Source of the DNA: Methylocapsa aurea
GTDB taxonomy: Bacteria; Pseudomonadota; Alphaproteobacteria; Rhizobiales; Beijerinckiaceae
DNA: 64,000 nucleotides
Assembly (NCBI RefSeq): GCF_000746085.1
Contig: NZ_JQKO01000008.1
Location: forward strand, 62,001-126,000
Reading direction: 5' to 3'
The position numbers and the translations under genes are program-made. Every line of letters begins with the position of its first letter. Position 1 is the stretch's first letter. Below are positions 1 through 64,000 of this stretch, piece by piece. The notes below the pieces were generated by a model, which did not search any database, had not been told where the DNA came from, and saw only the letters and a program-made list of their open reading frames with translations.

Positions 1-1
1 G

Positions 2-88
2 GAGCGCCCCGTCGCGGTCTGCAACGATATTTCCTGCTGGTCGCAAAACCGCCGCGCGGTCACGGTGCTCGGCGGCGGCCAGTCCTGA
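2..88 (+). CDS. C-terminal end of an unidentified protein (partial)
   Basis: The reading frame that enters from the left edge stays open for 28 codons and stops at TGA 86-88. Its product ends in a stretch with two cysteines (about residues 7 and 12 of the visible part) and a Gly-rich tail. A strong rho-independent terminator lies about 65 nt downstream, which supports this being the true 3' end of a plus-strand gene. I do not recognise the family from so short a piece. Confidence 0.4.
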   Translation, partial: ERPVAVCNDISCWSQNRRAVTVLGGGQS

Positions 89-152
89 TCTTATCGGGCG
101 AGGGAACTTGCGCCCCTTGGCGTTTCCTCCCTTGTTCCCAGCCCGCAACTCG

Positions 153-188
153 AACCGGCGCCCCTCCATTCAGGCGCCGGTTTTTTTC
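153..188 (+). terminator. Rho-independent terminator after the left-edge gene
   Basis: A perfect 10-bp stem (AACCGGCGCC pairing with GGCGCCGGTT) with a 10-nt loop is followed directly by a run of T. This is a textbook intrinsic terminator on the plus strand. It ends the gene entering from the left edge and separates it from the arsC-like gene that starts at 227. Confidence 0.85.
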
Positions 189-226
189 GTGGCGGGTCGC
201 CTGATCCCGGCCTAAAATCCGATTTC

Positions 227-643
227 ATGAGCTTAACCATTTATCATAATCCCTCCTGCGCCACCTCGCGCAAGGTCCTGGGCCTCATCCGCCAAGCCGG
301 GATCGAGCCCTTAATCGTTCCCTACCTGAAGGAGCCGCCTTCAAAGGCGGTTCTGTTGGATCTTCTGGCGCGGATGAAGCTGAAGCCGAGAGCGATTTTG
401 CGCCGACGCGGCACGCCCTATGACGACCTCGGTCTTGCCGATGAGGGACTCTCGGACGCGGTTTTGATCGATGCGATGCTGAAATACCCGATCCTGATCG
501 AGCGGCCGATCGTTTCGACGGAGTCCTTGGCGATGCTCTGCCGTCCGCCCGAACGCGTCTATGAACTGCTCCCCGCAGGCCCGCAAAAGGAACAAGTCAA
601 GGCGGGACAAGCCAAGCCGGTCAAAAGCGATAGGAAAGGGTAG
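227..643 (+). CDS. arsC: ArsC-family arsenate reductase-like protein (thioredoxin fold)
   Basis: This 138-residue protein has the ArsC signature HNPSCATSR with the catalytic cysteine at residue 11. The three arginines that stabilise the arsenate-thiol adduct in plasmid R773 ArsC have counterparts at about Arg60, Arg93 and Arg106. In that family the enzyme reduces arsenate to arsenite with glutathione/glutaredoxin. No arsR, arsB or acr3 gene lies nearby, so an arsenic role is inferred from residues only; YffB/Spx-type relatives share the fold. The Lys/Gln-rich tail after residue 118 is an add-on typical of proteobacterial chromosomal copies. The gene faces ftsH tail to tail. Confidence 0.8.
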   Translation: MSLTIYHNPSCATSRKVLGLIRQAGIEPLIVPYLKEPPSKAVLLDLLARMKLKPRAILRRRGTPYDDLGLADEGLSDAVLIDAMLKYPILIERPIVSTESLAMLCRPPERVYELLPAGPQKEQVKAGQAKPVKSDRKG

Positions 644-774
644 GCCGCTTTGGCTGGCCGCGCCGCGGCACGGGAGCTATGCCCCTACGCCTGAGGAGGC
701 GTCAAGCGGACGGTGCAGGATTCGCGCGGGAGCCGTCTTCAATTGACCGCGCTTTTTGGGCTCAAAACAGCATT

Positions 775-817
775 GTGGCCGCCCCTCGCTCCGATTGCGG
801 GAGCGAAGGGCGGCCAC
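775..817. terminator. Long hairpin between convergent arsC and ftsH
   Basis: Two 18-19 nt arms (GTGGCCGCCC... and ...GGGCGGCCAC) pair with a single internal mismatch around a short loop. The hairpin sits in the gap between the ends of two convergent genes, where a shared terminator is expected. Neither side has a clear T-run, so it may act as a processing or stabilising 3' structure instead. Confidence 0.5.
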
Positions 818-861
818 GAGTCTTAAATCACATGCGGACCTTAATCGAACCTGGCTTTGCT

Positions 862-2787
<1,926 letters not shown>

Positions 2788-2872
2788 TTTCATTCCCGCT
2801 ACAGGCCGATCTGACCGGAAGGCCGGCCGCCCATTGAAAGAAAAACAACCCCACAAGAGAGGCATTCTAAGC

Positions 2873-2901
2873 AATGTAGGCTTCGTCCTCATTCTTGCCA
2901 A
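2873..2901 (-). promoter_or_regulatory. Candidate sigma-70 promoter for ftsH
   Basis: On the minus strand, TTGGCA and TACATT are separated by exactly 17 nt between the tilS stop and the ftsH start. This fits a housekeeping promoter and would allow ftsH transcription independent of tilS. I saw no convincing heat-shock sigma-32 site. This is pattern matching only. Confidence 0.4.
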
Positions 2902-2959
2902 GGGGGCCGTCTTGCTTGCCAACGGCTAAGTCTTGATCGAAGAGATGCGGCGCTCCGCG

Positions 2960-4084
2960 TCAGATTGCGTCCGATGGCGGTTTTTTGGGGCCCGTCAGGC
3001 CGCGGCGGCGCGCTTTCTCCCGTTGAATGGTCAGGGTCCCGTCGGCGCGAAGCCGAAGCGCGGCGCCTCCTAATGTGGAGGCGAAGGAGACGCCGGATTG
3101 CAGCGCCTTGCGTAAGGCCAGCGTGAGCGCCTCAAGCCGGTCGAGACGCAGAGGCGGTCCGACGTCGTCCAATGCTTGGGCCTCAATGGCTTGAATCTCA
3201 AGGGAGAGAATGCGCAGCAAAGCCTCCTCCGGCTGGGCCGCGAGGGAGGCGATATTGGCGCGGAAAAGGCCGGGCTTGCGCTCCGCCTCCAATCCAGCGC
3301 GAAGGAATCGCGCCTGTTCCGCCAGCGCCGCTTCTGCCCTGGCGGCGCGGCGGCCGAGCCGAAGCAAAGCCGCGCCATCGAGGCCTTGCGCGGCGAAGAA
3401 ACCGCTGAGCGCGCGCATCCGGGTCCGGGCGTAAGCCGGATTCCGGTTCGATGGATCGTCGAGAGAGGGATGCGCGCGCGCCTCGCAAAAAGCCAGAAGC
3501 TCCGCTTTGGAGCGATGCAGCAGCGGGCGCGAATGGGTGAGGCCGCTGCGCTCGCGCGATCCGGTCATCCCGGCGAGGCCGGCAAGGCCGCTTCCGCGCA
3601 GCAGCCGGAACAGGATGGTTTCCGCCTGATCGTCGGCATGATGCGCGGTCGCCACAATATCCGCGCCGATCCTGGCCGCATGGGCGAAAAGAAGATCGTA
3701 GCGCGCCTGCCGCGCGCGCTCCTGAATCCGCGAGCGTTGCTTTGCGCCATCCCAAACGAGAATCTCGTGCGGCAGCCCGAGCGCCGCGGCCCAGGCCCCG
3801 ACCTGCTCAGCCTCGTGGCGCGAGCCCTCGCGCAGGCAATGATCGACGGTTGCGACGCGCAGCGGCGGCGCGGCGCGCGACTCGGCCCAGGCCGCGGCGA
3901 GGAGCATCAAGGCCACTGAATCCGGCCCGCCGGACACTGCGAGGAGGATGCCGCGCGCATCTTCCCAAGAGCGGAACAGCCGCGCGATCTCCGCCCCGCC
4001 AAACGGTGTCTTGAACGGCGCGGCGCCAATCGGACCTTGGTCGGCGCGATCAGAATTTTGGTCCTCGTTCGCCGGACCTAACAT
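2960..4084 (-). CDS. tilS: tRNA(Ile)-lysidine synthase TilS
   Basis: TilS converts C34 of the CAU-anticodon tRNA-Ile to lysidine, changing its reading from AUG to AUA. The N-type PP-loop SGGPDS lies at residues 51-56 of 374, after an unconserved N-terminal extension of about 40 residues. A further conserved stretch with His-His-Ala-Asp-Asp-Gln-Ala-Glu-Thr follows in the catalytic domain. The start codon overlaps the cpoB stop by seven bases (ATGTTAG), which implies translational coupling. The cpoB-tilS-ftsH order is the usual alphaproteobacterial arrangement. Confidence 0.95.
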   Translation of the reverse strand: MLGPANEDQNSDRADQGPIGAAPFKTPFGGAEIARLFRSWEDARGILLAVSGGPDSVALMLLAAAWAESRAAPPLRVATVDHCLREGSRHEAEQVGAWAAALGLPHEILVWDGAKQRSRIQERARQARYDLLFAHAARIGADIVATAHHADDQAETILFRLLRGSGLAGLAGMTGSRERSGLTHSRPLLHRSKAELLAFCEARAHPSLDDPSNRNPAYARTRMRALSGFFAAQGLDGAALLRLGRRAARAEAALAEQARFLRAGLEAERKPGLFRANIASLAAQPEEALLRILSLEIQAIEAQALDDVGPPLRLDRLEALTLALRKALQSGVSFASTLGGAALRLRADGTLTIQREKARRRGLTGPKKPPSDAI

Positions 4085-5280
4085 TGCGCGCGCTTGGCCT
4101 CCCGCTCGGCGCCGGCCTTGATCGAGGCGGAGGCGTTTGGATATTTGCGCCCGATTTCGCCAAATGTCGCGCAGGCCTGTTCCTTGGCGCCGAGAGAATA
4201 GAGCGACTGGCCAAGGCGCAGCAAGGCTTCGGGCGCGCGGGGCGCATTCGCATATTGGGTCGAGATCTTCAAATATTGCTCCGCCGCCTCGCGCTGGCGG
4301 CCGCGTTGAAAGTAGGTTTCGCCAAGGTAATAGGTCGCGTCGGAAATCAGTTTGGATTTTGGATTTTTCTTGAGGAAAGCAATGAAGCTCTTTTCAGCGT
4401 TTTCATACTCTTTCTCCTTGTAATAGCCGAGCGCGATTTCGAACTCTTCTTTTACCAGGTTGACCGGCGCTCCTGCGATGACAGTGCCGCCGGCGGTGAC
4501 GGCGCCGCCGGGCGCTGTGGCGACGAGGGGAGAACTGTCAGGCGCCGGCCGTGCGCCCAAGGCAGGGGGAGCGGCTTGCCCGCTCCGGTGCTTGCTGCTT
4601 GGGAGGTCGAGCGGCGCATCGGGATCGCTTGGATCGAGTCCGGCGGCCGAACGATCCAAGGGCCCTCGCCCCGTGCTCCCGCCTGAGCCAGCGGCGCCGA
4701 GCGGGGTCGAGGCTTGGCTTCCGAGCGGACGCGGCGCTCCCGGCGCGGTCGGATCCTCGGAGGGGTCGAAAGCATCGCCGCGCCGGCTCGGCCGCGCCGG
4801 CGTCGCGGTTGAGGGAGTGGCGGGCAAAGGGGCCTCAGCGAGGGATTCGATGCTTGGTTCGGGCGCTTCGCTGCGCTTTTGTGGAGGCCTTGGCGCGGAG
4901 GGCGCCGGAGTCGCGCCATGCCCGCCGGCATCCTGGAAGCGGAAATCGACATCTTCCTGGAATTTCTTGAGCTGTTCTCCCAGCTTGCGATTCTCGAACT
5001 GCAATTGTTCGATCTGTCCGTTCAACTGGCGCATCTGGTTTTCCAACCGGTCGATTCTAACGAGCAGACCCGCCGCGTCCTGCTGCGGCCGCCCATAGCG
5101 ATAATCGCCGGATTCGCCAATGTCGGCGGGGGGGACGCCAAAGCCTTGCGCGAGCTCGAGACGCATCGCCGGCGATTTTTCCGCGCGGGCGGGCGGCGCC
5201 AACCCGGCCGCCAGGGACGCGATGCCGAGCAACAGGATAGCCGTCGCGACGGTGGGCAGGGGTCTGTCGAAAAACGTCAT
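4078..5280 (-). CDS. cpoB: Cell division coordinator CpoB (YbgF), Tol-Pal associated
   Basis: This 400-residue periplasmic protein links outer-membrane constriction by Tol-Pal to peptidoglycan synthesis in the family. A signal peptide ends at about residue 33 (Ala-Arg-Ala), a coiled-coil trimerisation segment rich in Leu/Glu/Gln spans about 70-115, a long Pro/Ala/Ser-rich linker follows, and the C-terminal 125 residues contain three TPR units. The linker is longer than in gammaproteobacterial YbgF. The tol-pal genes that normally precede it are not present upstream; a repeat-bearing gap and the divergent glmM are there instead. Confidence 0.93.
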   Translation of the reverse strand: MTFFDRPLPTVATAILLLGIASLAAGLAPPARAEKSPAMRLELAQGFGVPPADIGESGDYRYGRPQQDAAGLLVRIDRLENQMRQLNGQIEQLQFENRKLGEQLKKFQEDVDFRFQDAGGHGATPAPSAPRPPQKRSEAPEPSIESLAEAPLPATPSTATPARPSRRGDAFDPSEDPTAPGAPRPLGSQASTPLGAAGSGGSTGRGPLDRSAAGLDPSDPDAPLDLPSSKHRSGQAAPPALGARPAPDSSPLVATAPGGAVTAGGTVIAGAPVNLVKEEFEIALGYYKEKEYENAEKSFIAFLKKNPKSKLISDATYYLGETYFQRGRQREAAEQYLKISTQYANAPRAPEALLRLGQSLYSLGAKEQACATFGEIGRKYPNASASIKAGAEREAKRAQC

Positions 5281-5530
5281 GAGGCGGCGTTCCTGTCAAG
5301 TGAGCGAGATTGAGGATATGTGAACGCTTTCGGCGAAATGCGATGAAGCGCTGCAATTCTTGGCGATTGGCTTCGAGATTAACGGAAAGATCGCTCAATC
5401 GACGCAGCGATCAAGCGATCTTTAATTAAATGCGATCAGTAATGGTTCGAATTGTTTGAAAGGCGGCATTTGGCTCTCATGGCAATTGCCGGTTTATCAA
5501 GCGTTGCGCCAACCGTTCTGATTTGCGCAT

Positions 5531-5676
5531 CTAGCGCTTCCCGCTCAGATGGACTCATCTGATCGGGAAAGAATCGGTCAGATTCAAAGGGTTAGAGTAT
5601 GTTCTTATGAGACATCGGATATATCCGATGTCTAAATATCGAAAAAGTCGGTCAACTTTTTTAAGACCATGCTCTA
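5531..5676 (-). repeat. TAGAGC-family repeat, long (type A) copy
   Basis: This is an inverted copy of the element at 18911-19062. Shared parts are a TTAGAG...GCTCTA frame, the inner hairpin CATCGGATATATCCGATG, the AAAAAGT...ACTTTTTT arms and an outer GATCGG/GGACTCAT module. It lies upstream of glmM. Confidence 0.75.
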
Positions 5677-5799
5677 TTGCGCCGAGCGCCATCGTTTTGA
5701 CGCGAACCGATGGCGCTATCCCTCGGTCCACCTTATGGCGCGATCCGATCCGCAGCTCCGGCCCGCACCGGATCACGCTTTCTACGTCGTTGTTTTAAC

Positions 5800-5846
5800 G
5801 CATAATCCCCTTTGAGAGCTCTACAAATTTCCGTGGGATTATGCTC
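5800..5846. repeat. TAGAGC-family short palindrome (type D) at the glmM leader
   Basis: GCATAATCCC at 5800-5809 pairs with GGGATTATGC at 5835-5844 and is followed by TCTAG. The end of the element is only 17 nt from the glmM start codon, and the AGGGA that could serve as SD begins right at its edge. A related form closes the repeat at 28402-28498. Confidence 0.6.
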
Positions 5847-5862
5847 TAGGGATATTCGAACC

Positions 5863-7212
5863 ATGGTTCGCAAGCATTTTGGGACGGACGGAATAAGGGG
5901 CCGCGCCAATGTGGCGATCACGCCTGAATTAGCGATGAAGGTCGCGCAGGCGACAGGCGTCGTCTTTCAGCGCGGCGACCATCGCCATCGCGCGGTGATC
6001 GGCAAGGATACGCGGCTCTCCAGCTATATGATCGAATACGCCATGGTCGCGGGCTTCGCCTCGGTCGGCATGGACTCGCTTCTGCTGGGGCCGATGCCGA
6101 CGCCAGCCGTCGCTATGCTCACCCATTCGATGCGGGCCGACATTGGCGTGATGATTTCCGCCTCGCATAATCCGTTTGAGGACAATGGGATCAAGCTGTT
6201 CGGACCGGACGGCTATAAATTGTCGGACGAGGTCGAAGCGAAAATCGAGGCGATGCTCGCCAAGGACTTTGCGCTGAAATTGTCGAAACCCGCCGATCTT
6301 GGCCGGGCGATGCGGGTCGAGGGCGATCGCGCGCGCTACATTGAGTTCGCCAAGCGGACTTTGCTGCGCACGCTTTCCCTCGACGGCTTGCGCATTGTCG
6401 TCGATTGCGCGAACGGCGCCGCCTACAAGGTCGCCCCAGAAGCCTTGTGGGAGCTTGGAGCCGAGGTCTTTTCGATCGGCGTCGAACCGGATGGTTTCAA
6501 TATCAATCGCGGCGTCGGCTCGACGGCTCCGCAAGCTCTGGTCAAGAAAGTCCGGGAAATGCGCGCCGACATCGGCGTCGCTCTCGACGGCGACGCTGAC
6601 CGGGTGATCATCGTCGACGAGATGGGCAAGATCGTCGATGGCGATCAATTGATGGCGGCGATCGCGCAAAGCTGGAAGGACGAGGGAAGGTTGACCAAGC
6701 CGGGCATCGTCGCGACGGTGATGTCGAATCTCGGCCTTGAGCGCTATCTCGAGGACGTCGGTCTTTCGCTGGCGCGCACGCCGGTCGGCGACCGCTATGT
6801 TCTCGAGCACATGCGTCAGAACGGGTATAATCTTGGCGGCGAACAATCCGGCCATATCATCCTGTCGGACTATTGCACGACCGGCGATGGCCTCGTCGCT
6901 GCGCTGCAATTGATGGCGATCGTCAAGCGCGAATCGAAGCCGGTGAGCCAGGTGTGCCGTCGCTTCGAGCCTCTGCCGCAGGTTTTGAAAAATGTAACCT
7001 TCAAGGCCGGCCGGCCTTTGGAGGATGACGGCGTCATCCGCGCCATCGAAGCGGGCCGCCGGGAGCTCGGCAATGCTGGGCGGCTCGTGATCCGCCCATC
7101 GGGAACAGAGCCGGTGATTCGGGTGATGGGGGAGGGCGACAATCTCGACGTCGTCGAGCGCATAGTCGACGACGTGTGCGACGCCCTTGCCGCTTGGGCG
7201 CGGGCGGCCTGA
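5863..7212 (+). CDS. glmM: Phosphoglucosamine mutase GlmM
   Basis: GlmM converts glucosamine-6-phosphate to glucosamine-1-phosphate for UDP-GlcNAc, peptidoglycan and LPS. The 449-residue protein starts with the typical Arg-Lys-His-Phe-Gly-Thr-Asp-Gly motif, which fixes the start at 5863. The phosphoserine motif SASHNP places the catalytic serine at residue 101, the metal loop DGDADR lies near residue 244, and the C-terminal phosphate-binding RPSGTEP is present. In many relatives glmM follows ftsH on the same strand; here it is on the opposite strand about 3 kb away. Confidence 0.96.
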
Positions 7213-7297
7213 CGTTTGGTCGGAAGGAGACGCCAGCGCGAGCGCGGTCTTTTCGACGAACGAGACGGCCCCGCGGTCTCGCTGCTCAGCGCGAGAT

Positions 7298-7552
7298 TTA
7301 GGAGTGCTTTTGGCGCCGGCGTTGTTTAGTCGGCGCTACGATCGCGCGGCATTGGGGACTGAGATAAGCTTTATATTTCACGAGGCATGCGTGAATTTTC
7401 GCATGATCTGGAATAACCGGGCCGCAAAGGTTCAGGGCGTCGTTCTGACAAGCGGCCGTCTCCTGCTCAACGGAGTACTGGCACAGGGCGGGAGTCGCCA
7501 TTAGGCCCAAGAAAACAACCGCGGCGAGCGCCCATTTTACGTCTGGCAGCAT
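7298..7552 (-). CDS. Small exported protein with a Cys-rich repeat
   Basis: The start at 7552 is chosen because GGGAAGGAC lies just upstream and the product then opens with a clean signal peptide ending near Ala-Leu-Cys-Gln. The mature part of about 60 residues has four cysteines in a pattern Cys-x6-Cys-x12-Cys-x10-Cys ending in a Leu-Ser-Pro-Gln-Cys motif. This resembles the bacterial members of the Cys-rich repeat family (PF00839-like) that also occurs twice in the protein at 29696-30307. Function is unknown; a disulphide-bonded periplasmic protein is the inference. It converges on glmM. Confidence 0.7.
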   Translation of the reverse strand: MLPDVKWALAAVVFLGLMATPALCQYSVEQETAACQNDALNLCGPVIPDHAKIHACLVKYKAYLSPQCRAIVAPTKQRRRQKHS

Positions 7553-7617
7553 TTTTCTGTCCTTCCCCAAAGATATCGAACTTGCCCCTTGCGCATCCTG
7601 GAGGGAGCCCGGCTTGG

Positions 7618-7761
7618 TCATGAAATCCGAGCGGTTGCTTCGGCTTCCCCGGCCGAGCCATCGAGCGCGCGCCGCAGCTTAACCGCAAGCCGTTCACGAT
7701 CATAGGGCTTGTTCAAGCGGTCAACGCTCCAGCCGACCGAACGGCGCGCGGGCGCGGCCAT
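7618..7761 (-). pseudogene. Remnant: C-terminal end of a response-regulator receiver domain
   Basis: A 47-codon frame begins two bases after the aminopeptidase stop. Its sequence (Asp-Arg-Leu-Asn-Lys-Pro-Tyr-Asp-Arg-Glu-Arg-Leu, then Lys-Leu-Arg-Arg-Ala-Leu) matches the last beta strand and helix of CheY-type receivers, where Lys-Pro is the conserved phospho-switch lysine. The phospho-acceptor aspartate half is absent. It looks like a truncated gene end rather than a working protein, although translation from ATG 7761 is possible. Confidence 0.5.
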
Positions 7762-7762
7762 C

Positions 7763-9265
7763 CTATGGCGTGAGATCATCGAAGGCGCCGCCGTCGTCAT
7801 CATCTTCGGAATGGCGAAGGCCGCTGGTTTCCTTGACGCGGCGAATGATCTTGCGGCTCTTGCCTTCCGTCGGCTCGATCGCCGCGCCGGCGCCATAACG
7901 CGCCTCGAGCAAGTCAAAGAGCAGACGCGCGGCCTGGATCTCGGCGCCTTCCGGGCGCCCCGGCTTCAAGCTTGGCGTCCAGGCGTAGACATCGAAATGC
8001 GCCCAGCTCTTGGCGCGTTCGACAAAACGGCGCAGGAACAGCGCAGCGGTGATCGAACCGGCGAAGGAACCCCCGGCGACATTGTTGATGTCGGCGATCT
8101 TGCTGTCGAGAAGCTTGTCGTAGGGGCCCCACAAAGGCAGCCGCCAGACCGGATCATGGCTGGCTGCCGCAAACCTCGCGATGTCGGCGGAAAGCGTCTC
8201 ATCCATCGTATAGAAAGGCGGCAGGTCCGGCCCAAGCGCCACCCGGGCCGCGCCCGTCAAGGTGGCGAAATCCAACAGGAGCTCTGGGGCCTCCTCGTCC
8301 GCCAGGGCCAGAGCGTCGGCGAGAATGAGGCGGCCTTCGGCGTCGGTATTGCCGATCTCGACCGAGAGGCCCTTGCGGCTCGGATAGATGTCGCCTGGCC
8401 GGAAAGCATTGCTCGAAATCGAGTTTTCGACGATCGGCAGCAGCACCCGCAGCCGCACCGCAAGATTGGCCGACATGATCATCGACGCCAGCGCCAGGGC
8501 GCTCGCCGCGCCGCCCATGTCCTTTTTCATCATCAACATGCCGGACGAGGGCTTGATGTCCAATCCGCCCGAGTCGAAACAGACGCCTTTGCCGACCAAG
8601 GTAATTTTGGGATGGTTTGCATCGCCCCAGCAAAAATCGACGAGACGGGGCGCTTTGTCGGCGGCGCGGCCGACGGCGTGAATGAGCGGCAGATTCGTCT
8701 GCAAGAGCTTATCGCCGCGCGTCACCGAGGCTTTCGCGCGATATTGGCTCGCAACGTTCAAGGCGGCGGCTTCGAGTGCGTCGGGGCCAAGATCATTGGC
8801 CGGCGTATTGATCAGGTCGCGCCCGAGCGCGACGCTCTTGGCGATGCGCTCGATGCGCGCCGCATCGACGCCGGGAGGAGCGCAGAGGATCGCCGGTTCG
8901 ACGTCATGGCTCTTGTAGCGGGTGAAACGATATCCGGACAGGAGCCAGGAGAGCGCGGCGAGGCTGGGATCATGCGGCGCGTTGGCGAAGCGATAAAGAC
9001 CGGGCGGCAAGGACGCCGCCAGCCGTCCGGGCAGAAACGGGTCCTTGTCCTTTGCGTTCTCGCCCTCGAGGCCAAACAGCGCCGCGGCGATGGCGCCGGT
9101 GGCGTCGGGAAGGAGAAAAGATCGGCCGGGCGCTGGCTCGAAGCCGCAACTGGCCGTGAAAGCTTGCGCTTGAGCCGGCAGCCCCGACCGGATCTCCGGC
9201 CACGTCCGCGCCGTCACGAACCAGATCGGCGTGGCCGCTTCTGAAGACTCGCGGTGAAGCAGCAT
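7763..9265 (-). CDS. M17 leucyl aminopeptidase family protein
   Basis: The protein is a dizinc cytosolic aminopeptidase of the PepA/PepB family. With ATG 9265 (CAGGAG seven bases before it) it has 500 residues. The metal- and substrate-binding stretches KGVCFDSGG (about 226-234) and NTDAEGRL (306-313) are intact, as is the downstream Asn-Asn-Val-Ala-Gly. The N-terminal domain is shorter and less conserved than in E. coli PepA, as in the second M17 paralogue common in Rhizobiales. The C-terminus carries an acidic tail. A true pepA is probably elsewhere in the genome. Confidence 0.9.
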   Translation of the reverse strand: MLLHRESSEAATPIWFVTARTWPEIRSGLPAQAQAFTASCGFEPAPGRSFLLPDATGAIAAALFGLEGENAKDKDPFLPGRLAASLPPGLYRFANAPHDPSLAALSWLLSGYRFTRYKSHDVEPAILCAPPGVDAARIERIAKSVALGRDLINTPANDLGPDALEAAALNVASQYRAKASVTRGDKLLQTNLPLIHAVGRAADKAPRLVDFCWGDANHPKITLVGKGVCFDSGGLDIKPSSGMLMMKKDMGGAASALALASMIMSANLAVRLRVLLPIVENSISSNAFRPGDIYPSRKGLSVEIGNTDAEGRLILADALALADEEAPELLLDFATLTGAARVALGPDLPPFYTMDETLSADIARFAAASHDPVWRLPLWGPYDKLLDSKIADINNVAGGSFAGSITAALFLRRFVERAKSWAHFDVYAWTPSLKPGRPEGAEIQAARLLFDLLEARYGAGAAIEPTEGKSRKIIRRVKETSGLRHSEDDDDGGAFDDLTP

Positions 9266-9608
9266 CAAGAACTCCTGCAAGGAATGTCGGTGGGAAGCGT
9301 TCTAGTGTTAACGTTTCATGACAGAGCGAGCAACAAGTTCAAGCCTGATCTCAAAACGTTCGCCGCTTCCTTTTGAGGCTCGCCGCTATCGTCACCCGCG
9401 AGACGATTGGGGATCGACTTGACGTCGCAACTTGTCGACAATGGCCAGCATATCCGCGCGTTGGACCATGAGCGCAGGGCGATGCCGCGTGTGCGGGGGG
9501 CAGGCGCCTTGCCAATCTGAAAGATGGCCCGAAATCCTTTGCATTAGCGGCAAGGTTGCATCGCCAGAAGGCGCGGTCCACGAGGCGCGCCGCACGGAAA
9601 GGGAGCCA
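9266..9608. other. Divergent intergenic region, aminopeptidase / zwf
   Basis: This 343-base gap should hold back-to-back promoters. I found no repeat, no strong hairpin and no convincing -35/-10 pair. The zwf frame stays open far upstream of 9609, but that part lacks any family resemblance. Confidence 0.5.
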
Positions 9609-11084
9609 ATGGTTTCGCGCATCCTCAAGGTTGATCCCTTCGATCTCGTCGTTTTCGGCGGAACCGGCGACCTTGCCTATCGCAAACTCTTTCCGGCGCT
9701 GTTTCGGCGTTTTCTCGATGGGCAATTCTCCGAGCCAACCCGATTGATCGGCGTCTCGCGCCAGCCGTTGGACAGCGCCGCCTATCGCCGCACGATCGCG
9801 GAGGCGCTGCAAAAATTCTCGACCGAGGCGGGGCGTGCGGATGAGGTCAAAGCCTTTCTCGACATGATCGATTATGTGCCGCTCGACGTCGGACAGGACG
9901 CTGGTTGGGATCTTCTCGCCGAGCGATTGTCCGGCGACCCTTCGCGCGTGCGGGCTTTCTATCTTGCGACCGCCGCGGACCGTTTCGGCCCCATCGCCAA
10001 GCAACTCGCCGCCCATGCGCTCGTCACGCCCAATTCTCGCATCATCGTCGAGAAGCCGATCGGCCATGATGCGGCGTCCGCCGCGCGCATCAATGACGCC
10101 ATTGGGGCGGTGTTCTCGGAGCGGCAGATTTTCCGCATCGACCATTATCTTGGCAAGGAAACCGTCCAAAATCTGATGGCGCTGCGTTTCGCCAACGCGC
10201 TGTTCGAGCCGCTGTGGAACTCGGCCCATATCGACCATGTCGAACTCACCGTCGCCGAATCGATCGGCGTCGAAAGCCGGGGGACCTATTATGAAAACTC
10301 CGGCGCTCTTCGCGACATGGTGCAGAATCATTTGCTGCAGCTTTTGTGCCTCGTCGCCATGGAGCCGCCTGCCTCTCTGGAGGCCGATGCGGTGCGCGGC
10401 GAGAAATTGAAGGTCCTGGAGTCGCTCGCTCCGATCGACGCCAGCAACGCGGCGCAGGCAACCGTGCGCGGGCAATATCGCGCCGGGGCTAGCGAAGGCG
10501 GCGCCGTGCCGAGCTATGCGCAGGACGTCGGCAATCCCGACACCGCGACCGAAACCTTCGTCGCGCTCAAGGTCGCCGTCGCGAACTGGCGCTGGGCCGG
10601 CACGCCCTTCTATCTTCGGACCGGCAAGCGCTTGCCGCAACGGGTTTCGGAGGTCATCGTCGCCTTCCGCAAAATCCCGCATTCGATCTTTAGCGCCGAG
10701 TCGGGCCGGATTTCGAAGACGCGATTGGTCATCCGGCTGCAGCCGGACGAGGGCATCAAGCTCTGGCTGATGCTGAAGGAGCCGGGCGCCGGAGGCATGC
10801 GCCTGCGCTATGTGCCGCTCGACATGAATTTCGCCGAGGCCTTCCAGATTTACGCTCCTGAAGCCTATGAGCGATTGTTGATGGACGTCATTCGCGGCAA
10901 TGCGACCTTGTTCATGCGCCGCGACGAGGTCGAGGCAGCGTGGCGCTGGATCGATCCGATCCGCGAGGCCTGGAGCCATATGAGCGACGGGCCGCGCCCT
11001 TATTTTGCCGGCACATGGGGGCCGGCCGCGGCGATCGCCCTCGTCGAGCGCGATGGACGAAGCTGGAACGAGGATGTCGTTTGA
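9609..11084 (+). CDS. zwf: Glucose-6-phosphate 1-dehydrogenase
   Basis: Zwf oxidises glucose-6-phosphate to 6-phosphogluconolactone with NAD(P)+, the entry to the Entner-Doudoroff and oxidative pentose phosphate routes. ATG 9609 has AAGGGAG directly upstream. The 491-residue protein shows the nucleotide-binding GGTGDLA near residue 17, the G6PDH active-site signature RIDHYLGKE near 176 and EKPIG before it. It is the first of a zwf-edd-eda cluster on one strand. Confidence 0.96.
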   Translation: MVSRILKVDPFDLVVFGGTGDLAYRKLFPALFRRFLDGQFSEPTRLIGVSRQPLDSAAYRRTIAEALQKFSTEAGRADEVKAFLDMIDYVPLDVGQDAGWDLLAERLSGDPSRVRAFYLATAADRFGPIAKQLAAHALVTPNSRIIVEKPIGHDAASAARINDAIGAVFSERQIFRIDHYLGKETVQNLMALRFANALFEPLWNSAHIDHVELTVAESIGVESRGTYYENSGALRDMVQNHLLQLLCLVAMEPPASLEADAVRGEKLKVLESLAPIDASNAAQATVRGQYRAGASEGGAVPSYAQDVGNPDTATETFVALKVAVANWRWAGTPFYLRTGKRLPQRVSEVIVAFRKIPHSIFSAESGRISKTRLVIRLQPDEGIKLWLMLKEPGAGGMRLRYVPLDMNFAEAFQIYAPEAYERLLMDVIRGNATLFMRRDEVEAAWRWIDPIREAWSHMSDGPRPYFAGTWGPAAAIALVERDGRSWNEDVV

Positions 11085-11131
11085 GCGACGCTGGCGCCGA
11101 CGCGCTCAGCTTCCGACGGTGAGGCCAAGCC

Positions 11132-12943
11132 ATGGTTCAGCAAGCAATCGCAGATGTCACCGCCCGCATCCAAGAGCGCAGCCGCCCGAGCCGCGAGAAA
11201 TATCTTGGCCGGATCGAGGCCATGCGGCGGGAGGGCCCGCGCCGCGAGGGGCTTGGCTGCGCCAATCTCGCGCATGGGTTCGCCGCTTGCGGCGCGACCG
11301 AGAAACAGCGCTTGCACCAGGGGATCACGCCCAATCTCGCGATCGTAACCGCCTATAACGACATGCTCTCGGCGCATCAGCCCTATGAGCGGTTTCCCGC
11401 GATCATCAAGCGGGCGGCGCGCGAGATCGGCGCCGTCGCGCAGGTTGCAGGAGGCGTGCCCGCCATGTGCGACGGGGTCACGCAGGGACGCGCCGGCATG
11501 GAGCTGTCGCTGTTCTCGCGCGATGTGATCGCCATGGCGGCGGCGATCGCGCTGTCGCATGACATGTTCGACGCCGTGGCGTTTCTTGGCGTGTGCGACA
11601 AGATCGTGCCGGGCCTCGTCATCGCCGCGCAGGCCTTCGGACATCTGCCGGCGGTCTTCATTCCGGCCGGGCCGATGCCCTCCGGCATCCCGAACGAGAC
11701 CAAGGCGATGCTGCGCCAGAGCTACGCGGAAGGCAAAGCCTCGCGCGAGGATTTGCTCGAGGCGGAAGCCGCCTCCTATCATGCGCCCGGCACCTGCACA
11801 TTTTACGGAACCGCCAATTCCAACCAGATGCTGATGGAAACGATGGGCCTGCATCTGCCCGGCGGCTCATTCGTCAATCCCGATACGCCCTTGCGCGATG
11901 CGCTGACCGCCGCCGCCGCGCAACGGGCGCTGGCGATCACCGCGCTTGGCGAAGACTATACGCCAGTGGCGCAAATTCTCGACGAGCGCGCTTTCGTCAA
12001 CGGCATCGTCGCCTTGCATGCGACCGGCGGCTCGACCAATCACGTGATTCATCTTGTCGCCATGGCCCGCGCCGGCGGACTGATCCTGACGCTCGACGAT
12101 TTCGCCGATCTTTCGAAAGCAGTTCCCTTGCTGACCCGGATTTATCCGAACGGCGGCGCCGACGTGAATCATTTTACGAAGGCCGGCGGCACGGGCTTCC
12201 TCATCGGCCAATTGCTGGAGGCGGGCCTGTTGCATCCCGACGCGAAGACGATCGCCGGCCATGCGCTCGAGGGCTATGTCGTGGAGCCTTATCTCGACGG
12301 CGGCAGGCTCGCCTATCGCCCGGCGGCGGCGGCGAGCTCGGATCTTTCCGTGCTGCGTCCGGCGCGGCGGCCTTTTTCGCAGGATGGCGGCTTGAAGGTG
12401 CTGGAGGGCAATCTTGGCCGCGCGGTGATCAAATTGAGCGCGGTCGCCCCGGAGCGCCGCAAGCTGCGCGCGCCGGCGCGCATCTTCCACACTCAGGAGG
12501 AGGTGGAGGCCGCCTTCTGCGCCGGCGAGCTTAACCTCGATTTTGTCGCGGTGGTGCGCTTTCAGGGCGCGCGCGCCACCGGCATGCCGGAATTGCACAA
12601 GCTGACGCCGTTGCTGGCTTCGCTCATGGCGCAAGGGCATCAGGTGGCGCTGGTCACTGACGGGCGCATGTCGGGCGCCTCGGGAAAAGTGCCGGCCGCG
12701 ATCCATGTGAGCCCCGAGGCGCAGGATGGCGGGCCGATCGCGCGGCTGCGCGATGGCGACATCATCAGCCTCGACGCCGAGGCGGGCATGCTGATGGCGG
12801 AAGTTTCGGCGCAGGATCTGCAAGAGCGCGCCAATGCAAGCTGCGATCTTGAAGCCAACGCGCATGGCTATGGGCGCGATTTGTTCGAGCTCTTCCGCGC
12901 CCATGCGAGCGCGCCGGAATTGGGCGCGAGCGGGATCGTCTGA
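11132..12943 (+). CDS. edd: Phosphogluconate dehydratase
   Basis: Edd dehydrates 6-phosphogluconate to 2-keto-3-deoxy-6-phosphogluconate, the key Entner-Doudoroff step, with an iron-sulphur cluster. The 603-residue length is typical. Family stretches AYNDMLSAH, the cysteine-containing [11 protein letters not shown] and GVCDKIVPG, and the C-terminal [10 protein letters not shown] are all present, which separates it from the shorter IlvD. Only 47 bases separate it from zwf, so no room is left for a lactonase gene. Confidence 0.96.
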
Positions 12944-12949
12944 CCAGAG

Positions 12950-12999
12950 CATTTTTCGAGCGAAGCGGACGCCGGCTCGCGTTAAGAAAATGCGACAAA
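12950..12999 (-). repeat. TAGAGC-family repeat, half copy between edd and eda
   Basis: The stretch reads CAGAGCATTTTTCGAGCGAAG, then Gly-Cys-rich spacer, then CGCGTTAAGAAAATGCG. It matches the right half of the full element at 28766-28872 in reverse orientation. The inverted arms GCATTTT and AAAATGC can form a hairpin in the edd-eda leader. Confidence 0.75.
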
Positions 13000-13015
13000 T
13001 CGAAAGGCGCTGGAG

Positions 13016-13660
13016 ATGCGGTATCGGCACACCGAGGCGACCCTGGCGCTGATGCGGCGCCGGCCGGTCATTCCAGTCTTGAAGGTCGCCGATGTCGCGG
13101 CGGCGCTGGAGCAGGCGGCCGCGCTGATTGCGGGCGGCCTCCATGTGCTCGAAATCACTCTGCGCACGCCCGCCGCGCTCAAAGCCATCGCCGTGCTCGC
13201 CAAGGCGTTTCCCGAAGCGATCATTGGCGCCGGAACCATCATCGAGGCCGCCCAGGCCGAGGCGGCGGTCGAGGCCGGCGCGGGCTTCCTCGTCAGTCCG
13301 GGGACGACGCCGCGCCTCATCGAGGCGGCGCTGCGCTCGTCGGTCCCGTTTCTGCCCGGCGTCGCCTCGGCCTCCGAGGCCATGGCGCTTTTCGAGCGCG
13401 GATTCCGGGCGCTGAAATTTTTCCCCGCCGAGGCGGCGGGCGGCGCGAAATATCTTGCCGCGCTCGCCGGTCCCTTGCCCGATCTTGTTTTTTGTCCTAC
13501 CGGCGGCATCGATGCGCAAAAGGCCAAGGCCTATCTCGAGTTGGACAATGTCGCCTGCGTCGGGGGATCGTGGATGGTGGCGCGAGACATCCTCGACGCC
13601 CGCGATTTCGTTCGCGTCGAGGAACTGGCGCGACAGGCGACAGCTCTCGCGCGGCGATGA
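13016..13660 (+). CDS. eda: KDPG aldolase (2-dehydro-3-deoxyphosphogluconate aldolase)
   Basis: Eda cleaves KDPG to pyruvate and glyceraldehyde-3-phosphate and completes the Entner-Doudoroff pathway. In this 214-residue class I aldolase the base glutamate sits in VLEITLRT (Glu46) and the Schiff-base lysine in LKFFPAE (about Lys134). GTI and PTGGI phosphate-binding loops are intact. It lies downstream of edd, with a repeat element in the leader. Confidence 0.95.
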   Translation: MRYRHTEATLALMRRRPVIPVLKVADVAAALEQAAALIAGGLHVLEITLRTPAALKAIAVLAKAFPEAIIGAGTIIEAAQAEAAVEAGAGFLVSPGTTPRLIEAALRSSVPFLPGVASASEAMALFERGFRALKFFPAEAAGGAKYLAALAGPLPDLVFCPTGGIDAQKAKAYLELDNVACVGGSWMVARDILDARDFVRVEELARQATALARR

Positions 13661-13689
13661 TAACGCGCGATTTGGAATAGGAGAGCGCC

Positions 13690-14352
13690 ATGGCCATGAG
13701 CGAGGAATTCGCGCTCCGGCAATCGATTGTCGAGGCCTGCCGCCGGATGGACCGGCAAGGCATCAATCAGGGAACGGCGGGAAATATTTCGGCGCGCTGG
13801 AAAGGCGGCCTCCTGATAACCCCATCGGGCCTGCCCTATGAAGAGATGGCCGCCGACGACATCGTTTTCATGACCATGGATGGCGGCTACCAACACCCCT
13901 TGCCGGCGTCATCGGAATGGCGTTTCCATCGCGACATCTTGCGCCAGCGCCCCGAGGTGAACGCGGTGGTTCACGCGCATCCGCTTTATTGCACGGCCTT
14001 CGCGATGTGCGGGATGGAGATCCCGGCCGCGCATTATATGATCGCGGCGGCGGGCGGGCCGAGCATCCGCTGCGCCCGCTATGAAAGCTATGGCTCCCCG
14101 GAACTGTCGGTCGCGGCGCTGGAGGCGCTGGTCGATCGAAGCTGCGCGCTGCTTGGCAATCATGGGATGATCGCGACAGGTTCAGATCTCGCCGAGGCGA
14201 TGTGGCGCGCGCTCGAAGTCGAGACCTTGGCGAAACAATATGCGATCGCGCTTCAGATCGGAACGCCGCGCCTGCTGGCGGATGAGGAGATCGCCAAGAC
14301 GGTCGAAAAATTCAAGGATTACGGACTGCGGCGAAAGCCGCGCGTGGCGTAG
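13690..14352 (+). CDS. Class II aldolase/adducin family protein (FucA-like)
   Basis: The 220-residue protein has the zinc site of L-fuculose-phosphate aldolases: Glu76 in SSEWRFH, His95 and His97 in VVHAHP, and His158 in LGNHGM. In this family the substrate is a sugar 1-phosphate that is cleaved to dihydroxyacetone phosphate and an aldehyde, but some members are epimerases or decarboxylases. It sits 30 bases after eda and is probably co-transcribed, which suggests a role at the sugar-phosphate branch. The exact substrate cannot be read from the sequence. Confidence 0.85.
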   Translation: MAMSEEFALRQSIVEACRRMDRQGINQGTAGNISARWKGGLLITPSGLPYEEMAADDIVFMTMDGGYQHPLPASSEWRFHRDILRQRPEVNAVVHAHPLYCTAFAMCGMEIPAAHYMIAAAGGPSIRCARYESYGSPELSVAALEALVDRSCALLGNHGMIATGSDLAEAMWRALEVETLAKQYAIALQIGTPRLLADEEIAKTVEKFKDYGLRRKPRVA

Positions 14353-14371
14353 ATTTCTGTAGGGCGCATTT

Positions 14372-14445
14372 TGGAGCGGGCGAAGGGAATCGAACCCTCG
14401 TATGCAGCTTGGGAAGCTGCCGTTCTACCATTGAACTACGCCCGC
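14372..14445 (-). tRNA. tRNA-Gly (anticodon CCC)
   Basis: On the minus strand a 74-nt cloverleaf starts GCGGGCG and ends CGCCCGC plus T discriminator and an encoded CCA. The anticodon stem GCAGC/GCTGC encloses the loop TTCCCAA, giving anticodon CCC for codon GGG. The T loop GGTTCGATTCC is canonical. It lies in the short gap between the aldolase gene and ispE. Confidence 0.95.
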
Positions 14446-14573
14446 GAAACCATTCCCGCTCCCCTAAGGAGCGTGCTGGGAAGCTTAGCGCTTCGGCCAG
14501 TCCATTTCAATGGCTCTATAGTCTTGACGGAAAGTCATTGCCACAAGCGCTCTGGATCGAAGCAACTGCTGCT

Positions 14574-15515
14574 TTAATTCAAAACGCAGGTCTTGACCCA
14601 CCAGGCCGGATGGGCCTGCAGAATGGCTTTCTTCGCCCGCGCGGCGGTCCGGCAATCCTTGAAAATGGCGAAACATGTCGCGCCCGAGCCGGACATGCGG
14701 GCGAGGCGGCATCCGGGCGCGGCGGAAAGGACGGCGAGCACGTCGCCGATGATCGGCGCCAGCACACAAGCCGCCGCCTCCATGTCGTTGCGGCCTTTGC
14801 GCAAGGCCGAGATCAGCGCGTCGGCCGGCATTTTCGCGCAAAGCTCCGGATGTCCGCCGAAACGCGTCTTGGCGCCCGGCGCGATCTTCATCTGGGCGAA
14901 GACGCTTTTGGTCTCGAGCGGCTCGCCGGGATTGACGATGAGGCCGATCAGCGGAGGAAGCTCCAGCAATGGCCCAAGCTCGCCGCCGATCCCCGTCATC
15001 ATCCGGGCCCGCTTGGCGAGACAGACCGGCACATCGGCGCCCGTCTGCCGCGCGGCCTCGATCAAGCCCTCGTCCTCGATCGAGATCGCGTTGGCGCGGG
15101 CGAGAAGTCGAAGCGCCGCCGCCGCATCCGAGGAGCCGCCGCCAATTCCCGCCGCCACCGGCAGGCGTTTGACGAGATGGAAAGCGCCGAGCCGCGCGCC
15201 CGCATAGGCCTTGGAGAAATTGCGGGCGGCGCGCAGGACCAGATTATCGCCGAGAGCGCCGGAGGCGGGCGCGGTCGGACCTTCGATCGAAAGGCTCAAG
15301 GGCGCGCCCTCGACAAGAGAGAGATCGTCGCCGCCGCGCGAGAAGGCGACGAGGCTTTCGAGCGCGTGCCACCCATCGGTCTGGCGGCCGACAATGTGCA
15401 AGGTCAGATTGATTTTCGCGGGCGCGCGTTCGGTGAGGATGATAGGCAAGGCGGCCGCCGCGAATTTGCATTGAAGATGCGGCGACGGTCTCGAACCGGG
15501 GTCCAGGCGGAGCAA
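14574..15515 (-). CDS. ispE: 4-diphosphocytidyl-2-C-methyl-D-erythritol kinase
   Basis: IspE phosphorylates CDP-methylerythritol in the MEP isoprenoid pathway. The conserved start of the family (Arg-Ala-Pro-Ala-Lys-Ile-Asn-Leu) begins at about residue 30, and the GHMP-kinase ATP loop reads PVAAGIGGGSSDAAAAL. A second motif SGSGATCF is near the C-terminus. No ATG is available before the conserved part; the frame opens only after an upstream TAA, so translation must begin at TTG, either at 15515 (with GGCGGA upstream) or about 22 codons later. Start confidence is therefore low, gene identity high. Confidence 0.93.
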   Translation of the reverse strand: MLRLDPGSRPSPHLQCKFAAAALPIILTERAPAKINLTLHIVGRQTDGWHALESLVAFSRGGDDLSLVEGAPLSLSIEGPTAPASGALGDNLVLRAARNFSKAYAGARLGAFHLVKRLPVAAGIGGGSSDAAAALRLLARANAISIEDEGLIEAARQTGADVPVCLAKRARMMTGIGGELGPLLELPPLIGLIVNPGEPLETKSVFAQMKIAPGAKTRFGGHPELCAKMPADALISALRKGRNDMEAAACVLAPIIGDVLAVLSAAPGCRLARMSGSGATCFAIFKDCRTAARAKKAILQAHPAWWVKTCVLN

Positions 15516-15601
15516 ATTTCCGCCGCCGTCGACGCTGGGAGCGCATTACTTAGATTAAGACCGCGGCCGCGCGAACCAATATCGCTGCGCGGGGCGAGCG
15601 T

Positions 15602-17401
15602 TCACCCGCCGTTCTTATGCGGATCGGCTTCGGCGGCGGCGGGCTTTTCGTCCTCGTCGAGGCCGCGTTCGATCTTGCGCAGGATCTTGACCTTATCATC
15701 GGGTTCCGGATTGAGGTCGCGCGCGTGATTCCACTGGAACCGCGCTTCGAGTTTGCGGCCGACTTTCCAATAGGCGTCGCCCAGATGATCGTTGATCACC
15801 GGATCCGAGGCCTTCAGGTCGATCGCGCGTTCGAGTTCCTTGACCGCTTCGTCGTAGCGCCCCAGCTTGTAATTGGCCCATCCGAGGCTGTCGACGATGT
15901 AGCCGTCGGTTGGATGCAACTCGACCGCCCGGTGCAGCATGGTGAAGGCTTCGTCGAGGTTGATGCCTTGATCGACCCAGCTATAGCCGAGATAGTTCAA
16001 GACCAGCGGCTGATCCGGAAACAGCGCCAGCGCCTGTTTGAAATCGGCCTCGGCGAGCGGCCAATTCTTTTCCCGTTCATAGGAAATTCCGCGGAAGTAA
16101 TAGATCGGCCAATTGGCTTTCGCGGGTTTGGTCGATTCTTTCAACGCGCGGCTATAGGTGTCGACCGCCTCTGCATATTGCTTATGGGCGCGTTGCAGAT
16201 TGCCGAGCGCGGATAAGGCGTCATCGTTCTTTGGGTGCTCGTCGACGACGCGTTTCAAATAATTGGCGGAATCTTCCGGCCGGCCCATGGCTTCGAGAAT
16301 GAGGCCGGTCTGGATATCGGCGGTGGTGCGCAGCGGATCGCTCTCCCGCACCAATTCGTAGACGTCGATCGCCTGTTCGTTCTGTTTGATGCGTTCGTAT
16401 ATGTCGGCCAAGGTAATGATGGCGAGACTGTTTTGCGGCGCGAGATAAAGCGAAAGACGCAGATAGATCATCGCGGCGAGTTCATCGCCTTGCCGGCCGC
16501 CGGCGGCGCCAAGGCCATAGAGCACCTCGGCCGCGCCTTGCTCGGCATTCTTGATCAGCGGCTCAAGCGGTTTGCCGGCGCTCAAGTCCGCTCGCGCCGC
16601 TGCGATGATCGGATGGTTGGGGAGGATCTCGTCGAAGGCTTCGTAGATCTTGATCGCGTCGTTGCGGTCGCCGCGGCGGGCAAGGAAGCGGGCATAGGCG
16701 TCGACGAGGCGCAACGTATTCTTGTCGGCCTCATAGGCCGCCTTCATCCGTTTGGTCGCCTCAGCTGGATTCTTGGCGATATTGGCGATGAGTCCGGCAT
16801 GATAGTCGCGGAAAACGCCGAAACTCTCGTCGCGAAGCCGGTCGACGAGTTCGAGCGCGCGGCGGGTGTTCCCCTCGCCCTGGTAGCTCCATGCGGTGAG
16901 CAGCGTGGCGGTGATGTCGCGCTGTTGGCCGGACCCGCCCTTGGCGAATTGGGCTCGAGCGGCCGCGAACTGCCTTGCCTTGATAGCCTGAACGCCAAGC
17001 GCCAGATGGGCGAGGCTGTTGTCCGGCTCGCGGGCGATAAGACGGGTCGCGAGGCCGAAAGCCTCCGGCATGTTGCCATTCGAGACGGAGGCGACGAAGG
17101 CGCGCTCGATCAAGCGCGAATTGCGCGGATCGTACCGGAGCGCCTCGCGAAAAAAGGTCGCGGCGGCGACCGTATCGCGTTCGGCCCCGGCGACGAGCGC
17201 CGCGAGATAATTCCCGGCCGGGCTTTCCCCGACCTCGAAGGGAGCCGCGATCGCCAGGTTTTCCCTGGCCCGCGCTTGCACCGCATTGAGCGTCGCGGGA
17301 AATAGAAAGACCGCAAGAGCAGACAATATTGCAGCGCGCAAGGCGAGGCGGCGACGGCTCTGGCCGAGGGCCTTCCGGGCGAACTTAGACTCGAGCGACA
17401 T
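15602..17401 (-). CDS. Tetratricopeptide repeat protein, exported or membrane-anchored
   Basis: This 599-residue protein begins with a basic n-region and one hydrophobic segment (about 20-42), then TPR-type helices to the C-terminus. The most regular repeats lie at about 375-560, with GYSWVDQG and DSLGWANYKLGRYDEAV as clear units. It resembles the long TPR proteins found next to ispE in many Rhizobiales and thought to support envelope assembly. It has no enzymatic motif. The tail is rich in Glu/Asp/Ala. The 260-base gap upstream should hold its promoter. Confidence 0.8.
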   Translation of the reverse strand: MSLESKFARKALGQSRRRLALRAAILSALAVFLFPATLNAVQARARENLAIAAPFEVGESPAGNYLAALVAGAERDTVAAATFFREALRYDPRNSRLIERAFVASVSNGNMPEAFGLATRLIAREPDNSLAHLALGVQAIKARQFAAARAQFAKGGSGQQRDITATLLTAWSYQGEGNTRRALELVDRLRDESFGVFRDYHAGLIANIAKNPAEATKRMKAAYEADKNTLRLVDAYARFLARRGDRNDAIKIYEAFDEILPNHPIIAAARADLSAGKPLEPLIKNAEQGAAEVLYGLGAAGGRQGDELAAMIYLRLSLYLAPQNSLAIITLADIYERIKQNEQAIDVYELVRESDPLRTTADIQTGLILEAMGRPEDSANYLKRVVDEHPKNDDALSALGNLQRAHKQYAEAVDTYSRALKESTKPAKANWPIYYFRGISYEREKNWPLAEADFKQALALFPDQPLVLNYLGYSWVDQGINLDEAFTMLHRAVELHPTDGYIVDSLGWANYKLGRYDEAVKELERAIDLKASDPVINDHLGDAYWKVGRKLEARFQWNHARDLNPEPDDKVKILRKIERGLDEDEKPAAAEADPHKNGG

Positions 17402-17660
17402 GCGACCGTTTTTCCATGCGAGAGGAGAGGCTGATCACGCGGGGCCTGTCAGCGTTATTTCGATTCTAAACATGGCCCTTTTGCGTCTGCCGGGCAAGCC
17501 CATGGGTCGTTCGCCCCGGGACCATACAAGGATTTGAAGGGAACGGACTCTTGCCGGCGTCGAACCAAAGGCGCGTAAGCTTGAGCTTGGAGGCTTTTCC
17601 GGCTTGAGTCCGGCGCGCTGGGCAAAAAATGCGTTGCTCCACTTTGCGGAGCGCAATTCA

Positions 17661-18893
17661 TCAAGTCTGACCGGGCCGCAACTTGTAAAAAATATGGTGG
17701 CCAATGACATCCATTTTTTCAAGTCTTCTGGCCCAGCGCGGCCGGACGTAATTGGCGTGATAATGGGTGGAGCCGCCGACATCCGAAACATAGGTCTGGC
17801 CGTTGGTGACCTCTCCGGCGATCCGGACCGCCGTGCGCCAGGAGTCGGGGTCGCTGACGCGCAGCGACTTGCCCTCGCAGGCGAAAGTGAACTGGCAGGC
17901 TTTGTAGTGGCGCCGGTTCTGGTAAACGACCCCGCAGATCGACGCGGGATAAAGTCCGCTCGATACCCGATTCAAGACAACCTGCGCGACCGCCGCTTGT
18001 CCTTCCTCCGATTCGGAGCGGGCTTCGAAATAGATGGCTTCGGCGAGGCACCGCTTTTCCTGCGCCGCTTGATCCTGATCGATCAGCGAGGCGAAATTGG
18101 GCCGCGCGCCATTTTGCGGACTCTGGTTGAGGTTCGGCGCCGCGCCGCGCGGCAGGCCGTGGAGAACCGCGACTTCGACCGGCGTGGAATCGGCGGGGGC
18201 AGGGGTCGTCGAGCCAAGCGCCATAGCGCGGCGGACGGCGGGCGTCGCGCCTTGCAGGATGCGTTCGTTGATCGCCGCCGGGCGCATGGTCACGGCGCCG
18301 CCGTCCTGACGCGGCGAGGCGCCGGAGCCGGCGGTCGTCGGCGTTTCGCCATCGGGCCAGGGCTCGAAGAACGCGACGCTGTCGGGACCGGCGGCTTCGC
18401 CGTCGACCTCCGCGAAGCCGCCGGTCGGCCAGGCTTCATCATGAGCAAAAATAAGATCATGCGCGCGGAGATTGGCGAGACCGCCGGAGCGGCGCAGCCG
18501 CGTATCGAAAGTCGGCCGCAAACCGACGACTGGATCGCCTTTGCGGCTGCGGTCAAGCGCCGGAAACCTCCGCGCATTGCGCTTAAGGTCGGCGCGCGGC
18601 TCGATTTCGTCGGGCAAGCGCTTAAACTCGTCCGCCTCGCCAAGGACGAGGCTGGCCTTGCGCAAAAGCCGTCCCGCCTCGCCGGAAAGCCCGCCGAAGT
18701 CCCCGCGCAGCGATGGAGATTGCGCCGGAATCAGCTCCATTGGCGGCGGCGGCGCCCGAAATGCGAGGGGAGCGACCGAGGCGCCGGTCGCCGCTTCCTG
18801 GCCGGCGTCGGCGGGGATCGACACGGCGAGCGCCATGCCGAGCCACCAGGGCGCCACTGCCCCCATCGCCCAACCGATCCGCGAACTGCCCAT
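17661..18893 (-). CDS. SleB-type cell wall hydrolase
   Basis: The 410-residue protein has an N-terminal signal or anchor (about 8-30), a long low-complexity Pro/Ala/Arg linker, and a C-terminal Hydrolase_2 (SleB) domain at about 285-405. The catalytic-type motif EAIYFEARSE and the VVLNRV helix, plus GVVYQ and CQFTFAC, are conserved. In non-sporulating alphaproteobacteria these are lytic transglycosylase-like peptidoglycan hydrolases. A long repeat begins only 18 bases before the start codon, so its promoter must lie in or beyond that repeat. Confidence 0.88.
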   Translation of the reverse strand: MGSSRIGWAMGAVAPWWLGMALAVSIPADAGQEAATGASVAPLAFRAPPPPMELIPAQSPSLRGDFGGLSGEAGRLLRKASLVLGEADEFKRLPDEIEPRADLKRNARRFPALDRSRKGDPVVGLRPTFDTRLRRSGGLANLRAHDLIFAHDEAWPTGGFAEVDGEAAGPDSVAFFEPWPDGETPTTAGSGASPRQDGGAVTMRPAAINERILQGATPAVRRAMALGSTTPAPADSTPVEVAVLHGLPRGAAPNLNQSPQNGARPNFASLIDQDQAAQEKRCLAEAIYFEARSESEEGQAAVAQVVLNRVSSGLYPASICGVVYQNRRHYKACQFTFACEGKSLRVSDPDSWRTAVRIAGEVTNGQTYVSDVGGSTHYHANYVRPRWARRLEKMDVIGHHIFYKLRPGQT

Positions 18894-18910
18894 GCGCGTC
18901 CCACGCTCGC

Positions 18911-19062
18911 TTAGAGCATGTTCTCAAAAAAGTTGACCGACTTTTTCGATATTGAGGCATCGGATTTATCCGACGTCTCATAAGAACATGCCCCAACGCA
19001 TTGAATCTAAATGATTCCTCTTCGATCGGATGATTCCATCCGATCGTGAAGCGCTCCAGAGC
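18911..19062 (+). repeat. TAGAGC-family repeat, long (type A) copy
   Basis: The core runs from TTAGAGCATGTTCT to AAGAACATGC, with inner arms AAAAAGT/ACTTTTT and CATCGGAT/ATCCGACG. An outer module with GATCGGATGATTCCATCCGATC follows. It is the reverse complement counterpart of 5531-5676, and part of it recurs at 62147-62314. Confidence 0.8.
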
Positions 19063-19289
19063 CCTCTGGCAGGGCGTCGGCGAAAACGCTTCCCGATCCG
19101 GCCAGTTCGCCGTCAGACATATTGTTATTGGCGCTTAAGCTTGAGAACAGGTTACGGTGGGCGCTTCCCCTGCGTGCCAGAATGGGGCAGATTTGAAAAT
19201 TGCGTAGGGAGCAATTTGATTTCCGTTCCCGAGGCCTTCTGGCGCACGGCCTGATCTAAGCAAGCATATCTATTTTAGTAGCTAAAAAG

Positions 19290-19318
19290 TTGACATAAGC
19301 AGCTAGCACGCTTACAAA
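19290..19318 (+). promoter_or_regulatory. Sigma-70 promoter for the gene at 19350
   Basis: A perfect TTGACA at 19290-19295 is followed after 17 nt by TACAAA at 19313-19318. The predicted transcript would start near 19325, and AGGAGGG at 19339-19345 would be its SD. This is the cleanest housekeeping-type promoter in the window and fits an imported AT-richer gene. Confidence 0.65.
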
Positions 19319-19349
19319 GCCCTCATAATCTTCATGTCAGGAGGGTTGA

Positions 19350-19856
19350 ATGTACGTTGAATACGCCGGTTTAACCCATGAAGCTGCGACGCTCCTGGAG
19401 CGCTTTCGGCAAGCTCCAGATGAAACTAAATCAGACATTTTAGTAAGGGTGCTATCGCCGTTGCTGGTGCCGGTCAAAGTATCCGATTTCAGCGTCCTTG
19501 ATCTAGGCCAAGGCGTGCTGCTCCACGCCGGCGAGCGGCCTATGCTCTTTCTGTCGGATGGTTCCAAACGGAAGAGAAAACCAGATGCTGTCGCAGAAAT
19601 TCGTGAGGCGGGCTTTTATTTGGACGGTAAGAGAATCGAACCGTCCAAAGGGAGCGTTTTGCAGCCTGCAATGCGCATCGTCCAAGAGGCCAAAAATCAT
19701 CGCAATGACAAGGGTGAAATCATTTCCCTAAGCGCATGGCGGCAGTGGCACGTGATCCGTGAGGGGCGACTATTTTCAATGCTCGATTTGAAGGATCCTG
19801 CACTTGCTCGTAGACGGGGCGTCCGCGAATTAACTCTTGAAGACCTTGGGCTTTGA
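19350..19856 (+). CDS. Hypothetical protein in an AT-richer patch
   Basis: I do not recognise the family of this 168-residue soluble protein. The start is well supported by AGGAGGG five bases before ATG and the consensus promoter upstream. The sequence has no signal peptide or membrane segment; a basic cluster SKRKRKP lies in the middle and the C-terminal third (SAWRQWHVIREG, then a Leu/Asp/Arg-rich end) could be helical. Codon use is less GC-biased than in its neighbours, which suggests horizontal transfer. The next frame downstream is a broken gene on the same strand. Confidence 0.75.
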   Translation: MYVEYAGLTHEAATLLERFRQAPDETKSDILVRVLSPLLVPVKVSDFSVLDLGQGVLLHAGERPMLFLSDGSKRKRKPDAVAEIREAGFYLDGKRIEPSKGSVLQPAMRIVQEAKNHRNDKGEIISLSAWRQWHVIREGRLFSMLDLKDPALARRRGVRELTLEDLGL

Positions 19857-19908
19857 TTAACTTAAGTTAAATCGAGTTTTGGCATCCCCCATCATAGGAA
19901 AAAGGCTT

Positions 19909-20124
19909 ATGCACGAACATGATGATCCGGAAGCGTCCTATCGGAGGGGATAGCAGCAAGGAGCTGACGCCCTCTTGCGGGCGGTAATTGACCGGCTACC
20001 ACCGGGGTCGCGCATTGTCTTGGAGCCACTTGGCCATTGGGTTGGCTCCACTCTCTTCGACTGGCGCTACCTTGATCCGCAATCTGGTCGCGACGTTCGG
20101 CCACCGCTCCCGCCTTCAATTTAG
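19909..20124 (+). pseudogene. Small gene interrupted by an in-frame amber codon
   Basis: From ATG 19909 (AGGAAAAAGG just upstream) the frame reads 14 codons, hits TAG at 19951-19953, and then continues open for 56 more codons to TAG 20122-20124. The sequence around the break, Ser-Tyr-Arg-Arg-Gly-stop-Gln-Gln-Gly-Ala, looks like the common Tyr-Arg-Arg-Gly-Tyr-Gln-Gln-Gly motif with Tyr replaced by a stop (TAT or TAC to TAG). The rest is protein-like, with a Trp-Val and Phe-Asp-Trp-Arg-Tyr segment. The most likely reading is a recently inactivated small gene; readthrough cannot be excluded. Confidence 0.6.
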
Positions 20125-20285
20125 GATATTTTCGCTATTATTAGCCGGAACGGGTGTCCGCTGCTGCTTTTTAGAGTGAGCTACCGAATCGGAAACGCCG
20201 AAATTTCGATTCGGATGATCAAGTGTAGTGCGAAGATACCGGCTGCAATTTGGACCACCCATTCCGACCTTTGACGCAGGTCACT
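20125..20285. other. Possible insertion-sequence remnant
   Basis: The stretch contains spaced GATTCGG/GAATCGG and TTGGACCACCCATTCCGA words that resemble the multiple terminal repeats of IS21-type elements. No transposase frame remains. It borders the AT-richer patch and ends at the polyprenyl synthase stop. The assignment rests on recall of IS ends and is weak. Confidence 0.25.
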
Positions 20286-21299
20286 TCAGTAAGCCCGGTT
20301 GACGCAGAAATCGACGACGTCGCTCAAGGCGAATTTCCATGGCGAAGGGGGAAAAAGCTCCAAGGCGTCGCGCGCCATGGCCCCATAATGGCGGGCGCGC
20401 TCAATCGTATCCTCAAGCGCGCGGTGCTTGTGCATCGTCGCAATCGCGGTCTCGAGGTCGCCCTCGGCGATTTCGCCTTTTTCCAAAGTGCGGCGCCAGA
20501 AGTCCCGCTGCTTTTGCGTGCCGCGGCGGAAAGAGAGAACCACCGGCAAAGTGATCTTTCCTTCGCGGAAATCATCGCCGACATTCTTGCCGAGTTTGGC
20601 CGAGGTGCCGCCGTAATCGAGCGCATCGTCGATGAGCTGAAAGGCGATGCCGAGATTGAGCCCATAGCCGCGGCAGGCGGCGATCTCCGCCTTGGGCCTT
20701 TGGCCAAGGAGCGGGCCGACCTCGGACGCCGCCCCGAACAAGGCGGCGGTCTTGGCCCGGATCACCGCGAGGTAATCGTCTTCGCTCGTCTGGGTGTCCT
20801 TGGCGGCGGAGAGCTGCATCACTTCGCCTTCGGCGATGATGGTGGCGGCCGAGGACAGCACGTCGAGGCAAGGCAGCGAGCCCACCTCCACCATCATCTT
20901 GAAGGCTTGGCCGAGAAGGAAATCGCCGACGAGGACGCTCGCCTCGTTGCCCCATAACATGCGCGCGGCGAGTTTTCCCCGGCGCATGTCGCTCTCGTCC
21001 ACGACATCGTCGTGGAGGAGGGTCGCCGTGTGCATGAATTCGACCGAGGCGGCAAGTTTGATGTGGCCGGCGCCGTCGTAGCCGCAAAGGCCGGCGGTCG
21101 CCAGGGTCAGCATTGGCCGCAGCCGCTTGCCGCCGGACGATATAAGATGATTGGCGACTTCGGGAATCATCGACACGTCCGAGGCGGCCCGCGCCAGAAT
21201 CGTCTTGTTGACGCGCTCCATGTCGGCGCTCACCAAGGCGAGAAGCCCCTCGATGCTGGGCTCTTGCGTCTTTTCTTCTAGGGGGATGACAACGCCCAA
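20286..21299 (-). CDS. ispB: Polyprenyl diphosphate synthase (octaprenyl/decaprenyl type)
   Basis: This 337-residue trans-prenyltransferase makes the long isoprenoid tail of ubiquinone. The first Asp-rich motif is LHDDVVD at 95-101 and the second is FQLIDDALDY at about 222-231; GGKRLRP lies at 56-62. The residues just before the first motif (His-Thr-Ala-Thr-Leu-Leu) are small, as in long-chain synthases. Alphaproteobacteria usually make UQ10, so the product is probably decaprenyl diphosphate. The gene diverges from the DUF2007 gene. Confidence 0.92.
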   Translation of the reverse strand: MGVVIPLEEKTQEPSIEGLLALVSADMERVNKTILARAASDVSMIPEVANHLISSGGKRLRPMLTLATAGLCGYDGAGHIKLAASVEFMHTATLLHDDVVDESDMRRGKLAARMLWGNEASVLVGDFLLGQAFKMMVEVGSLPCLDVLSSAATIIAEGEVMQLSAAKDTQTSEDDYLAVIRAKTAALFGAASEVGPLLGQRPKAEIAACRGYGLNLGIAFQLIDDALDYGGTSAKLGKNVGDDFREGKITLPVVLSFRRGTQKQRDFWRRTLEKGEIAEGDLETAIATMHKHRALEDTIERARHYGAMARDALELFPPSPWKFALSDVVDFCVNRAY

Positions 21300-21435
21300 G
21301 ATCGAATTCTCCGAATGCCGGCGCGCACTTATTAGGGCGCTGTTTCACGCTTCGCAACAGTTGGATGCGATTCTCCGGCCTTGCCGGAGGTCCTATCCCA
21401 TGCGAGAGGCGGTCTGGCGAACCTCTGGAGGCCCC

Positions 21436-21660
21436 GTGATCGAACTTCTTCGCACCAATGACCTTGTGCTGATTTCGCTGATCGAAGCAATCCTCTTTGA
21501 AAATGGGATCGTCGTCTTCGTCGCCGATGAGCATATGAGCGCGATGGAAGGATCGCTGGGTTTCCTGCCCCGCCGGCTGCTCGTCGACGCCTCTGAAGCG
21601 GTCTTGGCCCGGAAGGTTTTGGCGGAAGCCGGGCTCGCCGGAGAATTGGGGGATGGCTGA
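21436..21660 (+). CDS. DUF2007 domain protein (putative signal transducing protein)
   Basis: The 74-residue product starts at GTG 21436 with GGAG five bases upstream; the frame is open further back but lacks resemblance there. The order Ile-Glu-Leu-Leu-Arg-Thr-Asn-Asp, a GIVVFVADEHMSAMEGSLG core and an Ala/Leu-rich C-terminal helix match small DUF2007 proteins. Function is unknown. It overlaps the next gene by eight bases, so the two are translationally coupled. Confidence 0.85.
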   Translation: MIELLRTNDLVLISLIEAILFENGIVVFVADEHMSAMEGSLGFLPRRLLVDASEAVLARKVLAEAGLAGELGDG

Positions 21661-22432
21661 GGACTGGGGCGAGGCCGCGCCGCCGACTGCAACCGATGGG
21701 TTTCTTGGCGGCCGGCTCTTGCTGCGTCAACCTCGCAAGGGCCACCGGGCGGGAACCGACGCGGTGCTGCTCGCCGCCGCGGCGCCGGTTGATTTTTCTG
21801 GTCTCGCCTTCGACATCGGCGCCGGGGTGGGCGCGGCGGGACTGGCGCTCGCGCTTATGCATCCCGCCGCGCGAATCGGCCTCGTCGAAAACGATCCATT
21901 CTCGGCCGCGCTGGCGCGTGACAATCTCGCGCTTAACGGCCTTGCGGAACGCGGCCTCGTCTTCGAAGCTGACATTTTGTCGCGCCCTTGCCGTCGCGCC
22001 GCGGGCTTGTTGGACGAATCCGCCAGCCTCATCATAACCAATCCGCCTTTTGCCGATCCCGGCCGGGCGCGGCTCTCGCCCGAACCGGGCAAGCGGCGGG
22101 CGCATGCGATGCAGGCGGAAGGTCCCCGGCCGCTCGCCGCCTGGATCGCCGCCTCGCTGGCTTTGCTGGAGCCTGGCGGCTCGATCATCCTGATTCACCG
22201 GCCGGACGCCTTGCCGGCCATTCTCGAAAGCTTGGCCGGGCGCGCCGGCGCATTGACAATTCTGGCGGTCCATCCGAGGCGTGAGAAAGCCGCGATCCGC
22301 GTTCTGGTGCGCGGCAGGAAAGGCAGCCGCGCGCCGACATCGATCGCGCCGCCGCTTATTTTGCATGAGGGGACGGCTTTTACCGCCGCCGCCGAGGCCC
22401 TCCATCAAGGCGCGGCGGCGATCCATTGGTGA
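21653..22432 (+). CDS. trmN: tRNA1(Val)-adenine37 N6-methyltransferase-like protein
   Basis: A class I SAM methyltransferase of 259 residues. The SAM motif DIGAGVGAAGL is at 54-64, the acidic strand end Val-Glu-Asn at 78-80, and the N6-adenine motif NPPF at 130-133, as in TrmN6/YfiC. The N-terminal GFLGGRLLLRQPRKGHRAGTD is also typical. The likely role is m6A37 in tRNA-Val or a related tRNA. It follows DUF2007 with an eight-base overlap, an arrangement common in Rhizobiales. Confidence 0.88.
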   Translation: MAEDWGEAAPPTATDGFLGGRLLLRQPRKGHRAGTDAVLLAAAAPVDFSGLAFDIGAGVGAAGLALALMHPAARIGLVENDPFSAALARDNLALNGLAERGLVFEADILSRPCRRAAGLLDESASLIITNPPFADPGRARLSPEPGKRRAHAMQAEGPRPLAAWIAASLALLEPGGSIILIHRPDALPAILESLAGRAGALTILAVHPRREKAAIRVLVRGRKGSRAPTSIAPPLILHEGTAFTAAAEALHQGAAAIHW

Positions 22433-22521
22433 AGGGCTCGCTCGCCGACGGAAGGAGTCTTCCATAAAGCGACCCCGCCCTCATCGCCTAAAGCGACAAG
22501 GGCCAAACTATGGACTGACGA

Positions 22522-22791
22522 TCAATGGCGGCCGTGGTGGTGGTGGTGATAATGATGATGGTGGTGGTAATGGTGATGGTGGCCCCGATGCGTATGGCGA
22601 TGGCGAGAATAATGGGCCTGTTCCGTCCGCGCCTCTACGATCGCCGGCTCCTGAATCGTCAGGACGCTCGAGGCCGCGCCAGCTAATGGCGCCGCTTGGG
22701 CGATGCTTATGAAGCCGAGACTTGCAAAGCCAATCGCGGCGACGGCCGCGCCCGCTGCGAATCCGAAGCCGATTTTGAATCGCGCATGCAT
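22522..22791 (-). CDS. Small exported His-rich protein
   Basis: The 89-residue product has AAGGAG upstream of ATG 22791, a long hydrophobic signal peptide ending at about Ala-Gln-Ala (residue 33), a short neutral middle, and a C-terminal 30 residues made mostly of His with Tyr, Arg and Gly. Such a tail should bind Zn, Ni or Cu at the cell surface or in the periplasm; this is inference. The middle segment (Glu-Gln-Ala-His-Tyr) recurs in the protein at 24765-25385. Confidence 0.75.
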   Translation of the reverse strand: MHARFKIGFGFAAGAAVAAIGFASLGFISIAQAAPLAGAASSVLTIQEPAIVEARTEQAHYSRHRHTHRGHHHHYHHHHHYHHHHHGRH

Positions 22792-23008
22792 GTTTCTCTT
22801 CTCCTTTGTAACATAATTATCATGGATTTTCGAGACTAGCCGTGGGGCGAATCCTGTGCGCCGTTCTACGACGCATGAGATCGCCCCGCTTCAGGCTTGG
22901 CGGGATCCGCGCTTCTTGATCCGCCCTCGCGCATTCACGAGGATTCGATTCGCTCCATCGCCCGCCGGCTGGAAGCAATGATGCTCGAGTGCGATTTCCC
23001 GCGTCTTC

Positions 23009-23332
23009 CTACCAATAATAGCGACGATGCCAATATGGATGGTAATAACGGCGGTGCCAATAAGGATGATAATAGTGCCGGCGCCAATAATGGCGGCGAT
23101 AGTAGGGGTGGCGCCAATGGCGCCGGTGGTAATAGTGGCGATGATAATGCCTGTAGTGGTGATAGGTCTTTTCGACAGGGAAGGTTTGCGCATTGAGCTT
23201 TTCAAGGCCTAGCACCCCCGGCGCGGCCTGTAAAAGGCCGCTCATGGGCGTGGCTTGGGCGAGATTGGCGGCTCCAATGATCGCGCCATAGGCGGCGCAG
23301 AGGGCGAGGACGACTATCCTTAAAAATTTCAT
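23009..23332 (-). CDS. Small exported His/Tyr/Arg-rich protein
   Basis: ATG 23332 with GGAGGAAAAA upstream gives 107 residues: signal peptide to about Ala-Gln-Ala (residue 27), a hydrophobic middle, then a C-terminal half built of Tyr-His-Arg-Trp clusters. The nonapeptide Tyr-Tyr-His-Pro-Tyr-Trp-His-Arg-Arg occurs twice in tandem near the end. No enzyme motif is visible. The aromatic/basic repeat may drive self-assembly or metal binding. It lies between two other proteins of the same style. Confidence 0.75.
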   Translation of the reverse strand: MKFLRIVVLALCAAYGAIIGAANLAQATPMSGLLQAAPGVLGLEKLNAQTFPVEKTYHHYRHYHRHYYHRRHWRHPYYRRHYWRRHYYHPYWHRRYYHPYWHRRYYW

Positions 23333-23636
23333 TTTTTCCTCCTTCGAGGCAATGAAAAATCGCAAGTAAAGGGTGCATCCAAATTATGCGGAGAGCAATA
23401 GTAAATTATGGATCTCGCACGCGAGCCAAGAGAGGCCAAGACAAAAGGGCCAGGAATTGACCGCGCTGATGGGAAACTTCAGGACACGGCGCGCAGGGAT
23501 GCGGCCTTTGCGGTTGGGGTGGATAAGCCAAGTTGTATATTGTAACAGAGGTTTGCCTTGGCTGGGGCGGAGGGCGTGGGGCGCTCAAGCTTTGCCTTAA
23601 CGCATTCAAGGCCCGATTCGAAAGTCGCCTCATCTC
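23333..23636. other. Divergent intergenic region upstream of glyQ
   Basis: The gap between the His/Tyr-rich gene and glyQ contains an AT-rich stretch next to the former, which should hold its promoter, and a candidate promoter for glyQ near 23514-23541. No gene or repeat was found. Confidence 0.5.
23514..23541 (+). promoter_or_regulatory. Candidate promoter for glyQ
   Basis: TATATT at 23536-23541 is an excellent -10 element; TTGGGG 16 nt before it is only a half-match to -35. It lies about 95 bases upstream of the glyQ start in otherwise GC-rich DNA. Confidence 0.35.
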
Positions 23637-24581
23637 ATGAACGAAGCCACAAGCGAGATACGAGAACCCGCCGCCGGTGGGTTGGATCCGGCGCGCTCTT
23701 TCCAGGGCCTCATTCTGACGCTTCAGAAATTCTGGGCCGCGCAAGGCTGCGTCATTCTGCAGCCTTATGACATGGAATGCGGCGCGGGCACGTTTCACCC
23801 CGCGACCACTTTGCGTTCGCTGGGACCGCGCCCCTGGAAGGCCGCCTATGTTCAGCCCTCGCGCCGCCCGAAGGACGGCCGCTATGGGCAGAACCCCAAC
23901 CGGGTGCAATACTTTTATCAGTTTCAGGTGATCCTGAAGCCTTCGCCGTCAGATCTACAGGCGCTTTACCTCGCCTCGCTTGAAGCGATCGGCATAGATT
24001 TTCGGCTGCATGACATACGTTTCGTCGAGGATGATTGGGAGAGCCCGACGCTCGGCGCCTGGGGGCTTGGCTGGGAATGCTGGTGCGATGGCATGGAGGT
24101 GTCGCAATTCACCTATTTTCAGCAGGTCGCGGGCATTGAATGCGCGCCGGTCTCGGGCGAACTGACCTATGGGCTTGAGCGCCTCGCCTGCTATCTGCAG
24201 AACGTCGATCGCATCATGGATCTGAATTTCAACGGCCTCGAAGGGGCGGAAAAGATCACCTATGGCGATGTTTTCCTCCAGGCCGAGGAGGAATTCTCCC
24301 GCTATAATTTCGAAGCCGCGAATGTCGACGCCTTGCAGCAGCATTTCAGGGACGCCGAAGCCGAGTGCAAGGCGTTGCTGACGAAGGGAGACATGGGCGA
24401 GCGGCATCTGCTGGCGCTCCCCGCCTATGATCAATGCATCAAGGCCTCCCACCTGTTCAATTTGCTCGACGCCCGCGGGGTCATTTCGGTGACTGAACGG
24501 CAAAGCTATATTTTACGGGTGCGCGACCTCGCCAAGGCTTGCGGCGCGGCTTGGCTGAAGACCGGGGCTGGCGGCGCCTGA
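23637..24581 (+). CDS. glyQ: Glycyl-tRNA synthetase alpha subunit
   Basis: GlyQ is the catalytic class II subunit of the alpha2-beta2 bacterial glycyl-tRNA synthetase. The 314-residue protein has the family core ([18 protein letters not shown], the [12 protein letters not shown] motif 2 region and [11 protein letters not shown]). An N-terminal extension of about 17 residues precedes it. glyS normally follows directly; here it lies 1.06 kb downstream, past a terminator-like repeat and an opposing gene. Confidence 0.97.
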
Positions 24582-24647
24582 CGACGCGTTCGGCGTGACG
24601 CCTGGTTGGGCGACAGGTCGAACAGATCGAACCAATTGTTCGGAATA

Positions 24648-24749
24648 TGCTCTAGAGCTGCTTTCTGATTCCCTAGAAGGCAGCTCTAGTTTTTTACTTT
24701 ATCGCATTTTCACAATGCGAACTTACGGCTTCTCGCAAAAACGCTCTGA
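24648..24749 (+). repeat. TAGAGC-family repeat acting as glyQ terminator
   Basis: CTAGAGCTGC (24652-24661) pairs with GCAGCTCTAG (24680-24689) and is followed at once by TTTTTT, so this copy has the form of an intrinsic terminator for glyQ. The rest (TATCGCATTTTC...GCGAAC...AACGCTCT) is the degenerate right half of the element. Confidence 0.75.
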
Positions 24750-24764
24750 ACGACGCGTCGAGGA

Positions 24765-25385
24765 TTAACGATGGCGGCCGCCATGCCAGCCCCCACCGCC
24801 CCCATGCCAGCCCCCACCGCCGCGCCAGCCACCGCCGCCGTGCCAACCTCCTCCATGCCAACCTCCAAATCCAACGCTGCGGCCAATATAGGCGCGGCCG
24901 CCGTAACCGGCGAATCGCGGGCCATGCCAGCCGCCGTAATGGCGATAGTAGGGCCGATAGGCGTAGTGACGATAATGGGGGCGCCAGCCATAATGGCGAT
25001 AGTATGGACGGTAATAGCCGTAGTATGGACGGCTGTAATAGGGCCAGCCGTAATATCCGCTATAGTAAGGTCCGCCATAATAGCACGACCCGTAATAGGG
25101 GCCGCACCAGCTGCCGGTCGCCGCGATCGCCGGCAGCGCGAAAAGGCCCAGCGCCGCCCCCGCGAATGCCGCCCCAGGGTCCCAGCCGTAATGTCGATAG
25201 CGCCGGTAATGATGATGGTAATGGTGATGATGGCGACGCCCGCGCCAATAGTGCGCCTGCTCAATCTGTGTTTGGCGCGGCGCGATGAGGGTCGCGCTCG
25301 CCACGCTCATTGGACCGCCCCAGGCGGTCGCCGTGGCTGCGAGCAGAGCCGCGGCGGCAAATGCCGAACTTTTGATGATGTTCAT
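24765..25385 (-). CDS. Exported Gly/Tyr/His-rich repeat protein
   Basis: ATG 25385 with AGGAGG six bases upstream gives 206 residues. A signal peptide ends at about Ala-Trp-Gly-Gly, followed by a Gln-Ala-His-Tyr segment and a His/Arg/Tyr cluster, a hydrophobic stretch (about 68-92), a Tyr-Gly repeat region of PYY and RHYG units, and a C-terminal Gly-Trp-His-Gly-Gly tandem. It recalls sulphur-globule or BA14K-type surface proteins by composition only. It is placed between glyQ and glyS on the opposite strand, and shares design with 22522-22791 and 23009-23332. Confidence 0.75.
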   Translation of the reverse strand: MNIIKSSAFAAAALLAATATAWGGPMSVASATLIAPRQTQIEQAHYWRGRRHHHHYHHHYRRYRHYGWDPGAAFAGAALGLFALPAIAATGSWCGPYYGSCYYGGPYYSGYYGWPYYSRPYYGYYRPYYRHYGWRPHYRHYAYRPYYRHYGGWHGPRFAGYGGRAYIGRSVGFGGWHGGGWHGGGGWRGGGGWHGGGGGWHGGRHR

Positions 25386-25640
25386 GGCGCTCCTCCTTTC
25401 CCGCCGAACGCTGTCCTTGCTCAGCTCGTTCCGATTCGCCCAAAAAGTGATCGATTCTTCGTTTTGGCGCGGGGCGCAGCCGCCGATCATCGGCTCGGGC
25501 GCCTTTCGATCGGATGAGTCCATTTGACCGGGAAGGCGGCGTCCTAGACCATTCCTTCTGGGGCGGCCTGCGTTTATAGAAGGCGGCTCTTGCCCGCTTA
25601 TTCCTGCAGCGGAATTCGCGCCCCGCGCTGAAACGAGACC

Positions 25641-28118
25641 ATGCCCGACCTCCTCCTTGAACTTTTTTCCGAAGAAATTCCCGCCCGCATGCAGGCGCAG
25701 GCGGCGGAAGATTTGAAGCGCCTCGTCACCGACGCCTTGTGCGAACGCGGTCTTGGCTATGAAGGCGCGGCGAGTTTTGCGACGCCGCGACGTCTAGCCT
25801 TGCACATCGCCGGCCTGCCGGCGCGCCAGCCCGATACGCGCGAAGAAAAGAAGGGACCTCGCGTCGGCGCGCCCGACGCGGCCGTGCAGGGGTTCCTTAA
25901 GAGCGCCGGGCTGACCTCGTTGGATCAGGCTCGAATCGAAAAGGATCCCAAGAAGGGCGAATTTTACGTCGCCGTGATCGAGCGCGGCGGCCAGACGTGC
26001 CTTGATCTTCTCGCCGAAATCCTGCCCGGCGTCATCAAACGCTTCCCCTGGCCAAAGTCGATGCGCTGGGGAGCGGCTTCCACACGCGCCGATTCCTTGC
26101 GCTGGGTGCGCCCACTCCATGCGATCCTTGCGACCTTCGGCCCGGAGACCGAGGAGCCCGACCTCATCCCGTTTTCCGTCGATGGCGTCGCCTCCGGCAA
26201 TTTCACCTTCGGCCACAGGTTCATGGCGCCGGATAAAATCAAGGTCCGGCGCTTCGACGATTACGTTCCGGCATTGGAAAAAGCCAAAGTCGTCCTCGAT
26301 CCGGCGCGGCGGCGCGACATCATCCTTTTTGACGCACGGGACCTCGCCTTGGCGCACGGGCTCGAACTCGTCGAGGATGAGGCGCTTTTGCAGGAAGTCG
26401 CCGGCCTCGTCGAATGGCCCGTCGTCTTGATGGGCGAATTCGACGCGGCCTTTCTCGACATTCCGGAAGAAGTGATCCGCGCCACGATCCGCGCCAATCA
26501 GAAATGCTTCGTTTTGAAAGGCCCGCCGCGCGGCGGCCTCGCTAATCGATTTGTTCTGGTGGCGAATATCGAGGCGAGAGATGGTGGCGCGGTGATCGCC
26601 GCCGGAAATGCGCGGGTTGTCGGCGCGCGGCTGTCCGACGCCAAATTCTTTTGGGAGAGCGATCTTAAGGTCAAGCTCGAGGACCGCCTCGCCAAGCTCG
26701 ATTCGATCGTCTTTCACGAAAAGCTCGGCAGTCAGGGCGAACGCGTCGAAAGATTGAGGCTGCTCGCGCGGGACGTCGCGCGAACCATTAAGGCCGATGT
26801 TGAACTCGCCGGCCGCGCGGCCCTCCTCGCCAAGGCCGATCTGACGTCTGAAATGGTCGGCGAATTCCCCGAATTGCAGGGGCTGATGGGGCGCTATTAT
26901 GCGACCGCACAGGGCGAGGACCCAAGCGTCGCGCAGGCGCTCGAAGATCACTACAAGCCGCAAGGTCCGACCGATCGCGTTCCAGATGATCGGGTGGCGA
27001 TCAGCGTCGCCCTCGCCGACAAGCTCGACACCCTGGTCGGCTTTTGGGCGATTGACGAAAAGCCGACTGGCAGCAAGGACCCCTATGCCCTCCGCCGGGC
27101 GGCGCTCGGCGTCATCGCGATTGTCCTTGAAAACAATTTGCGTCTGCCTTTGCGGCCTATTCTCGCGGCGGCTTTCGCCCATCATGCCGGGGTGAGCGAA
27201 GCCGTGCCGACGTTCGGCTTGCGCCGCATCCTCGACGAAGAGGCGAGCGAGGAGAGCGAACTCGCCGAACTGGTGCGGGGGGGCCTCTGGGCCTGGGAAT
27301 TCTCCTTCGAGCCCGGCGCCAGTGCTTTTGCGGCGGCGCATCGCTATTTGGAGGCGCGCTTTTCCGGCGAGTCAGAGCCTCTCGAAGCGGATTTGCGGCA
27401 ATTCGATCGTCTGTTCGCTCTGCTGAAGCCTTATGAGCGGCTGCATGAGCATTTTATCGCCCGCGGCGGCTTGGCCGAACCGCAAGCCGATCTCGACGCC
27501 GCCTTCCACAACGAGATGGAGGCCTTCCTCGCCGGACGAAGCATCTTATTCGATCAGCTCTTAGGTTTTTTCGCCGATCGGCTGAAAGTCTATTTGCGCG
27601 AGCGCGGGGCGCGGCACGATCTCATCGATGCGGTGTTCGCCTTGCCGGACCAGGACGATCTCCTGCTGATCGTGCGCCGGGTCGAGGCGCTCGGCAAATT
27701 CCTCGATGAGGAGGAAGGCGGCAATCTATTGGCTGGCTATCGCCGCGCCGCCAATATTTTGCGCGCTGAAGAGAAAAAGGACGGAGCAGGGGCCTTCGAG
27801 GGAAGGCCGGACCCCGCCTTGCTGCGCCAGGAGGAGGAAATCCGCCTTTGGAGCGGGATCCAAAGAATGTCCGCCGATGCGGGCGCGCATCTGGAATTGG
27901 CCCAAGCGCGGATCGGGCGCCCTGAATTTGCCGGCCAGACGCCGTTTGAAGACGCCATGGAATCCCTGTCCTCGCTGCGCGGGCCTGTCGACGCCTTTTT
28001 CGATAAGGTCACGGTGAATGCGGAGGACAAGGAGTTGCGGCTCAATCGGCTAAGGCTCCTCAACGAATTGCGCCAGGCCGTGCATAAGATCGCGGATTTC
28101 TCGAAAATCGCCGGATGA
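25641..28118 (+). CDS. glyS: Glycyl-tRNA synthetase beta subunit
   Basis: GlyS binds tRNA-Gly and completes the alpha2-beta2 synthetase. It has 825 residues; the N-terminus ([17 protein letters not shown]) and the HD-like stretch with [15 protein letters not shown]-type sequence and the Lys-Ala-Asp-Leu-Thr-Ser-Glu-Met-Val segment are typical, and a DALR-like anticodon domain forms the C-terminal 120 residues. It is longer than E. coli GlyS (689) owing to inserted segments, as in other Rhizobiales. Its separation from glyQ means it needs its own promoter. Confidence 0.96.
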
Positions 28119-28128
28119 TCGCCAAAAT

Positions 28129-28176
28129 GACGCCGCCGCGCGGAACTCCCGCGCTGCGGGCGGCGTCTTTATGTTT
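28129..28176 (+). terminator. Rho-independent terminator of glyS
   Basis: GACGCCGCC at 28129-28137 pairs with GGCGGCGTC at 28159-28167 and is followed by TTTATGTTTT. It begins 11 bases after the glyS stop. Confidence 0.75.
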
Positions 28177-28273
28177 TGTATAGGTTGCGTCTTTGCGCGC
28201 CCAATCGATCCTTTATGCCCATTCTGACACGCTCGCCGCCTCGGCCGCCTCATGCGGCCAGATGGAGAAAGCG

Positions 28274-28405
28274 ATGAGACCACGATCTAGATCCCGGACT
28301 TCGCGCCTGATGAACCGCCCCGATCTCGTCTATGCCGCGCTCGTCGCCATGATCATTTGCATCGGCTTGATCGCACGCGGGATCGGGCTTTTGCCGCCAC
28401 ATTAG
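28274..28405 (+). CDS. Small single-span membrane protein (43 aa)
   Basis: ATG 28274 has GGAGAAAG just upstream. The 43-residue product has a basic N-terminus (Arg-Pro-Arg-Ser-Arg-Ser-Arg) and one hydrophobic span (about 17-37). The stop codon TAG is the TAG of the repeat element that starts at 28402, so the repeat sets the C-terminus. Family unknown. Confidence 0.55.
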   Translation: MRPRSRSRTSRLMNRPDLVYAALVAMIICIGLIARGIGLLPPH

Positions 28406-28498
28406 AGCGCTTTCAGATTCAGCGCAGCTCTAGCTACTTGTTTTTTTACAACATGATCTTCTTGAGAAGGCGGCGCCTTTTTGGGATCATGCTCTAAA
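28402..28498 (+). repeat. TAGAGC-family repeat (type B left half plus type D)
   Basis: It starts TTAGAGCGCTTTCAGATTC, then GCAGCTCTAG and a T-rich run (a terminator-like fold), and closes with a CATGATC...GGATCATGCTCTAA palindrome. The upstream small gene ends on its TAG, and the next gene starts 7-8 bases after its right end. Confidence 0.75.
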
Positions 28499-28505
28499 GG
28501 GGACG

Positions 28506-28769
28506 ATGTTGGACAATTTGCAAGGGACCGAAGACCCCTCCTCCAAAAAGGAGCCTCCTAATTTGATCGTTGGCCGCGATGGCCAGAATCATTGGGTCGT
28601 GGTCGAGACGCATGGTCGCTGCGGCGGCTTATTCGCCGATGAGGCGGCGGCGCTGCGCTATGCCCGGGAGGAGACCCGCGGTCATCCAGGCGCGGTGCGG
28701 ATCGCGCCTTATGTTCTTGTCTTGAAGGTCAATATGGATGCGCCCATGCGCCTCCCGGCGCGTCGCTAG
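28506..28769 (+). CDS. Conserved small hypothetical protein (87 aa)
   Basis: The start is supported by AAAGGGG just upstream. The product is a small soluble alpha/beta-type protein: a strand-rich core (NHWVVVETHGRCGGLFADE), an Ala/Arg helix and a second strand (YVLVLKV). It resembles the short DUF2188-like proteins of Rhizobiales in layout, but I cannot name the family with certainty. The gene is boxed between two repeats, and its stop TAG (28767-28769) belongs to the second repeat. Confidence 0.65.
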   Translation: MLDNLQGTEDPSSKKEPPNLIVGRDGQNHWVVVETHGRCGGLFADEAAALRYAREETRGHPGAVRIAPYVLVLKVNMDAPMRLPARR

Positions 28770-28872
28770 AGCGCTTTCAGATTCAGCGGAATCAGAAAGC
28801 AGCTCTAGGTCTTTGTTTTATCTCATTTTCTTAACGCGAACCGGCATCCACTTCGCTCGAAAATGCTCTAAC
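28766..28872 (+). repeat. TAGAGC-family repeat, full type B copy
   Basis: This is the clearest full-length copy. The left hairpin TAGAGCGCTTTC-AGATTC with GAATCAGAAAGC-AGCTCTA is followed by TTTGTTTTATC. The right module runs ATTTTCTTAACGCGAACCGG... to CGCTCGAAAATGCTCTAA. Its left TAG ends the plus-strand gene at 28769 and its right CTA ends the minus-strand FAHD gene at 28868, so both convergent genes stop inside it. Confidence 0.85.
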
Positions 28873-29554
28873 CGATCTCGATCAAAAGCGGCTCCAGGCC
28901 CGCGATCGTCGCCTCGATCTTGTCTCCCTTGACCACCGGTCCGACGCCCGCCGGAGTTCCGGTGAAGATGAGATCGCCCGGCGCGATTTCGACGAGCCGC
29001 GAGAGATGGTGAACGATTTCCGGGACCCCCCAGATCATGTCGCCGAGATCGGCGCTCTGGCGCAACTCGCCATTGACCTTGCACTGGATTTTGCCCTTGG
29101 CGACGACGCCGGTGTACATTTCCGGCGTGATCGAGGAGCAGGGGGCGGAGAAGTCGAAGGCTTTGGCCATTTCCCACGGCCGGCCCTTTTGCTTCGCCGC
29201 GTTTTGAACGTCGCGTTTGGTCATGTCGAGCCCGACGGCATAGCCGAAAATCATGTCGTTGACTTTTTCGGGCGGTATATTCTTGCCGCCCATGTTCATC
29301 GCGACCACCAGTTCGACTTCGTGATGCAGATCGCTGGTGCCCGGCGGATAAGGCATGATTTCGCCGTTCTGAAGGATGGCGTCGGCGGGCTTCATGAAGA
29401 AAAAGGGCTCGTCGGTCTCCGGATTGCCGCCCATCTCCTTGGCGTGGTCCCGATAGTTCTGGCCGACGCAATAGATGCGCCGGACGGGAAAAGGCCGGGT
29501 CGACATCGACATGAGGGAGATGACCGGCGGCTCGGCGAAGGCGTAATCACCCAT
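28868..29554 (-). CDS. Fumarylacetoacetate hydrolase family protein
   Basis: This 228-residue FAH-fold enzyme hydrolyses or decarboxylates acylpyruvate-type substrates. The core YCVGQNYRDHAKEMG with catalytic-type His, the metal ligands Glu-x-Glu in HHEVELVVA and the Asp in GYAVGLDMT are present, and GDLIFTGTPAGVGP closes the fold. The family includes acylpyruvases, maleylpyruvate hydrolases and oxaloacetate decarboxylases; the sequence does not settle which. The TAG stop is part of the repeat at 28766-28872. Confidence 0.88.
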   Translation of the reverse strand: MGDYAFAEPPVISLMSMSTRPFPVRRIYCVGQNYRDHAKEMGGNPETDEPFFFMKPADAILQNGEIMPYPPGTSDLHHEVELVVAMNMGGKNIPPEKVNDMIFGYAVGLDMTKRDVQNAAKQKGRPWEMAKAFDFSAPCSSITPEMYTGVVAKGKIQCKVNGELRQSADLGDMIWGVPEIVHHLSRLVEIAPGDLIFTGTPAGVGPVVKGDKIEATIAGLEPLLIEIG

Positions 29555-29695
29555 GGGTTCAGACCTCGGTTGAAATGGAGCGCGCGCGCGGGCGACGCGG
29601 CTGACCGCTGCTAAGCAAGCAACCTGCCAAGCTTGACCGATGTCGCGGCTGCAATTCGCGCCGCCGAAAGCGTTTGGTCCAGTCGGAGACGGACG

Positions 29696-30307
29696 TCACC
29701 GCTGCGACGCCCGCATGAGCGCGCCCTTGCATCGGTCCGAGAGCGATGGGCCATTGGCCCGCAAACAGCCGATTGCTCGGCCTTGGCCGAGTTGCACGCC
29801 AGCGCAGAGGGCTCGGAAATCGGCTCCGCAGGCATTGCGCAGGACCATCAATTCTTCGCGCGGCGACAACGGCGGAAAGGCCTGCGGCGGCGTTGCGGGT
29901 TTTGCCGGAGCCGGGGTGGGGGCCAGAGCCGCGGCCGGAGCGCTGGCTGCTCCGGTCGCAGTGGAGGAGGCGGCAGGAGAGGCGGGGGCGGGCGAGGCGG
30001 CCGCGGAAGGCGCCGCCGCCGTGGTTGCGGCCGGGGCGGGCGCGCCGCCGACGGCGTTGACCGCCGTCTTGCAGGCGGGCGAGAGATTGGCCGCGTTTTT
30101 CTGCAAGCAGGCAAGAGCAGCCGAGCCGCCCGGCGGAACGCTGGCGCAATTCGCGCGATAATCGCTCTGGCAAGCGGATCGGATCGCGCTGGTCTGGGCT
30201 GCGGTCGGCTGCTGGGCGAGGGCTGGTCCAAACGCCAGCGCCAATCCAAGCGAGGCTGCGAGAGCAAGAACATGCGCCGGGCCAGCGCTGATTGCTTTTT
30301 TCAACAT
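29696..30307 (-). CDS. Exported protein with two Cys-rich repeats and an Ala/Pro linker
   Basis: ATG 30307 has AGGAGG upstream and opens a signal peptide ending near Ala-Leu-Ala-Gln (about residue 32). Two units of the form Cys-x5-6-Cys-x10-13-Cys-x10-Cys (first with NLSPACKTAV, second with SLSDRCKGAL) are joined by about 75 residues of Ala/Pro/Thr. The units resemble the Cys-rich repeat (PF00839-like) and the protein at 7298-7552. It is probably periplasmic or surface exposed and disulphide-bonded. Function unknown. Confidence 0.75.
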   Translation of the reverse strand: MLKKAISAGPAHVLALAASLGLALAFGPALAQQPTAAQTSAIRSACQSDYRANCASVPPGGSAALACLQKNAANLSPACKTAVNAVGGAPAPAATTAAAPSAAASPAPASPAASSTATGAASAPAAALAPTPAPAKPATPPQAFPPLSPREELMVLRNACGADFRALCAGVQLGQGRAIGCLRANGPSLSDRCKGALMRASQR

Positions 30308-30400
30308 CGTCGCGTTCCTCCTAAATTTTTCGCCCGGATAGACAAAGCAAAGGAATGCTGCGCCAGCCTGACCATTCAAATCATGCCGAGGACTTCATCC

Positions 30401-30438
30401 CAAGACTTCGTTGTTTCAAGACTTCGTTGTCTCAAGAC
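30401..30438. repeat. Tandem 16-bp repeat upstream of the Cys-rich gene
   Basis: Two adjacent 16-bp units beginning CAAGACTTCG (30401-30416 and 30417-30432, one mismatch) are followed by a partial third. They lie between xseB and the Cys-rich gene, about 100 bases before the start of the latter. Confidence 0.6.
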
Positions 30439-30452
30439 CGCGTTCGTCGATC

Positions 30453-30698
30453 TTAGTCGACGTCGAGCGGTTCGGCGCCGCTGGGGCGCCCGTCCGGGCC
30501 CAAAGTGATCTTTTCGATCCTCTGTTCGGCGCTTTTCAGCAAATTCTCGCAATGTTTCTTCAAGGCCTCGCCGCGCGCATAGATCGCGATCGATTCCTCA
30601 AGCTCGACAGAGCCCTTTTCCAGCCGGTCGACGATTTCTTCGAGCTCCTTGATCGCGCGTTCGAAAGGCAGGGCGGCGACATCTTCGGGTTCTGGCAA
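30453..30698 (-). CDS. xseB: Exodeoxyribonuclease VII small subunit
   Basis: XseB coats the long helical arms of XseA in the nuclease that degrades single-stranded DNA. The 81-residue length and the coiled core ([18 protein letters not shown], then [15 protein letters not shown]) are typical. The start appears to be TTG 30698, with AAGGAAAG about nine bases upstream. xseA is not in the window. Confidence 0.93.
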
Positions 30699-30792
30699 GG
30701 CCGGGTCTTTCCTTCGTTAAGACAATCCCGCTTAGCGATAAGCCCGCGAGCGGCGGGGCGCCCGAGTTCGCCGTCGTAGGCGCGGTTTGCGA

Positions 30793-31305
30793 TCAGCGCA
30801 ACTCCAGCGCAAAGGGGACGCCCTCGTGACACTCGTCGCCGCGGCCGATTCTTTCGACGGCGGCGGCCATTCGGCCCTCGCGCCCGAGCATGGCGTCGGC
30901 GACGGCGACCAGCCGCGCATTGGGCGTCGCGGTCGGCGAATCGCGCCGGATCGCCTCGGCAATGTCGGTCTCGGCGCGATGCGGGTTCAAGGCGCATGCG
31001 GCGATGAAGGCCGCTGCTGTCGAGCGGCTGACGCCGGCCCAGCAATGGATCAGCATCGGGTCGGCGCGGTCCCATTGCCGCACGAAGGCCAGCAATTGCG
31101 CGACATGGGCGTCAGAGGGCAGGATATGGCCCTCTTCATGCGCGACAATATCGGAAACGGCGACCATAAGGTGCCGGTCGGGCGGAATTTCCGAGGGCCG
31201 CCGGACCGGCGTGCCCCGGTTGATCAGCGTGACGAGGGTTCGCGCGCCGGTCGAACGAACCGTCTCCGGAACTTTCGAGAGCGAGCAGACATGGATGCGC
31301 GCCAT
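30793..31305 (-). CDS. Protein tyrosine phosphatase-like protein
   Basis: The 170-residue product (start at 31305 by AAGGAT upstream) contains the dual-specificity P-loop HCWAGVSRS at about 87-95, i.e. HCx5R with Cys88 nucleophile and Arg94. A general-acid aspartate candidate precedes it (VAVSDI). Such small phosphatases in alphaproteobacteria are uncharacterised. It lies between xseB and the HD-domain gene on the same strand, but the gaps are about 95 and 180 bases, so co-transcription is uncertain. Confidence 0.85.
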   Translation of the reverse strand: MARIHVCSLSKVPETVRSTGARTLVTLINRGTPVRRPSEIPPDRHLMVAVSDIVAHEEGHILPSDAHVAQLLAFVRQWDRADPMLIHCWAGVSRSTAAAFIAACALNPHRAETDIAEAIRRDSPTATPNARLVAVADAMLGREGRMAAAVERIGRGDECHEGVPFALELR

Positions 31306-31482
31306 GGATCGATCCTTCAAAACCTTGCTCTCTGGCCGGCCGCCGCCTTTGCAAGCCGCGTCGCGGTCCGCGCCAGAGGCGTCTGGACGCCGAATGGCCT
31401 AATCCCGCCAACCCAGCCGGCTTGGCGTCGACTCATCCGATCCCTACCGTCATCGGGGATTTTCATGACAATTTGGATGGCC

Positions 31483-32163
31483 TCACGGACAATCCCCGTG
31501 CAAATTTTCGCGAACCTGGCCGCTGAGCCGTTCGAGCTCCGCCAGGAAGCGGGTTTCGGCCAGCGCCGGCGCCCAGGGCTCCCAGGCGGTTCCGCCATAG
31601 ACATCGAGCAAAGGGTCCGCCGCCAAAGGCTCATAGGGAATCCGCAACGTATTGCTCACTTCCTTTTCGGTCCAGCCGACGACATGAACGGCTTCCGAGG
31701 CGGCGGCGATGCGATCGGCCCGCTTATGCGCCTTCTTTTCGCGAGCGGTCCAGGGGGCCAAGCCATAGCGAAGGGCCACGGCGCTCTCCAATTTGGCGGT
31801 GAGGGTGCGATAGGCCTCGCCGAGGAATGGCTTCAGCACCGAGATGCAATCGAATCCGAGCAGCCCCTCGTCGGCGTCATGGAGCAACTCGCGCAGTTCG
31901 GCCCTGGCGTCCGCGCGCTTGGGAAATGAAAGCCGATGCAAGGCCAGAACAAGAAGCGAATGCTGGGCGACCGAGAGCGGCAGGGCCCAGGCTGAATGTC
32001 CGCCCCAGCGATAGGTTCGCGCGAGCCCGATCGCAAGGTCGCGGTCTTCCCAGTCGAATGGCGTCGGATCGAGCAGATCGAGCCGCTTGCCGGAGTAAAG
32101 CCGAACCCAGGCCCGCGTCTTGATCGCGCCGGGCTCGCGGCCGGTTGCGTTTTCGAAGACCAT
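31483..32163 (-). CDS. HD-domain phosphohydrolase family protein
   Basis: This 226-residue protein has an HD metal site: His68 in SVAQHS and His95-Asp96 in LLHDADEGLL, with a further Asp/Glu-rich helix. The spacing and the N-terminal motif Thr-Arg-Ala-Trp-Val resemble YfbR/YedJ-type nucleotidases and HD proteins often annotated only as phosphohydrolases. A nucleoside 5'-monophosphate phosphatase role is possible. An 8-bp inverted repeat (CGGGGATT/AATCCCCG) spans its 3' end. Confidence 0.8.
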   Translation of the reverse strand: MVFENATGREPGAIKTRAWVRLYSGKRLDLLDPTPFDWEDRDLAIGLARTYRWGGHSAWALPLSVAQHSLLVLALHRLSFPKRADARAELRELLHDADEGLLGFDCISVLKPFLGEAYRTLTAKLESAVALRYGLAPWTAREKKAHKRADRIAAASEAVHVVGWTEKEVSNTLRIPYEPLAADPLLDVYGGTAWEPWAPALAETRFLAELERLSGQVRENLHGDCP

Positions 32164-32290
32164 ATCGGTTTTCTAGATCATTTCGGCGGGAGGGGAAACA
32201 GCGGTCAGAGCGCTTTCGCCGGCCAAGGGGCCAAACAGGGCGGGCCCGAGCGCACCGTTAAATCATTACAGTACCGCTCGCCCCAGCTTG

Positions 32291-32305
32291 CGGCACGCCG
32301 ATTGC
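32291..32305 (+). promoter_or_regulatory. Candidate sigma-54 (RpoN) promoter for the AAA+ gene
   Basis: The sequence CGGCACG-CCGA-TTGCT matches the -24/-12 consensus TGGCACG-N4-TTGCW at all positions but the first. The GG (32292-32293) and GC (32304-32305) are exactly ten bases apart, as sigma-54 needs. The transcript would start near 32317, giving a leader of about 77 bases. Confidence 0.5.
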
Positions 32306-32352
32306 TTAAACACTGCGACAGCGCAGGCGGCTGGTTCCGCCGCGCGGCTTTT

Positions 32353-32376
32353 CAGAGATCATTCCAGAGATCATTC
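32353..32376. repeat. Perfect 12-bp tandem repeat before the AAA+ gene
   Basis: CAGAGATCATTC occurs twice with no spacer, 17 bases before the start codon at 32394. It lies in the leader downstream of the candidate sigma-54 promoter, so it could act on RNA stability or translation, or be a binding site. Confidence 0.6.
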
Positions 32377-32393
32377 GAATTGGAGAGACAAGG

Positions 32394-34118
32394 ATGAACC
32401 TTCAGATCGATCGATCCCATATTGAGGCCATGGTGGCCGAATTCCCGAACCTGGCGCCGCTCAAGGAGCAGCTTCGGTTCGGCAACAAGGTCGAGGCGCC
32501 TTTCCATCAATTGTCGGCTTCCGAACTCGCCTTCCTGCAGAAGCTCTATGAAGACGGCGGGCTGGACTACAAAACCAAGGCGGCGCATCTTTCGACGCTG
32601 CGCAAGGCGCTTTCCAGCGGCGGCGAGCGGTTCGGCGCGGAGGATCTCGAAAATGTCGTCCCGGCGATCGCTCGCTACCTGGCCAAGGACGGCATAAGGG
32701 GTTGGCTGTTCACCGCCAATGTCACCAATAGGCCGCTGCCCTATGTGCTGACGCGGCTTGACTTCACGCCGCCGGCCGAGGATGCGGCGGGCAAGATTTT
32801 CCTGGAGCTGAAGGCCAATGTCAAAGGCTCGGTGACGACGCAGGTTCTGCGCATTTCCTCGACCGATATCATCGGCAGGACGGTTGGCGAAATCTTCGCC
32901 ATGAAAGGGTTCCTCAAGGAGACCCCGGAACTCATCGAGGAATATGACAGAACAGTCGAAAAATATTTCGATTGGCGGGCGCAATATGGCGCGCAGTTTT
33001 CCGCCAAAGGCACCGGCTTTTACGCCGACGATCCGAATTCGACGCATCGCGATACGGATTGGACCCGCAAGGATGTCGTCGTCCTCTCAACCAGCGGCGG
33101 CCCCGCCCGGCTGGTGAATGATGAAGGCGTTTTGACCGCCCGCACCCTGACGATGGATGCGACCGGCGACATCCTTGGCCAATATCTCAAGAAAGCCGCC
33201 AAGAGCGATCGCTACAGCGCCGAGGACGAGGTCGAGGAATCGCAAAAAGAGATCCCCAAGGGTCTCTTCACCCAATTGCCGGTCCACGCCTATGTCCTGA
33301 TGTTCCACCTCGAATTGCACCATTACATCTGGGTCCATGTCGATGACATGGAGCTCTATGAGTATCAACCGCAATTGAAGGAAAAGCTGGTCCTGCCGCA
33401 GGAGCAGACCGATCTCATCGACATTCTGACGGCGGAAATGGACGTCCTCATGGATGACATCGTCGCCGGCAAGTCCGGCGGCACCACGGTGCTTTGCGCC
33501 GGGCCGGCGGGCGTCGGCAAGACTCTGACCGCCGAAGTCTATTCGGAAATCATCCGGCGCCCGCTTTACCGGGTTCACTCAGGCCAGCTCGGTCTCAATG
33601 TCGCCCAGATGGAGCAGGCCTTGAAAGACGTCCTGACGCGGGCGCAGCGCTGGGGCGCGGTCATGCTGATCGACGAGGCCGACGTCTACATCAAGAAGCG
33701 CGACGACAATATCGCGACCAACGCGGTCGTCGGCGTGTTCTTGCGCGTGCTTGAATATTTCAACGGGCTCTTGTTCATGACCACCAACCGCGTGGACGAC
33801 ATCGACGAAGCCATCGTTTCGCGCTGCATTGCGATGATCAAATTCCATCCGCCGACCGCCGACGCGCGGCGCCGGATCTGGGAGGTGATGACGCAGCAAT
33901 TCGCTTTGCCCGTCGAGGAAAAGTTGAAGGACGATCTGGTTCACATGTTCCCGGCGGCGACCGGGCGCGACATCAAGGGCCTGACCAAGCTCACCGCGAA
34001 ATTCTGCAATCAGAAGAATGTGCCGCCGACGGCGGAGGTCTTTATCCGCTGTTCGGTTTTCCGCGGCCTCGATCTGGCCCATCCCGCCGAAGCGCCGATC
34101 GCGGCGGCGGCGGAATGA
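32394..34118 (+). CDS. Orphan AAA+ ATPase of unknown function
   Basis: The 574-residue protein has an N-terminal region of about 330 residues with no motif I recognise, then one AAA+ module: Walker A GPAGVGKT at 370-377, Walker B VMLIDEADVYI at about 423-433, sensor 1 TTNR near 463 and a likely arginine finger in the Asp-Glu-Ala-Ile-Val-Ser-Arg stretch. The module, notably RRPLY after Walker A and FLRVLEYFNGLLFMTTNRV, is closest in my memory to a family of single-module AAA ATPases frequent in fungi. There is no protease, nuclease or membrane segment and no partner gene. It converges on tag. Confidence 0.85.
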   Translation: MNLQIDRSHIEAMVAEFPNLAPLKEQLRFGNKVEAPFHQLSASELAFLQKLYEDGGLDYKTKAAHLSTLRKALSSGGERFGAEDLENVVPAIARYLAKDGIRGWLFTANVTNRPLPYVLTRLDFTPPAEDAAGKIFLELKANVKGSVTTQVLRISSTDIIGRTVGEIFAMKGFLKETPELIEEYDRTVEKYFDWRAQYGAQFSAKGTGFYADDPNSTHRDTDWTRKDVVVLSTSGGPARLVNDEGVLTARTLTMDATGDILGQYLKKAAKSDRYSAEDEVEESQKEIPKGLFTQLPVHAYVLMFHLELHHYIWVHVDDMELYEYQPQLKEKLVLPQEQTDLIDILTAEMDVLMDDIVAGKSGGTTVLCAGPAGVGKTLTAEVYSEIIRRPLYRVHSGQLGLNVAQMEQALKDVLTRAQRWGAVMLIDEADVYIKKRDDNIATNAVVGVFLRVLEYFNGLLFMTTNRVDDIDEAIVSRCIAMIKFHPPTADARRRIWEVMTQQFALPVEEKLKDDLVHMFPAATGRDIKGLTKLTAKFCNQKNVPPTAEVFIRCSVFRGLDLAHPAEAPIAAAAE

Positions 34119-34128
34119 GCTGGGACCC

Positions 34129-34737
34129 TCATGCCGAATGCGCGGCGCATTCGGCATGACGCCAGCAGGTTGTGAGATGGTCGTTGACCATGCCGGTCGC
34201 CTGGCAAAAGGCGTAGACGATGGTCGGGCCGCAGAAATTGAACCCTTTGCTTTTCAGATCCTTCGACATCCGAACCGAAAGCGCGGTCTGCGCCGGGACT
34301 TCGCTGGAGCTGCGATACATGTTCTGGACGCTCCGTCCATCGAAGAAATTCCAGAGGTAATTTGCAAAGCCTTCGCCTTCTTGGATCTTGAGCCACGCCT
34401 GGGCGGAAACAACCGCGCTTTCGATCTTGGCGCGATTTCGGACAATGCCGGCGTCCTGCATCAAGGCCGCGACTTTGGAGGCGTCATAGCGGGCGATCTT
34501 TTCCGGTTCGAAGCGATCGAAGGCGGCGCGAAAGGCTTCGCGTTTGCGCAGAATAGTGATCCACGAGAGCCCGGCCTGGAAACCGTCGAGGATCAGCTTT
34601 TCATAGAGCGCCCGGTCGTCGCGTTCGGGCACGCCCCATTCCTCGTCATGATAGGCGAGGTAGAGGGGATCGCTCCCCGGCCAAGTGCAGCGGGGCTTCT
34701 TGTCGGCGTGGAGTAAAGAGTTCGCGTCTTGCATCAT
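34129..34737 (-). CDS. tag: DNA-3-methyladenine glycosylase I
   Basis: Tag excises 3-methyladenine from alkylated DNA. The zinc ligands of the E. coli enzyme (Cys4, His17, His175, Cys179) correspond to Cys17, His30, His187 and Cys191, with matching spacing in RCTW, YHDEEWG and DHLTTCWRH. The 202-residue length fits. An N-terminal extension of 13 residues precedes the first ligand; the start could be either of two adjacent ATGs. Its last codons form one arm of a perfect hairpin. Confidence 0.95.
   Translation of the reverse strand: MMQDANSLLHADKKPRCTWPGSDPLYLAYHDEEWGVPERDDRALYEKLILDGFQAGLSWITILRKREAFRAAFDRFEPEKIARYDASKVAALMQDAGIVRNRAKIESAVVSAQAWLKIQEGEGFANYLWNFFDGRSVQNMYRSSSEVPAQTALSVRMSKDLKSKGFNFCGPTIVYAFCQATGMVNDHLTTCWRHAECAAHSA
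34131..34157. terminator. Perfect 13-bp hairpin at the AAA+/tag convergence
   Basis: ATGCCGAATGCGC and GCGCATTCGGCAT are exact reverse complements around one base. The structure overlaps the last codons of tag and begins 12 bases after the AAA+ stop. There is no T-run. It may end or protect both convergent transcripts. Confidence 0.5.
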
Positions 34738-34807
34738 TCAATGGACGGGCGCGACAGCGTCGACCGACCCTTTGGCGGCGCTCCAATGGCTGCAAGTTGA
34801 TAAACCT

Positions 34808-35680
34808 TTAGAGCCGCTTTTCAACCCCTGCGGCGGTTTCGATGAATTCCGGCGGCACCGTCACATCCACGGAGACGCCTCCGGCCTGCACCGCCGCCCC
34901 GGCCGCCTTGGCGTCTTCGAGACGGTCGAGCCGCAGGGAGGCGAGCCCCTCCGAGCCGGCGGTCGAGCCGACCTGGCCTATCGTGATTTCACCGGCCATG
35001 ATCTGAGCGCCTTGGTCGGGCGTCGGACCGTTGAAATGGATCTTCACGATCCGCTTGCGCGCGGAATTGCGGAAATGGACGCGGGCGACGACCTCCTGGC
35101 CGACATAGCAGCCCTTTTTGAAATCGACGCCATTCAGCCGGTCGAGATTGGCGTCATGGACGAATGTATCGCCATAGACGAAATCGACGCCGCCTTTCGG
35201 CACGCCTTGGGCGACCCGATGGGCCTCATAGCTCGCTTCGTCCGAGCCGAGACCGGCGAGGCTCGCGCGCGACGCGATGACCCGCAGGCCCATGTCGGGC
35301 GCCCGCATGTCGCGATAGACCACGCCATCGATGCCGGTCGGCGCGCCGTCGCCCCAAAACGCGGCGACGCCAAAGGCCTCGGATTGATCCTCGATGGTGA
35401 TTTTCGCCCGCATCTTATGAAAATTGAGCCGCTTGGCGAGATCGGCGGACTGCTCGCGAAGGCAATCCACCAGATAGCCGGCGTCCGGCCCTTCCGGCAG
35501 GGGAACGACAAAAAAGTCGAACATCAGCTTGCCCTGGGCCGTCAGGAGGCCCGAATAGCGGCTTTCGCCAAGGGCGATGTTCAGCACGCTATTGGTGACA
35601 AGCTTGTGCAGAAAATTCGTCGCGTCGCCGCCAGCCAGCTTGAGGACGCCGCGATCGCTGAGAAATGCGCTGTTTGCCAT
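34808..35680 (-). CDS. ygfZ: Folate-binding protein YgfZ/GcvT family
   Basis: YgfZ assists iron-sulphur cluster enzymes in a tetrahydrofolate-dependent way. The signature KGCYVGQE is at 189-196 of 290, with Cys191 the functional cysteine. The start at 35680 (GAGGAT six bases upstream) is well supported; the open frame runs far upstream through pyrC antisense and is not coding there. The GcvT-like N-terminal half and the C-terminal barrel are complete. Confidence 0.93.
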   Translation of the reverse strand: MANSAFLSDRGVLKLAGGDATNFLHKLVTNSVLNIALGESRYSGLLTAQGKLMFDFFVVPLPEGPDAGYLVDCLREQSADLAKRLNFHKMRAKITIEDQSEAFGVAAFWGDGAPTGIDGVVYRDMRAPDMGLRVIASRASLAGLGSDEASYEAHRVAQGVPKGGVDFVYGDTFVHDANLDRLNGVDFKKGCYVGQEVVARVHFRNSARKRIVKIHFNGPTPDQGAQIMAGEITIGQVGSTAGSEGLASLRLDRLEDAKAAGAAVQAGGVSVDVTVPPEFIETAAGVEKRL

Positions 35681-35743
35681 CGAAGATCCTCGACTCCTGT
35701 CCTGCCGCACTTGTATTAATCCGCTCGCGAGGGAGCGCAAGGC

Positions 35744-35834
35744 GCTTGCGCCCTGGATCCGAAAGCCGCTCCAGGACATTTGTTTTGTCGCGTTTTCTTC
35801 TCGCCGGACCGGCTCCATTTCGTCGGAACTGCTG
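35744..35834 (+). repeat. Degenerate TAGAGC-family repeat in the pyrC leader
   Basis: The right module is recognisable as GTCGCGTTTTCTTCTCGCCGG...CCATTTCGTCGGAA against ATTTTCTTAACGCGAACCGG...CCACTTCGCTCGAA elsewhere. The left hairpin is mostly lost. It separates ygfZ and pyrC. Confidence 0.5.
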
Positions 35835-35854
35835 CCGTCGCCAAATCTCAAGCA

Positions 35855-37192
35855 ATGGATGGGCCAATGCCGCAAACCTTCGATCTGCTTTTGAAGGGCG
35901 GCGTCGTTGTCGACCACAATGGCATAGGAGCCCGAGATATAGGGATCAGGGACGGAAAAATCGCTGAAATCGGCGATTTGGCCCGCGCCAGCGCCGGCGA
36001 GGCGATCGAGGCCGCAGGCCTCACCATCCTGCCGGGCGTCATCGATACGCAGGTGCATTTCCGCGAGCCCGGCCTGACCCATAAGGAGGATTTGGAGACC
36101 GGCTCCCGCGCGGCTGTTCTTGGCGGCGTCACGGCGGTTTTCGAAATGCCCAACACCAATCCACTGACCGTGAGCGCCGAAGCGCTGGCCGACAAAGTGG
36201 CGCGGGCGCGCCATCGGATGCATTGCGATTTCGCCTTCTGGGTCGGCGGCGCCGCCGACAATCCGCGCGATATTCCAGAGCTCGAGCGGCTGCCGGGGGT
36301 GGCCGGAATCAAGGTGTTCATGGGGTCCTCGACGGGATCGCTGCTGGTCGAGGACGATGCCGGAATCGCCAATATCTTGAGCCAGACCCGAAGGCGCGCC
36401 GCCTTCCATTGTGAGGATGAGCCGCGCCTGAACGCGCGCAAGCCCTTGCGGATTTCGGGCGATCCGTCGTCGCATCCGATCTGGCGCGATGAGGCCTCGG
36501 CGCTTCAGGCGACGCAGCGTCTGATCCGCATCGCCCGCCAATGCCGCGCCTTGGTGCATGTGCTGCATGTGTCCAGCGCCGAGGAGATCGATTTTCTAAA
36601 AAATCATAAGGATATCGCAAGCGTCGAGGCGACGACCCATCATCTGACCTTTAGCGCCGACGATTACGCCCGGCTGGGAACAAAATTGCAGATGAATCCG
36701 CCGGTGCGCGACGCCCGCCACCGCGACAGCCTCTGGTATGGAGTGGGCCAAAGCATCGTCGATATTTTGGGCTCCGATCATGCGCCCCATACGCTTGAAG
36801 AAAAGGCCAGGCCCTATCCGCAAAGTCCCTCCGGCATGACCGGCGTGCAGACGTTGGTTCCAGTGATGCTCGATCATGTGAATGCGGGGCGGCTCAGCCT
36901 CGGCCGCTTCATTGATCTGACCAGCGCCGGTCCCGCGCGGCTGTTTGGCGTCGCCGGAAAGGGCCGCATCGCCGTGGGCTATGACGCCGATTTGACCCTC
37001 GTGGATATGAAGCGGCGCCAGACCATCGAGGATGGCTGGATCGCCTCGCGCTGCGGCTGGACGCCCTATGCCGGGCGGGAGGTCTTGGGCTGGCCGGTGG
37101 GGACGATTGTTCGCGGCGCGCGGGTCTGCTGGGAGGGCGAGATCGCGGCCCCGTCGCGCGGCGAGCCGGTGCGCTTCGGTCAAGCCTTGTAA
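35855..37192 (+). CDS. pyrC: Dihydroorotase (type I, amidohydrolase)
   Basis: Dihydroorotase closes carbamoyl-aspartate to dihydroorotate in pyrimidine synthesis. The product has about 445 residues from ATG 35855 (ATG 35867 is an alternative with a slightly better SD). The metal motif reads Asp-Thr-Gln-Val-His-Phe-Arg-Glu-Pro-Gly: the first His of the usual Asp-x-His-x-His is Gln, a variant I recall from other alphaproteobacterial enzymes of this class. Later metal-type residues lie in ATTHHLTFS and LGSDHAPH. The rest of the TIM barrel is intact, so activity is likely. Confidence 0.88.
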   Translation: MDGPMPQTFDLLLKGGVVVDHNGIGARDIGIRDGKIAEIGDLARASAGEAIEAAGLTILPGVIDTQVHFREPGLTHKEDLETGSRAAVLGGVTAVFEMPNTNPLTVSAEALADKVARARHRMHCDFAFWVGGAADNPRDIPELERLPGVAGIKVFMGSSTGSLLVEDDAGIANILSQTRRRAAFHCEDEPRLNARKPLRISGDPSSHPIWRDEASALQATQRLIRIARQCRALVHVLHVSSAEEIDFLKNHKDIASVEATTHHLTFSADDYARLGTKLQMNPPVRDARHRDSLWYGVGQSIVDILGSDHAPHTLEEKARPYPQSPSGMTGVQTLVPVMLDHVNAGRLSLGRFIDLTSAGPARLFGVAGKGRIAVGYDADLTLVDMKRRQTIEDGWIASRCGWTPYAGREVLGWPVGTIVRGARVCWEGEIAAPSRGEPVRFGQAL

Positions 37193-37202
37193 GGGAGCAG
37201 GG

Positions 37203-37751
37203 TCACAGCGTCTTCAGGAAACCGGCGAAGCGCATCAGGCCTTCGGGCCAGGGGCCATGGCCGCTTTCTATATTGATATGGCCCGAATGGCCGGCGTCGA
37301 CGAGCTCCGCGCCAAGGGCGCGGGCAAGGGCTTCGCTTTCGGCATAAGGCGCGAAGGGATCGTTGCGGCTGGCGATCACGAGGGAGGGGAAGGGCAGCGG
37401 TTCGAGCGGAAGCGCGGCGAAAGCCGGGTCGACGGCTTCTATCCCGGCGATGACCTCCCTGGACGCCGGCGCGACGAGAAAGGCGCCCTTGACCTTGCCG
37501 GCCAAAAACGGCGCGGCATGCGCGGCGGCGAGGGCGCCGAGACTATGCGCGACGAGGATCACCGGGCGCTCGGCGCGCTCAGCCGCTTCGATGATGCGCT
37601 GGAGCCAGGCCTCCCGTTCGGGCCGGTCCCAGTCGGCTTGAACGACGCGGCGCGCGGTCGGGAGCTTGGCGTCCCACCGGCTCTGCCAATGATCGGGTCC
37701 CGAGCCGCCAAGCCCGGGTATGATGAGAATATCCGCGTCGGATGTGCGCAT
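37203..37751 (-). CDS. RBBP9/YdeN family serine hydrolase
   Basis: The 182-residue alpha/beta hydrolase begins with the family motif Ile-Ile-Pro-Gly-Leu-Gly-Gly-Ser-Gly-Pro-Asp-His-Trp. The nucleophile serine lies in VAHSLG, the acid in SRNDPFAP and the histidine in DAGHSGHIN. Substrates in bacteria are unknown. Start chosen at ATG 37751 instead of an upstream TTG. It follows the ferritin-like gene by 25 bases and is probably in the same operon. Confidence 0.88.
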   Translation of the reverse strand: MRTSDADILIIPGLGGSGPDHWQSRWDAKLPTARRVVQADWDRPEREAWLQRIIEAAERAERPVILVAHSLGALAAAHAAPFLAGKVKGAFLVAPASREVIAGIEAVDPAFAALPLEPLPFPSLVIASRNDPFAPYAESEALARALGAELVDAGHSGHINIESGHGPWPEGLMRFAGFLKTL

Positions 37752-37776
37752 CGGCAAGGCTCAGGGGAGGGCGCGT

Positions 37777-38433
37777 TCAGGCCGCGGCCGGCGCGGCGAG
37801 CTCATGCGCGAGCGCCTCGAGGAATTTGCTGTAGAGGCCGGTTTCGACCGCCTCGAATTCCCGCGACCTCGTGACGAAATCCGGGTCGCCGGCGTGGAGC
37901 GAGGCTTCGACGTCGGTGAGATGCTTGGCTTCCTCGGCGAGCAGTCCGTCGAGCTTGCGGGCAACCTCGGAATCGCCAAGCGCGGTCTTGTAGGCGCCAT
38001 AGACCTGCAGCGCGCGGCGCTCGACGAGCCAGGTTACATAGCAATAGACGAGCGCTGCGCGCTCGGCCTCGGAGCGATCCAGGAAAGCTTCCTCGCAGGC
38101 GCCGTCGAGATCCTGAAAATAGGCTTCGGCCTCCTCCCCGCACAGCAGGGCTTTGGGCGCGTAGGAATCAAACTGCGGACCGCCCAGTTTCACCGCGAGC
38201 TTTTTCAGGCCCAGCGCATGGCGGCCTTCCTCGAGCGCGTGGGTGAGGATCGCGGCGTTCAAGGCCTCGGCCCTTTGGCTTTTCACGATCTTGCGGAATC
38301 CGACATATTCCAGGAACGAGAAGGTGTTCAGCCACCTTGCGTGTAGGAGCGGGTCGGCGACGATGGCGCCGATCGAGGCATCGAGGCGATCTTCCGCCTG
38401 TCGATCTTGAATTTGCCGATCTTGAACTTGCAT
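37777..38433 (-). CDS. Ferritin-like diiron protein (putative)
   Basis: From ATG 38433 the protein has 218 residues and is almost all helical. Two ExxH motifs, Glu-Glu-Gly-Arg-His and Glu-Glu-Ala-Lys-His, are about 110 residues apart, the pattern of four-helix-bundle diiron carboxylate proteins, with further glutamates between. It could be a tRNA hydroxylase-like, rubrerythrin-like or unknown oxygenase. The N-terminus carries a short direct repeat (Asp-Arg-Gln-Ile-Gln, Asp-Arg-Gln). A 28-residue membrane peptide gene lies upstream on the same strand. Confidence 0.6.
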   Translation of the reverse strand: MQVQDRQIQDRQAEDRLDASIGAIVADPLLHARWLNTFSFLEYVGFRKIVKSQRAEALNAAILTHALEEGRHALGLKKLAVKLGGPQFDSYAPKALLCGEEAEAYFQDLDGACEEAFLDRSEAERAALVYCYVTWLVERRALQVYGAYKTALGDSEVARKLDGLLAEEAKHLTDVEASLHAGDPDFVTRSREFEAVETGLYSKFLEALAHELAAPAAA

Positions 38434-38585
38434 GGGCAATTCTTTCTTCTGTGTTGTGCTCTTGCGCGCCGAGGTCCTAGGAAAGCCGCGCTTGGCCACG
38501 TTTGACCGTTCGTCGCAGCCTCTCAGGCTGGAGCTAAGCAGCGGATCGCTTTTCGGCGGAAGCCGCCGCTTCGAATGCGCGTCGT

Positions 38586-38672
38586 CTATCGCATTCTATA
38601 CAGGATGAGGAAAACCGCGACGCCGACAACCCACCATATGATCGGCATGATGCTCAGCGTGTCGGTATTCAT
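38586..38672 (-). CDS. 28-residue single-span membrane peptide
   Basis: ATG 38672 is preceded by AGGAGG (nine bases upstream), one of the best SDs in the window. The product is a short polar N-terminus (Asn-Thr-Asp-Thr), one hydrophobic helix (Ile-Trp-Trp-Val-Val-Gly-Val-Ala-Val-Phe) and a Tyr-Arg-Met-Arg end, so N-out/C-in is expected. It resembles small subunits such as KdpF or CydX in design only. It is too short for ordinary gene calling. Confidence 0.6.
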   Translation of the reverse strand: MNTDTLSIMPIIWWVVGVAVFLILYRMR

Positions 38673-38780
38673 GGGTCATTCCTCCTAAGCAGGCTATGCC
38701 AAGGAGGCGTCGGGTTGCGACCCCCCTTTTTCCAGCGTCGGCAATCTCGTCTAAAGTGTTGTCAGATATAGACCCCTAGT

Positions 38781-38831
38781 TTCAATCACGCTTCACAATG
38801 CGAACCGGTTTCCGCTTCGCTCGAAAATGCT
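38781..38831 (+). repeat. TAGAGC-family repeat, right half
   Basis: CGCTTCACAATGCGAACCGG...CCGCTTCGCTCGAAAATGC matches the right module of the full type B element. It lies just beyond the 3' end of purB. Confidence 0.7.
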
Positions 38832-38884
38832 GGGCGCCGCTCAGTCCGCGTTATTTTCTCCCGAATTGGCCGCGGCCTCGATGC

Positions 38885-40186
38885 TTAGCCGAAAACGCGG
38901 GCGAATATGACATCGACATTTTTCAGATGATAGCCGAGATCGAACAGATCATCGAGCTCCGCCGCGCTCAGCGCTAGGCTTACGTCCTTGTCGTTTTTCA
39001 GGAGCGTCAGAAAATCGCCTTCGCCGCGCCAGACCGGCATGGCGTTGCGCTGGACGAAGCCATAGGCGTCCTCGCGGCTGACGCCCTTCTGGGTCAGGGC
39101 GAGGAGGACCCGCTGCGAATGGATGAGGCCGCCGAGCCGATCCAGATTTTTCCGCATATTGGCCGGATAGACGAGCAGCTTGTCGATGACATTGGTGAGG
39201 CGGTTCAGCGCGAAATCCAGCGTGATCGTCGCATCGGGCGCGATCATCCGCTCGACCGAGGAATGGGATATGTCGCGCTCGTGCCAGAGCGCGACATTTT
39301 CCATCGCCGGCAGCGCCATGCCGCGCACGAGACGGGCGAGGCCGGTCACGTTTTCGGTCAAGACCGGATTGCGCTTATGCGGCATGGCCGAAGAGCCTTT
39401 CTGCCCTTCGGAAAAAAACTCCTCAACCTCCAAAACTTCGCTGCGCTGCAAATGCCGGATCTCGGTCGCGAGCCGCTCCATCGAGGAGGCGATGACGCCA
39501 AGCGTCGCGAAGAACATGGCATGCCGATCGCGCGGAATAACTTGCGTCGAGACGGGCTCCACCGCGAGGCCGAGTTTTGCCGCGACATGGGCTTCGACGC
39601 GGGGATCGATATTGGCGAAGGTGCCGACGGCGCCCGAAATCGCGCAGGTCGCGATCTCCTTGCGGGCATTGACGAGCCGTTCGCGGGCGCGGGAAAACTC
39701 CGCATAGGCTCCCGCGAGCTTCAGCCCGAAGGTCACCGGCTCGGCGTGAATCCCATGCGAGCGGCCGATCGCCGGCGTCAGTCTGTGTTCGAAGGCGCGG
39801 CGCTTCAGGGCCGCGAGCAAGGCGTCGATGTCGTTGAGGAGAATGTCGGAGGCGCGCGCGAGCTGCACCGCAAAACAGGTGTCGAGCACATCGGAGGAGG
39901 TCATGCCCTGATGCACGAAACGGGCGTCCTCGCCGATGAATTCAGCGAGATGAGTCAAGAAGGCGATGACGTCATGTTTGGTGACTTTTTCGATTTCGTC
40001 GATTCGCGCGACGTCGAAGGCGACATGGCCGGCCTTGGCCCAGATCGCCTCCGCCGATTTTTTTGGGATGACGCCGATTTCGGCGAGCGCGTCGCAGGCA
40101 TGGGCCTCGATCTCGAACCAGATCCGAAACCTGGTTTGCGCCTCCCAGACGGCGGTCATTTCGGGACGGGAATAGCGCGGGATCAT
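38885..40186 (-). CDS. purB: Adenylosuccinate lyase
   Basis: PurB catalyses two fumarate eliminations in purine synthesis. The 433-residue protein has the superfamily signature SSAMPHKRNP with the catalytic-loop serine, TSSDVLDT and GRSHGIHAEP. The start ATG 40186 opens with the usual Ile-Pro-Arg-Tyr-Ser-Arg. The gene stands alone between the repeat at 38781 and the cytochrome gene. Confidence 0.97.
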   Translation of the reverse strand: MIPRYSRPEMTAVWEAQTRFRIWFEIEAHACDALAEIGVIPKKSAEAIWAKAGHVAFDVARIDEIEKVTKHDVIAFLTHLAEFIGEDARFVHQGMTSSDVLDTCFAVQLARASDILLNDIDALLAALKRRAFEHRLTPAIGRSHGIHAEPVTFGLKLAGAYAEFSRARERLVNARKEIATCAISGAVGTFANIDPRVEAHVAAKLGLAVEPVSTQVIPRDRHAMFFATLGVIASSMERLATEIRHLQRSEVLEVEEFFSEGQKGSSAMPHKRNPVLTENVTGLARLVRGMALPAMENVALWHERDISHSSVERMIAPDATITLDFALNRLTNVIDKLLVYPANMRKNLDRLGGLIHSQRVLLALTQKGVSREDAYGFVQRNAMPVWRGEGDFLTLLKNDKDVSLALSAAELDDLFDLGYHLKNVDVIFARVFG

Positions 40187-40307
40187 GGCCTTGAGCTTTC
40201 GGGTTGGGAGCGGGCAGGCCTAACACGCGGCTACGAGGCCGGCAAAGGGATCAGCCGCAGGAGCAGGGCCAAAGAGGCTTTTTGGCCCTGAATGGCGCGA
40301 GCGCCAT

Positions 40308-41318
40308 TTATCGCGTTTCGTTCGGAATCAGCTTCTTCTCGGCTTTCAGGCGCGCGATTTCGGCGCGGATCGGCGCGAATGGCCCGTATTTATGCTGGGC
40401 CTCGCTGAAGCTGTCTGCATAGGGCCCATAGGCCGCGTCGACGGGCTTGTCCAGCAGGTTCGCAAAGTCATGCGCGAGGCCGGATTTTGCCGGCCGGCTC
40501 TGCGACTCGACATAGGCCGCCACATCCCAAGAATCCTCGACCGACAGCATCGGGTTCAAATAATCGGCCCCATGCGGCATGTTGAAATGAACGAAATTCG
40601 CCATATCGCCGATCCGGGCCATGCCCGCTCCATCGTTGAAACTATCCTTTCCCCAGAGCGGCGGCGCGGCATAGCCCAGCGCCATCGCCGCTTTGCTGCG
40701 CGCGACCCCCGAGCCATCGGTATTGTGGCAGTCGAGACAGGCGCGCTGATAGACCAGTTCGCCGCGCTTGGGATCGGCCGCCCGGTCGAGCTCCGGCATC
40801 TTGCCCGACCCATGGCCGGGCAGCTGCTCGCCCGGCGCGACGCCTATCGAAAGGAACTTGACGTAAGCAACAAGCGCCTTCATTTCCGGCGCGTTAGCAG
40901 GCATTGGCCGGCCGTTCATGCTCCGCGTCATGCAGGAATTGATGCGGTCTTCGATGGAGATATCCGCGCCGGTACGGGCGCTATAGTGCGGAAAGTCATA
41001 GTAGAGCCCAAAAATCGGCAAGCCGAACTTCTTTGTTCCAGCCTCGAGGTGACAATTGCCGCAGGCCATGTTGTTGCCCGCGAAACGTTTTGCATGATCG
41101 GCGACCTGTGGACCTATATGAGCGTAGGTCGAAGTGATGAGATCGCGTCCCCGGCGCACCTGCTGGCCATGAGCGTCATCAGGCAGCGCGCCGACATCTG
41201 GGACGGTCCAGACCCGGGCGCTTGGCTTGGACTGATCTTCGGCCGTGGCGGGCATGAGAAAGAGACCGCCGAGCGCCATCATGGCCGCGAGCAGCTTCCA
41301 CGCAAAGTTTATCGCCAT
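40308..41318 (-). CDS. Diheme cytochrome c, thiosulphate dehydrogenase (TsdA)-like
   Basis: The 336-residue periplasmic protein has a signal peptide to about residue 26 and two heme-c sites, CGNCH at 86-90 and CLDCH at 194-198. A lone cysteine at 129 in RINSCMTRSMNG sits where TsdA proteins provide the unusual Cys ligand of heme 1. TsdA oxidises thiosulphate to tetrathionate; SoxA relatives are an alternative. The C-terminal 60 residues are Lys/Ala-rich. No sox genes are nearby. Confidence 0.75.
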   Translation of the reverse strand: MAINFAWKLLAAMMALGGLFLMPATAEDQSKPSARVWTVPDVGALPDDAHGQQVRRGRDLITSTYAHIGPQVADHAKRFAGNNMACGNCHLEAGTKKFGLPIFGLYYDFPHYSARTGADISIEDRINSCMTRSMNGRPMPANAPEMKALVAYVKFLSIGVAPGEQLPGHGSGKMPELDRAADPKRGELVYQRACLDCHNTDGSGVARSKAAMALGYAAPPLWGKDSFNDGAGMARIGDMANFVHFNMPHGADYLNPMLSVEDSWDVAAYVESQSRPAKSGLAHDFANLLDKPVDAAYGPYADSFSEAQHKYGPFAPIRAEIARLKAEKKLIPNETR

Positions 41319-41463
41319 CTGTTTTGCTCCTGCCTCGAAAATCCGTGCGATCGCTTGGCGGCCCGTTCGGGACGGCGCCGATCCAGAGCGCTCGGCCTCC
41401 AGGGGATTGGGGAATGCGGCTCTGCGAGTTCACAGCTGTAGCATGAGACTATTTGCGCTGTCC

Positions 41464-42456
41464 TCACCCCGTCCCAAATTTGCCGCGCCAGCTCGGCTGG
41501 GCGCCTGGAAAAGGCAAGGGCGTGGCCATGTAAACGGCTCTGGCTATGGCGCGGGCGAGACAGTCGGCGGCGCGCATGCCGATTTCGGTCCTGTCGCGGA
41601 TCGTCGAGGTCCGGCTCGCCGCGCCGGTCGCGGCGGAAAAAATCGTGTCGCCGTCCATGGCGGCATGGGAGGGGCGCACCGCATGGGCCATGCCGTCATG
41701 CGCCATGATCGCAAGGCGCTTGGCCTCGGCTTTGGTCATGGCCGCATCGGTGGCGATGATGGCGATCGTCGTGTTCTCTGCGGCGTCGCCCTTGATGTGA
41801 AAGTCGAGCGCGTCCGGAGGCCATGGCGAAGGCCAGCCAAGGCCGCCGAATTCGCCGTTCCGTTCATAGGGAGCGGCCCAGAAATGCGCGCTTCGGCCGA
41901 TTGTCGCGCGGCCAACCGCATTCACCGCGACAAGCGCGCCGACGCGAAAGCCTCTCGAGGTCGTCTCGCTGGCCGAGCCGAGGCCGCCTTTGATGTCGGC
42001 GAGGGTCGCTCCATATCCGGCGCCGATGCTGCCGAGCTCAAAATCGGTGGCCGCAGCGCGCGCCGCCTTGTAGCCCAGATGCCAGTAGACAGGTTCGCTC
42101 CCAAAATTCTTGTCGCCGCCGTTCAGAAGATCGAAGAGCGCCGCGCCGGGGGCGATCGGCACCTTGACGTCGCCGACCGCGAAGCCGCGGCCGCTCTCGC
42201 GCAGGAAGGCCAAGACCCCGCCCATCGAATCGAGGCCATGGACGGAGCCGCCGGACAGAACCAGGGCGTCGATCCGCTCCACCGTCATCTCGGGTTCGAG
42301 GAGCGTGGCGTCGCGCAGGGCCGGCGCGCCGCCGTGAATGGCGATCGAGGCGATGGCGGGCGCATCGAAAATCACGGCGGTGACGCCGGATCCGAGCTTT
42401 TCGTCCAGGGCATTGCCGACGCGAAGGCCGGGGACATCCGTGATGAGATTTTTCAC
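41464..42456 (-). CDS. P1 family peptidase (DmpA/NylC-like N-terminal nucleophile hydrolase)
   Basis: This 330-residue protein belongs to the self-cleaving P1 aminopeptidases. The N-terminal TDVPGLRVGNA, SGGSVHGLD and the cleavage region Asp-Gly-Asp-Thr-Ile-Phe-Ser are typical. The predicted nucleophile is Thr271, as in NylC-type members, rather than Ser as in DmpA. Natural substrates are usually unknown (D- or beta-aminoacyl peptides, cyclic oligoamides). The gene is flanked upstream by a long AT-rich gap. Confidence 0.85.
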   Translation of the reverse strand: MKNLITDVPGLRVGNALDEKLGSGVTAVIFDAPAIASIAIHGGAPALRDATLLEPEMTVERIDALVLSGGSVHGLDSMGGVLAFLRESGRGFAVGDVKVPIAPGAALFDLLNGGDKNFGSEPVYWHLGYKAARAAATDFELGSIGAGYGATLADIKGGLGSASETTSRGFRVGALVAVNAVGRATIGRSAHFWAAPYERNGEFGGLGWPSPWPPDALDFHIKGDAAENTTIAIIATDAAMTKAEAKRLAIMAHDGMAHAVRPSHAAMDGDTIFSAATGAASRTSTIRDRTEIGMRAADCLARAIARAVYMATPLPFPGAQPSWRGKFGTG

Positions 42457-42816
42457 TATCGGCGCTCCGGTTCCGCGGGCTGTCTTGCCGCTACAAGTAT
42501 TAGATCAAAAAGTTCAGTAATAAATAGAGCACATCCTATATAAACTAATTATATGATACTGCGCTATCGCCAACTCCTCGTCGCGCTCTATAATATATCG
42601 ATTCTAATATATGGCCCTGAAGGTAATCTCTTCGACTCTTTTTGTGCGGCGCAAAATCTTGCCGCCTCTGTACCGAACCGATGCGCCCGCGGCGCCGCGC
42701 CGACTTGACCTCGACTTGCCCCTATGCATATGGTCGCCGCGCTTTGCATCAATGGATCGAAATCCATTCGCTAACCCACACATTCGCTAACCCACTAATA
42801 GAGAGTCGGCGGTCAG
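42457..42816. other. AT-rich divergent intergenic region
   Basis: The first half (to about 42640) is distinctly AT-rich, with runs such as TATATAAACTAATTATATG and ATAATATATCGATTCTAATATATGG, unlike the rest of the window. It likely holds promoters for both flanking genes and may bind nucleoid proteins. A 16-bp tandem repeat ends it. No gene seen. Confidence 0.6.
42765..42796. repeat. Tandem 16-bp repeat
   Basis: CATTCGCTAACCCACA at 42765-42780 is followed immediately by the same word with one change at the last base (42781-42796). It lies 20 bases before the start codon at 42817. Confidence 0.65.
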
Positions 42817-43116
42817 ATGATACGTGAATTTCAATATCGCGGTGAAACCTTCAGGGTAAACTATCACGGCATCCATGGGCATGAGGAAGTCTTCATCATC
42901 CACATGATCGATGGCGAGGAATGGGGAGAAATCTCGATCGATCGCATGACCGAGGAGAATGACACCTCTGCTCCGATAGAAGACATCTGCGTCATCCTCT
43001 GCGACCGGCTTATCATCGAGCGCGAGATTAATTGCGCCGATCCGAACGCTGGGTTCGCCTGGGTCGAAGGCCGCGTCCTCGCCCAGGTTCACAATGGAAT
43101 CCAGGATCGTCATTAA
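42817..43116 (+). CDS. Hypothetical protein (99 aa)
   Basis: The family is not recognised. The 99-residue soluble protein is acidic and strand-rich, with many Ile, Glu and His in the first half (REFQYRGETFRVNYHGIHGH) and two cysteines (about 58 and 73). Codon use is less GC-biased in the first 60 codons. There is no good SD at ATG 42817. It starts right after an AT-rich region and a tandem repeat, which may regulate it. Confidence 0.6.
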   Translation: MIREFQYRGETFRVNYHGIHGHEEVFIIHMIDGEEWGEISIDRMTEENDTSAPIEDICVILCDRLIIEREINCADPNAGFAWVEGRVLAQVHNGIQDRH

Positions 43117-43187
43117 GCTGCATTTGGGGCTTGTCTCCAAAGGTTGCGCCGGCGCCTCGAAGCGCGGCGCATTGCTTAATATCCGTG

Positions 43188-43232
43188 GCGTGCGGTCATC
43201 CTCCCCCGCTGAGGGGAGGGATGACCGCACGC
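43188..43232. terminator. Long hairpin between convergent genes
   Basis: Arms of 19-20 bases (GCGTGCGGTCATCC... and ...GGATGACCGCACGC) pair with one bulge around a six-base loop. The hairpin lies midway between the hypothetical gene and the TIGR02301 gene. No T-run follows on either strand. Confidence 0.55.
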
Positions 43233-43282
43233 CCTGCGGATCTCGGAAGCGATTTTGCCTCCGGGCGCAAGGGCGGCGCCGC

Positions 43283-43876
43283 TCACGAAGCGCTGAATCG
43301 ATTGACCACCTCATGCGCGAGCCGGCCGCCTTCGGCGAGGAACCGGTTGATGATCGCCTGAGCGTTCGGCGTGCAGGCGCGATACGATCGCTCATAGCCG
43401 CGAAAGCTGCGATTATAGGCGCCCGCAAGGCGCTCTTTCCGAAACGTTGTCTTTGCTTCGGCTTCCAGAAGCGCCTGCATCTTCGCGCGCCAGTCGCCTG
43501 AATCCCTGAAACCGCACAGATCGTCGAGATAGGTCAAAGCCCCGAGGATCTCGGCGAGCCTTAAGACCTGCGCCTCGTAGGGCGGCGGCGGCGGCTCCGA
43601 GGCGGGCGTCTCTGCATTTGTCGCGGGAGCCGGAGCTGCCTCCGCCGGCTTGGCCGGGGCGCCCTTGCCTTGAGTCTTCTTGCCTAAAACCGCTTTGGAG
43701 TGCGTCCTCGAATGCCCAGCCTTCGCGGCCTGTCCCTCCACGGCGACCGCCGGCGCCGTGGATAGAGCGACGCAGACCAGCGCCGCCAAGGATGCGTGAA
43801 GCACTAAGCTCCGAATGATCTTGGCGCGGCCCGGCTTCTGGCGGGAGGGCGTGGCGCGGACGGGAATAGAGCTCAC
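43283..43876 (-). CDS. TIGR02301 family protein
   Basis: The C-terminal 100 residues match the TIGR02301 family of Rhizobiales: PPPYEAQVLRLAEILGAL, then Trp-Arg-Ala-Lys-Met, ERLAGAYNRSFRGYE and the ACTPNAQ end. The start is GTG 43876, which overlaps the NUDIX stop as GTGA, giving 197 residues with a signal or anchor at about 20-45 and an Ala/Pro-rich linker. Two conserved cysteines may form a disulphide. Function is unknown; it is the last gene of the pdxH operon. Confidence 0.85.
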   Translation of the reverse strand: MSSIPVRATPSRQKPGRAKIIRSLVLHASLAALVCVALSTAPAVAVEGQAAKAGHSRTHSKAVLGKKTQGKGAPAKPAEAAPAPATNAETPASEPPPPPYEAQVLRLAEILGALTYLDDLCGFRDSGDWRAKMQALLEAEAKTTFRKERLAGAYNRSFRGYERSYRACTPNAQAIINRFLAEGGRLAHEVVNRFSAS

Positions 43877-44358
43877 GACGCGCCTCGCATCGGCGCCTTC
43901 AGCGCTGTTTCCGCCGCCTCGATCGTGGCGAGGACATGGGGCGTGCAATCGAGCCGGGCGAGGTCGGACGGCTCGGCCCAGATGACTTCGCCCGCCTCCG
44001 GTCCGGGCGCGCCTTCCCCGGCGATCCAGGCGCCGACAAAGGAGGCGATCACATAATGGCGCAAGATCCCTCCCTCGTCATCGCGTTCGATCGATTCGAC
44101 GTGCCGGTTGAAGGCGACGATTCGCGCCTCGACCTGCACCTCCTCGCGCAATTCGCGCAAGGCCGCCTCCTGCAAGGTTTCTCCCGCCTCGACCAGTCCC
44201 CCGGGCAGCGAAAAGGCGCCGGCATAGGGCGGCTTTGTGCGCGTGGCCAGCAACACCCGGCCGGCCCGGAAGACCGCCAGGCTCACGGCGAGGAAAGGGT
44301 AGGGAGGATAGATCCGCTCCCGATCCGCCGGCGACGCGAAAATCCTATCGGGCTTCAT
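43873..44358 (-). CDS. NUDIX hydrolase
   Basis: The 161-residue protein has the NUDIX box [21 protein letters not shown], with the final Gly of the consensus changed to Gln after the Glu-Glu pair. ATG 44358 overlaps the pdxH stop (ATGA), and its own stop overlaps the next start (GTGA). This makes a tight three-gene unit with pdxH and TIGR02301. Substrate is unknown; ADP-ribose or nucleoside diphosphate derivatives are usual. The long upstream open frame is pdxH antiphase and not used. Confidence 0.9.
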
Positions 44359-44969
44359 GGATAGAGCCGCTCCTTGCGCCAGGGCTCCTGCGGCGTCGGC
44401 CTTCGGAACGCGATGCGGTCGTGCAAGCGGAATGCGCCATCCGACCAGAATTCCAAATAGACCGGCGCAATCTTGTAGCCGATCCAATGGGGCGGCCGGG
44501 GCACGCCCCCAAGGGCGAATCTTGCCGCATATTTCGCCACCGCCGCCTCGAGCGCGAAGCGGCTTTCGAGCGGGCGCGATTGCTGGCTCGCCCAGGCCCC
44601 GAGACGGCTTTGCAAGGCCCGGCTCGCGAAATAGGCGTCGGCCTCGGTGTCGGAGGCAAGCGTGACCGGCCCGCGAAAGCGAACCTGGCGGCGCAGCGAT
44701 TTCCAATGCAGGACAGCCGCGGCCTTCATATTGGCCTGCAGTTCTTGGCCCTTGGCGCTCTCCGAATTGCTGTAAAAGACAAAGGTCGAATCCTCGACCG
44801 CCTTGAGCAGAACCATGCGGACATTCGGCAGTCCATCCGCGTCGACGGTCGCCAGCGCCATCGCGTTGGGATCGTTCGGCTCGCTCTTTTGCGCCGCCTC
44901 GAACCAGGATGCGAACAATTGGAAAGGCTCGGTCTCCTCGGTGAAGTCACGCCCCGTTAACTTGTTCAA
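44355..44969 (-). CDS. pdxH: Pyridoxamine 5'-phosphate oxidase
   Basis: PdxH oxidises PNP and PMP to pyridoxal 5'-phosphate with FMN. The 204-residue protein contains [25 protein letters not shown], the QSRPLESR segment and the terminal [13 protein letters not shown]...RLYP motif of the family. It is the first gene of the pdxH-NUDIX-TIGR02301 operon and is divergent from the lipoprotein gene at 45014. Confidence 0.95.
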
Positions 44970-45013
44970 GGGTAAGTCTCCACAAGGCCTAATTTTTTGC
45001 GAGCGGCGGAATC

Positions 45014-45571
45014 GTGACAGAGGAGTTCTTGCGCCACGATCGACGATATAAGTCCGGCGCTGAGCTTTTGACAGGAAAAAGCTGCGAGCTGGAAGCCAGC
45101 CGGCCGGTCATCCGGGGGGCTCGGTTCAATTCGACCAGCCTCGCCGCCGCGTGGATGTCTACTGCTTGTTTGGCCTTCGCGCTGGCTGGGTGCTCCATGT
45201 CGATGCAGATCGCCTCACTGACGGCTTCGAACGACGACGCGACCGGCTCGATTCCAAAGGCCTCCTTCGCCCATTTTTTGGACGCCGAGGATTTGCGCCG
45301 GGCAAAGGCGGCTCTCGACACTGCCCTCGATCCGCAGGGCAATGGGTCGCTGGTCGGCTGGGCCAATCCGGAATCGGGAGCCAAAGGGTCCTTCACCCCA
45401 ATCGGCGCGGCCTATCCCTCGGACGCGAAGATCTGCCGCGTCTTTCTGAGCCAGATCGATCGCAAAGGCAACGCGCGATCGATGCGGGGAACCGCCTGTT
45501 CGGAAAAGGCGGGCGATTGGGCAATCGCGGAAATCAATCCCACAAGCAAAGACTTGAGGGCCTCGAATTAG
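45014..45571 (+). CDS. RT0821/Lpp0805-type surface lipoprotein (putative)
   Basis: A lipobox LAGC follows a hydrophobic stretch at about residues 43-58, so the mature protein should start at the cysteine and be lipid-anchored. The remainder, with [20 protein letters not shown] and the Arg-Gly-Thr-Ala-Cys strand, matches the small surface-antigen-like lipoproteins of Rhizobiales. The start is uncertain: GTG 45014 or TTG 45029 (GAGGAG five bases before the latter). Divergent from pdxH. Confidence 0.7.
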
Positions 45572-45692
45572 GGCGCCCCTCGCCTCGATTCATTCCGAAA
45601 GCCTTGCGTCCGGCGCGCCGATCCCCCAAATGCACTAAGAGACATTGGCGCTTGTGCCGGTCAATGGGCGGGCGCGGGGAGTGGGCTCATCG

Positions 45693-46664
45693 ATGCGTGA
45701 TCCATATGTGGTCTTGGGTGTGCAGAAATCAGCCGATGCGGCTGAGATCAAGAAGGCCTTTCGCAAGCTCGCGAAGAAATTCCATCCCGATCAGAGCAGT
45801 GAACACAAGGCGAAGGAAAAATTCGCCGAGGTTAGCGCCGCTTACGAGATCCTCGGCGACGACAAGAAGCGCGCCGCGTTCGATCGCGGCGAAATCGACG
45901 CCGAGGGCAAGCCGCGTTATCACGGTTTTGAGGGGTTTGGCGCTGGCGGACCCGGCTTTGGGCGCGGCGCCAAGGCGGGCGGAGGCCCCGGCGCCGAGCA
46001 TTTCGAGTTTAATTTCGGCGGCGGGCGCCCTGGCGGCCATGGGTTCGATGCCGGCGACATATTCGCCGATCTTTTCGGCGCGGGGGCGGCCGGCGGGCGC
46101 AGAGGCGGGCGGGGTCCAGCCTCGGCTCCGACGCGCGGCGAGGATGTCGCCGCAAGCGTGACCGTTGGCCTCGCCGAAGCGGTCAAGGGAACCACCGCCC
46201 GCGTCACCTTGCCGACTGGCCGGACCCTGGAAGTCACAGTGCCGGCGGGCATCGAAGACGGCAAGCAGATCCGCCTGAAGAAGCAGGGGCAGCCGAGCGC
46301 TGCCGGAGGCGAGCCGGGCGATGCGATGGTGACGGTCAAAATCGCCAAACATCCGTTTTTCCGGGTCGATGGGCGCGACTTGAGGCTCGATCTGCCGGTC
46401 ACCCTTTATGAGGCCGTGCTTGGGGCCAAGGTCAATGCGCCGACGCTCGATGCGGCGGTGGAGCTTGCAATTCCGGCCGGCTCCAACGGCGGCCGCACCT
46501 TGCGTCTGCGCGGCAAGGGCCTGCCCAATCCGCAAGGACCGGCGGGCGATCTGTTGGTGACCTTGCGGATTGTCCTGCCGGATGAGTCCGATTCCGACCT
46601 CTCGAGCCTCATGCGCAAATGGGAGGCCCAGAAGCCTTATAATCCCCGCACCGATATGACGTGA
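45693..46664 (+). CDS. DnaJ C-terminal domain co-chaperone (CbpA-like)
   Basis: The 323-residue protein has an N-terminal J domain with HPD at 31-33, a Gly/Phe-rich linker (about 75-150) and two C-terminal beta-barrel domains, but no zinc finger. It is therefore a type II Hsp40 like CbpA or DnaJ1. The start at 45693 gives the canonical Met-Arg-Asp-Pro-Tyr opening. The stop TGA abuts a short TAGAGC-family repeat. Confidence 0.92.
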   Translation: MRDPYVVLGVQKSADAAEIKKAFRKLAKKFHPDQSSEHKAKEKFAEVSAAYEILGDDKKRAAFDRGEIDAEGKPRYHGFEGFGAGGPGFGRGAKAGGGPGAEHFEFNFGGGRPGGHGFDAGDIFADLFGAGAAGGRRGGRGPASAPTRGEDVAASVTVGLAEAVKGTTARVTLPTGRTLEVTVPAGIEDGKQIRLKKQGQPSAAGGEPGDAMVTVKIAKHPFFRVDGRDLRLDLPVTLYEAVLGAKVNAPTLDAAVELAIPAGSNGGRTLRLRGKGLPNPQGPAGDLLVTLRIVLPDESDSDLSSLMRKWEAQKPYNPRTDMT

Positions 46665-46705
46665 GAGCGCTTGAAGTGGACACAGCCCGCATGAAAATGC
46701 TCTAG
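46664..46705 (+). repeat. Short TAGAGC-family repeat after the DnaJ gene
   Basis: GAGAGCGCTTGAAGTGG...GCATGAAAATGCTCTAG keeps the two ends of the element with most of the middle deleted. Confidence 0.6.
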
Positions 46706-46792
46706 TGGCCAGACCCGAAGCTTGGCTTAAGAAGGCCTGCTTCTTTCGAGCGGTCCAGGGTTGATTTCAAATATCGCGTGCGGGGACCGGTG

Positions 46793-47581
46793 ATGCGGCG
46801 CTTGATCGTCGAAGAGCCTTATTCCAAGGCGGCCTTGCTTAGCCGGAATCTCGCTTTTTTTTCTGTTGCCGTTGGACTTGTCGGCGTTTTCCTCGGGCGC
46901 GCGGGACTCGATCCGCCGGCGACCTTCGCGGTGCTGGCCGCCGCGGCTTTTGTCGCTTGCGTCGCGATTTTATTTGCGTTCCTGGCGTTTGTCGTGATCT
47001 GGCGCAGCGGGCGCAAGGGCGCGGGACAGGCTTCCGCAGGGCTTTTTCTAGCGCTGCTTTTCCTGGCCTATCCGGCCTACCTCGCCGAAAGGACGCTGCG
47101 CCTGCCGCGTCTTGTCGATATTTCGACCGACATCGCCGATCCGCCGGTTTTCTCCTTGTCCCGTCAAGCGCAGGCGGCGCGCGGCGGCGCGACCCCGGCC
47201 AGCATTCCCGTTCAGATGCGTAAACGGCAGATGCAGGCCTATCCGCAGATCCAGCCTATCCTGCTCGATCTCGAGTCGCAGGAGGCCTATCAATCCATCC
47301 TGAAGGCGATGACCGCGAACGGCTGGAAAATCGTCGAACAGAAACCGCCTGGCGGACGCTCCGGCCTTGGCCATGTCGATGCGATCGCCTCGAGCCTGAT
47401 TTTGGGATTTCCCTGCGACATCACTTTACGGATCCGGCCGCTCGTCGGGCAGACGCGGGTCGACATTCGCTCCGTCTCGCGCTTCGGGCCCTATGATTTT
47501 GGCTCCAATCAACGCAACATAGAAAAATTCGAGTCCGCTCTACAGGCGGAAGTCGACAAAAGCGATCACGCGAGACGATAG
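46793..47581 (+). CDS. DUF1499 membrane-associated protein
   Basis: Three hydrophobic segments at about 20-40, 45-72 and 85-103 anchor the protein; the following 150 residues form a DUF1499 domain with a YPQIQPI start, GWKIVEQKPP and the DITLRIRP-TRVDIRSVSRFG strands. The GTG 46778 start is possible, but ATG 46793 has a better SD. Function unknown. Its last 16 bases overlap the convergent MBL gene. Confidence 0.85.
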   Translation: MRRLIVEEPYSKAALLSRNLAFFSVAVGLVGVFLGRAGLDPPATFAVLAAAAFVACVAILFAFLAFVVIWRSGRKGAGQASAGLFLALLFLAYPAYLAERTLRLPRLVDISTDIADPPVFSLSRQAQAARGGATPASIPVQMRKRQMQAYPQIQPILLDLESQEAYQSILKAMTANGWKIVEQKPPGGRSGLGHVDAIASSLILGFPCDITLRIRPLVGQTRVDIRSVSRFGPYDFGSNQRNIEKFESALQAEVDKSDHARR

Positions 47582-48492
47582 CTTGCGCCCAGCGCCGCCG
47601 GCCCCTCTGCGCAAACCAGCCCGCGCTCGACGAGGTCCTCGATGTGGGCGTAAACCGATAAGGCGGCGGCGCCGCGCAGGGCCGGATCGAGGCCCTCATA
47701 GACGGTCGCAACAATTGCCGCGATCGTGGCGTCTCCCGCGCCGATGTGGGACAAAATCGATTTCTCGCGCGCGCGCCGATGCTGGGCCAGCCCGCGCACG
47801 AAGCGTTGAGGCTCGTTGACCGGCCCGCCATGTCCCGGCCAATAAATCCTATCGTCCCGCGTGCGCAGCTTGTCGAGCGAGGCCATATAATCGCGCATCG
47901 CGCCGTCCGGGGGCGTCACCACCGAGGTCGACCAGGCCATGACGTGGTCGCCGGAAAACAGCGCGTTTTCCTGCGGCAGGGCGAAGGCTTGATGATTCAT
48001 CGTATGGCCCGGGGTCTCGACGCAGACGAGAGTGAAGTCGGCGGCCTCGATCGCGTCGCCCTCGCGCATGACCGCATCGGGCGCATAGTTGGAATCATTT
48101 GCGGCATCGATCCGGCCCATTTCGGCCGCAAGGCCCTCTCGCGCCGGATGATATGGCGCGCAGCCAGCTATTTGGGCCCCGGTCGCCTCCTTCAGCGCGC
48201 GCGCGCCAGGCGAATGATCCCGATGGGTGTGGGTGACAAGGATGGTCGCGACGGTCTCGCCCCGCAAGGCGTCAAGCAATGCGGCGATATGGCGCTTGTC
48301 GTCCGGGCCGGGATCGATGACCGCCACTTGGCCGGAGCCGACGACATAAGTGCAGGTTCCGGTGAATGTCATCGGCCCGGCGTTGCCGGCGACCATCCGG
48401 CGGACCAGGGGCGAAAGCCGGATGAGTTCGCCCGGGGCCCCTTCGAAGGAGCGGTTGAAGGCGATCTCGTCTTCCTGCGTGGGTTCGGGCAT
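47566..48492 (-). CDS. Metallo-beta-lactamase fold hydrolase (LACTB2-like)
   Basis: The 308-residue protein has the dizinc motif HTHRDH (88-93), a third His in TPGHTMNH, Asp in FSGDHVM and a C-terminal GHGGP. The C-terminal winged-helix segment is typical of LACTB2/glyoxalase II-like proteins, which act as thioesterases or RNases. The exact substrate is open. Confidence 0.9.
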   Translation of the reverse strand: MPEPTQEDEIAFNRSFEGAPGELIRLSPLVRRMVAGNAGPMTFTGTCTYVVGSGQVAVIDPGPDDKRHIAALLDALRGETVATILVTHTHRDHSPGARALKEATGAQIAGCAPYHPAREGLAAEMGRIDAANDSNYAPDAVMREGDAIEAADFTLVCVETPGHTMNHQAFALPQENALFSGDHVMAWSTSVVTPPDGAMRDYMASLDKLRTRDDRIYWPGHGGPVNEPQRFVRGLAQHRRAREKSILSHIGAGDATIAAIVATVYEGLDPALRGAAALSVYAHIEDLVERGLVCAEGPAALGASYRLA

Positions 48493-48603
48493 CTGCAGTC
48501 CAGCGCTTGTGGGGTCCAGAACGCGCCGCCGCGGTTCAATGATTCATATGTCGCCAAGGCGCGGCGGAAAAGGCGCTCTTGCTTGAGAGAATCGACGGCG
48601 GCC

Positions 48604-49989
48604 TCAATCTGGCGCCGGGACCGCGCCGATCGAGGCGGGCGCCTCGCCGCCGCTATAGCGTCGCCACATGGTCTCATAGAGCCCTTCGATGTCGCGCGTA
48701 TAGGCTTCGATGTCGAAAAGCGGCGTCGTCAGACGGTTTGCCGCGAGTTTGGCGTTGATCTTGGCGAGGCTCTCCGGATCGATCGCGAGTTCATGGGCGA
48801 CATTGAAATAGCCATCGAGATCGGCGGCGACCAGTTCGCCGAGGCCGATCGCGCGCAAAATGCTCCCGGCGACGCGCGAAGGAAAGGTATCTCCCGCGCA
48901 GGTGACGAGAGGCACGCCGGCCCAGAGGGCGTCGCTGGCCGTCGTATGCGCGTTATAGGGCAAGGTGTCGAGAACGAGGTCGGCGAGCTGAAGCCGGCCG
49001 AGGTGCTCGATCTGCGGCAAATCCTTCGCGAAGATCAGCCGATCCGGGGTGACGCCGCGCCACAAAGCCTCGTTCTTCAAGTTTCCCTCGGCCTTGTCGT
49101 TCTTCAAGAGCCAAAGGACGCTGCCGGGAACCTCGATCAAGAGCCGGCACCAGATGTCGAACATTTCCGGCGTGATCTTATAGGCCTGATTGAAGCAGCA
49201 AAAGACAAACCCATCCTCGGGCAATCCGGCTTGCGTCCGGGTCGGCGCCGTCCCGATCAGGGCCCTGCGTCCATGCGGCTGATAGGTATGCGGCAGATAG
49301 GCGAAGGACTCGCTGTAGTCCCTGGCGCTGGCGGCCGGAGTGAGGAAAGGATCCGTGATGATATAATCGCAAAGACTCTCGCCGAGCGTTCCCGGATAGC
49401 CGAGAAAGTTGACCTGCACCGGCGCCGGACCGAACAGAAGAATTGCGGTTCGCGTATGCATTGTGAAGCCCTTGAGATCGACGAGAATGTCGATCTCGTC
49501 GGCATGGATCGCGCGCGCCGCGTCAATGTTCGACAAGGCTTCAATGTCGATGAAATGGTCAAAGGCGGCCTTGAGACGCGGCCGCATCGGCTTGCCGTCA
49601 TCGGCGCCATAGGAATAGGCGAATAGCTCGAAACGAGCGCGATCATGCGCTTCGAACATCTCAACGAGCAGCAGCGCGGTCGCGTGTTCGTGAAAGTCGC
49701 AGGATAGATAACCAATTCGGATTTTCGCGCGCGCGGCGGCGCTGAACGTAAAGGCGAGCGCGTCGCGATCAGCGGCGGAGGCGGCTTGCCTGTCCTTCAT
49801 CCAGAGCTCGGAACAGCCGCGTTGTTCGCTGGCGCTGACGCCGGACATGGCGAGCAGCAGAAAAGGCGAGATCTTGCCGGATTCTCCCCGCGCGATTTGG
49901 AGGCGGAAGCTTTCGAGCAAGTCGGCGAGCCCGGACCACTCGCACATGTCGCGGCTTTCAAGGCGGAGCCTCATGAGATTCCCCAACAA
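48604..49989 (-). CDS. Glyco_transf_41 (SPINDLY/O-GlcNAc transferase-like) protein lacking TPRs
   Basis: The 461-residue product corresponds to the GT41 catalytic part: IRIGYLSCDFHEHAT, QVNFLGYPGTLG, FCCFNQAYKITPEMFDIW and DTLPYNAHTTASDALWAGVP. Bacterial SPINDLY-type proteins normally carry a long N-terminal TPR array, and here the sequence begins at the Cys-Glu-Trp-Ser junction just after where the TPRs would end. No ATG lies before that point: the possible starts are TTG 49989 and ATG 49974, and the frame is closed upstream by a TAG from a short repeat. The gene is probably 5'-truncated; activity is uncertain. Confidence 0.8.
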   Translation of the reverse strand: MLGNLMRLRLESRDMCEWSGLADLLESFRLQIARGESGKISPFLLLAMSGVSASEQRGCSELWMKDRQAASAADRDALAFTFSAAARAKIRIGYLSCDFHEHATALLLVEMFEAHDRARFELFAYSYGADDGKPMRPRLKAAFDHFIDIEALSNIDAARAIHADEIDILVDLKGFTMHTRTAILLFGPAPVQVNFLGYPGTLGESLCDYIITDPFLTPAASARDYSESFAYLPHTYQPHGRRALIGTAPTRTQAGLPEDGFVFCCFNQAYKITPEMFDIWCRLLIEVPGSVLWLLKNDKAEGNLKNEALWRGVTPDRLIFAKDLPQIEHLGRLQLADLVLDTLPYNAHTTASDALWAGVPLVTCAGDTFPSRVAGSILRAIGLGELVAADLDGYFNVAHELAIDPESLAKINAKLAANRLTTPLFDIEAYTRDIEGLYETMWRRYSGGEAPASIGAVPAPD

Positions 49990-50183
49990 GTGCGCGGCGA
50001 TCTGCTTCGGCGTAAAGCGATGGACGGGCGAGAGACGATCCGGAACGCCTGACGGACGCGTTAAAGCATGGTTCGTGCTCTAATATGTAGTTAAATTGTA
50101 ACGGCGCGGTCCCATCGTAAAGCAAGAGCCGGGCCGCCTTGGCGTCTTCGATGGGGCCGAAGCGAACCGCGATCATTGCCGCC
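49990..50183. other. Gap holding the decayed 5' end of the GT41 gene
   Basis: The GT41 frame stays open for about 30 further codons upstream with protein-like residues, then meets TAG of the mini-repeat at 50061-50083. A second frame (ATG 50176 to about 49958, 72 codons) follows the dnaE2 end but has no recognisable match. The content fits a degraded gene end. Confidence 0.4.
50061..50083 (-). repeat. Mini TAGAGC-family element
   Basis: TTAAAGCATGGTTCGTGCTCTAA is a 23-base element whose ends match the family and pair with each other. Its TAG (minus strand) closes the GT41 frame upstream. Confidence 0.5.
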
Positions 50184-53100
50184 TTACTGAAAGTTGCGGC
50201 CCTTCGGCAGAATGCGCCGGACCTCGAGGGCGGAGCGGGGCGTTTCCGCCGCATCGAAAAGGTTGGGCTGGGCGGCAAGACTTGGCTGGGCTTCTCTTTC
50301 CAATTCGCCCCAACGGCTGCGGAGATGCGGGCGCTTGACGGCGTCGGCGTGGGCGAGGGCCGAGATGTCTTTGCCTTGGGCGGACAATAGGCCGAGAAGC
50401 GAGGTCAGATCCTCGGCGCGCTCCATGACGATGTGGATCACATTCGCCTCGTTCTGCAGGCGTCCGGTCACGGCGATGAAACGCGCGCCGATGACGATCG
50501 GGCGCAGGGCCTCGAAGACTTTCGGCCAGACGATGGCGTTGGCGGTTCCGGTCTCGTCTTCGAGCGTCAGGAAGATCACTCCCTTGGCCGAGCCCGGGCG
50601 CTGGCGCACGAGAACGAGGCCGGCGACGCTGACACGCCGGCCGGGGGGAAGGGACGCAAGCTCCGCGGCGCGGAAAATTTTCTTCTGTGTGAGCCGGTCG
50701 CGCAGGAAGGCGACTGGATGCGCCTTCAGGGAGAGCGATAAATGGCGATAATCCTCCACCACATGTTCGCCAAGCGGCATGGCTGGAAGCCTGGCGTCGG
50801 GCTCGATGGCGCGCCAGCTGAGGTCTTTCAAAAGCGGCAGATCATCCTTGTCGCCGGCGCGGTTGAGGCCGCGCACGGCCCAAAGCGCCTCGCGCCGGTC
50901 GAGGCCGAGGGAGCGAAAGGCGTCGGCGCCGGCTAGAATTTCCAGCGCGTCTGGCGAGAGCCTGGCGCGGAGCCAAAGATCGCGGATGGAATCATATCCT
51001 TCCGCGCGCAAATCGACGAGTTGGCGCATGTCGGATTCGCAAAGCCCCTTAATGTGCCGGAAGCCGAGCCGGATGGCGTGAGTTGAGAAGATTTCGCCTT
51101 GCATGGACGCATGGCGGGGATGCAGCGGCAAGGCTTCATCCGATTGCGCGCGCTCCGCAAGCGTCGAGTCCCAGGCGGAGAAATTGACATCGACTTCTTC
51201 GATTTGGACGCCATGTTCGCGGGCGTCCCGCGTGATTTGCGCCGGCGCGTAAAAACCCATCGGTTGGGCGTTGAGAAGAGCGCAGGCGAAGGCGTCCGGA
51301 TAGCGGCATTTCATCCAGGCGGATGCATAAACGAGAAGAGCGAAGGAGGCCGCATGGCTTTCAGGAAAGCCATAAGTGCCAAAGCCCTCGATCTGCTTGA
51401 AGCAGCGCTCGGCGAAGTCGCGTGGATAGCCCCGCGCGACCATGCCTTCCACCATCTTCGCCTGAAAAGCGCTGATCGTTCCGACGCGTTTGAACGTCGC
51501 CATGGAGCGGCGCAGCCGGTCGGCTTCGGAAGGGGTGAAGCCGGCGGCGACGATGGCGATCTTCATCGCCTGTTCCTGGAACAAAGGGACGCCGAGCGTC
51601 TTGCCGAGCACCTCTTCAAGCTCTTTCGATGGATAGACGACCGGCTCCAAACGTTGCCGGCGGCGCAGATAGGGATGCACCATGTCGCCCTGGATCGGGC
51701 CGGGCCGAACGATCGCGACTTCGATAACAAGATCGTAGAATGTAGCCGGCTTGAGCCGCGGCAGCATCGACATCTGCGCGCGGCTTTCGATCTGGAATAC
51801 GCCGATCGTATCCGCGCGTGAAATCATCGCATAGACGGCGCGCTCCTCGGCCGGCAGACTCGCCAATGTCAGGGCGCGGCCGTAATGTTTCTCGATAAGG
51901 TCGAAGCCCTTGCGCAGGCAGCTCAGCATGCCGAGCGCGAGAATGTCGACCTTCAAAATGCCAAGCGCGTCGAGATCGTCCTTGTCCCATTCGATGGTGG
52001 TGCGATCCTCCATCGCGGCATTGATGATTGGAACGGTTTCGTCGAGGCGCGAGCGGGTGATGACGAAGCCGCCGGAATGTTGCGAGAGATGGCGCGGGAA
52101 GCCGGTGAGTTCTTCGGCGAGGCGGATCGCCTGGGCGAGCCGCGCCTCGGTTGGATCAAGACCGGCCTTGCGCGTCTCGTCAGCGTCGACGCCAGCCGAG
52201 GACCTGCCCCAAATCGTGCTGGATAAGGCCGCAACGACGTCTTCCGAGAGACCGAAAGCCTTGCCGACCTCGCGAATGGCCGAGCGCGCGCGATAGGTGA
52301 TGACGCTCGCCGTCAGGCCGGCCCTGGCGCGGCCATAGCGCGCATAGATATATTGCATGACCTCTTCGCGCCGCTCATGTTCGAAATCGACGTCGATATC
52401 GGGCGGCTCCTTGCGTTCAACCGAGATGAATCGTTCAAACAGCAGATCATGAATCGCGGGATCGACTTCGGTGACGCCAAGGCAAAAGCACAGCGTCGAA
52501 TTGGCGGCCGAGCCGCGGCCTTGGCACAAAATGCCGCGCGACTGGGCGAAGCGCACGATATCGTGGACGGTGAGGAAATAGGGCGCGTAATCGAGCTCCG
52601 CGACAAGTTGCAATTCATGCGCGATCGCCTTTTCGACATGCGCCGGGGGGCCGGAAGGATAGCGGCGTTTGGCTCCCTCGCGCGCAAAAAACGCCAAAGC
52701 CTCTTGCGGGCTGGCGAAGCCCTCGCGCAATTCCTCCGGATAATCGCCGGAAAGTTCATCGAGGCTGAAACTGACGCCGTCGAGAAAACATAAGGTCTGC
52801 GCGATCGCCTCCGGCGCGTCGGCGAAAAGGCGCGCCATCTCGGCGCCGTCCTTGATGTGGCGCTCTGCATTGGCTTCGAGCCGCAATCCGGCCGCATCGA
52901 GCGTTGCGCCTTCGCGAATGCAGGTCAGCACATCCTGCAAGGCGCGCCGCTCCGGCGCATGCATGAGAACATCGTTGGTGGCGAGAAGAGGGAGCCTCGC
53001 CTTGTGCGCGAGAGCGCCGCGGCGGGCGAAATCGCGCCGCATGGCGGGACCATAGGTCATGGAGGCGGCAAGCCAGACGCGGCCGGCCGCGGCTTCGCGA

Positions 53101-53666
53101 AGACGCGCGAGCAAAGGCAGAGCGTCCGCTGTCGAGGACTCTGGAGGATGGGGCGTCGGCTTTGGCTGCGCATCGGCGAAATCGGCGTGGATTTTTGCCG
53201 CGCGCCTGGCGTCGTCCTTGGCGTCCCAGGAACTGCGCTGCATGACGATGAGCTGCTGATCTTGCGCCGCCTCGACGAGATCCTCGAGGCGGAGCAGGCA
53301 GACGCCTTTTTGCGCGCGGGCATTGCCGCGCGTAAGCAGCCGCGCCAGACGGCCATAGGCGGCGCGATCGCGCGGAAAGCTCAAGATGTCGGGCGCGCCG
53401 TCGCAAAAGACGAGCCTTGCGCCGCAGATCACGCGAAAGCCTTTTGCGGGGGCTCCGTTCTCGCGGGCGAATACATGCGCGCGGACGATGCCGGCCAGCG
53501 AATTGCGATCGGCTATGCCGATTCCGGCAAGGCCAAAATCCATGGCTTTGGAGACCAGTTCCTCAGGATGCGAGGCGCCGCGCAAAAACGAGAAATTCGT
53601 CGTGACGGCGAGTTCGGCATAGCGCGCCGGCGCGCGATCTTGCATCATGCCAAGATCTCGCTTCAT
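50184..53666 (-). CDS. dnaE2: Error-prone DNA polymerase DnaE2 (ImuC)
   Basis: DnaE2 is the C-family polymerase of the SOS mutasome, working with ImuA and ImuB in translesion synthesis. The 1160-residue protein has an N-terminal PHP domain (YAELAVTTNFSFLRGASHPEEL), the polymerase core with PDIDVDFEHERREEV and the FGTYGFPESHAASFALLVY segment, and a C-terminal OB fold. Its ATG overlaps the imuB stop (ATGA), so translation is coupled. Confidence 0.97.
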   Translation of the reverse strand: MKRDLGMMQDRAPARYAELAVTTNFSFLRGASHPEELVSKAMDFGLAGIGIADRNSLAGIVRAHVFARENGAPAKGFRVICGARLVFCDGAPDILSFPRDRAAYGRLARLLTRGNARAQKGVCLLRLEDLVEAAQDQQLIVMQRSSWDAKDDARRAAKIHADFADAQPKPTPHPPESSTADALPLLARLREAAAGRVWLAASMTYGPAMRRDFARRGALAHKARLPLLATNDVLMHAPERRALQDVLTCIREGATLDAAGLRLEANAERHIKDGAEMARLFADAPEAIAQTLCFLDGVSFSLDELSGDYPEELREGFASPQEALAFFAREGAKRRYPSGPPAHVEKAIAHELQLVAELDYAPYFLTVHDIVRFAQSRGILCQGRGSAANSTLCFCLGVTEVDPAIHDLLFERFISVERKEPPDIDVDFEHERREEVMQYIYARYGRARAGLTASVITYRARSAIREVGKAFGLSEDVVAALSSTIWGRSSAGVDADETRKAGLDPTEARLAQAIRLAEELTGFPRHLSQHSGGFVITRSRLDETVPIINAAMEDRTTIEWDKDDLDALGILKVDILALGMLSCLRKGFDLIEKHYGRALTLASLPAEERAVYAMISRADTIGVFQIESRAQMSMLPRLKPATFYDLVIEVAIVRPGPIQGDMVHPYLRRRQRLEPVVYPSKELEEVLGKTLGVPLFQEQAMKIAIVAAGFTPSEADRLRRSMATFKRVGTISAFQAKMVEGMVARGYPRDFAERCFKQIEGFGTYGFPESHAASFALLVYASAWMKCRYPDAFACALLNAQPMGFYAPAQITRDAREHGVQIEEVDVNFSAWDSTLAERAQSDEALPLHPRHASMQGEIFSTHAIRLGFRHIKGLCESDMRQLVDLRAEGYDSIRDLWLRARLSPDALEILAGADAFRSLGLDRREALWAVRGLNRAGDKDDLPLLKDLSWRAIEPDARLPAMPLGEHVVEDYRHLSLSLKAHPVAFLRDRLTQKKIFRAAELASLPPGRRVSVAGLVLVRQRPGSAKGVIFLTLEDETGTANAIVWPKVFEALRPIVIGARFIAVTGRLQNEANVIHIVMERAEDLTSLLGLLSAQGKDISALAHADAVKRPHLRSRWGELEREAQPSLAAQPNLFDAAETPRSALEVRRILPKGRNFQ

Positions 53667-55348
53667 GCAAAAAGCCCATGCATGAACCAGCGCGGCCGCG
53701 CTGTTTCGCTATTGAAGAGGCCTTCGCGAAAGAGCCAGAATCTTTGCCCCTCGGTATCCTCGGCGCGGAAATAATCGCGAGTGAGGGCGGTCTTGCTTTT
53801 CCACCATTCGGGCGCGATCCGCTCCGGTCCTTCGAGCGCGGCGACCTCGTGCATGACTCTGCGCCAGCGAAATCGCAGCGGCGGCCCATCCGGCACGCAG
53901 GCGATGGCGTCTATCGGCTCCGGCCGTTGCAAAAGCCGGATCGGACGGGAGGGGAGATATTTGCCGGCGTCCTCATCGCCAAAATCCGGCCTGGGCGGCG
54001 GCGCAAAGGAAACGGGCGCGGACCTCCGCCGTCCCGATCCTGCGTCCGCTTTCCTCGGGAGCTTCGCCCGCGGATTTTGCGGCTGTCTCGAATTGGATTC
54101 GCGCGAATTTAATTTTTGCAGATCGGCGGCAGGCGAGGCGATGACGGCGAATTCGGGCGCATGCACAGGATTAAAAGCAAGCCGGCTCACCCGCCGCAAT
54201 CCCAGTCTTGCCCCGAGCCTGTCGATGAGGTCGGCGAGGTCGGCGGCGTCGTTCGGGTCGTTCCAGCCGGTTTGCTCAGGATCCTTGCGCTCCGCCGTCA
54301 GAGCGGCGAGACGAATGACGTCGAAACCATAACCGGCATCGAGAGCATCGTCGCCGTTCGATGCGCAGGCGGCGTCGATGCGTTCGTCAAACAGCCTTGC
54401 AATGAGCTTGGGCTCGCGCAAGGGCCGGCTGGCGCCGACCTCGAAATGCTTCACCAAGCCATCGACGCGAAACAGGCTGACCTTAAGTCGCCGCGCGCCT
54501 TCGCTATGACGGACAAGAAGCTCCGCCAGATCATGCGCGAGCGACAAGATCGTGGCCGCGATGTCTTCACGATGGGTGACGCCGTCGAGGAAGCGCCGCT
54601 CCGCCAGATAGGGAGGCGCCTCGAAACGCGGCGATATCGGCGTTTTGACGCGGCCGAGGAGCCCATCGAGCCGGGCATGAATAAAGCCGCCGCAACGGGC
54701 GGCGATCGGCGCGCGCGGGCGCAGCATGATGTCGCCGATCCGGCGCAAGCCCGCTTGGGCGAGATCGGAAATGGTCGCTGCGTCGAGACGCAAGGCGGCG
54801 AGCGGCAGATCGGCGAGGCGGCGCGCGCGTTCTGTTTCGTCAAGATCGGGAGGCAGCAGGCGCAGGGTTCCATACCGCGCCAAAGCCCAGGCCGCTTCCG
54901 GCGTCGAGGCCAGGGCCGCGCGCGCGCAAAAGCCTTGGGCTTCGAGCCGCGCTTCGACCTCCATGAGAAGTTTCGCCTCGCCGCCAAAAAGATGCGCGGC
55001 GCCGCTCACATCGAGCATGACGCCATCTGGCGCGTCGAGGGCCGCAAGCGGGGTGAAGCGGCGGCACCAATCGGCGATATCCTCCAGCGTTTGCGCTTCG
55101 GCTCTTGCATCGGCGTCGACGCAGACAAGGGCAGGATGCATGGCGCGCGCATCGGGCAGGCTCATGCCGGGTTTGAGGCCTAAAACCTTCGCCCGCACAT
55201 CGACGGCGGAGAGCCTTTGCGCGTTGTCGATCTTGGCGACCGTCGCCAGCGGCGCGTCAGGCGACTTCCGCGCGCCTTGCGCGCGCATCAGCCGGATGAT
55301 CCGATCGGTTGCGAGCGTGGGAAGACAGAGGGAGAGGAAACGCGTCAC
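53663..55348 (-). CDS. imuB: ImuB, catalytically inactive Y-family polymerase homologue
   Basis: ImuB is the hub of the mutasome and binds the beta clamp, ImuA and DnaE2. From GTG 55348 it has 561 residues, opening with Arg-Phe-Leu-Ser-Leu-Cys-Leu-Pro-Thr-Leu-Ala-Thr-Asp-Arg. The acidic catalytic residues of Y-family polymerases are not conserved (Leu-Asp-Val-Ser-Gly region is kept but the first Asp-Glu pair is not). The start lies 92 bases inside imuA, an unusually long overlap, and its stop overlaps dnaE2. Confidence 0.92.
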   Translation of the reverse strand: MTRFLSLCLPTLATDRIIRLMRAQGARKSPDAPLATVAKIDNAQRLSAVDVRAKVLGLKPGMSLPDARAMHPALVCVDADARAEAQTLEDIADWCRRFTPLAALDAPDGVMLDVSGAAHLFGGEAKLLMEVEARLEAQGFCARAALASTPEAAWALARYGTLRLLPPDLDETERARRLADLPLAALRLDAATISDLAQAGLRRIGDIMLRPRAPIAARCGGFIHARLDGLLGRVKTPISPRFEAPPYLAERRFLDGVTHREDIAATILSLAHDLAELLVRHSEGARRLKVSLFRVDGLVKHFEVGASRPLREPKLIARLFDERIDAACASNGDDALDAGYGFDVIRLAALTAERKDPEQTGWNDPNDAADLADLIDRLGARLGLRRVSRLAFNPVHAPEFAVIASPAADLQKLNSRESNSRQPQNPRAKLPRKADAGSGRRRSAPVSFAPPPRPDFGDEDAGKYLPSRPIRLLQRPEPIDAIACVPDGPPLRFRWRRVMHEVAALEGPERIAPEWWKSKTALTRDYFRAEDTEGQRFWLFREGLFNSETARPRWFMHGLFA

Positions 55349-56129
55349 GGAAACATGCCTCTTCGTGATCCCAGAGAATGGAAAGGAGCTTGTCTCGATC
55401 GAAGCCGAACCGATCGGGACCGGCGCGCGCCTTGACGATGCGGAGGGACCAGCAGGCGAGGCCCGGCAGCGGCAAGCCCCTCGCCGCCGCCAAACGAGGC
55501 CCAACGCATGAAAAAATCTCGAACCGGGTTTGCGCGCTCGATGAAAGCTTGTGTGCGCCTCGAGCCATCCCGGAGGCGAGCATCAGGCCCGGCGTTCCGC
55601 TTTTTTGCGCGGCCAGAACCAAGCGGCGGGAGGCGGCGAGGCCATAGGCTTTTTCGAGGCTCCATATTTCGCCGATGACGGCGGCCGCGGCGCGGCATTT
55701 CAAGGCCTCTTCCATGGCCCATAGGCTCTCTTTCGCATTGAGCGTATGGACGAGGACGAGGCGGGTGGGATCGACGCCATGGAGCGCGAGCCCTGGCCCA
55801 TAAGGCGCGCCATTTTCCAAGCGCGCGTAATCCTCGACGATCCAGATGATGCTGGATCGGCTTTCCGCGGCCTTCGCGGCGAACCGGGCCGACAGGGCGA
55901 GGGCGAAGCCCGAGGCTGCCGCGCCGTCGCCAGCGCGGCCCGGCGCGATCTCATGCAAGGCGCCGCGGCGAAGGCCGCCATGCAGCATCCGGTCGAGGCT
56001 GAAATTTTCGCCAAGGCTCACGGGCGCATCCTGGTGAGGAAGCGTAGACTCAGCCGAGCCCCCAGCCTCGATCCTGGCGATCCTTTGGCGCAAAAAATCC
56101 ACTCGCGCCGAACTGCCGCGTTGCGACAT
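55257..56129 (-). CDS. imuA: ImuA, RecA-like mutasome protein
   Basis: ImuA is a RecA-fold protein that regulates the DnaE2/ImuB mutasome. The 290-residue product (start 56129 by GGAG upstream; ATG 56147 is an alternative) includes FSLDRMLHGGLRRGALHEI, a core strand IIWIVEDYARLENGAPYGPGL and a degenerate Walker region. It is first in imuA-imuB-dnaE2, about 33 bases downstream of a perfect LexA box. Confidence 0.92.
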   Translation of the reverse strand: MSQRGSSARVDFLRQRIARIEAGGSAESTLPHQDAPVSLGENFSLDRMLHGGLRRGALHEIAPGRAGDGAAASGFALALSARFAAKAAESRSSIIWIVEDYARLENGAPYGPGLALHGVDPTRLVLVHTLNAKESLWAMEEALKCRAAAAVIGEIWSLEKAYGLAASRRLVLAAQKSGTPGLMLASGMARGAHKLSSSAQTRFEIFSCVGPRLAAARGLPLPGLACWSLRIVKARAGPDRFGFDRDKLLSILWDHEEACFRDAFPLPLSSHARNRSDHPADARARRAEVA

Positions 56130-56161
56130 CGGTTCGCTCCAATTCATTGATCTGGATTTAA

Positions 56162-56176
56162 GTTCTCTATTTGTTC
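56162..56176 (-). promoter_or_regulatory. LexA box (GTTC-N7-GTTC) of imuA-imuB-dnaE2
   Basis: GTTC at 56162-56165 and GTTC at 56173-56176 are separated by exactly seven bases. This direct repeat is the known alphaproteobacterial LexA site. It lies 33-47 bases before the imuA start, so the whole cassette should be induced by DNA damage. Confidence 0.8.
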
Positions 56177-56283
56177 TTATTGATTCCCGTTTCGGGCGGA
56201 AGAGTCAAGGGCTTTGCCCGCAGGATTTTTCGCAAGATTTTTTGAATATGAAATACGCGGGCGGGATATTAAAATTTAATCAA

Positions 56284-56847
56284 ATGACAGCTCATTGCTT
56301 CACGTTCTTCGAGACGGCGATCGGCCGATGCGCCATCGTCTGGGGCGGGCGGGGCATCGTCGGCGCACAACTCCCGGAAGCTTGCGAGACCGAGACGCGC
56401 CGGCGTCTGCTCGATCGATTTCCGGATGCGCGGGAAGCGGTGCCGCCGCCCAATGCGGCGCGCGCGAAGGAAGGGATAGCGGCGCTTCTTCGCGGCGAGA
56501 CGAGCGATCTTTCGACCGTTGCGCTCGACATGGATGCCGCGCCGCCGTTCCGCCGCCGCGTCTATGAGGCGACCCGCGCTATCTTGCCGGGAGAGACGCA
56601 GACCTATGGCGCCATCGCGCAAAAAATCGGCGCCGCCGGCGCGGCGCGGGCTGTGGGGCAGGCGCTCGGACGCAATCCTTTTGCGCTCATCGTGCCGTGC
56701 CATCGCGTGCTTGCGGCCAATGGCAAACTCGGCGGCTTTTCCGCGCATGGCGGCCTCGCGACGAAGCTCCGGCTCCTTGCGATTGAAGGCACACAGATGC
56801 GAGCCGCGCACGCCCGGACACAAAAGGAAACCGCCCGTCTTTTGTGA
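56284..56847 (+). CDS. ogt: Methylated-DNA-protein cysteine methyltransferase family protein
   Basis: The 187-residue protein (start 56284; ATG 56248 is possible) has the alkyl-acceptor motif PCHRV with Cys139 and the helix-turn-helix GETQTYGAIAQKIG. This predicts direct repair of O6-alkylguanine. It diverges from imuA across a 154-base gap holding the LexA box, so it may also respond to LexA. The C-terminal tail is Arg/Ala-rich. Confidence 0.9.
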   Translation: MTAHCFTFFETAIGRCAIVWGGRGIVGAQLPEACETETRRRLLDRFPDAREAVPPPNAARAKEGIAALLRGETSDLSTVALDMDAAPPFRRRVYEATRAILPGETQTYGAIAQKIGAAGAARAVGQALGRNPFALIVPCHRVLAANGKLGGFSAHGGLATKLRLLAIEGTQMRAAHARTQKETARLL

Positions 56848-57037
56848 CGAATCTCTTCACTGAGATTAGCAATGCGGACAGGTGTAGCCTCGCTCGGTTC
56901 ACGCCTCGCCAGCGCGGGGGCTTCGCGCTTTCGTAAAACTTCAGCGGAGGCGCAATACAATGGATCAATCGGAAGAAATCCTCTGTCGCGATCAGCGACT
57001 GGCCGCCGCGCATTGAAATTGAAAGCAAGAGGACGAA

Positions 57038-58006
57038 ATGGCTTGGCCGCAAACCCTGCGCCCACTGTCGCTGCCGGTCATCGGCGCGCCGCTTTTCATC
57101 ATTTCAAATCCCGATCTCGTCATCGCGCAATGCAAGAATGGCGTGATCGGCGCCTTTCCCGCGCTCAACGCGCGCCCAAAGGAGAAGCTCGACGATTGGC
57201 TTGCTGCGATCACTTCCGAACTCGCGGCTTTCAAAGCCGCGCATTCAGAAGCCGAAGTCGCCCCCTTCGCGGTCAATCAGATCATTCACGCCTCGAACGA
57301 CAGGCTCATGCATGACCTCGCGCTTTGCGCCAAATATAAAGCGCCCATCGTCATCACGAGTCTGGCCGCGCCGAGCGCGATTACGCCCCATGTCCACGCC
57401 TGGGGCGGGCTCGTCTTTCATGACGTCATCAGCGTCCGCCATGCGAAGAAAGCCATTGAGGCCGGCGTCGATGGGCTTGTCCTTGTCTGCGCCGGAGCGG
57501 GGGGACATGCCGGGACTCTTTCGCCTTTCGCTTTCGTCGAGGAGATCCGCAAATTCTGGCAGGGTCCGATTGCCCTGTCCGGAGCGATCGCGACCGGACG
57601 CGCGGTTCTCGCCGCCCGCGCGCTTGGCGCCGACTTCGCCTATGTCGGCACCAGATTCATCGCGACGGAGGAAGCCAACGCCGATGCGCGTTACAAACAG
57701 ATGATTGTTGAGAGCGACGCCGCGGGGATCCTGACTTCGGCCTATTTTACCGGCGTATCGGGCAATTATCTGCGCCAGAGCGTCGTCGACGCTGGCCTCG
57801 ATCCGGATGATTTGCCGGAGCGCGACAAAACGGCGATGAGCTTTGAATCGGCCAAAGCCACCGAGGCGGTCAAAGCCTGGCGCGATATTTATGGCGCCGG
57901 GCAGGGCGTTGGCGCCATCGACGACGTGTTGCCGGCGGCGGAGGTCATCGCTCGGATGCGCCGGGAATATCTTGCCGCGAAACAGGATCTCGCGAAGGGG
58001 TTTTGA
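57038..58006 (+). CDS. Nitronate monooxygenase family protein
   Basis: This 322-residue TIM-barrel flavoprotein is of the 2-nitropropane dioxygenase/FabK-like family. GAPLFIISNPDLV opens the barrel, and CAGAGGHAGT plus GADFAYVGTRF form the FMN phosphate site. The physiological role is probably detoxification of propionate-3-nitronate or a related reduction; not proven by sequence. SD AAGAGG precedes ATG 57038. Confidence 0.9.
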   Translation: MAWPQTLRPLSLPVIGAPLFIISNPDLVIAQCKNGVIGAFPALNARPKEKLDDWLAAITSELAAFKAAHSEAEVAPFAVNQIIHASNDRLMHDLALCAKYKAPIVITSLAAPSAITPHVHAWGGLVFHDVISVRHAKKAIEAGVDGLVLVCAGAGGHAGTLSPFAFVEEIRKFWQGPIALSGAIATGRAVLAARALGADFAYVGTRFIATEEANADARYKQMIVESDAAGILTSAYFTGVSGNYLRQSVVDAGLDPDDLPERDKTAMSFESAKATEAVKAWRDIYGAGQGVGAIDDVLPAAEVIARMRREYLAAKQDLAKGF

Positions 58007-58007
58007 A

Positions 58008-58035
58008 CCTAACGCTCGAGCTTCCGAGCGTTAGG
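58008..58035. terminator. Perfect 11-bp hairpin between convergent genes
   Basis: CCTAACGCTCG and CGAGCGTTAGG pair perfectly around a six-base loop. It lies two bases after the nitronate monooxygenase stop and ten bases before the carbonic anhydrase end. No T-run follows; it may still terminate or protect both transcripts. Confidence 0.6.
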
Positions 58036-58045
58036 ACGTAGGTGC

Positions 58046-58801
58046 TTAGACCGAATGCAGCACAAAGCGGCGATCGAGCTTTTGGGCTGGCCGCGCATTC
58101 ATCGGGTAAAGCTTGGCGAAAGCCGCAATGTCCGCCGCTGCGACCTCGATCGGCTCGGCCAGCAGCATCCATTCGACGGTTTCGCTGCAGGGCGGCGTCG
58201 TGAGCGATCCAGAGTAGGCGTAATAGCCGAGTTTCGCGGGCAGCAAGCCTTTTGGATCGATGCCGGGGTCGGCTTTGACGGGCTCGCCTGCGGTCTGCGG
58301 CATGGTCGCCGCGATTTTCGCGAAAGCAGGGTTCGTTTTGCCGGCCGTCATCAGGACGCCGATCACGCCGAGAGACCCTGTGGCGTTGCGATGGACGAAA
58401 TGCGCTTCCATCGCCGAGTGCTTGTCGTCGATGAGATGCTCGCTCGGGTGGTGGAAGTGAAACTGCGCCAATTTATAGGTTTGCGAGCCTACATTCAGCG
58501 CGCCGCCGTCGCCGAAATTGAGCTGAATCGTGTGGCCATTGTTGACGATCGTGTCCGGCCGCTCAGCCCAGGCGATTTCGAGCGGGGGCAGTCGCGCCTC
58601 GATCGAGGCGTCGATGGCGATCGGCGATTGCTGGCTTCCGACCGAACAGACGCGGTCGGCCGGATCGAGATCGCCCCAATGGTCGGGACCATGTGCGCCT
58701 TCATAGCTCCAATGCGGCCCCTCGGATGAAGATGCGGCGCGGGCGCAAAGCGGGCAGAGGGCGAGCCCTGTAAGCGCTTTCAACAGGTCACGACGATGCA
58801 T
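58046..58801 (-). CDS. Alpha-type carbonic anhydrase, exported
   Basis: The 251-residue protein interconverts CO2 and bicarbonate in the periplasm. The zinc histidines are His115 and His117 in QFHFHHPSEH and His134 in EAHFVH. The N-terminus HRRDLLKALTG looks like a twin-arginine signal, so export after folding is likely. Start at 58801 with GGGGA upstream. The second conserved region SGSLTTPPCSE is intact. Confidence 0.93.
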   Translation of the reverse strand: MHRRDLLKALTGLALCPLCARAASSSEGPHWSYEGAHGPDHWGDLDPADRVCSVGSQQSPIAIDASIEARLPPLEIAWAERPDTIVNNGHTIQLNFGDGGALNVGSQTYKLAQFHFHHPSEHLIDDKHSAMEAHFVHRNATGSLGVIGVLMTAGKTNPAFAKIAATMPQTAGEPVKADPGIDPKGLLPAKLGYYAYSGSLTTPPCSETVEWMLLAEPIEVAAADIAAFAKLYPMNARPAQKLDRRFVLHSV

Positions 58802-58933
58802 GTCCAAATCCCCAATGAGAACATAAGCGATCTTAAGCAGGACATGCTTGGCAAGCAATGCTTTCTTGCTCGAGTTGTTTGATTTTAGATGATTTTCTTT
58901 TGAATCAATTGTCCGCTTTTTCGGACGCGTCGC

Positions 58934-58988
58934 TTAGAGCATGATGCCGAAAAGTGGAAACCGGTTTTCGGACGACATCATGCTCTAA
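58934..58988. repeat. TAGAGC-family repeat, palindromic type C copy
   Basis: TTAGAGCATGATG and CATCATGCTCTAA form 13-bp perfect ends; CCGAAAA and TTTTCGG pair inside. It lies upstream of the carbonic anhydrase gene. Confidence 0.8.
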
Positions 58989-59004
58989 CTCTTTGAGAAG
59001 AGGC

Positions 59005-59088
59005 GGATTCAGACTTTGGACGAGATCGCGTTGCGATTCCGTCCAAAGTCATCCGGCTCTAGGGCGGTCTCGACCGAAAATGCTCTAA
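59005..59088 (+). repeat. TAGAGC-family repeat ending the TerC gene
   Basis: GACTTTGGACG (59012-59022) pairs with CGTCCAAAGTC (59040-59050), followed by GGCTCTAGG and GACCGAAAATGCTCTAA. The CTA at 59085-59087 is the minus-strand TAG stop of the TerC-family gene. Confidence 0.65.
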
Positions 59089-59765
59089 GCTCGTCTGCCC
59101 GAGGCCCTGTTGGCGCGCAGCCCGGCGATAGCAAGAACAAAAAATGCGCCGGCTGGCGCGCCCCAGTCCTTTATGCTTGGCGCGTAGCGGCGCAGCCATG
59201 CTTCGACATCGGGATCGGAGCCGATGACGTCGCCCGCGATCCAGCCGAGCAAGGCGGCGCCAAACCAGACCAGAGCCGGAAAGCGGGTGAGAAGCGAGAG
59301 GACCAGAGTCGAGCCGAAGACGATCAGCGGAATTGATAAGGCGAGGCCGAAAAGGATCAGCCATTTCGATCCTTTCGCGGCGCTTGCGATCGCCACGACA
59401 TTATCGAGCGACATCACCGCGTCGGCGACGACAATAATTCGGATCGACGCCCAAATCGTCTCAGCTGGAGTGACCTCTTTGCCGGGCCTTTGCTCGGCGA
59501 CGAGTTGGATCGCGATCCAAAGCAAAAGCGCGCCGCCGACAATCTTGAGGTAGGGAACAGCCAGCGCTTCCACGACGAGCGACGTGAAGATGACGCGCAA
59601 CATCACCGCCGCGCCGGCGCCGAGCAGGATCGCGACCTGGCGTTGCCGGCGCGGCAGCGAGCGACAGGCGAGCGCAATGACTACGGCGTTATCGCCGGAC
59701 AACAGGATATCGATCCAGATGATCTGGAGCAGTGGAATAAGGAAAGCTGTCGCCTCGGGGTTCAT
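59085..59765 (-). CDS. TerC/YjbE family integral membrane protein
   Basis: The 226-residue protein has about six to seven membrane spans. The two conserved acidic motifs are LSGDNAVVIA (first span region) and VVADAVMSLDNVVAIA, as in YjbE/YkoY-type metal exporters of the TerC family. Manganese export is the best-supported role for relatives. The stop codon TAG is provided by the repeat at 59005-59088. It is nine bases after the pyroglutamyl-peptidase gene on the same strand, so co-transcription is likely. There is no room for a yybP-ykoY riboswitch. Confidence 0.88.
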   Translation of the reverse strand: MNPEATAFLIPLLQIIWIDILLSGDNAVVIALACRSLPRRQRQVAILLGAGAAVMLRVIFTSLVVEALAVPYLKIVGGALLLWIAIQLVAEQRPGKEVTPAETIWASIRIIVVADAVMSLDNVVAIASAAKGSKWLILFGLALSIPLIVFGSTLVLSLLTRFPALVWFGAALLGWIAGDVIGSDPDVEAWLRRYAPSIKDWGAPAGAFFVLAIAGLRANRASGRRA

Positions 59766-59774
59766 CGGCTGGAG

Positions 59775-60473
59775 CTAGGTCAGGAATGGAGCGGGGTCAA
59801 GCTCCGGGTCAAGCTTGGCCTTGTTGCGCGCAAGGCCGCCGCGCAGCTTCACCGCCATGACCAGGATCGCGATGACGGCGGCGCGCACCGCCGCGTCGAG
59901 AGTTGGCCGCTGCGTTTTCGCCGCGTCTGGGGTCCGCCGGCGCCGCGCAAGTCGCGGAATGTGGATGAACCCGACGGACCCGGCCTTCATCAGGGCGAGG
60001 GAGAGATACAGCGTCTGATTGCAGACATAATCGCCGGCGTTGATCGACAAGCGGGCCTTGATCCCGGCGCTGCTCATCGCGGCCGCGATGAGAGCAGAAG
60101 GAAAAGTGGATTTCGCCGTGAATGGCGCGCCCGGAACGATGGCGCGAGATCTCGCTCTCGCGCCGGCGGCGTCGGGACGAAGCAGGCTGACGCGGTTCAG
60201 GGCGCGCGTTTCGACGCAAAAAGCTTTTCGGCGCGCCGCGAGGCCAAAATGCAATGCCGCATCCGGCTTAATCGTTTCGGCCAAAGTCTGAAGCCGAGGC
60301 GCGATCTCGGCATAGACGACGGGCAGGACATCGAGTTCGAGCGTGACGCCAAGCCGCGCCAGTCTTGGCCTATGCTTACGGAGCGCCGCGACCATCCGCT
60401 CTGTGGGATTGTTCGCGACGCCTGGAAATCCGCCAAAACCAGTAACAAGAATGCGAACAGGTCCTATTGTCAC
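59775..60473 (-). CDS. Pyroglutamyl-peptidase I-like (peptidase C15)
   Basis: The product has the C15 catalytic triad: Glu in FCVETRALN, Cys in NAGDYVCNQTLY and His in FIHIPR. It would remove N-terminal pyroglutamate. The start is uncertain: GTG 60473 just before the conserved VRILVTGFGGFPG is preferred over GTG 60521. The basic C-terminal part with a hydrophobic helix is longer than in classic Pcp. Upstream of the TerC gene. Confidence 0.88.
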   Translation of the reverse strand: MTIGPVRILVTGFGGFPGVANNPTERMVAALRKHRPRLARLGVTLELDVLPVVYAEIAPRLQTLAETIKPDAALHFGLAARRKAFCVETRALNRVSLLRPDAAGARARSRAIVPGAPFTAKSTFPSALIAAAMSSAGIKARLSINAGDYVCNQTLYLSLALMKAGSVGFIHIPRLARRRRTPDAAKTQRPTLDAAVRAAVIAILVMAVKLRGGLARNKAKLDPELDPAPFLT

Positions 60474-60602
60474 GCTGGTTTCGCCTCGGACCGTCCAGAA
60501 TCCGTGTTGGGGCTGGCGCACTAACAGAAGACAAAATTGACTAATCGATAAGGCCTATCAGCATCCATCGCCGGTAAGCGGGGCAACCGTCGAGCGCAGC
60601 CT

Positions 60603-60956
60603 CTAAAGTTCCAAGAACGTCTCGAACCCGCCGTAGATCATGCGCTTGCCGTCGAACGGCATGTTCGACATGAAGTCCTTCAATCGGGGATCCACCATCA
60701 CCTTCGCGTTGATTGCGTCGCGCTGCTGGCGCGATTCATAGACGATCCAGGAGAAGATGACGACTTCGTCCTCCTTCGCTTGCACGGCGCGTGGGAAAGA
60801 GGTGAGTTCGCCATAGGGCACATCGTCGCCGATGCATTCCACATAGGCGAGCGCGCCGCATTCCTTCCAGACCTCCCCAGCCTTCCGCGCCATCGCCTTG
60901 TAGGCCTCAATGTTTTGCTTTGGCGCCGCGAGCACGAAACCGTCGACATAGGCCAT
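60603..60956 (-). CDS. DUF1428 (YbaA-like) protein
   Basis: ATG 60956 has AAGGAGG six bases upstream and opens with YVDGFVLAAPK, the family start. The 117-residue ferredoxin-like fold protein contains WKECGALAYVECIGDDV and MPFDGKRMIYGGFE. Function is unknown; it stands alone. Confidence 0.92.
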   Translation of the reverse strand: MAYVDGFVLAAPKQNIEAYKAMARKAGEVWKECGALAYVECIGDDVPYGELTSFPRAVQAKEDEVVIFSWIVYESRQQRDAINAKVMVDPRLKDFMSNMPFDGKRMIYGGFETFLEL

Positions 60957-61183
60957 CAAGCCCTCCTTTGTTTGAATTGACCAAAGAACGATCGAGCAGG
61001 GCGAAGCCGACAGCATTCCCTCGATTTCGTCTTCGCATCCCTGGCTCGGGCGCTTAGAACGCCTCGACGATGGCGCCGCGGCGCAAACAAGCCTTCAACG
61101 CCGCCCGAATAACTAGGCTCCAACCGCTTAATGTCAAAGGCGCGAAACGCGGCGCGCGGCGCTGCGCCAGGCTCGGAAGATAA

Positions 61184-61215
61184 TTGACAGCCTATTGTCT
61201 AAATGACAATATATA
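61184..61215 (+). promoter_or_regulatory. Promoter of the marR pair
   Basis: TTGACA at 61184-61189 is a perfect -35 element; the AT-only stretch AATATATAAA from 61208 supplies a -10 at 17-20 bases spacing. The leader is very short, since the start codon is at 61219. The palindrome at 61193-61211 lies between the two elements. Confidence 0.6.
61193..61211. promoter_or_regulatory. Palindromic operator (probable MarR site)
   Basis: TATTGTC-TAAAT-GACAATA is a perfect 7-bp inverted repeat with a 5-base spacer, total 19 bases. Size and position (inside the promoter of the marR gene) are those of an autoregulatory MarR operator. Confidence 0.75.
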
Positions 61216-61218
61216 AAC

Positions 61219-61695
61219 ATGTCTACCGCCGTAACCGCCGCCTTGACGGATCTTGTCACCGATCTTGTCCTGGAGACCTTTCGACTCAACGGCCGGCTGC
61301 TGGCGGAGGGGGACGCGCTGGTGGCCGATCTCGGTCTGACCAGCGCGCGATGGCAGGTGCTCGGCGCAATCGCGTTGTCTCCGGTCCCGATCTCCGTGGC
61401 CCATATCGCGCGGAACATGGGGCTGACGCGTCAGGCGGTGCAGCGGCTTGTGAATGAGATGGCGGCCGACGGGCTTTTGCGCTTCGAGCCCAATCCGCAT
61501 CACCGTCGGGCCAAGCTGGTGCTTCTGACGTCTCGCGGGCAGGCGGCCTATGACGCGGCGATGCAGCGTCAGGGGCCGTGGGCGGCCAATCTCATGGGCG
61601 GGATGAGCGCCGAACGGATCGAAGCTGCGACGGAGACCTTGCGCGCCGTTCGCGAACGTCTCGAACACCCGGAAAAAGGCGACGACAATGCTTAA
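61219..61695 (+). CDS. MarR family transcriptional regulator
   Basis: The 158-residue protein has the winged helix of the family: LTSARWQVLGAIALSP, the recognition helix segment GLTRQAVQRLVNEMAADGLL and the wing NPHHRRAKLVLLT. It probably represses its own operon through the palindrome at 61193-61211. The ligand is unknown. It overlaps the next gene by eight bases. Confidence 0.92.
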   Translation: MSTAVTAALTDLVTDLVLETFRLNGRLLAEGDALVADLGLTSARWQVLGAIALSPVPISVAHIARNMGLTRQAVQRLVNEMAADGLLRFEPNPHHRRAKLVLLTSRGQAAYDAAMQRQGPWAANLMGGMSAERIEAATETLRAVRERLEHPEKGDDNA

Positions 61696-62149
61696 AATCA
61701 TCCATCCAATTGCAGGAATCATTGGCTTTCTGACGATTCTCACTTTCTGGACCTCCACCGTCGCATCGGAGCTGTTCGGCTCTCTTGAGACGGTCGTCGC
61801 CGTAAAACGGGCGATCCCCTGGGGGCTGCTGATCCTTGTCCCAGCGCTGGCCATCGCCGGAGCTTCTGGCTTCAAACTGGCGGGCGCCTCGAGCGACCCT
61901 CGGGTCATCGGAAAGAAACGCCGGATGCCGTTCATTGCCGGCAATGGACTATTCATTCTGATTCCGAGCGCGCTTTATCTCGCCGCACTTGCCTCCCGCG
62001 GCGAGTTAGGGCCGCTTTTTTACGGCGTTCAGGCAATCGAATTGATCGCAGGCGCTGTCAATCTCTCGCTTATGTCGCTCAACATTCGCGATGGCTTTCG
62101 GCTCACCGGCAGGCTTTCCGATCTGAGGCGTCAGGCGGCGACGGACTAA
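61688..62149 (+). CDS. Small integral membrane protein co-transcribed with marR
   Basis: The 153-residue protein has four predicted spans (about 6-26, 43-66, 83-100 and 105-126) and an Arg-rich C-terminus. His6 and His-less other helices do not suggest a heme b site. The family is unnamed to me. Overlap with marR (61688-61695) implies it is the direct regulatory target. Its TAA stop touches the repeat at 62147. Confidence 0.8.
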   Translation: MLKIIHPIAGIIGFLTILTFWTSTVASELFGSLETVVAVKRAIPWGLLILVPALAIAGASGFKLAGASSDPRVIGKKRRMPFIAGNGLFILIPSALYLAALASRGELGPLFYGVQAIELIAGAVNLSLMSLNIRDGFRLTGRLSDLRRQAATD

Positions 62150-62314
62150 GCATGTTCCAATAAGGTGATCGACTTTTTCGATCGGATGGCTCCATCTGAT
62201 CGGGATGCGTTCAAGAGCGCTTTCAGATCCGCAAGTATCAAAAAGCAGCTGTAGATCTTCATATTATCGCATTTTCTTAACGCGAACCGGCATCCACTTC
62301 GCTCGAAAATGCTC
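62147..62314 (+). repeat. Composite TAGAGC-family repeat (A fragment plus B)
   Basis: The first part (AAGCATGTTCC, GACTTTTTCGATCGGATGGCTCCATCTGATCGGGA) matches the type A outer module. The second part (AGAGCGCTTTCAGATCC...ATTTTCTTAACGCGAACCGG...CGCTCGAAAATGCTC) is a near-full type B. It shows that the modules recombine. Confidence 0.8.
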
Positions 62315-62325
62315 AAGGAGAGGAA

Positions 62326-62631
62326 TTGACCCAATACCAGCGCTCTCATCACATTCTTCCCAGCGCATCGACGATGCTCGGCGTCTGCCTGACCGGAATC
62401 GGCCTTGTCAAAGTTGCCGAAGCGGATTTGGGCCCGACCCATGTCGATGAATATCTGGCTTTGAACAGTCTGGTCTTTCTGGTCAGCTGCATCTGCTCTT
62501 ATGCATCCATCAGGGCCGACGAGCAAAAGCCGTCCGTCCTTAAGCTGGAACAGATCGCCGATGTCTTTTTTATGATCGGCTTGACGGTCATGGCGGTTGT
62601 TTCGCTCCTCTTCGCTTACGAGTTTGTCTGA
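62326..62631 (+). CDS. Small two-span membrane protein, TTG start
   Basis: TTG 62326 has AGGAGAGG directly upstream, so I accept it over ATG 62374. The 101-residue product has three hydrophobic stretches (about 12-30, 44-60 and 78-97), the last two clearly membrane spans. No family recognised. The SD lies just past the right end of the repeat. Confidence 0.6.
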   Translation: MTQYQRSHHILPSASTMLGVCLTGIGLVKVAEADLGPTHVDEYLALNSLVFLVSCICSYASIRADEQKPSVLKLEQIADVFFMIGLTVMAVVSLLFAYEFV

Positions 62632-62809
62632 GCGTGGCCATGACGCCCGCCTCAACTTTGGTGGAGAAGCCTGACAAGACGGGCTTGCGGCGGCCAGGGA
62701 GCGCTTGAACGCTAGGTAAAGCGCTAAAAGGCGGGGTCGCCTTTGCGGCCGGCGCATGCTAGCTGACGAGTTCCGAGGACTTGAGGGTCCGTCAGCGCAA
62801 GAGACGCAA

Positions 62810-63544
62810 ATGACCGATTTTTTCCGCGAAGTCTCAGAGGATGTTCGCCGCGACCGCGTTATTCGCATCTGGACCAAATACCAATATTGGCTCATCGCCT
62901 TGGCTTTGCTGATTGTCGCGGGGACGGCGGCGTGGCGCGCCAATGTGAATTTTCGCGAAGCGGCGGCCGAGGCTGCGGGATCGCAATACGAGGCCGCGCT
63001 GCAATTGTCCCACGAGAAAAAATCGGTGGAGGCGGAGGCTGCATTCGAGGCGATCGCCAAGACCGCTCCCAAAGGATACGCCAGCCTCGCGCGGCTGCGG
63101 GCGGCCGATGAAATCGCCTCCCGCGATCCCGATCTCGCGATCAAGGCCTATGACGCGCTGGCCGCCGATCCAGCCTATGACCAAGCGTTCCGGGACGTGG
63201 CGCGGTTGCGCGCGGCGATGCTGGCGGTGGATAGGAGCGAGCCGAGAGACGTCGAGCCAAGGCTCAGCCTGCTGTCCGCTCAGTCTTTCCCCTATCACAA
63301 TACGATCCGCGAATTGCTGGGCTTGTCGGCGCTGAAGCGGAGCGATTTCGAGGCCGCCGGCCGCTGGTTCGAGGCGATCCTCTCCGATCAGCAAGCGTCT
63401 CCGGCGCTACGCCAGCGGGCGGAAGCCTTCCTCGGTTTGGTCCAGGCGGGACCGCTTTTGATTGAAAAATCACCGCCTGAAAAATCGTCTCCAGAAACAG
63501 CGCCGCCGCAAGCGGCGCCGGCGGGGGCGGCGCCCTCGAAGTGA
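62810..63544 (+). CDS. YfgM-like TPR membrane protein
   Basis: The 244-residue protein has one membrane span (about 27-45) near the N-terminus and TPR-like helices after it, with an Ala/Pro/Ser/Glu-rich tail. It matches the YfgM/DUF2133-type proteins that precede der and work with the Sec/BAM machinery. In many alphaproteobacteria bamB lies between this gene and der; here der follows directly (TGATG overlap). Confidence 0.85.
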
Positions 63545-64000
63545 TGTTTACAATCGCGATCATCGGCCGCCCGAATGTCGGCAAATCGACCCTGTTCAAC
63601 CGGCTTGTCGGCAAGAAGCTTGCTCTGGTCGACGACCGCCCCGGCGTGACCCGCGACCGCCGCGAGGGCGAGGCCAAGCTCGGCGACCTTGTCTTCAAAA
63701 TCATCGACACCGCTGGCCTCGAGGAAGGCGACAGCGCTTCCTTGCCCGGCCGGATGCGGGCGCAGACGGAAATGGCGATCGAACTCGCCGACGCGATTTT
63801 CTTCGTATTCGATTCGCGCATTGGCCTGACCCCGGACGACCGCTTTTTCGCCAATCTTGTTCGTCGCGCCGACAAACCCTTGATCCTCATCGCCAATAAG
63901 GCCGAAGGCCGGGCCGGGCAGGCGGGCGCGATCGAGGGCTACGATCTGGGCCTCGGCGAACCCGTGCCGCTTTCGGCCGAGCATGGCGATGGGTTCGCCG
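63544..64000 (+). CDS. der: GTPase Der (EngA), partial at window end
   Basis: Der is a tandem-domain GTPase needed for 50S ribosome assembly. The visible 152 residues include the first G domain: Walker [13 protein letters not shown], the Thr of GVTRD, switch DTAGL and the NKAEG base motif. The ATG overlaps the YfgM stop (TGATG). The frame is open at the right edge; the second G domain and KH domain lie outside. Confidence 0.95.

Follow-up and report, generated by a model that had tools for sequence, protein, structure and literature searches.

Nitrogenase depends on many helper proteins, and the incomplete list of these helpers holds back its transfer into crops. Sigma-54 promoters follow the consensus TGGCACG-N4-TTGCW, while the NifA enhancer (TGT-N10-ACA) is located 60-150 bp upstream. 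AAA+ unfoldases that thread their substrates carry an aromatic-hydrophobic-glycine motif in pore loop 1.

The AAA+ ATPase analysed here is encoded in a 64,000-nucleotide stretch of the Methylocapsa aurea genome (contig NZ_JQKO01000008.1, positions 62,001 to 126,000), hereafter the window. Its AAA module is shared with the classical AAA proteins (Rix7/NVL, Cdc48/p97, proteasomal ATPases and Msp1), among which Rix7 is the best sequence match (e-value: 4.7e-13); unlike the module, the N-terminal domain has no sequence match in the PDB at E<=5. IetA of the anti-phage IetAS system also shares the module (e-value: 1.2e-9), but the ATPase reaches 37.8 bits against the NF042959 model, with its cut-off of 510, and has a nif context, and its identification as IetA was rejected. 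A near full-length match (residues 78-559; 36% amino acid identity; e-value: 4e-106) is found in PHROG_29662 of the Bacillus phages AR9 and PBS1, although the AR9 protein is the product of a phage gene and is placed outside the nif-linked clade. The AR9/PBS1 homologues (L108:2914-4560) are in places labelled 'ATP-dependent protease'. This label is doubtful for the ATPase, since no protease family is found among its Pfam matches at E<=1, and was not adopted.

As judged from its position in a hydrogenase cluster, azo3791 of Azoarcus sp. BH72 is a probable ortholog. A 2014 list (PMC3916325) names it a 'conserved hypothetical ATPase' and counts it among eight BH72 genes that have both predicted RpoN and NifA sites and whose expression changes in response to N2 and NifA. 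The BH72 hoxB gene, azo3807 in the same source, is 16 numbers from azo3791, similar to the ~15 genes which separate an ortholog from a hoxB-like gene in the genome G844 (see below), while the NifA site predicted for azo3791 has no visible counterpart before the window gene. The view in the preliminary description that such an ATPase had not been described is nearly right, with the one line on the probable ortholog azo3791 as the exception. No other account, and no experiment on function, was found in the open literature searched: PMC8467165 and PMC2820453 gave no match for an ATPase and PMC6706786 no matching passage, the term AAA+ in PMC12727197 denotes NifA's own domain, and the AAA-type ATPase of PMC7341956 comes from a Chlorobi MAG, where it is placed in a retrotransposon-like nif region.

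Architecture and relatives of the ATPase

The gene, identified by its open reading frame, Pfam AAA match and orthologs, extends from the ATG at 32394 to the stop codon at 34118 on the + strand and codes for 574 amino acids. Residues 366-484 match the AAA family (PF00004; Bitscore: 61.7; cut-off: 21.2; e-value: 1.3e-16), and with the gathering score passed and both Walker motifs present the protein is a member of this family. The AAA+ module, delimited by sequence and invariant columns, spans residues 345-560 (33426..34073, + strand) and contains Walker A (GPAGVGKT, 370-377), Walker B (LIDEAD, 425-430), TTNR (463-466), R477 and GRDIKGL (524-530), the functional roles of which we take to be those usual for such motifs. 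G370, P371, G373-T377, D427 and E428 are invariant across 38 aligned sequences. The remaining four Pfam matches listed at E<=1 fall short of their own cut-offs, and in the NCBIfam search nothing exceeded its cut-off, the better sub-cut-off matches being AAA models. No ClpX or MoxR model, a clear match to which would have refuted the preliminary description, appears in the Pfam and NCBIfam match lists (E<=1). The preliminary description of the N-terminal region as unfamiliar also holds, as residues 1-330 (32394..33383, + strand), with a predicted alpha/beta fold, have no Pfam match at E<=1. In the sequence alignment, the place of pore loop 1 is occupied by QLGLNVAQME, without an aromatic residue and thus without the aromatic-hydrophobic-glycine motif of threading unfoldases (GLNVAQME in the ATPase, compared to NKYVGESE in Rix7). 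Because of this absence of an aromatic residue, local remodelling seems likelier than the threading of unfolded chains.

The model of the N-terminal domain is good (mean pLDDT 86.9), while in the full-length model the AAA part is poor (pLDDT 34-51 over residues 331-490), and its fold matches therefore speak mainly for residues 481-566. No solved structure matches the fold of the N-terminal domain at E<=0.001. The best such match (VIA; Z 5.6 over 59 residues) concerns small barrels and is weak, and residues 194-331 weakly resemble KOW/Tudor/SH3 barrels in fold comparison. The N-terminal domain is, however, like the giant-virus 'AAA family ATPase' models of Homavirus, Klosneuvirus, Terrestrivirus, a mimivirus and Hyperionvirus (Foldseek e-values between 1.9e-6 and 1.4e-4; the six top matches with probability 1.00), from which it differs in sequence (8-15% identity) and over the alignment as a whole (query TM-score 0.34-0.41; rmsd 12-19 A). 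The eukaryotic resemblance put forward in the preliminary description is thus partly supported, by this giant-virus fold likeness only.

A contig scan identified 42 loci, the best segments of which are 58-91% identical and which by their record titles span the alpha-, beta- and gammaproteobacteria. Full-length orthologs, 37 in number, align at 62-91% identity, the nearest named relative being that of Methylocapsa acidiphila B2 (91%), and further orthologs came from whole-genome searches. In the tree, from which orthologs of at most 500 amino acids (L016, L027, L038, L041 and L043) and later loci of at most 480 amino acids were left out, a branch with an SH-aLRT of 99 separates the ortholog group (70 rows) from 12 paralogues. 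A phage protein (L113; branch length 10) fell inside the nif-linked clade in a first tree and was removed before the tree was rebuilt. Nineteen positions are specific to the ortholog group, being kept in at least 95% of its members and absent from the paralogues. The wider family occurs on plasmids and in the Bacillus jumbo phages AR9/PBS1, and a search of viral contigs returned one weak relative. The N-domain/AAA+ family as a whole has no name, and the orthologs form a single clade within it, for the most part carried by nif-bearing genomes. The ATPase combines an ordinary AAA+ engine and an unnamed N-terminal domain with an unexpected setting, the sigma-54 nitrogen-fixation programme.

Sigma-54 element and upstream enhancers

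A -24/-12 element, CGGCACGCCGATTGCT, is located at 32291..32306 on the + strand, 88 bp before the ATG of the ATPase gene. It contains one mismatch to the sigma-54 consensus, with exactly 10 bases between the GG (32292-32293) and the GC (32304-32305), as the preliminary description had it. Within the window this motif does not stand out: 7 matches with at most two mismatches were found (10.2 expected), and 2 with at most one mismatch (0.51 expected), a number reached in 11/100 shuffles. GG-N10-GC sites were therefore scored, with our own weights built from this consensus, over the 350 bp that precede each of 60 orthologs, leaving out duplicates (L044, L046, L048 and L050) and a partial hit (L065). 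A score of at least 20 was obtained for 22/60 upstream regions, compared to 3.4% of 2271 background stretches, and a score of at least 19 for 38/60, compared to 9.9% of the background; 22/60 orthologs scored below 19. The window and all eight of its nearest relatives (at least 80% identity) carry an element scoring 20-22, and in the alignment of these nine loci GGCAY...TTGCT is the one block kept throughout, while the rest hardly aligns. This block arises partly by construction, since the nine sequences were cut around their best-scoring site before alignment, and the scores over 60 orthologs are the fairer measure of conservation. In Rhodocyclaceae-type loci the element is mostly located 34-38 bp before the ATG. 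Among 15 previously unused ortholog loci (excluding duplicates L069 and L072 and partial L122 and L123), seven have a promoter score of at least 19, and among 13 paralogue loci two have a score of 19. Because the promoter recurs before the orthologs, the motif by itself not being significant, the predicted sigma-54 control of the ATPase gene is well supported, in agreement with the preliminary description.

Exact TGT-N10-ACA sites, searched above promoters scoring at least 19, are present in 20/38 cases, compared to 1.35 +/- 1.14 in single-base shuffles, and 19/20 are located at 68-89 bp. All 20 belong to loci of the beta/gamma type, a large share of which are closely related to each other. 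Of the seven previously unused loci with a promoter, five have an enhancer at 66-100 bp, while none of the 13 paralogue loci has one. This near-fixed spacing, as in a NifA regulon, supports putative NifA control of the orthologs in beta/gamma members. The window lineage keeps the sigma-54 promoter without a recognisable enhancer: neither the window nor its eight nearest relatives have an exact NifA-type site in the 250 bp preceding the element (and thus none at 60-150 bp), and the window has none within 700 bp upstream, while four near relatives have a site 500-700 bp upstream. The window genome does encode NifA, together with four NifA-model matches below the cut-off, and the promoter of its nifH cluster has two exact NifA-type sites. 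NtrC-like sites are not enriched upstream (6/9 loci, compared to 7.0 in shuffles).

Association with nitrogen-fixation genes

With each genome counted once and that of L006 left out, nifH is present in 68/76 genomes carrying the ATPase gene (20/23, 33/37, 6/6 and 9/10), many loci being those of close relatives, so that these counts are not independent events. Among 149 Beijerinckiaceae genomes, 23 have an ortholog and 25 have nifH over the cut-off, with an overlap of 20 genomes (Fisher 2.7e-17, without correction for descent). Within nine genera (35 listed genomes) the association is weak (permutation p 0.05), and shared descent therefore explains part of the link. The three Beijerinckiaceae carriers without nifH are G042, G050 (78% complete) and G135. 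In G135 nifD is over the cut-off, G050 has weak nifD-family matches only, and G042, listed as 100% complete, yields neither nifH (at E<=1e-60) nor nifD (at E<=1e-40). Five genomes of this family have nifH without the ATPase gene (G017, G033, G095, G105 and G138). Among the other carriers, reached through named loci, 33/37 have nifH at E<=1e-60 (32/37 over the cut-off). Of the four nifH-less ones, two lack any nifD-family match, while the other two have one of ~320 bits, comparable to the second match that accompanies nifD in G135.

Eight orthologs were found in 321 genomes of Gammaproteobacteria (in the GTDB sense), two of them (G167 and G182) already known from an earlier search, and all eight genomes have nifH. 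Of the 29/321 genomes with nifH in this sample, 21 have no ATPase gene. In the Rhodocyclaceae (111 genomes), 10/11 carriers (>500 bits) have nifH, while neither nifH nor nifD was found in the eleventh, G907. Seven of 20 further genomes without the ATPase gene have nifH, as do none of five paralogue-only genomes (four with 45-58% paralogues and G345 with a 47% partial hit) at E<=1e-100. The alphaproteobacterial sample speaks against a strict link with nif: nifH is present in 9/318 genomes and the ATPase gene in that of the window only, leaving 8/9 nifH-bearing genomes without it. The ATPase is probably an accessory of some diazotrophs.

Thirteen loci are situated within 25 kb of nifH, nifD, nifE or nifV/nifW (G061, G071, G100, G123, G143, G230, G321, G369, G823, G888, L017, L042 and the Methylococcus sp. 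EFPC2 plasmid), the names nifD and nifE (in the query set), SagB-like and several hydrogenase names being assigned by eye. On the Methylococcus plasmid, nifL, isc genes, nifV, nifW, small genes, Grx4, BolA and two small genes are followed by the ATPase gene, a gene for an 83-amino acid protein, an FAH-family gene, two small genes and GST. In the mapped nif-linked loci, the ATPase gene occurs together with nif, isc, GST or mod genes. In the window genome it is located outside the nif cluster, on contig C6 as opposed to C2 for nifH, with an adenine glycosylase gene downstream. The G844 ortholog is surrounded by a [NiFe] hydrogenase cluster, next to genes for hydrogenase subunits and hyp genes and ~15 genes from the hoxB-like gene (several names by eye; neither the hoxB-like nor the hoxC-like gene reaches its model cut-off), and has its own sigma-54 element, with an enhancer at 89 bp, on the strand opposite to the cluster. 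Co-occurrence with nifH, location in nif clusters and the NifA-type enhancers of relatives support the nitrogen-linked role offered in the preliminary description, while the stress role offered with it is not supported.

The gene had also been described as having no obvious partner, a view that does not quite hold, as an FAH-family hydrolase gene (28868..29554, - strand; PF01557; e-value: 2.8e-52) is located 2.8 kb away. FAH enzymes are common. This gene has its own sigma-54 element, TGGCAGGTTGCTTGCT (29614..29629, - strand), 60 bp before its ATG. Apart from the element of the ATPase gene, no further site in the window has one mismatch or fewer. The encoded protein is 58-72% identical to the products of ATPase-near FAH genes (L009, L011, L037, L066/L077 of G321, and L088), and the homologue on the Methylococcus nif plasmid lies downstream of the ATPase gene. 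Among the nine loci nearest the window, FAH is located upstream in six (window, L004, L006, G045, G116 and G009, in the last about 10 kb from the ATPase gene), each with an element scoring 20-22 before it, and was not found upstream in G126 (13 kb searched), L002 (6 kb) and the short contig L005. The more distant Beijerinckiaceae locus L091 has a 51% identical FAH with an upstream score of only 17, and in beta/gamma loci FAH is found inside gene runs with upstream scores of 13-20. The FAH-family gene is a probable partner of the ATPase gene, as suggested by this recurrent proximity.

Possible function and further neighbours

The ATPase is probably a single-module AAA+ protein-remodelling accessory of the sigma-54 nitrogen-fixation programme. 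Upon nitrogen starvation, sigma-54 RNA polymerase together with NifA, or another enhancer-binding protein in the window lineage, would turn the gene on. Beyond the regulation and genome association, which come from computation, we infer that the protein would form a ring, that its N-terminal domain would select a client and that ATP hydrolysis would remodel or release this client without degrading it. The likeliest client would be either one of the nitrogenase components or a protein that takes part in protecting nitrogenase or in maturing its Fe-S/FeMo-cofactor. More tentatively, the ATPase might be dedicated to nitrogenase as Rubisco activase is to Rubisco, a non-threading AAA+ machine paired with the FAH-family hydrolase which in aerobic and microaerobic diazotrophs would assemble, reactivate or release nitrogenase or its maturation intermediates. 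As some of the diazotrophs among the alpha-, beta- and gammaproteobacteria carry it, in many cases with nif-type control, the ATPase is a candidate missing part among the nitrogenase helpers. It would also represent the nif-linked branch of an AAA+ family without a name, which reaches jumbo phages and, by the fold of its N-terminal domain, giant viruses.

The sigma-54 element kept in the window lineage without a nearby exact NifA-type site, the location outside the nif cluster beside an adenine glycosylase gene, and the other possible activators among the four sub-cut-off NifA-model matches are also consistent with control by general nitrogen starvation in this lineage, through NtrC or another enhancer-binding protein, and a role in general proteostasis rather than for nitrogenase. 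This is unlikely, as NtrC-like sites show no enrichment and the wider clade is nif-associated. The position of the G844 ortholog inside a hydrogenase cluster and the distance of azo3791 from hoxB (PMC3916325) could reflect service to the [NiFe] uptake hydrogenase that recycles nitrogenase-made hydrogen, rather than to nitrogenase; the separate promoter and opposite strand of the G844 gene, and the association with nif, isc, GST or mod genes in the mapped nif-linked loci, render this very unlikely.

Even less probable is a defence or mobile-element ATPase travelling with nif islands. The weak similarity to IetA and TRIP13 models and the paralogues on plasmids and in jumbo phages PBS1/AR9 would fit such an origin, but the nif-linked clade is firmly split from these paralogues, the IetA score is far below its cut-off, and nif-type promoters and enhancers precede the orthologs. 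Least credible of all is a chance promoter match combined with a nif link by accident of descent, for which the non-significance of the motif in the window alone and the within-genus permutation could be cited: the near-fixed spacing of promoter and enhancer is repeated from locus to locus, including previously unused ones, the nifH link recurs in separate classes, and paralogue loci rarely have the promoter and never the enhancer. The accessory role in the nitrogen-fixation programme is thus the reading we prefer.

In six other Beijerinckiaceae loci (L091-L095 and L097), the ATPase gene is located behind a SagB-type nitroreductase-like gene (by eye), with no sigma-54 element near it. Where up to 4.5 kb upstream was searched in seven SagB-like or similar loci, elements scoring at least 20 were found in four, namely L091 (at -1165), L093 (at -2381), L095 (at -2295, close to the approximate position, -2.2 kb, of a GST gene) and L096 (at -444, where a Rieske-like gene follows and an enhancer is also present), and none in L092, L094 and L097; these distant elements were not counted as ATPase promoters. 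NCBIfam returned nothing specific for six small neighbours of the ATPase gene. A TPR-like protein of ~155 amino acids, to which no specific family name applies, recurs in the neighbourhood, encoded downstream of the ATPase gene in L018-L021, L028 and L030, upstream in L014, L032, L034, L035 and L038, and also in the Methylococcus nif region (L088:17834-18304). A conserved protein of ~117 amino acids, with no NCBIfam match, follows the ATPase in L104, L105, G230 and G369 of the gammaproteobacterial sample. NnrS-like genes (nitric-oxide related, by eye) are located downstream in the Rhodocyclaceae-type loci L013, L015, L018-L022, L026, L027 and L030.
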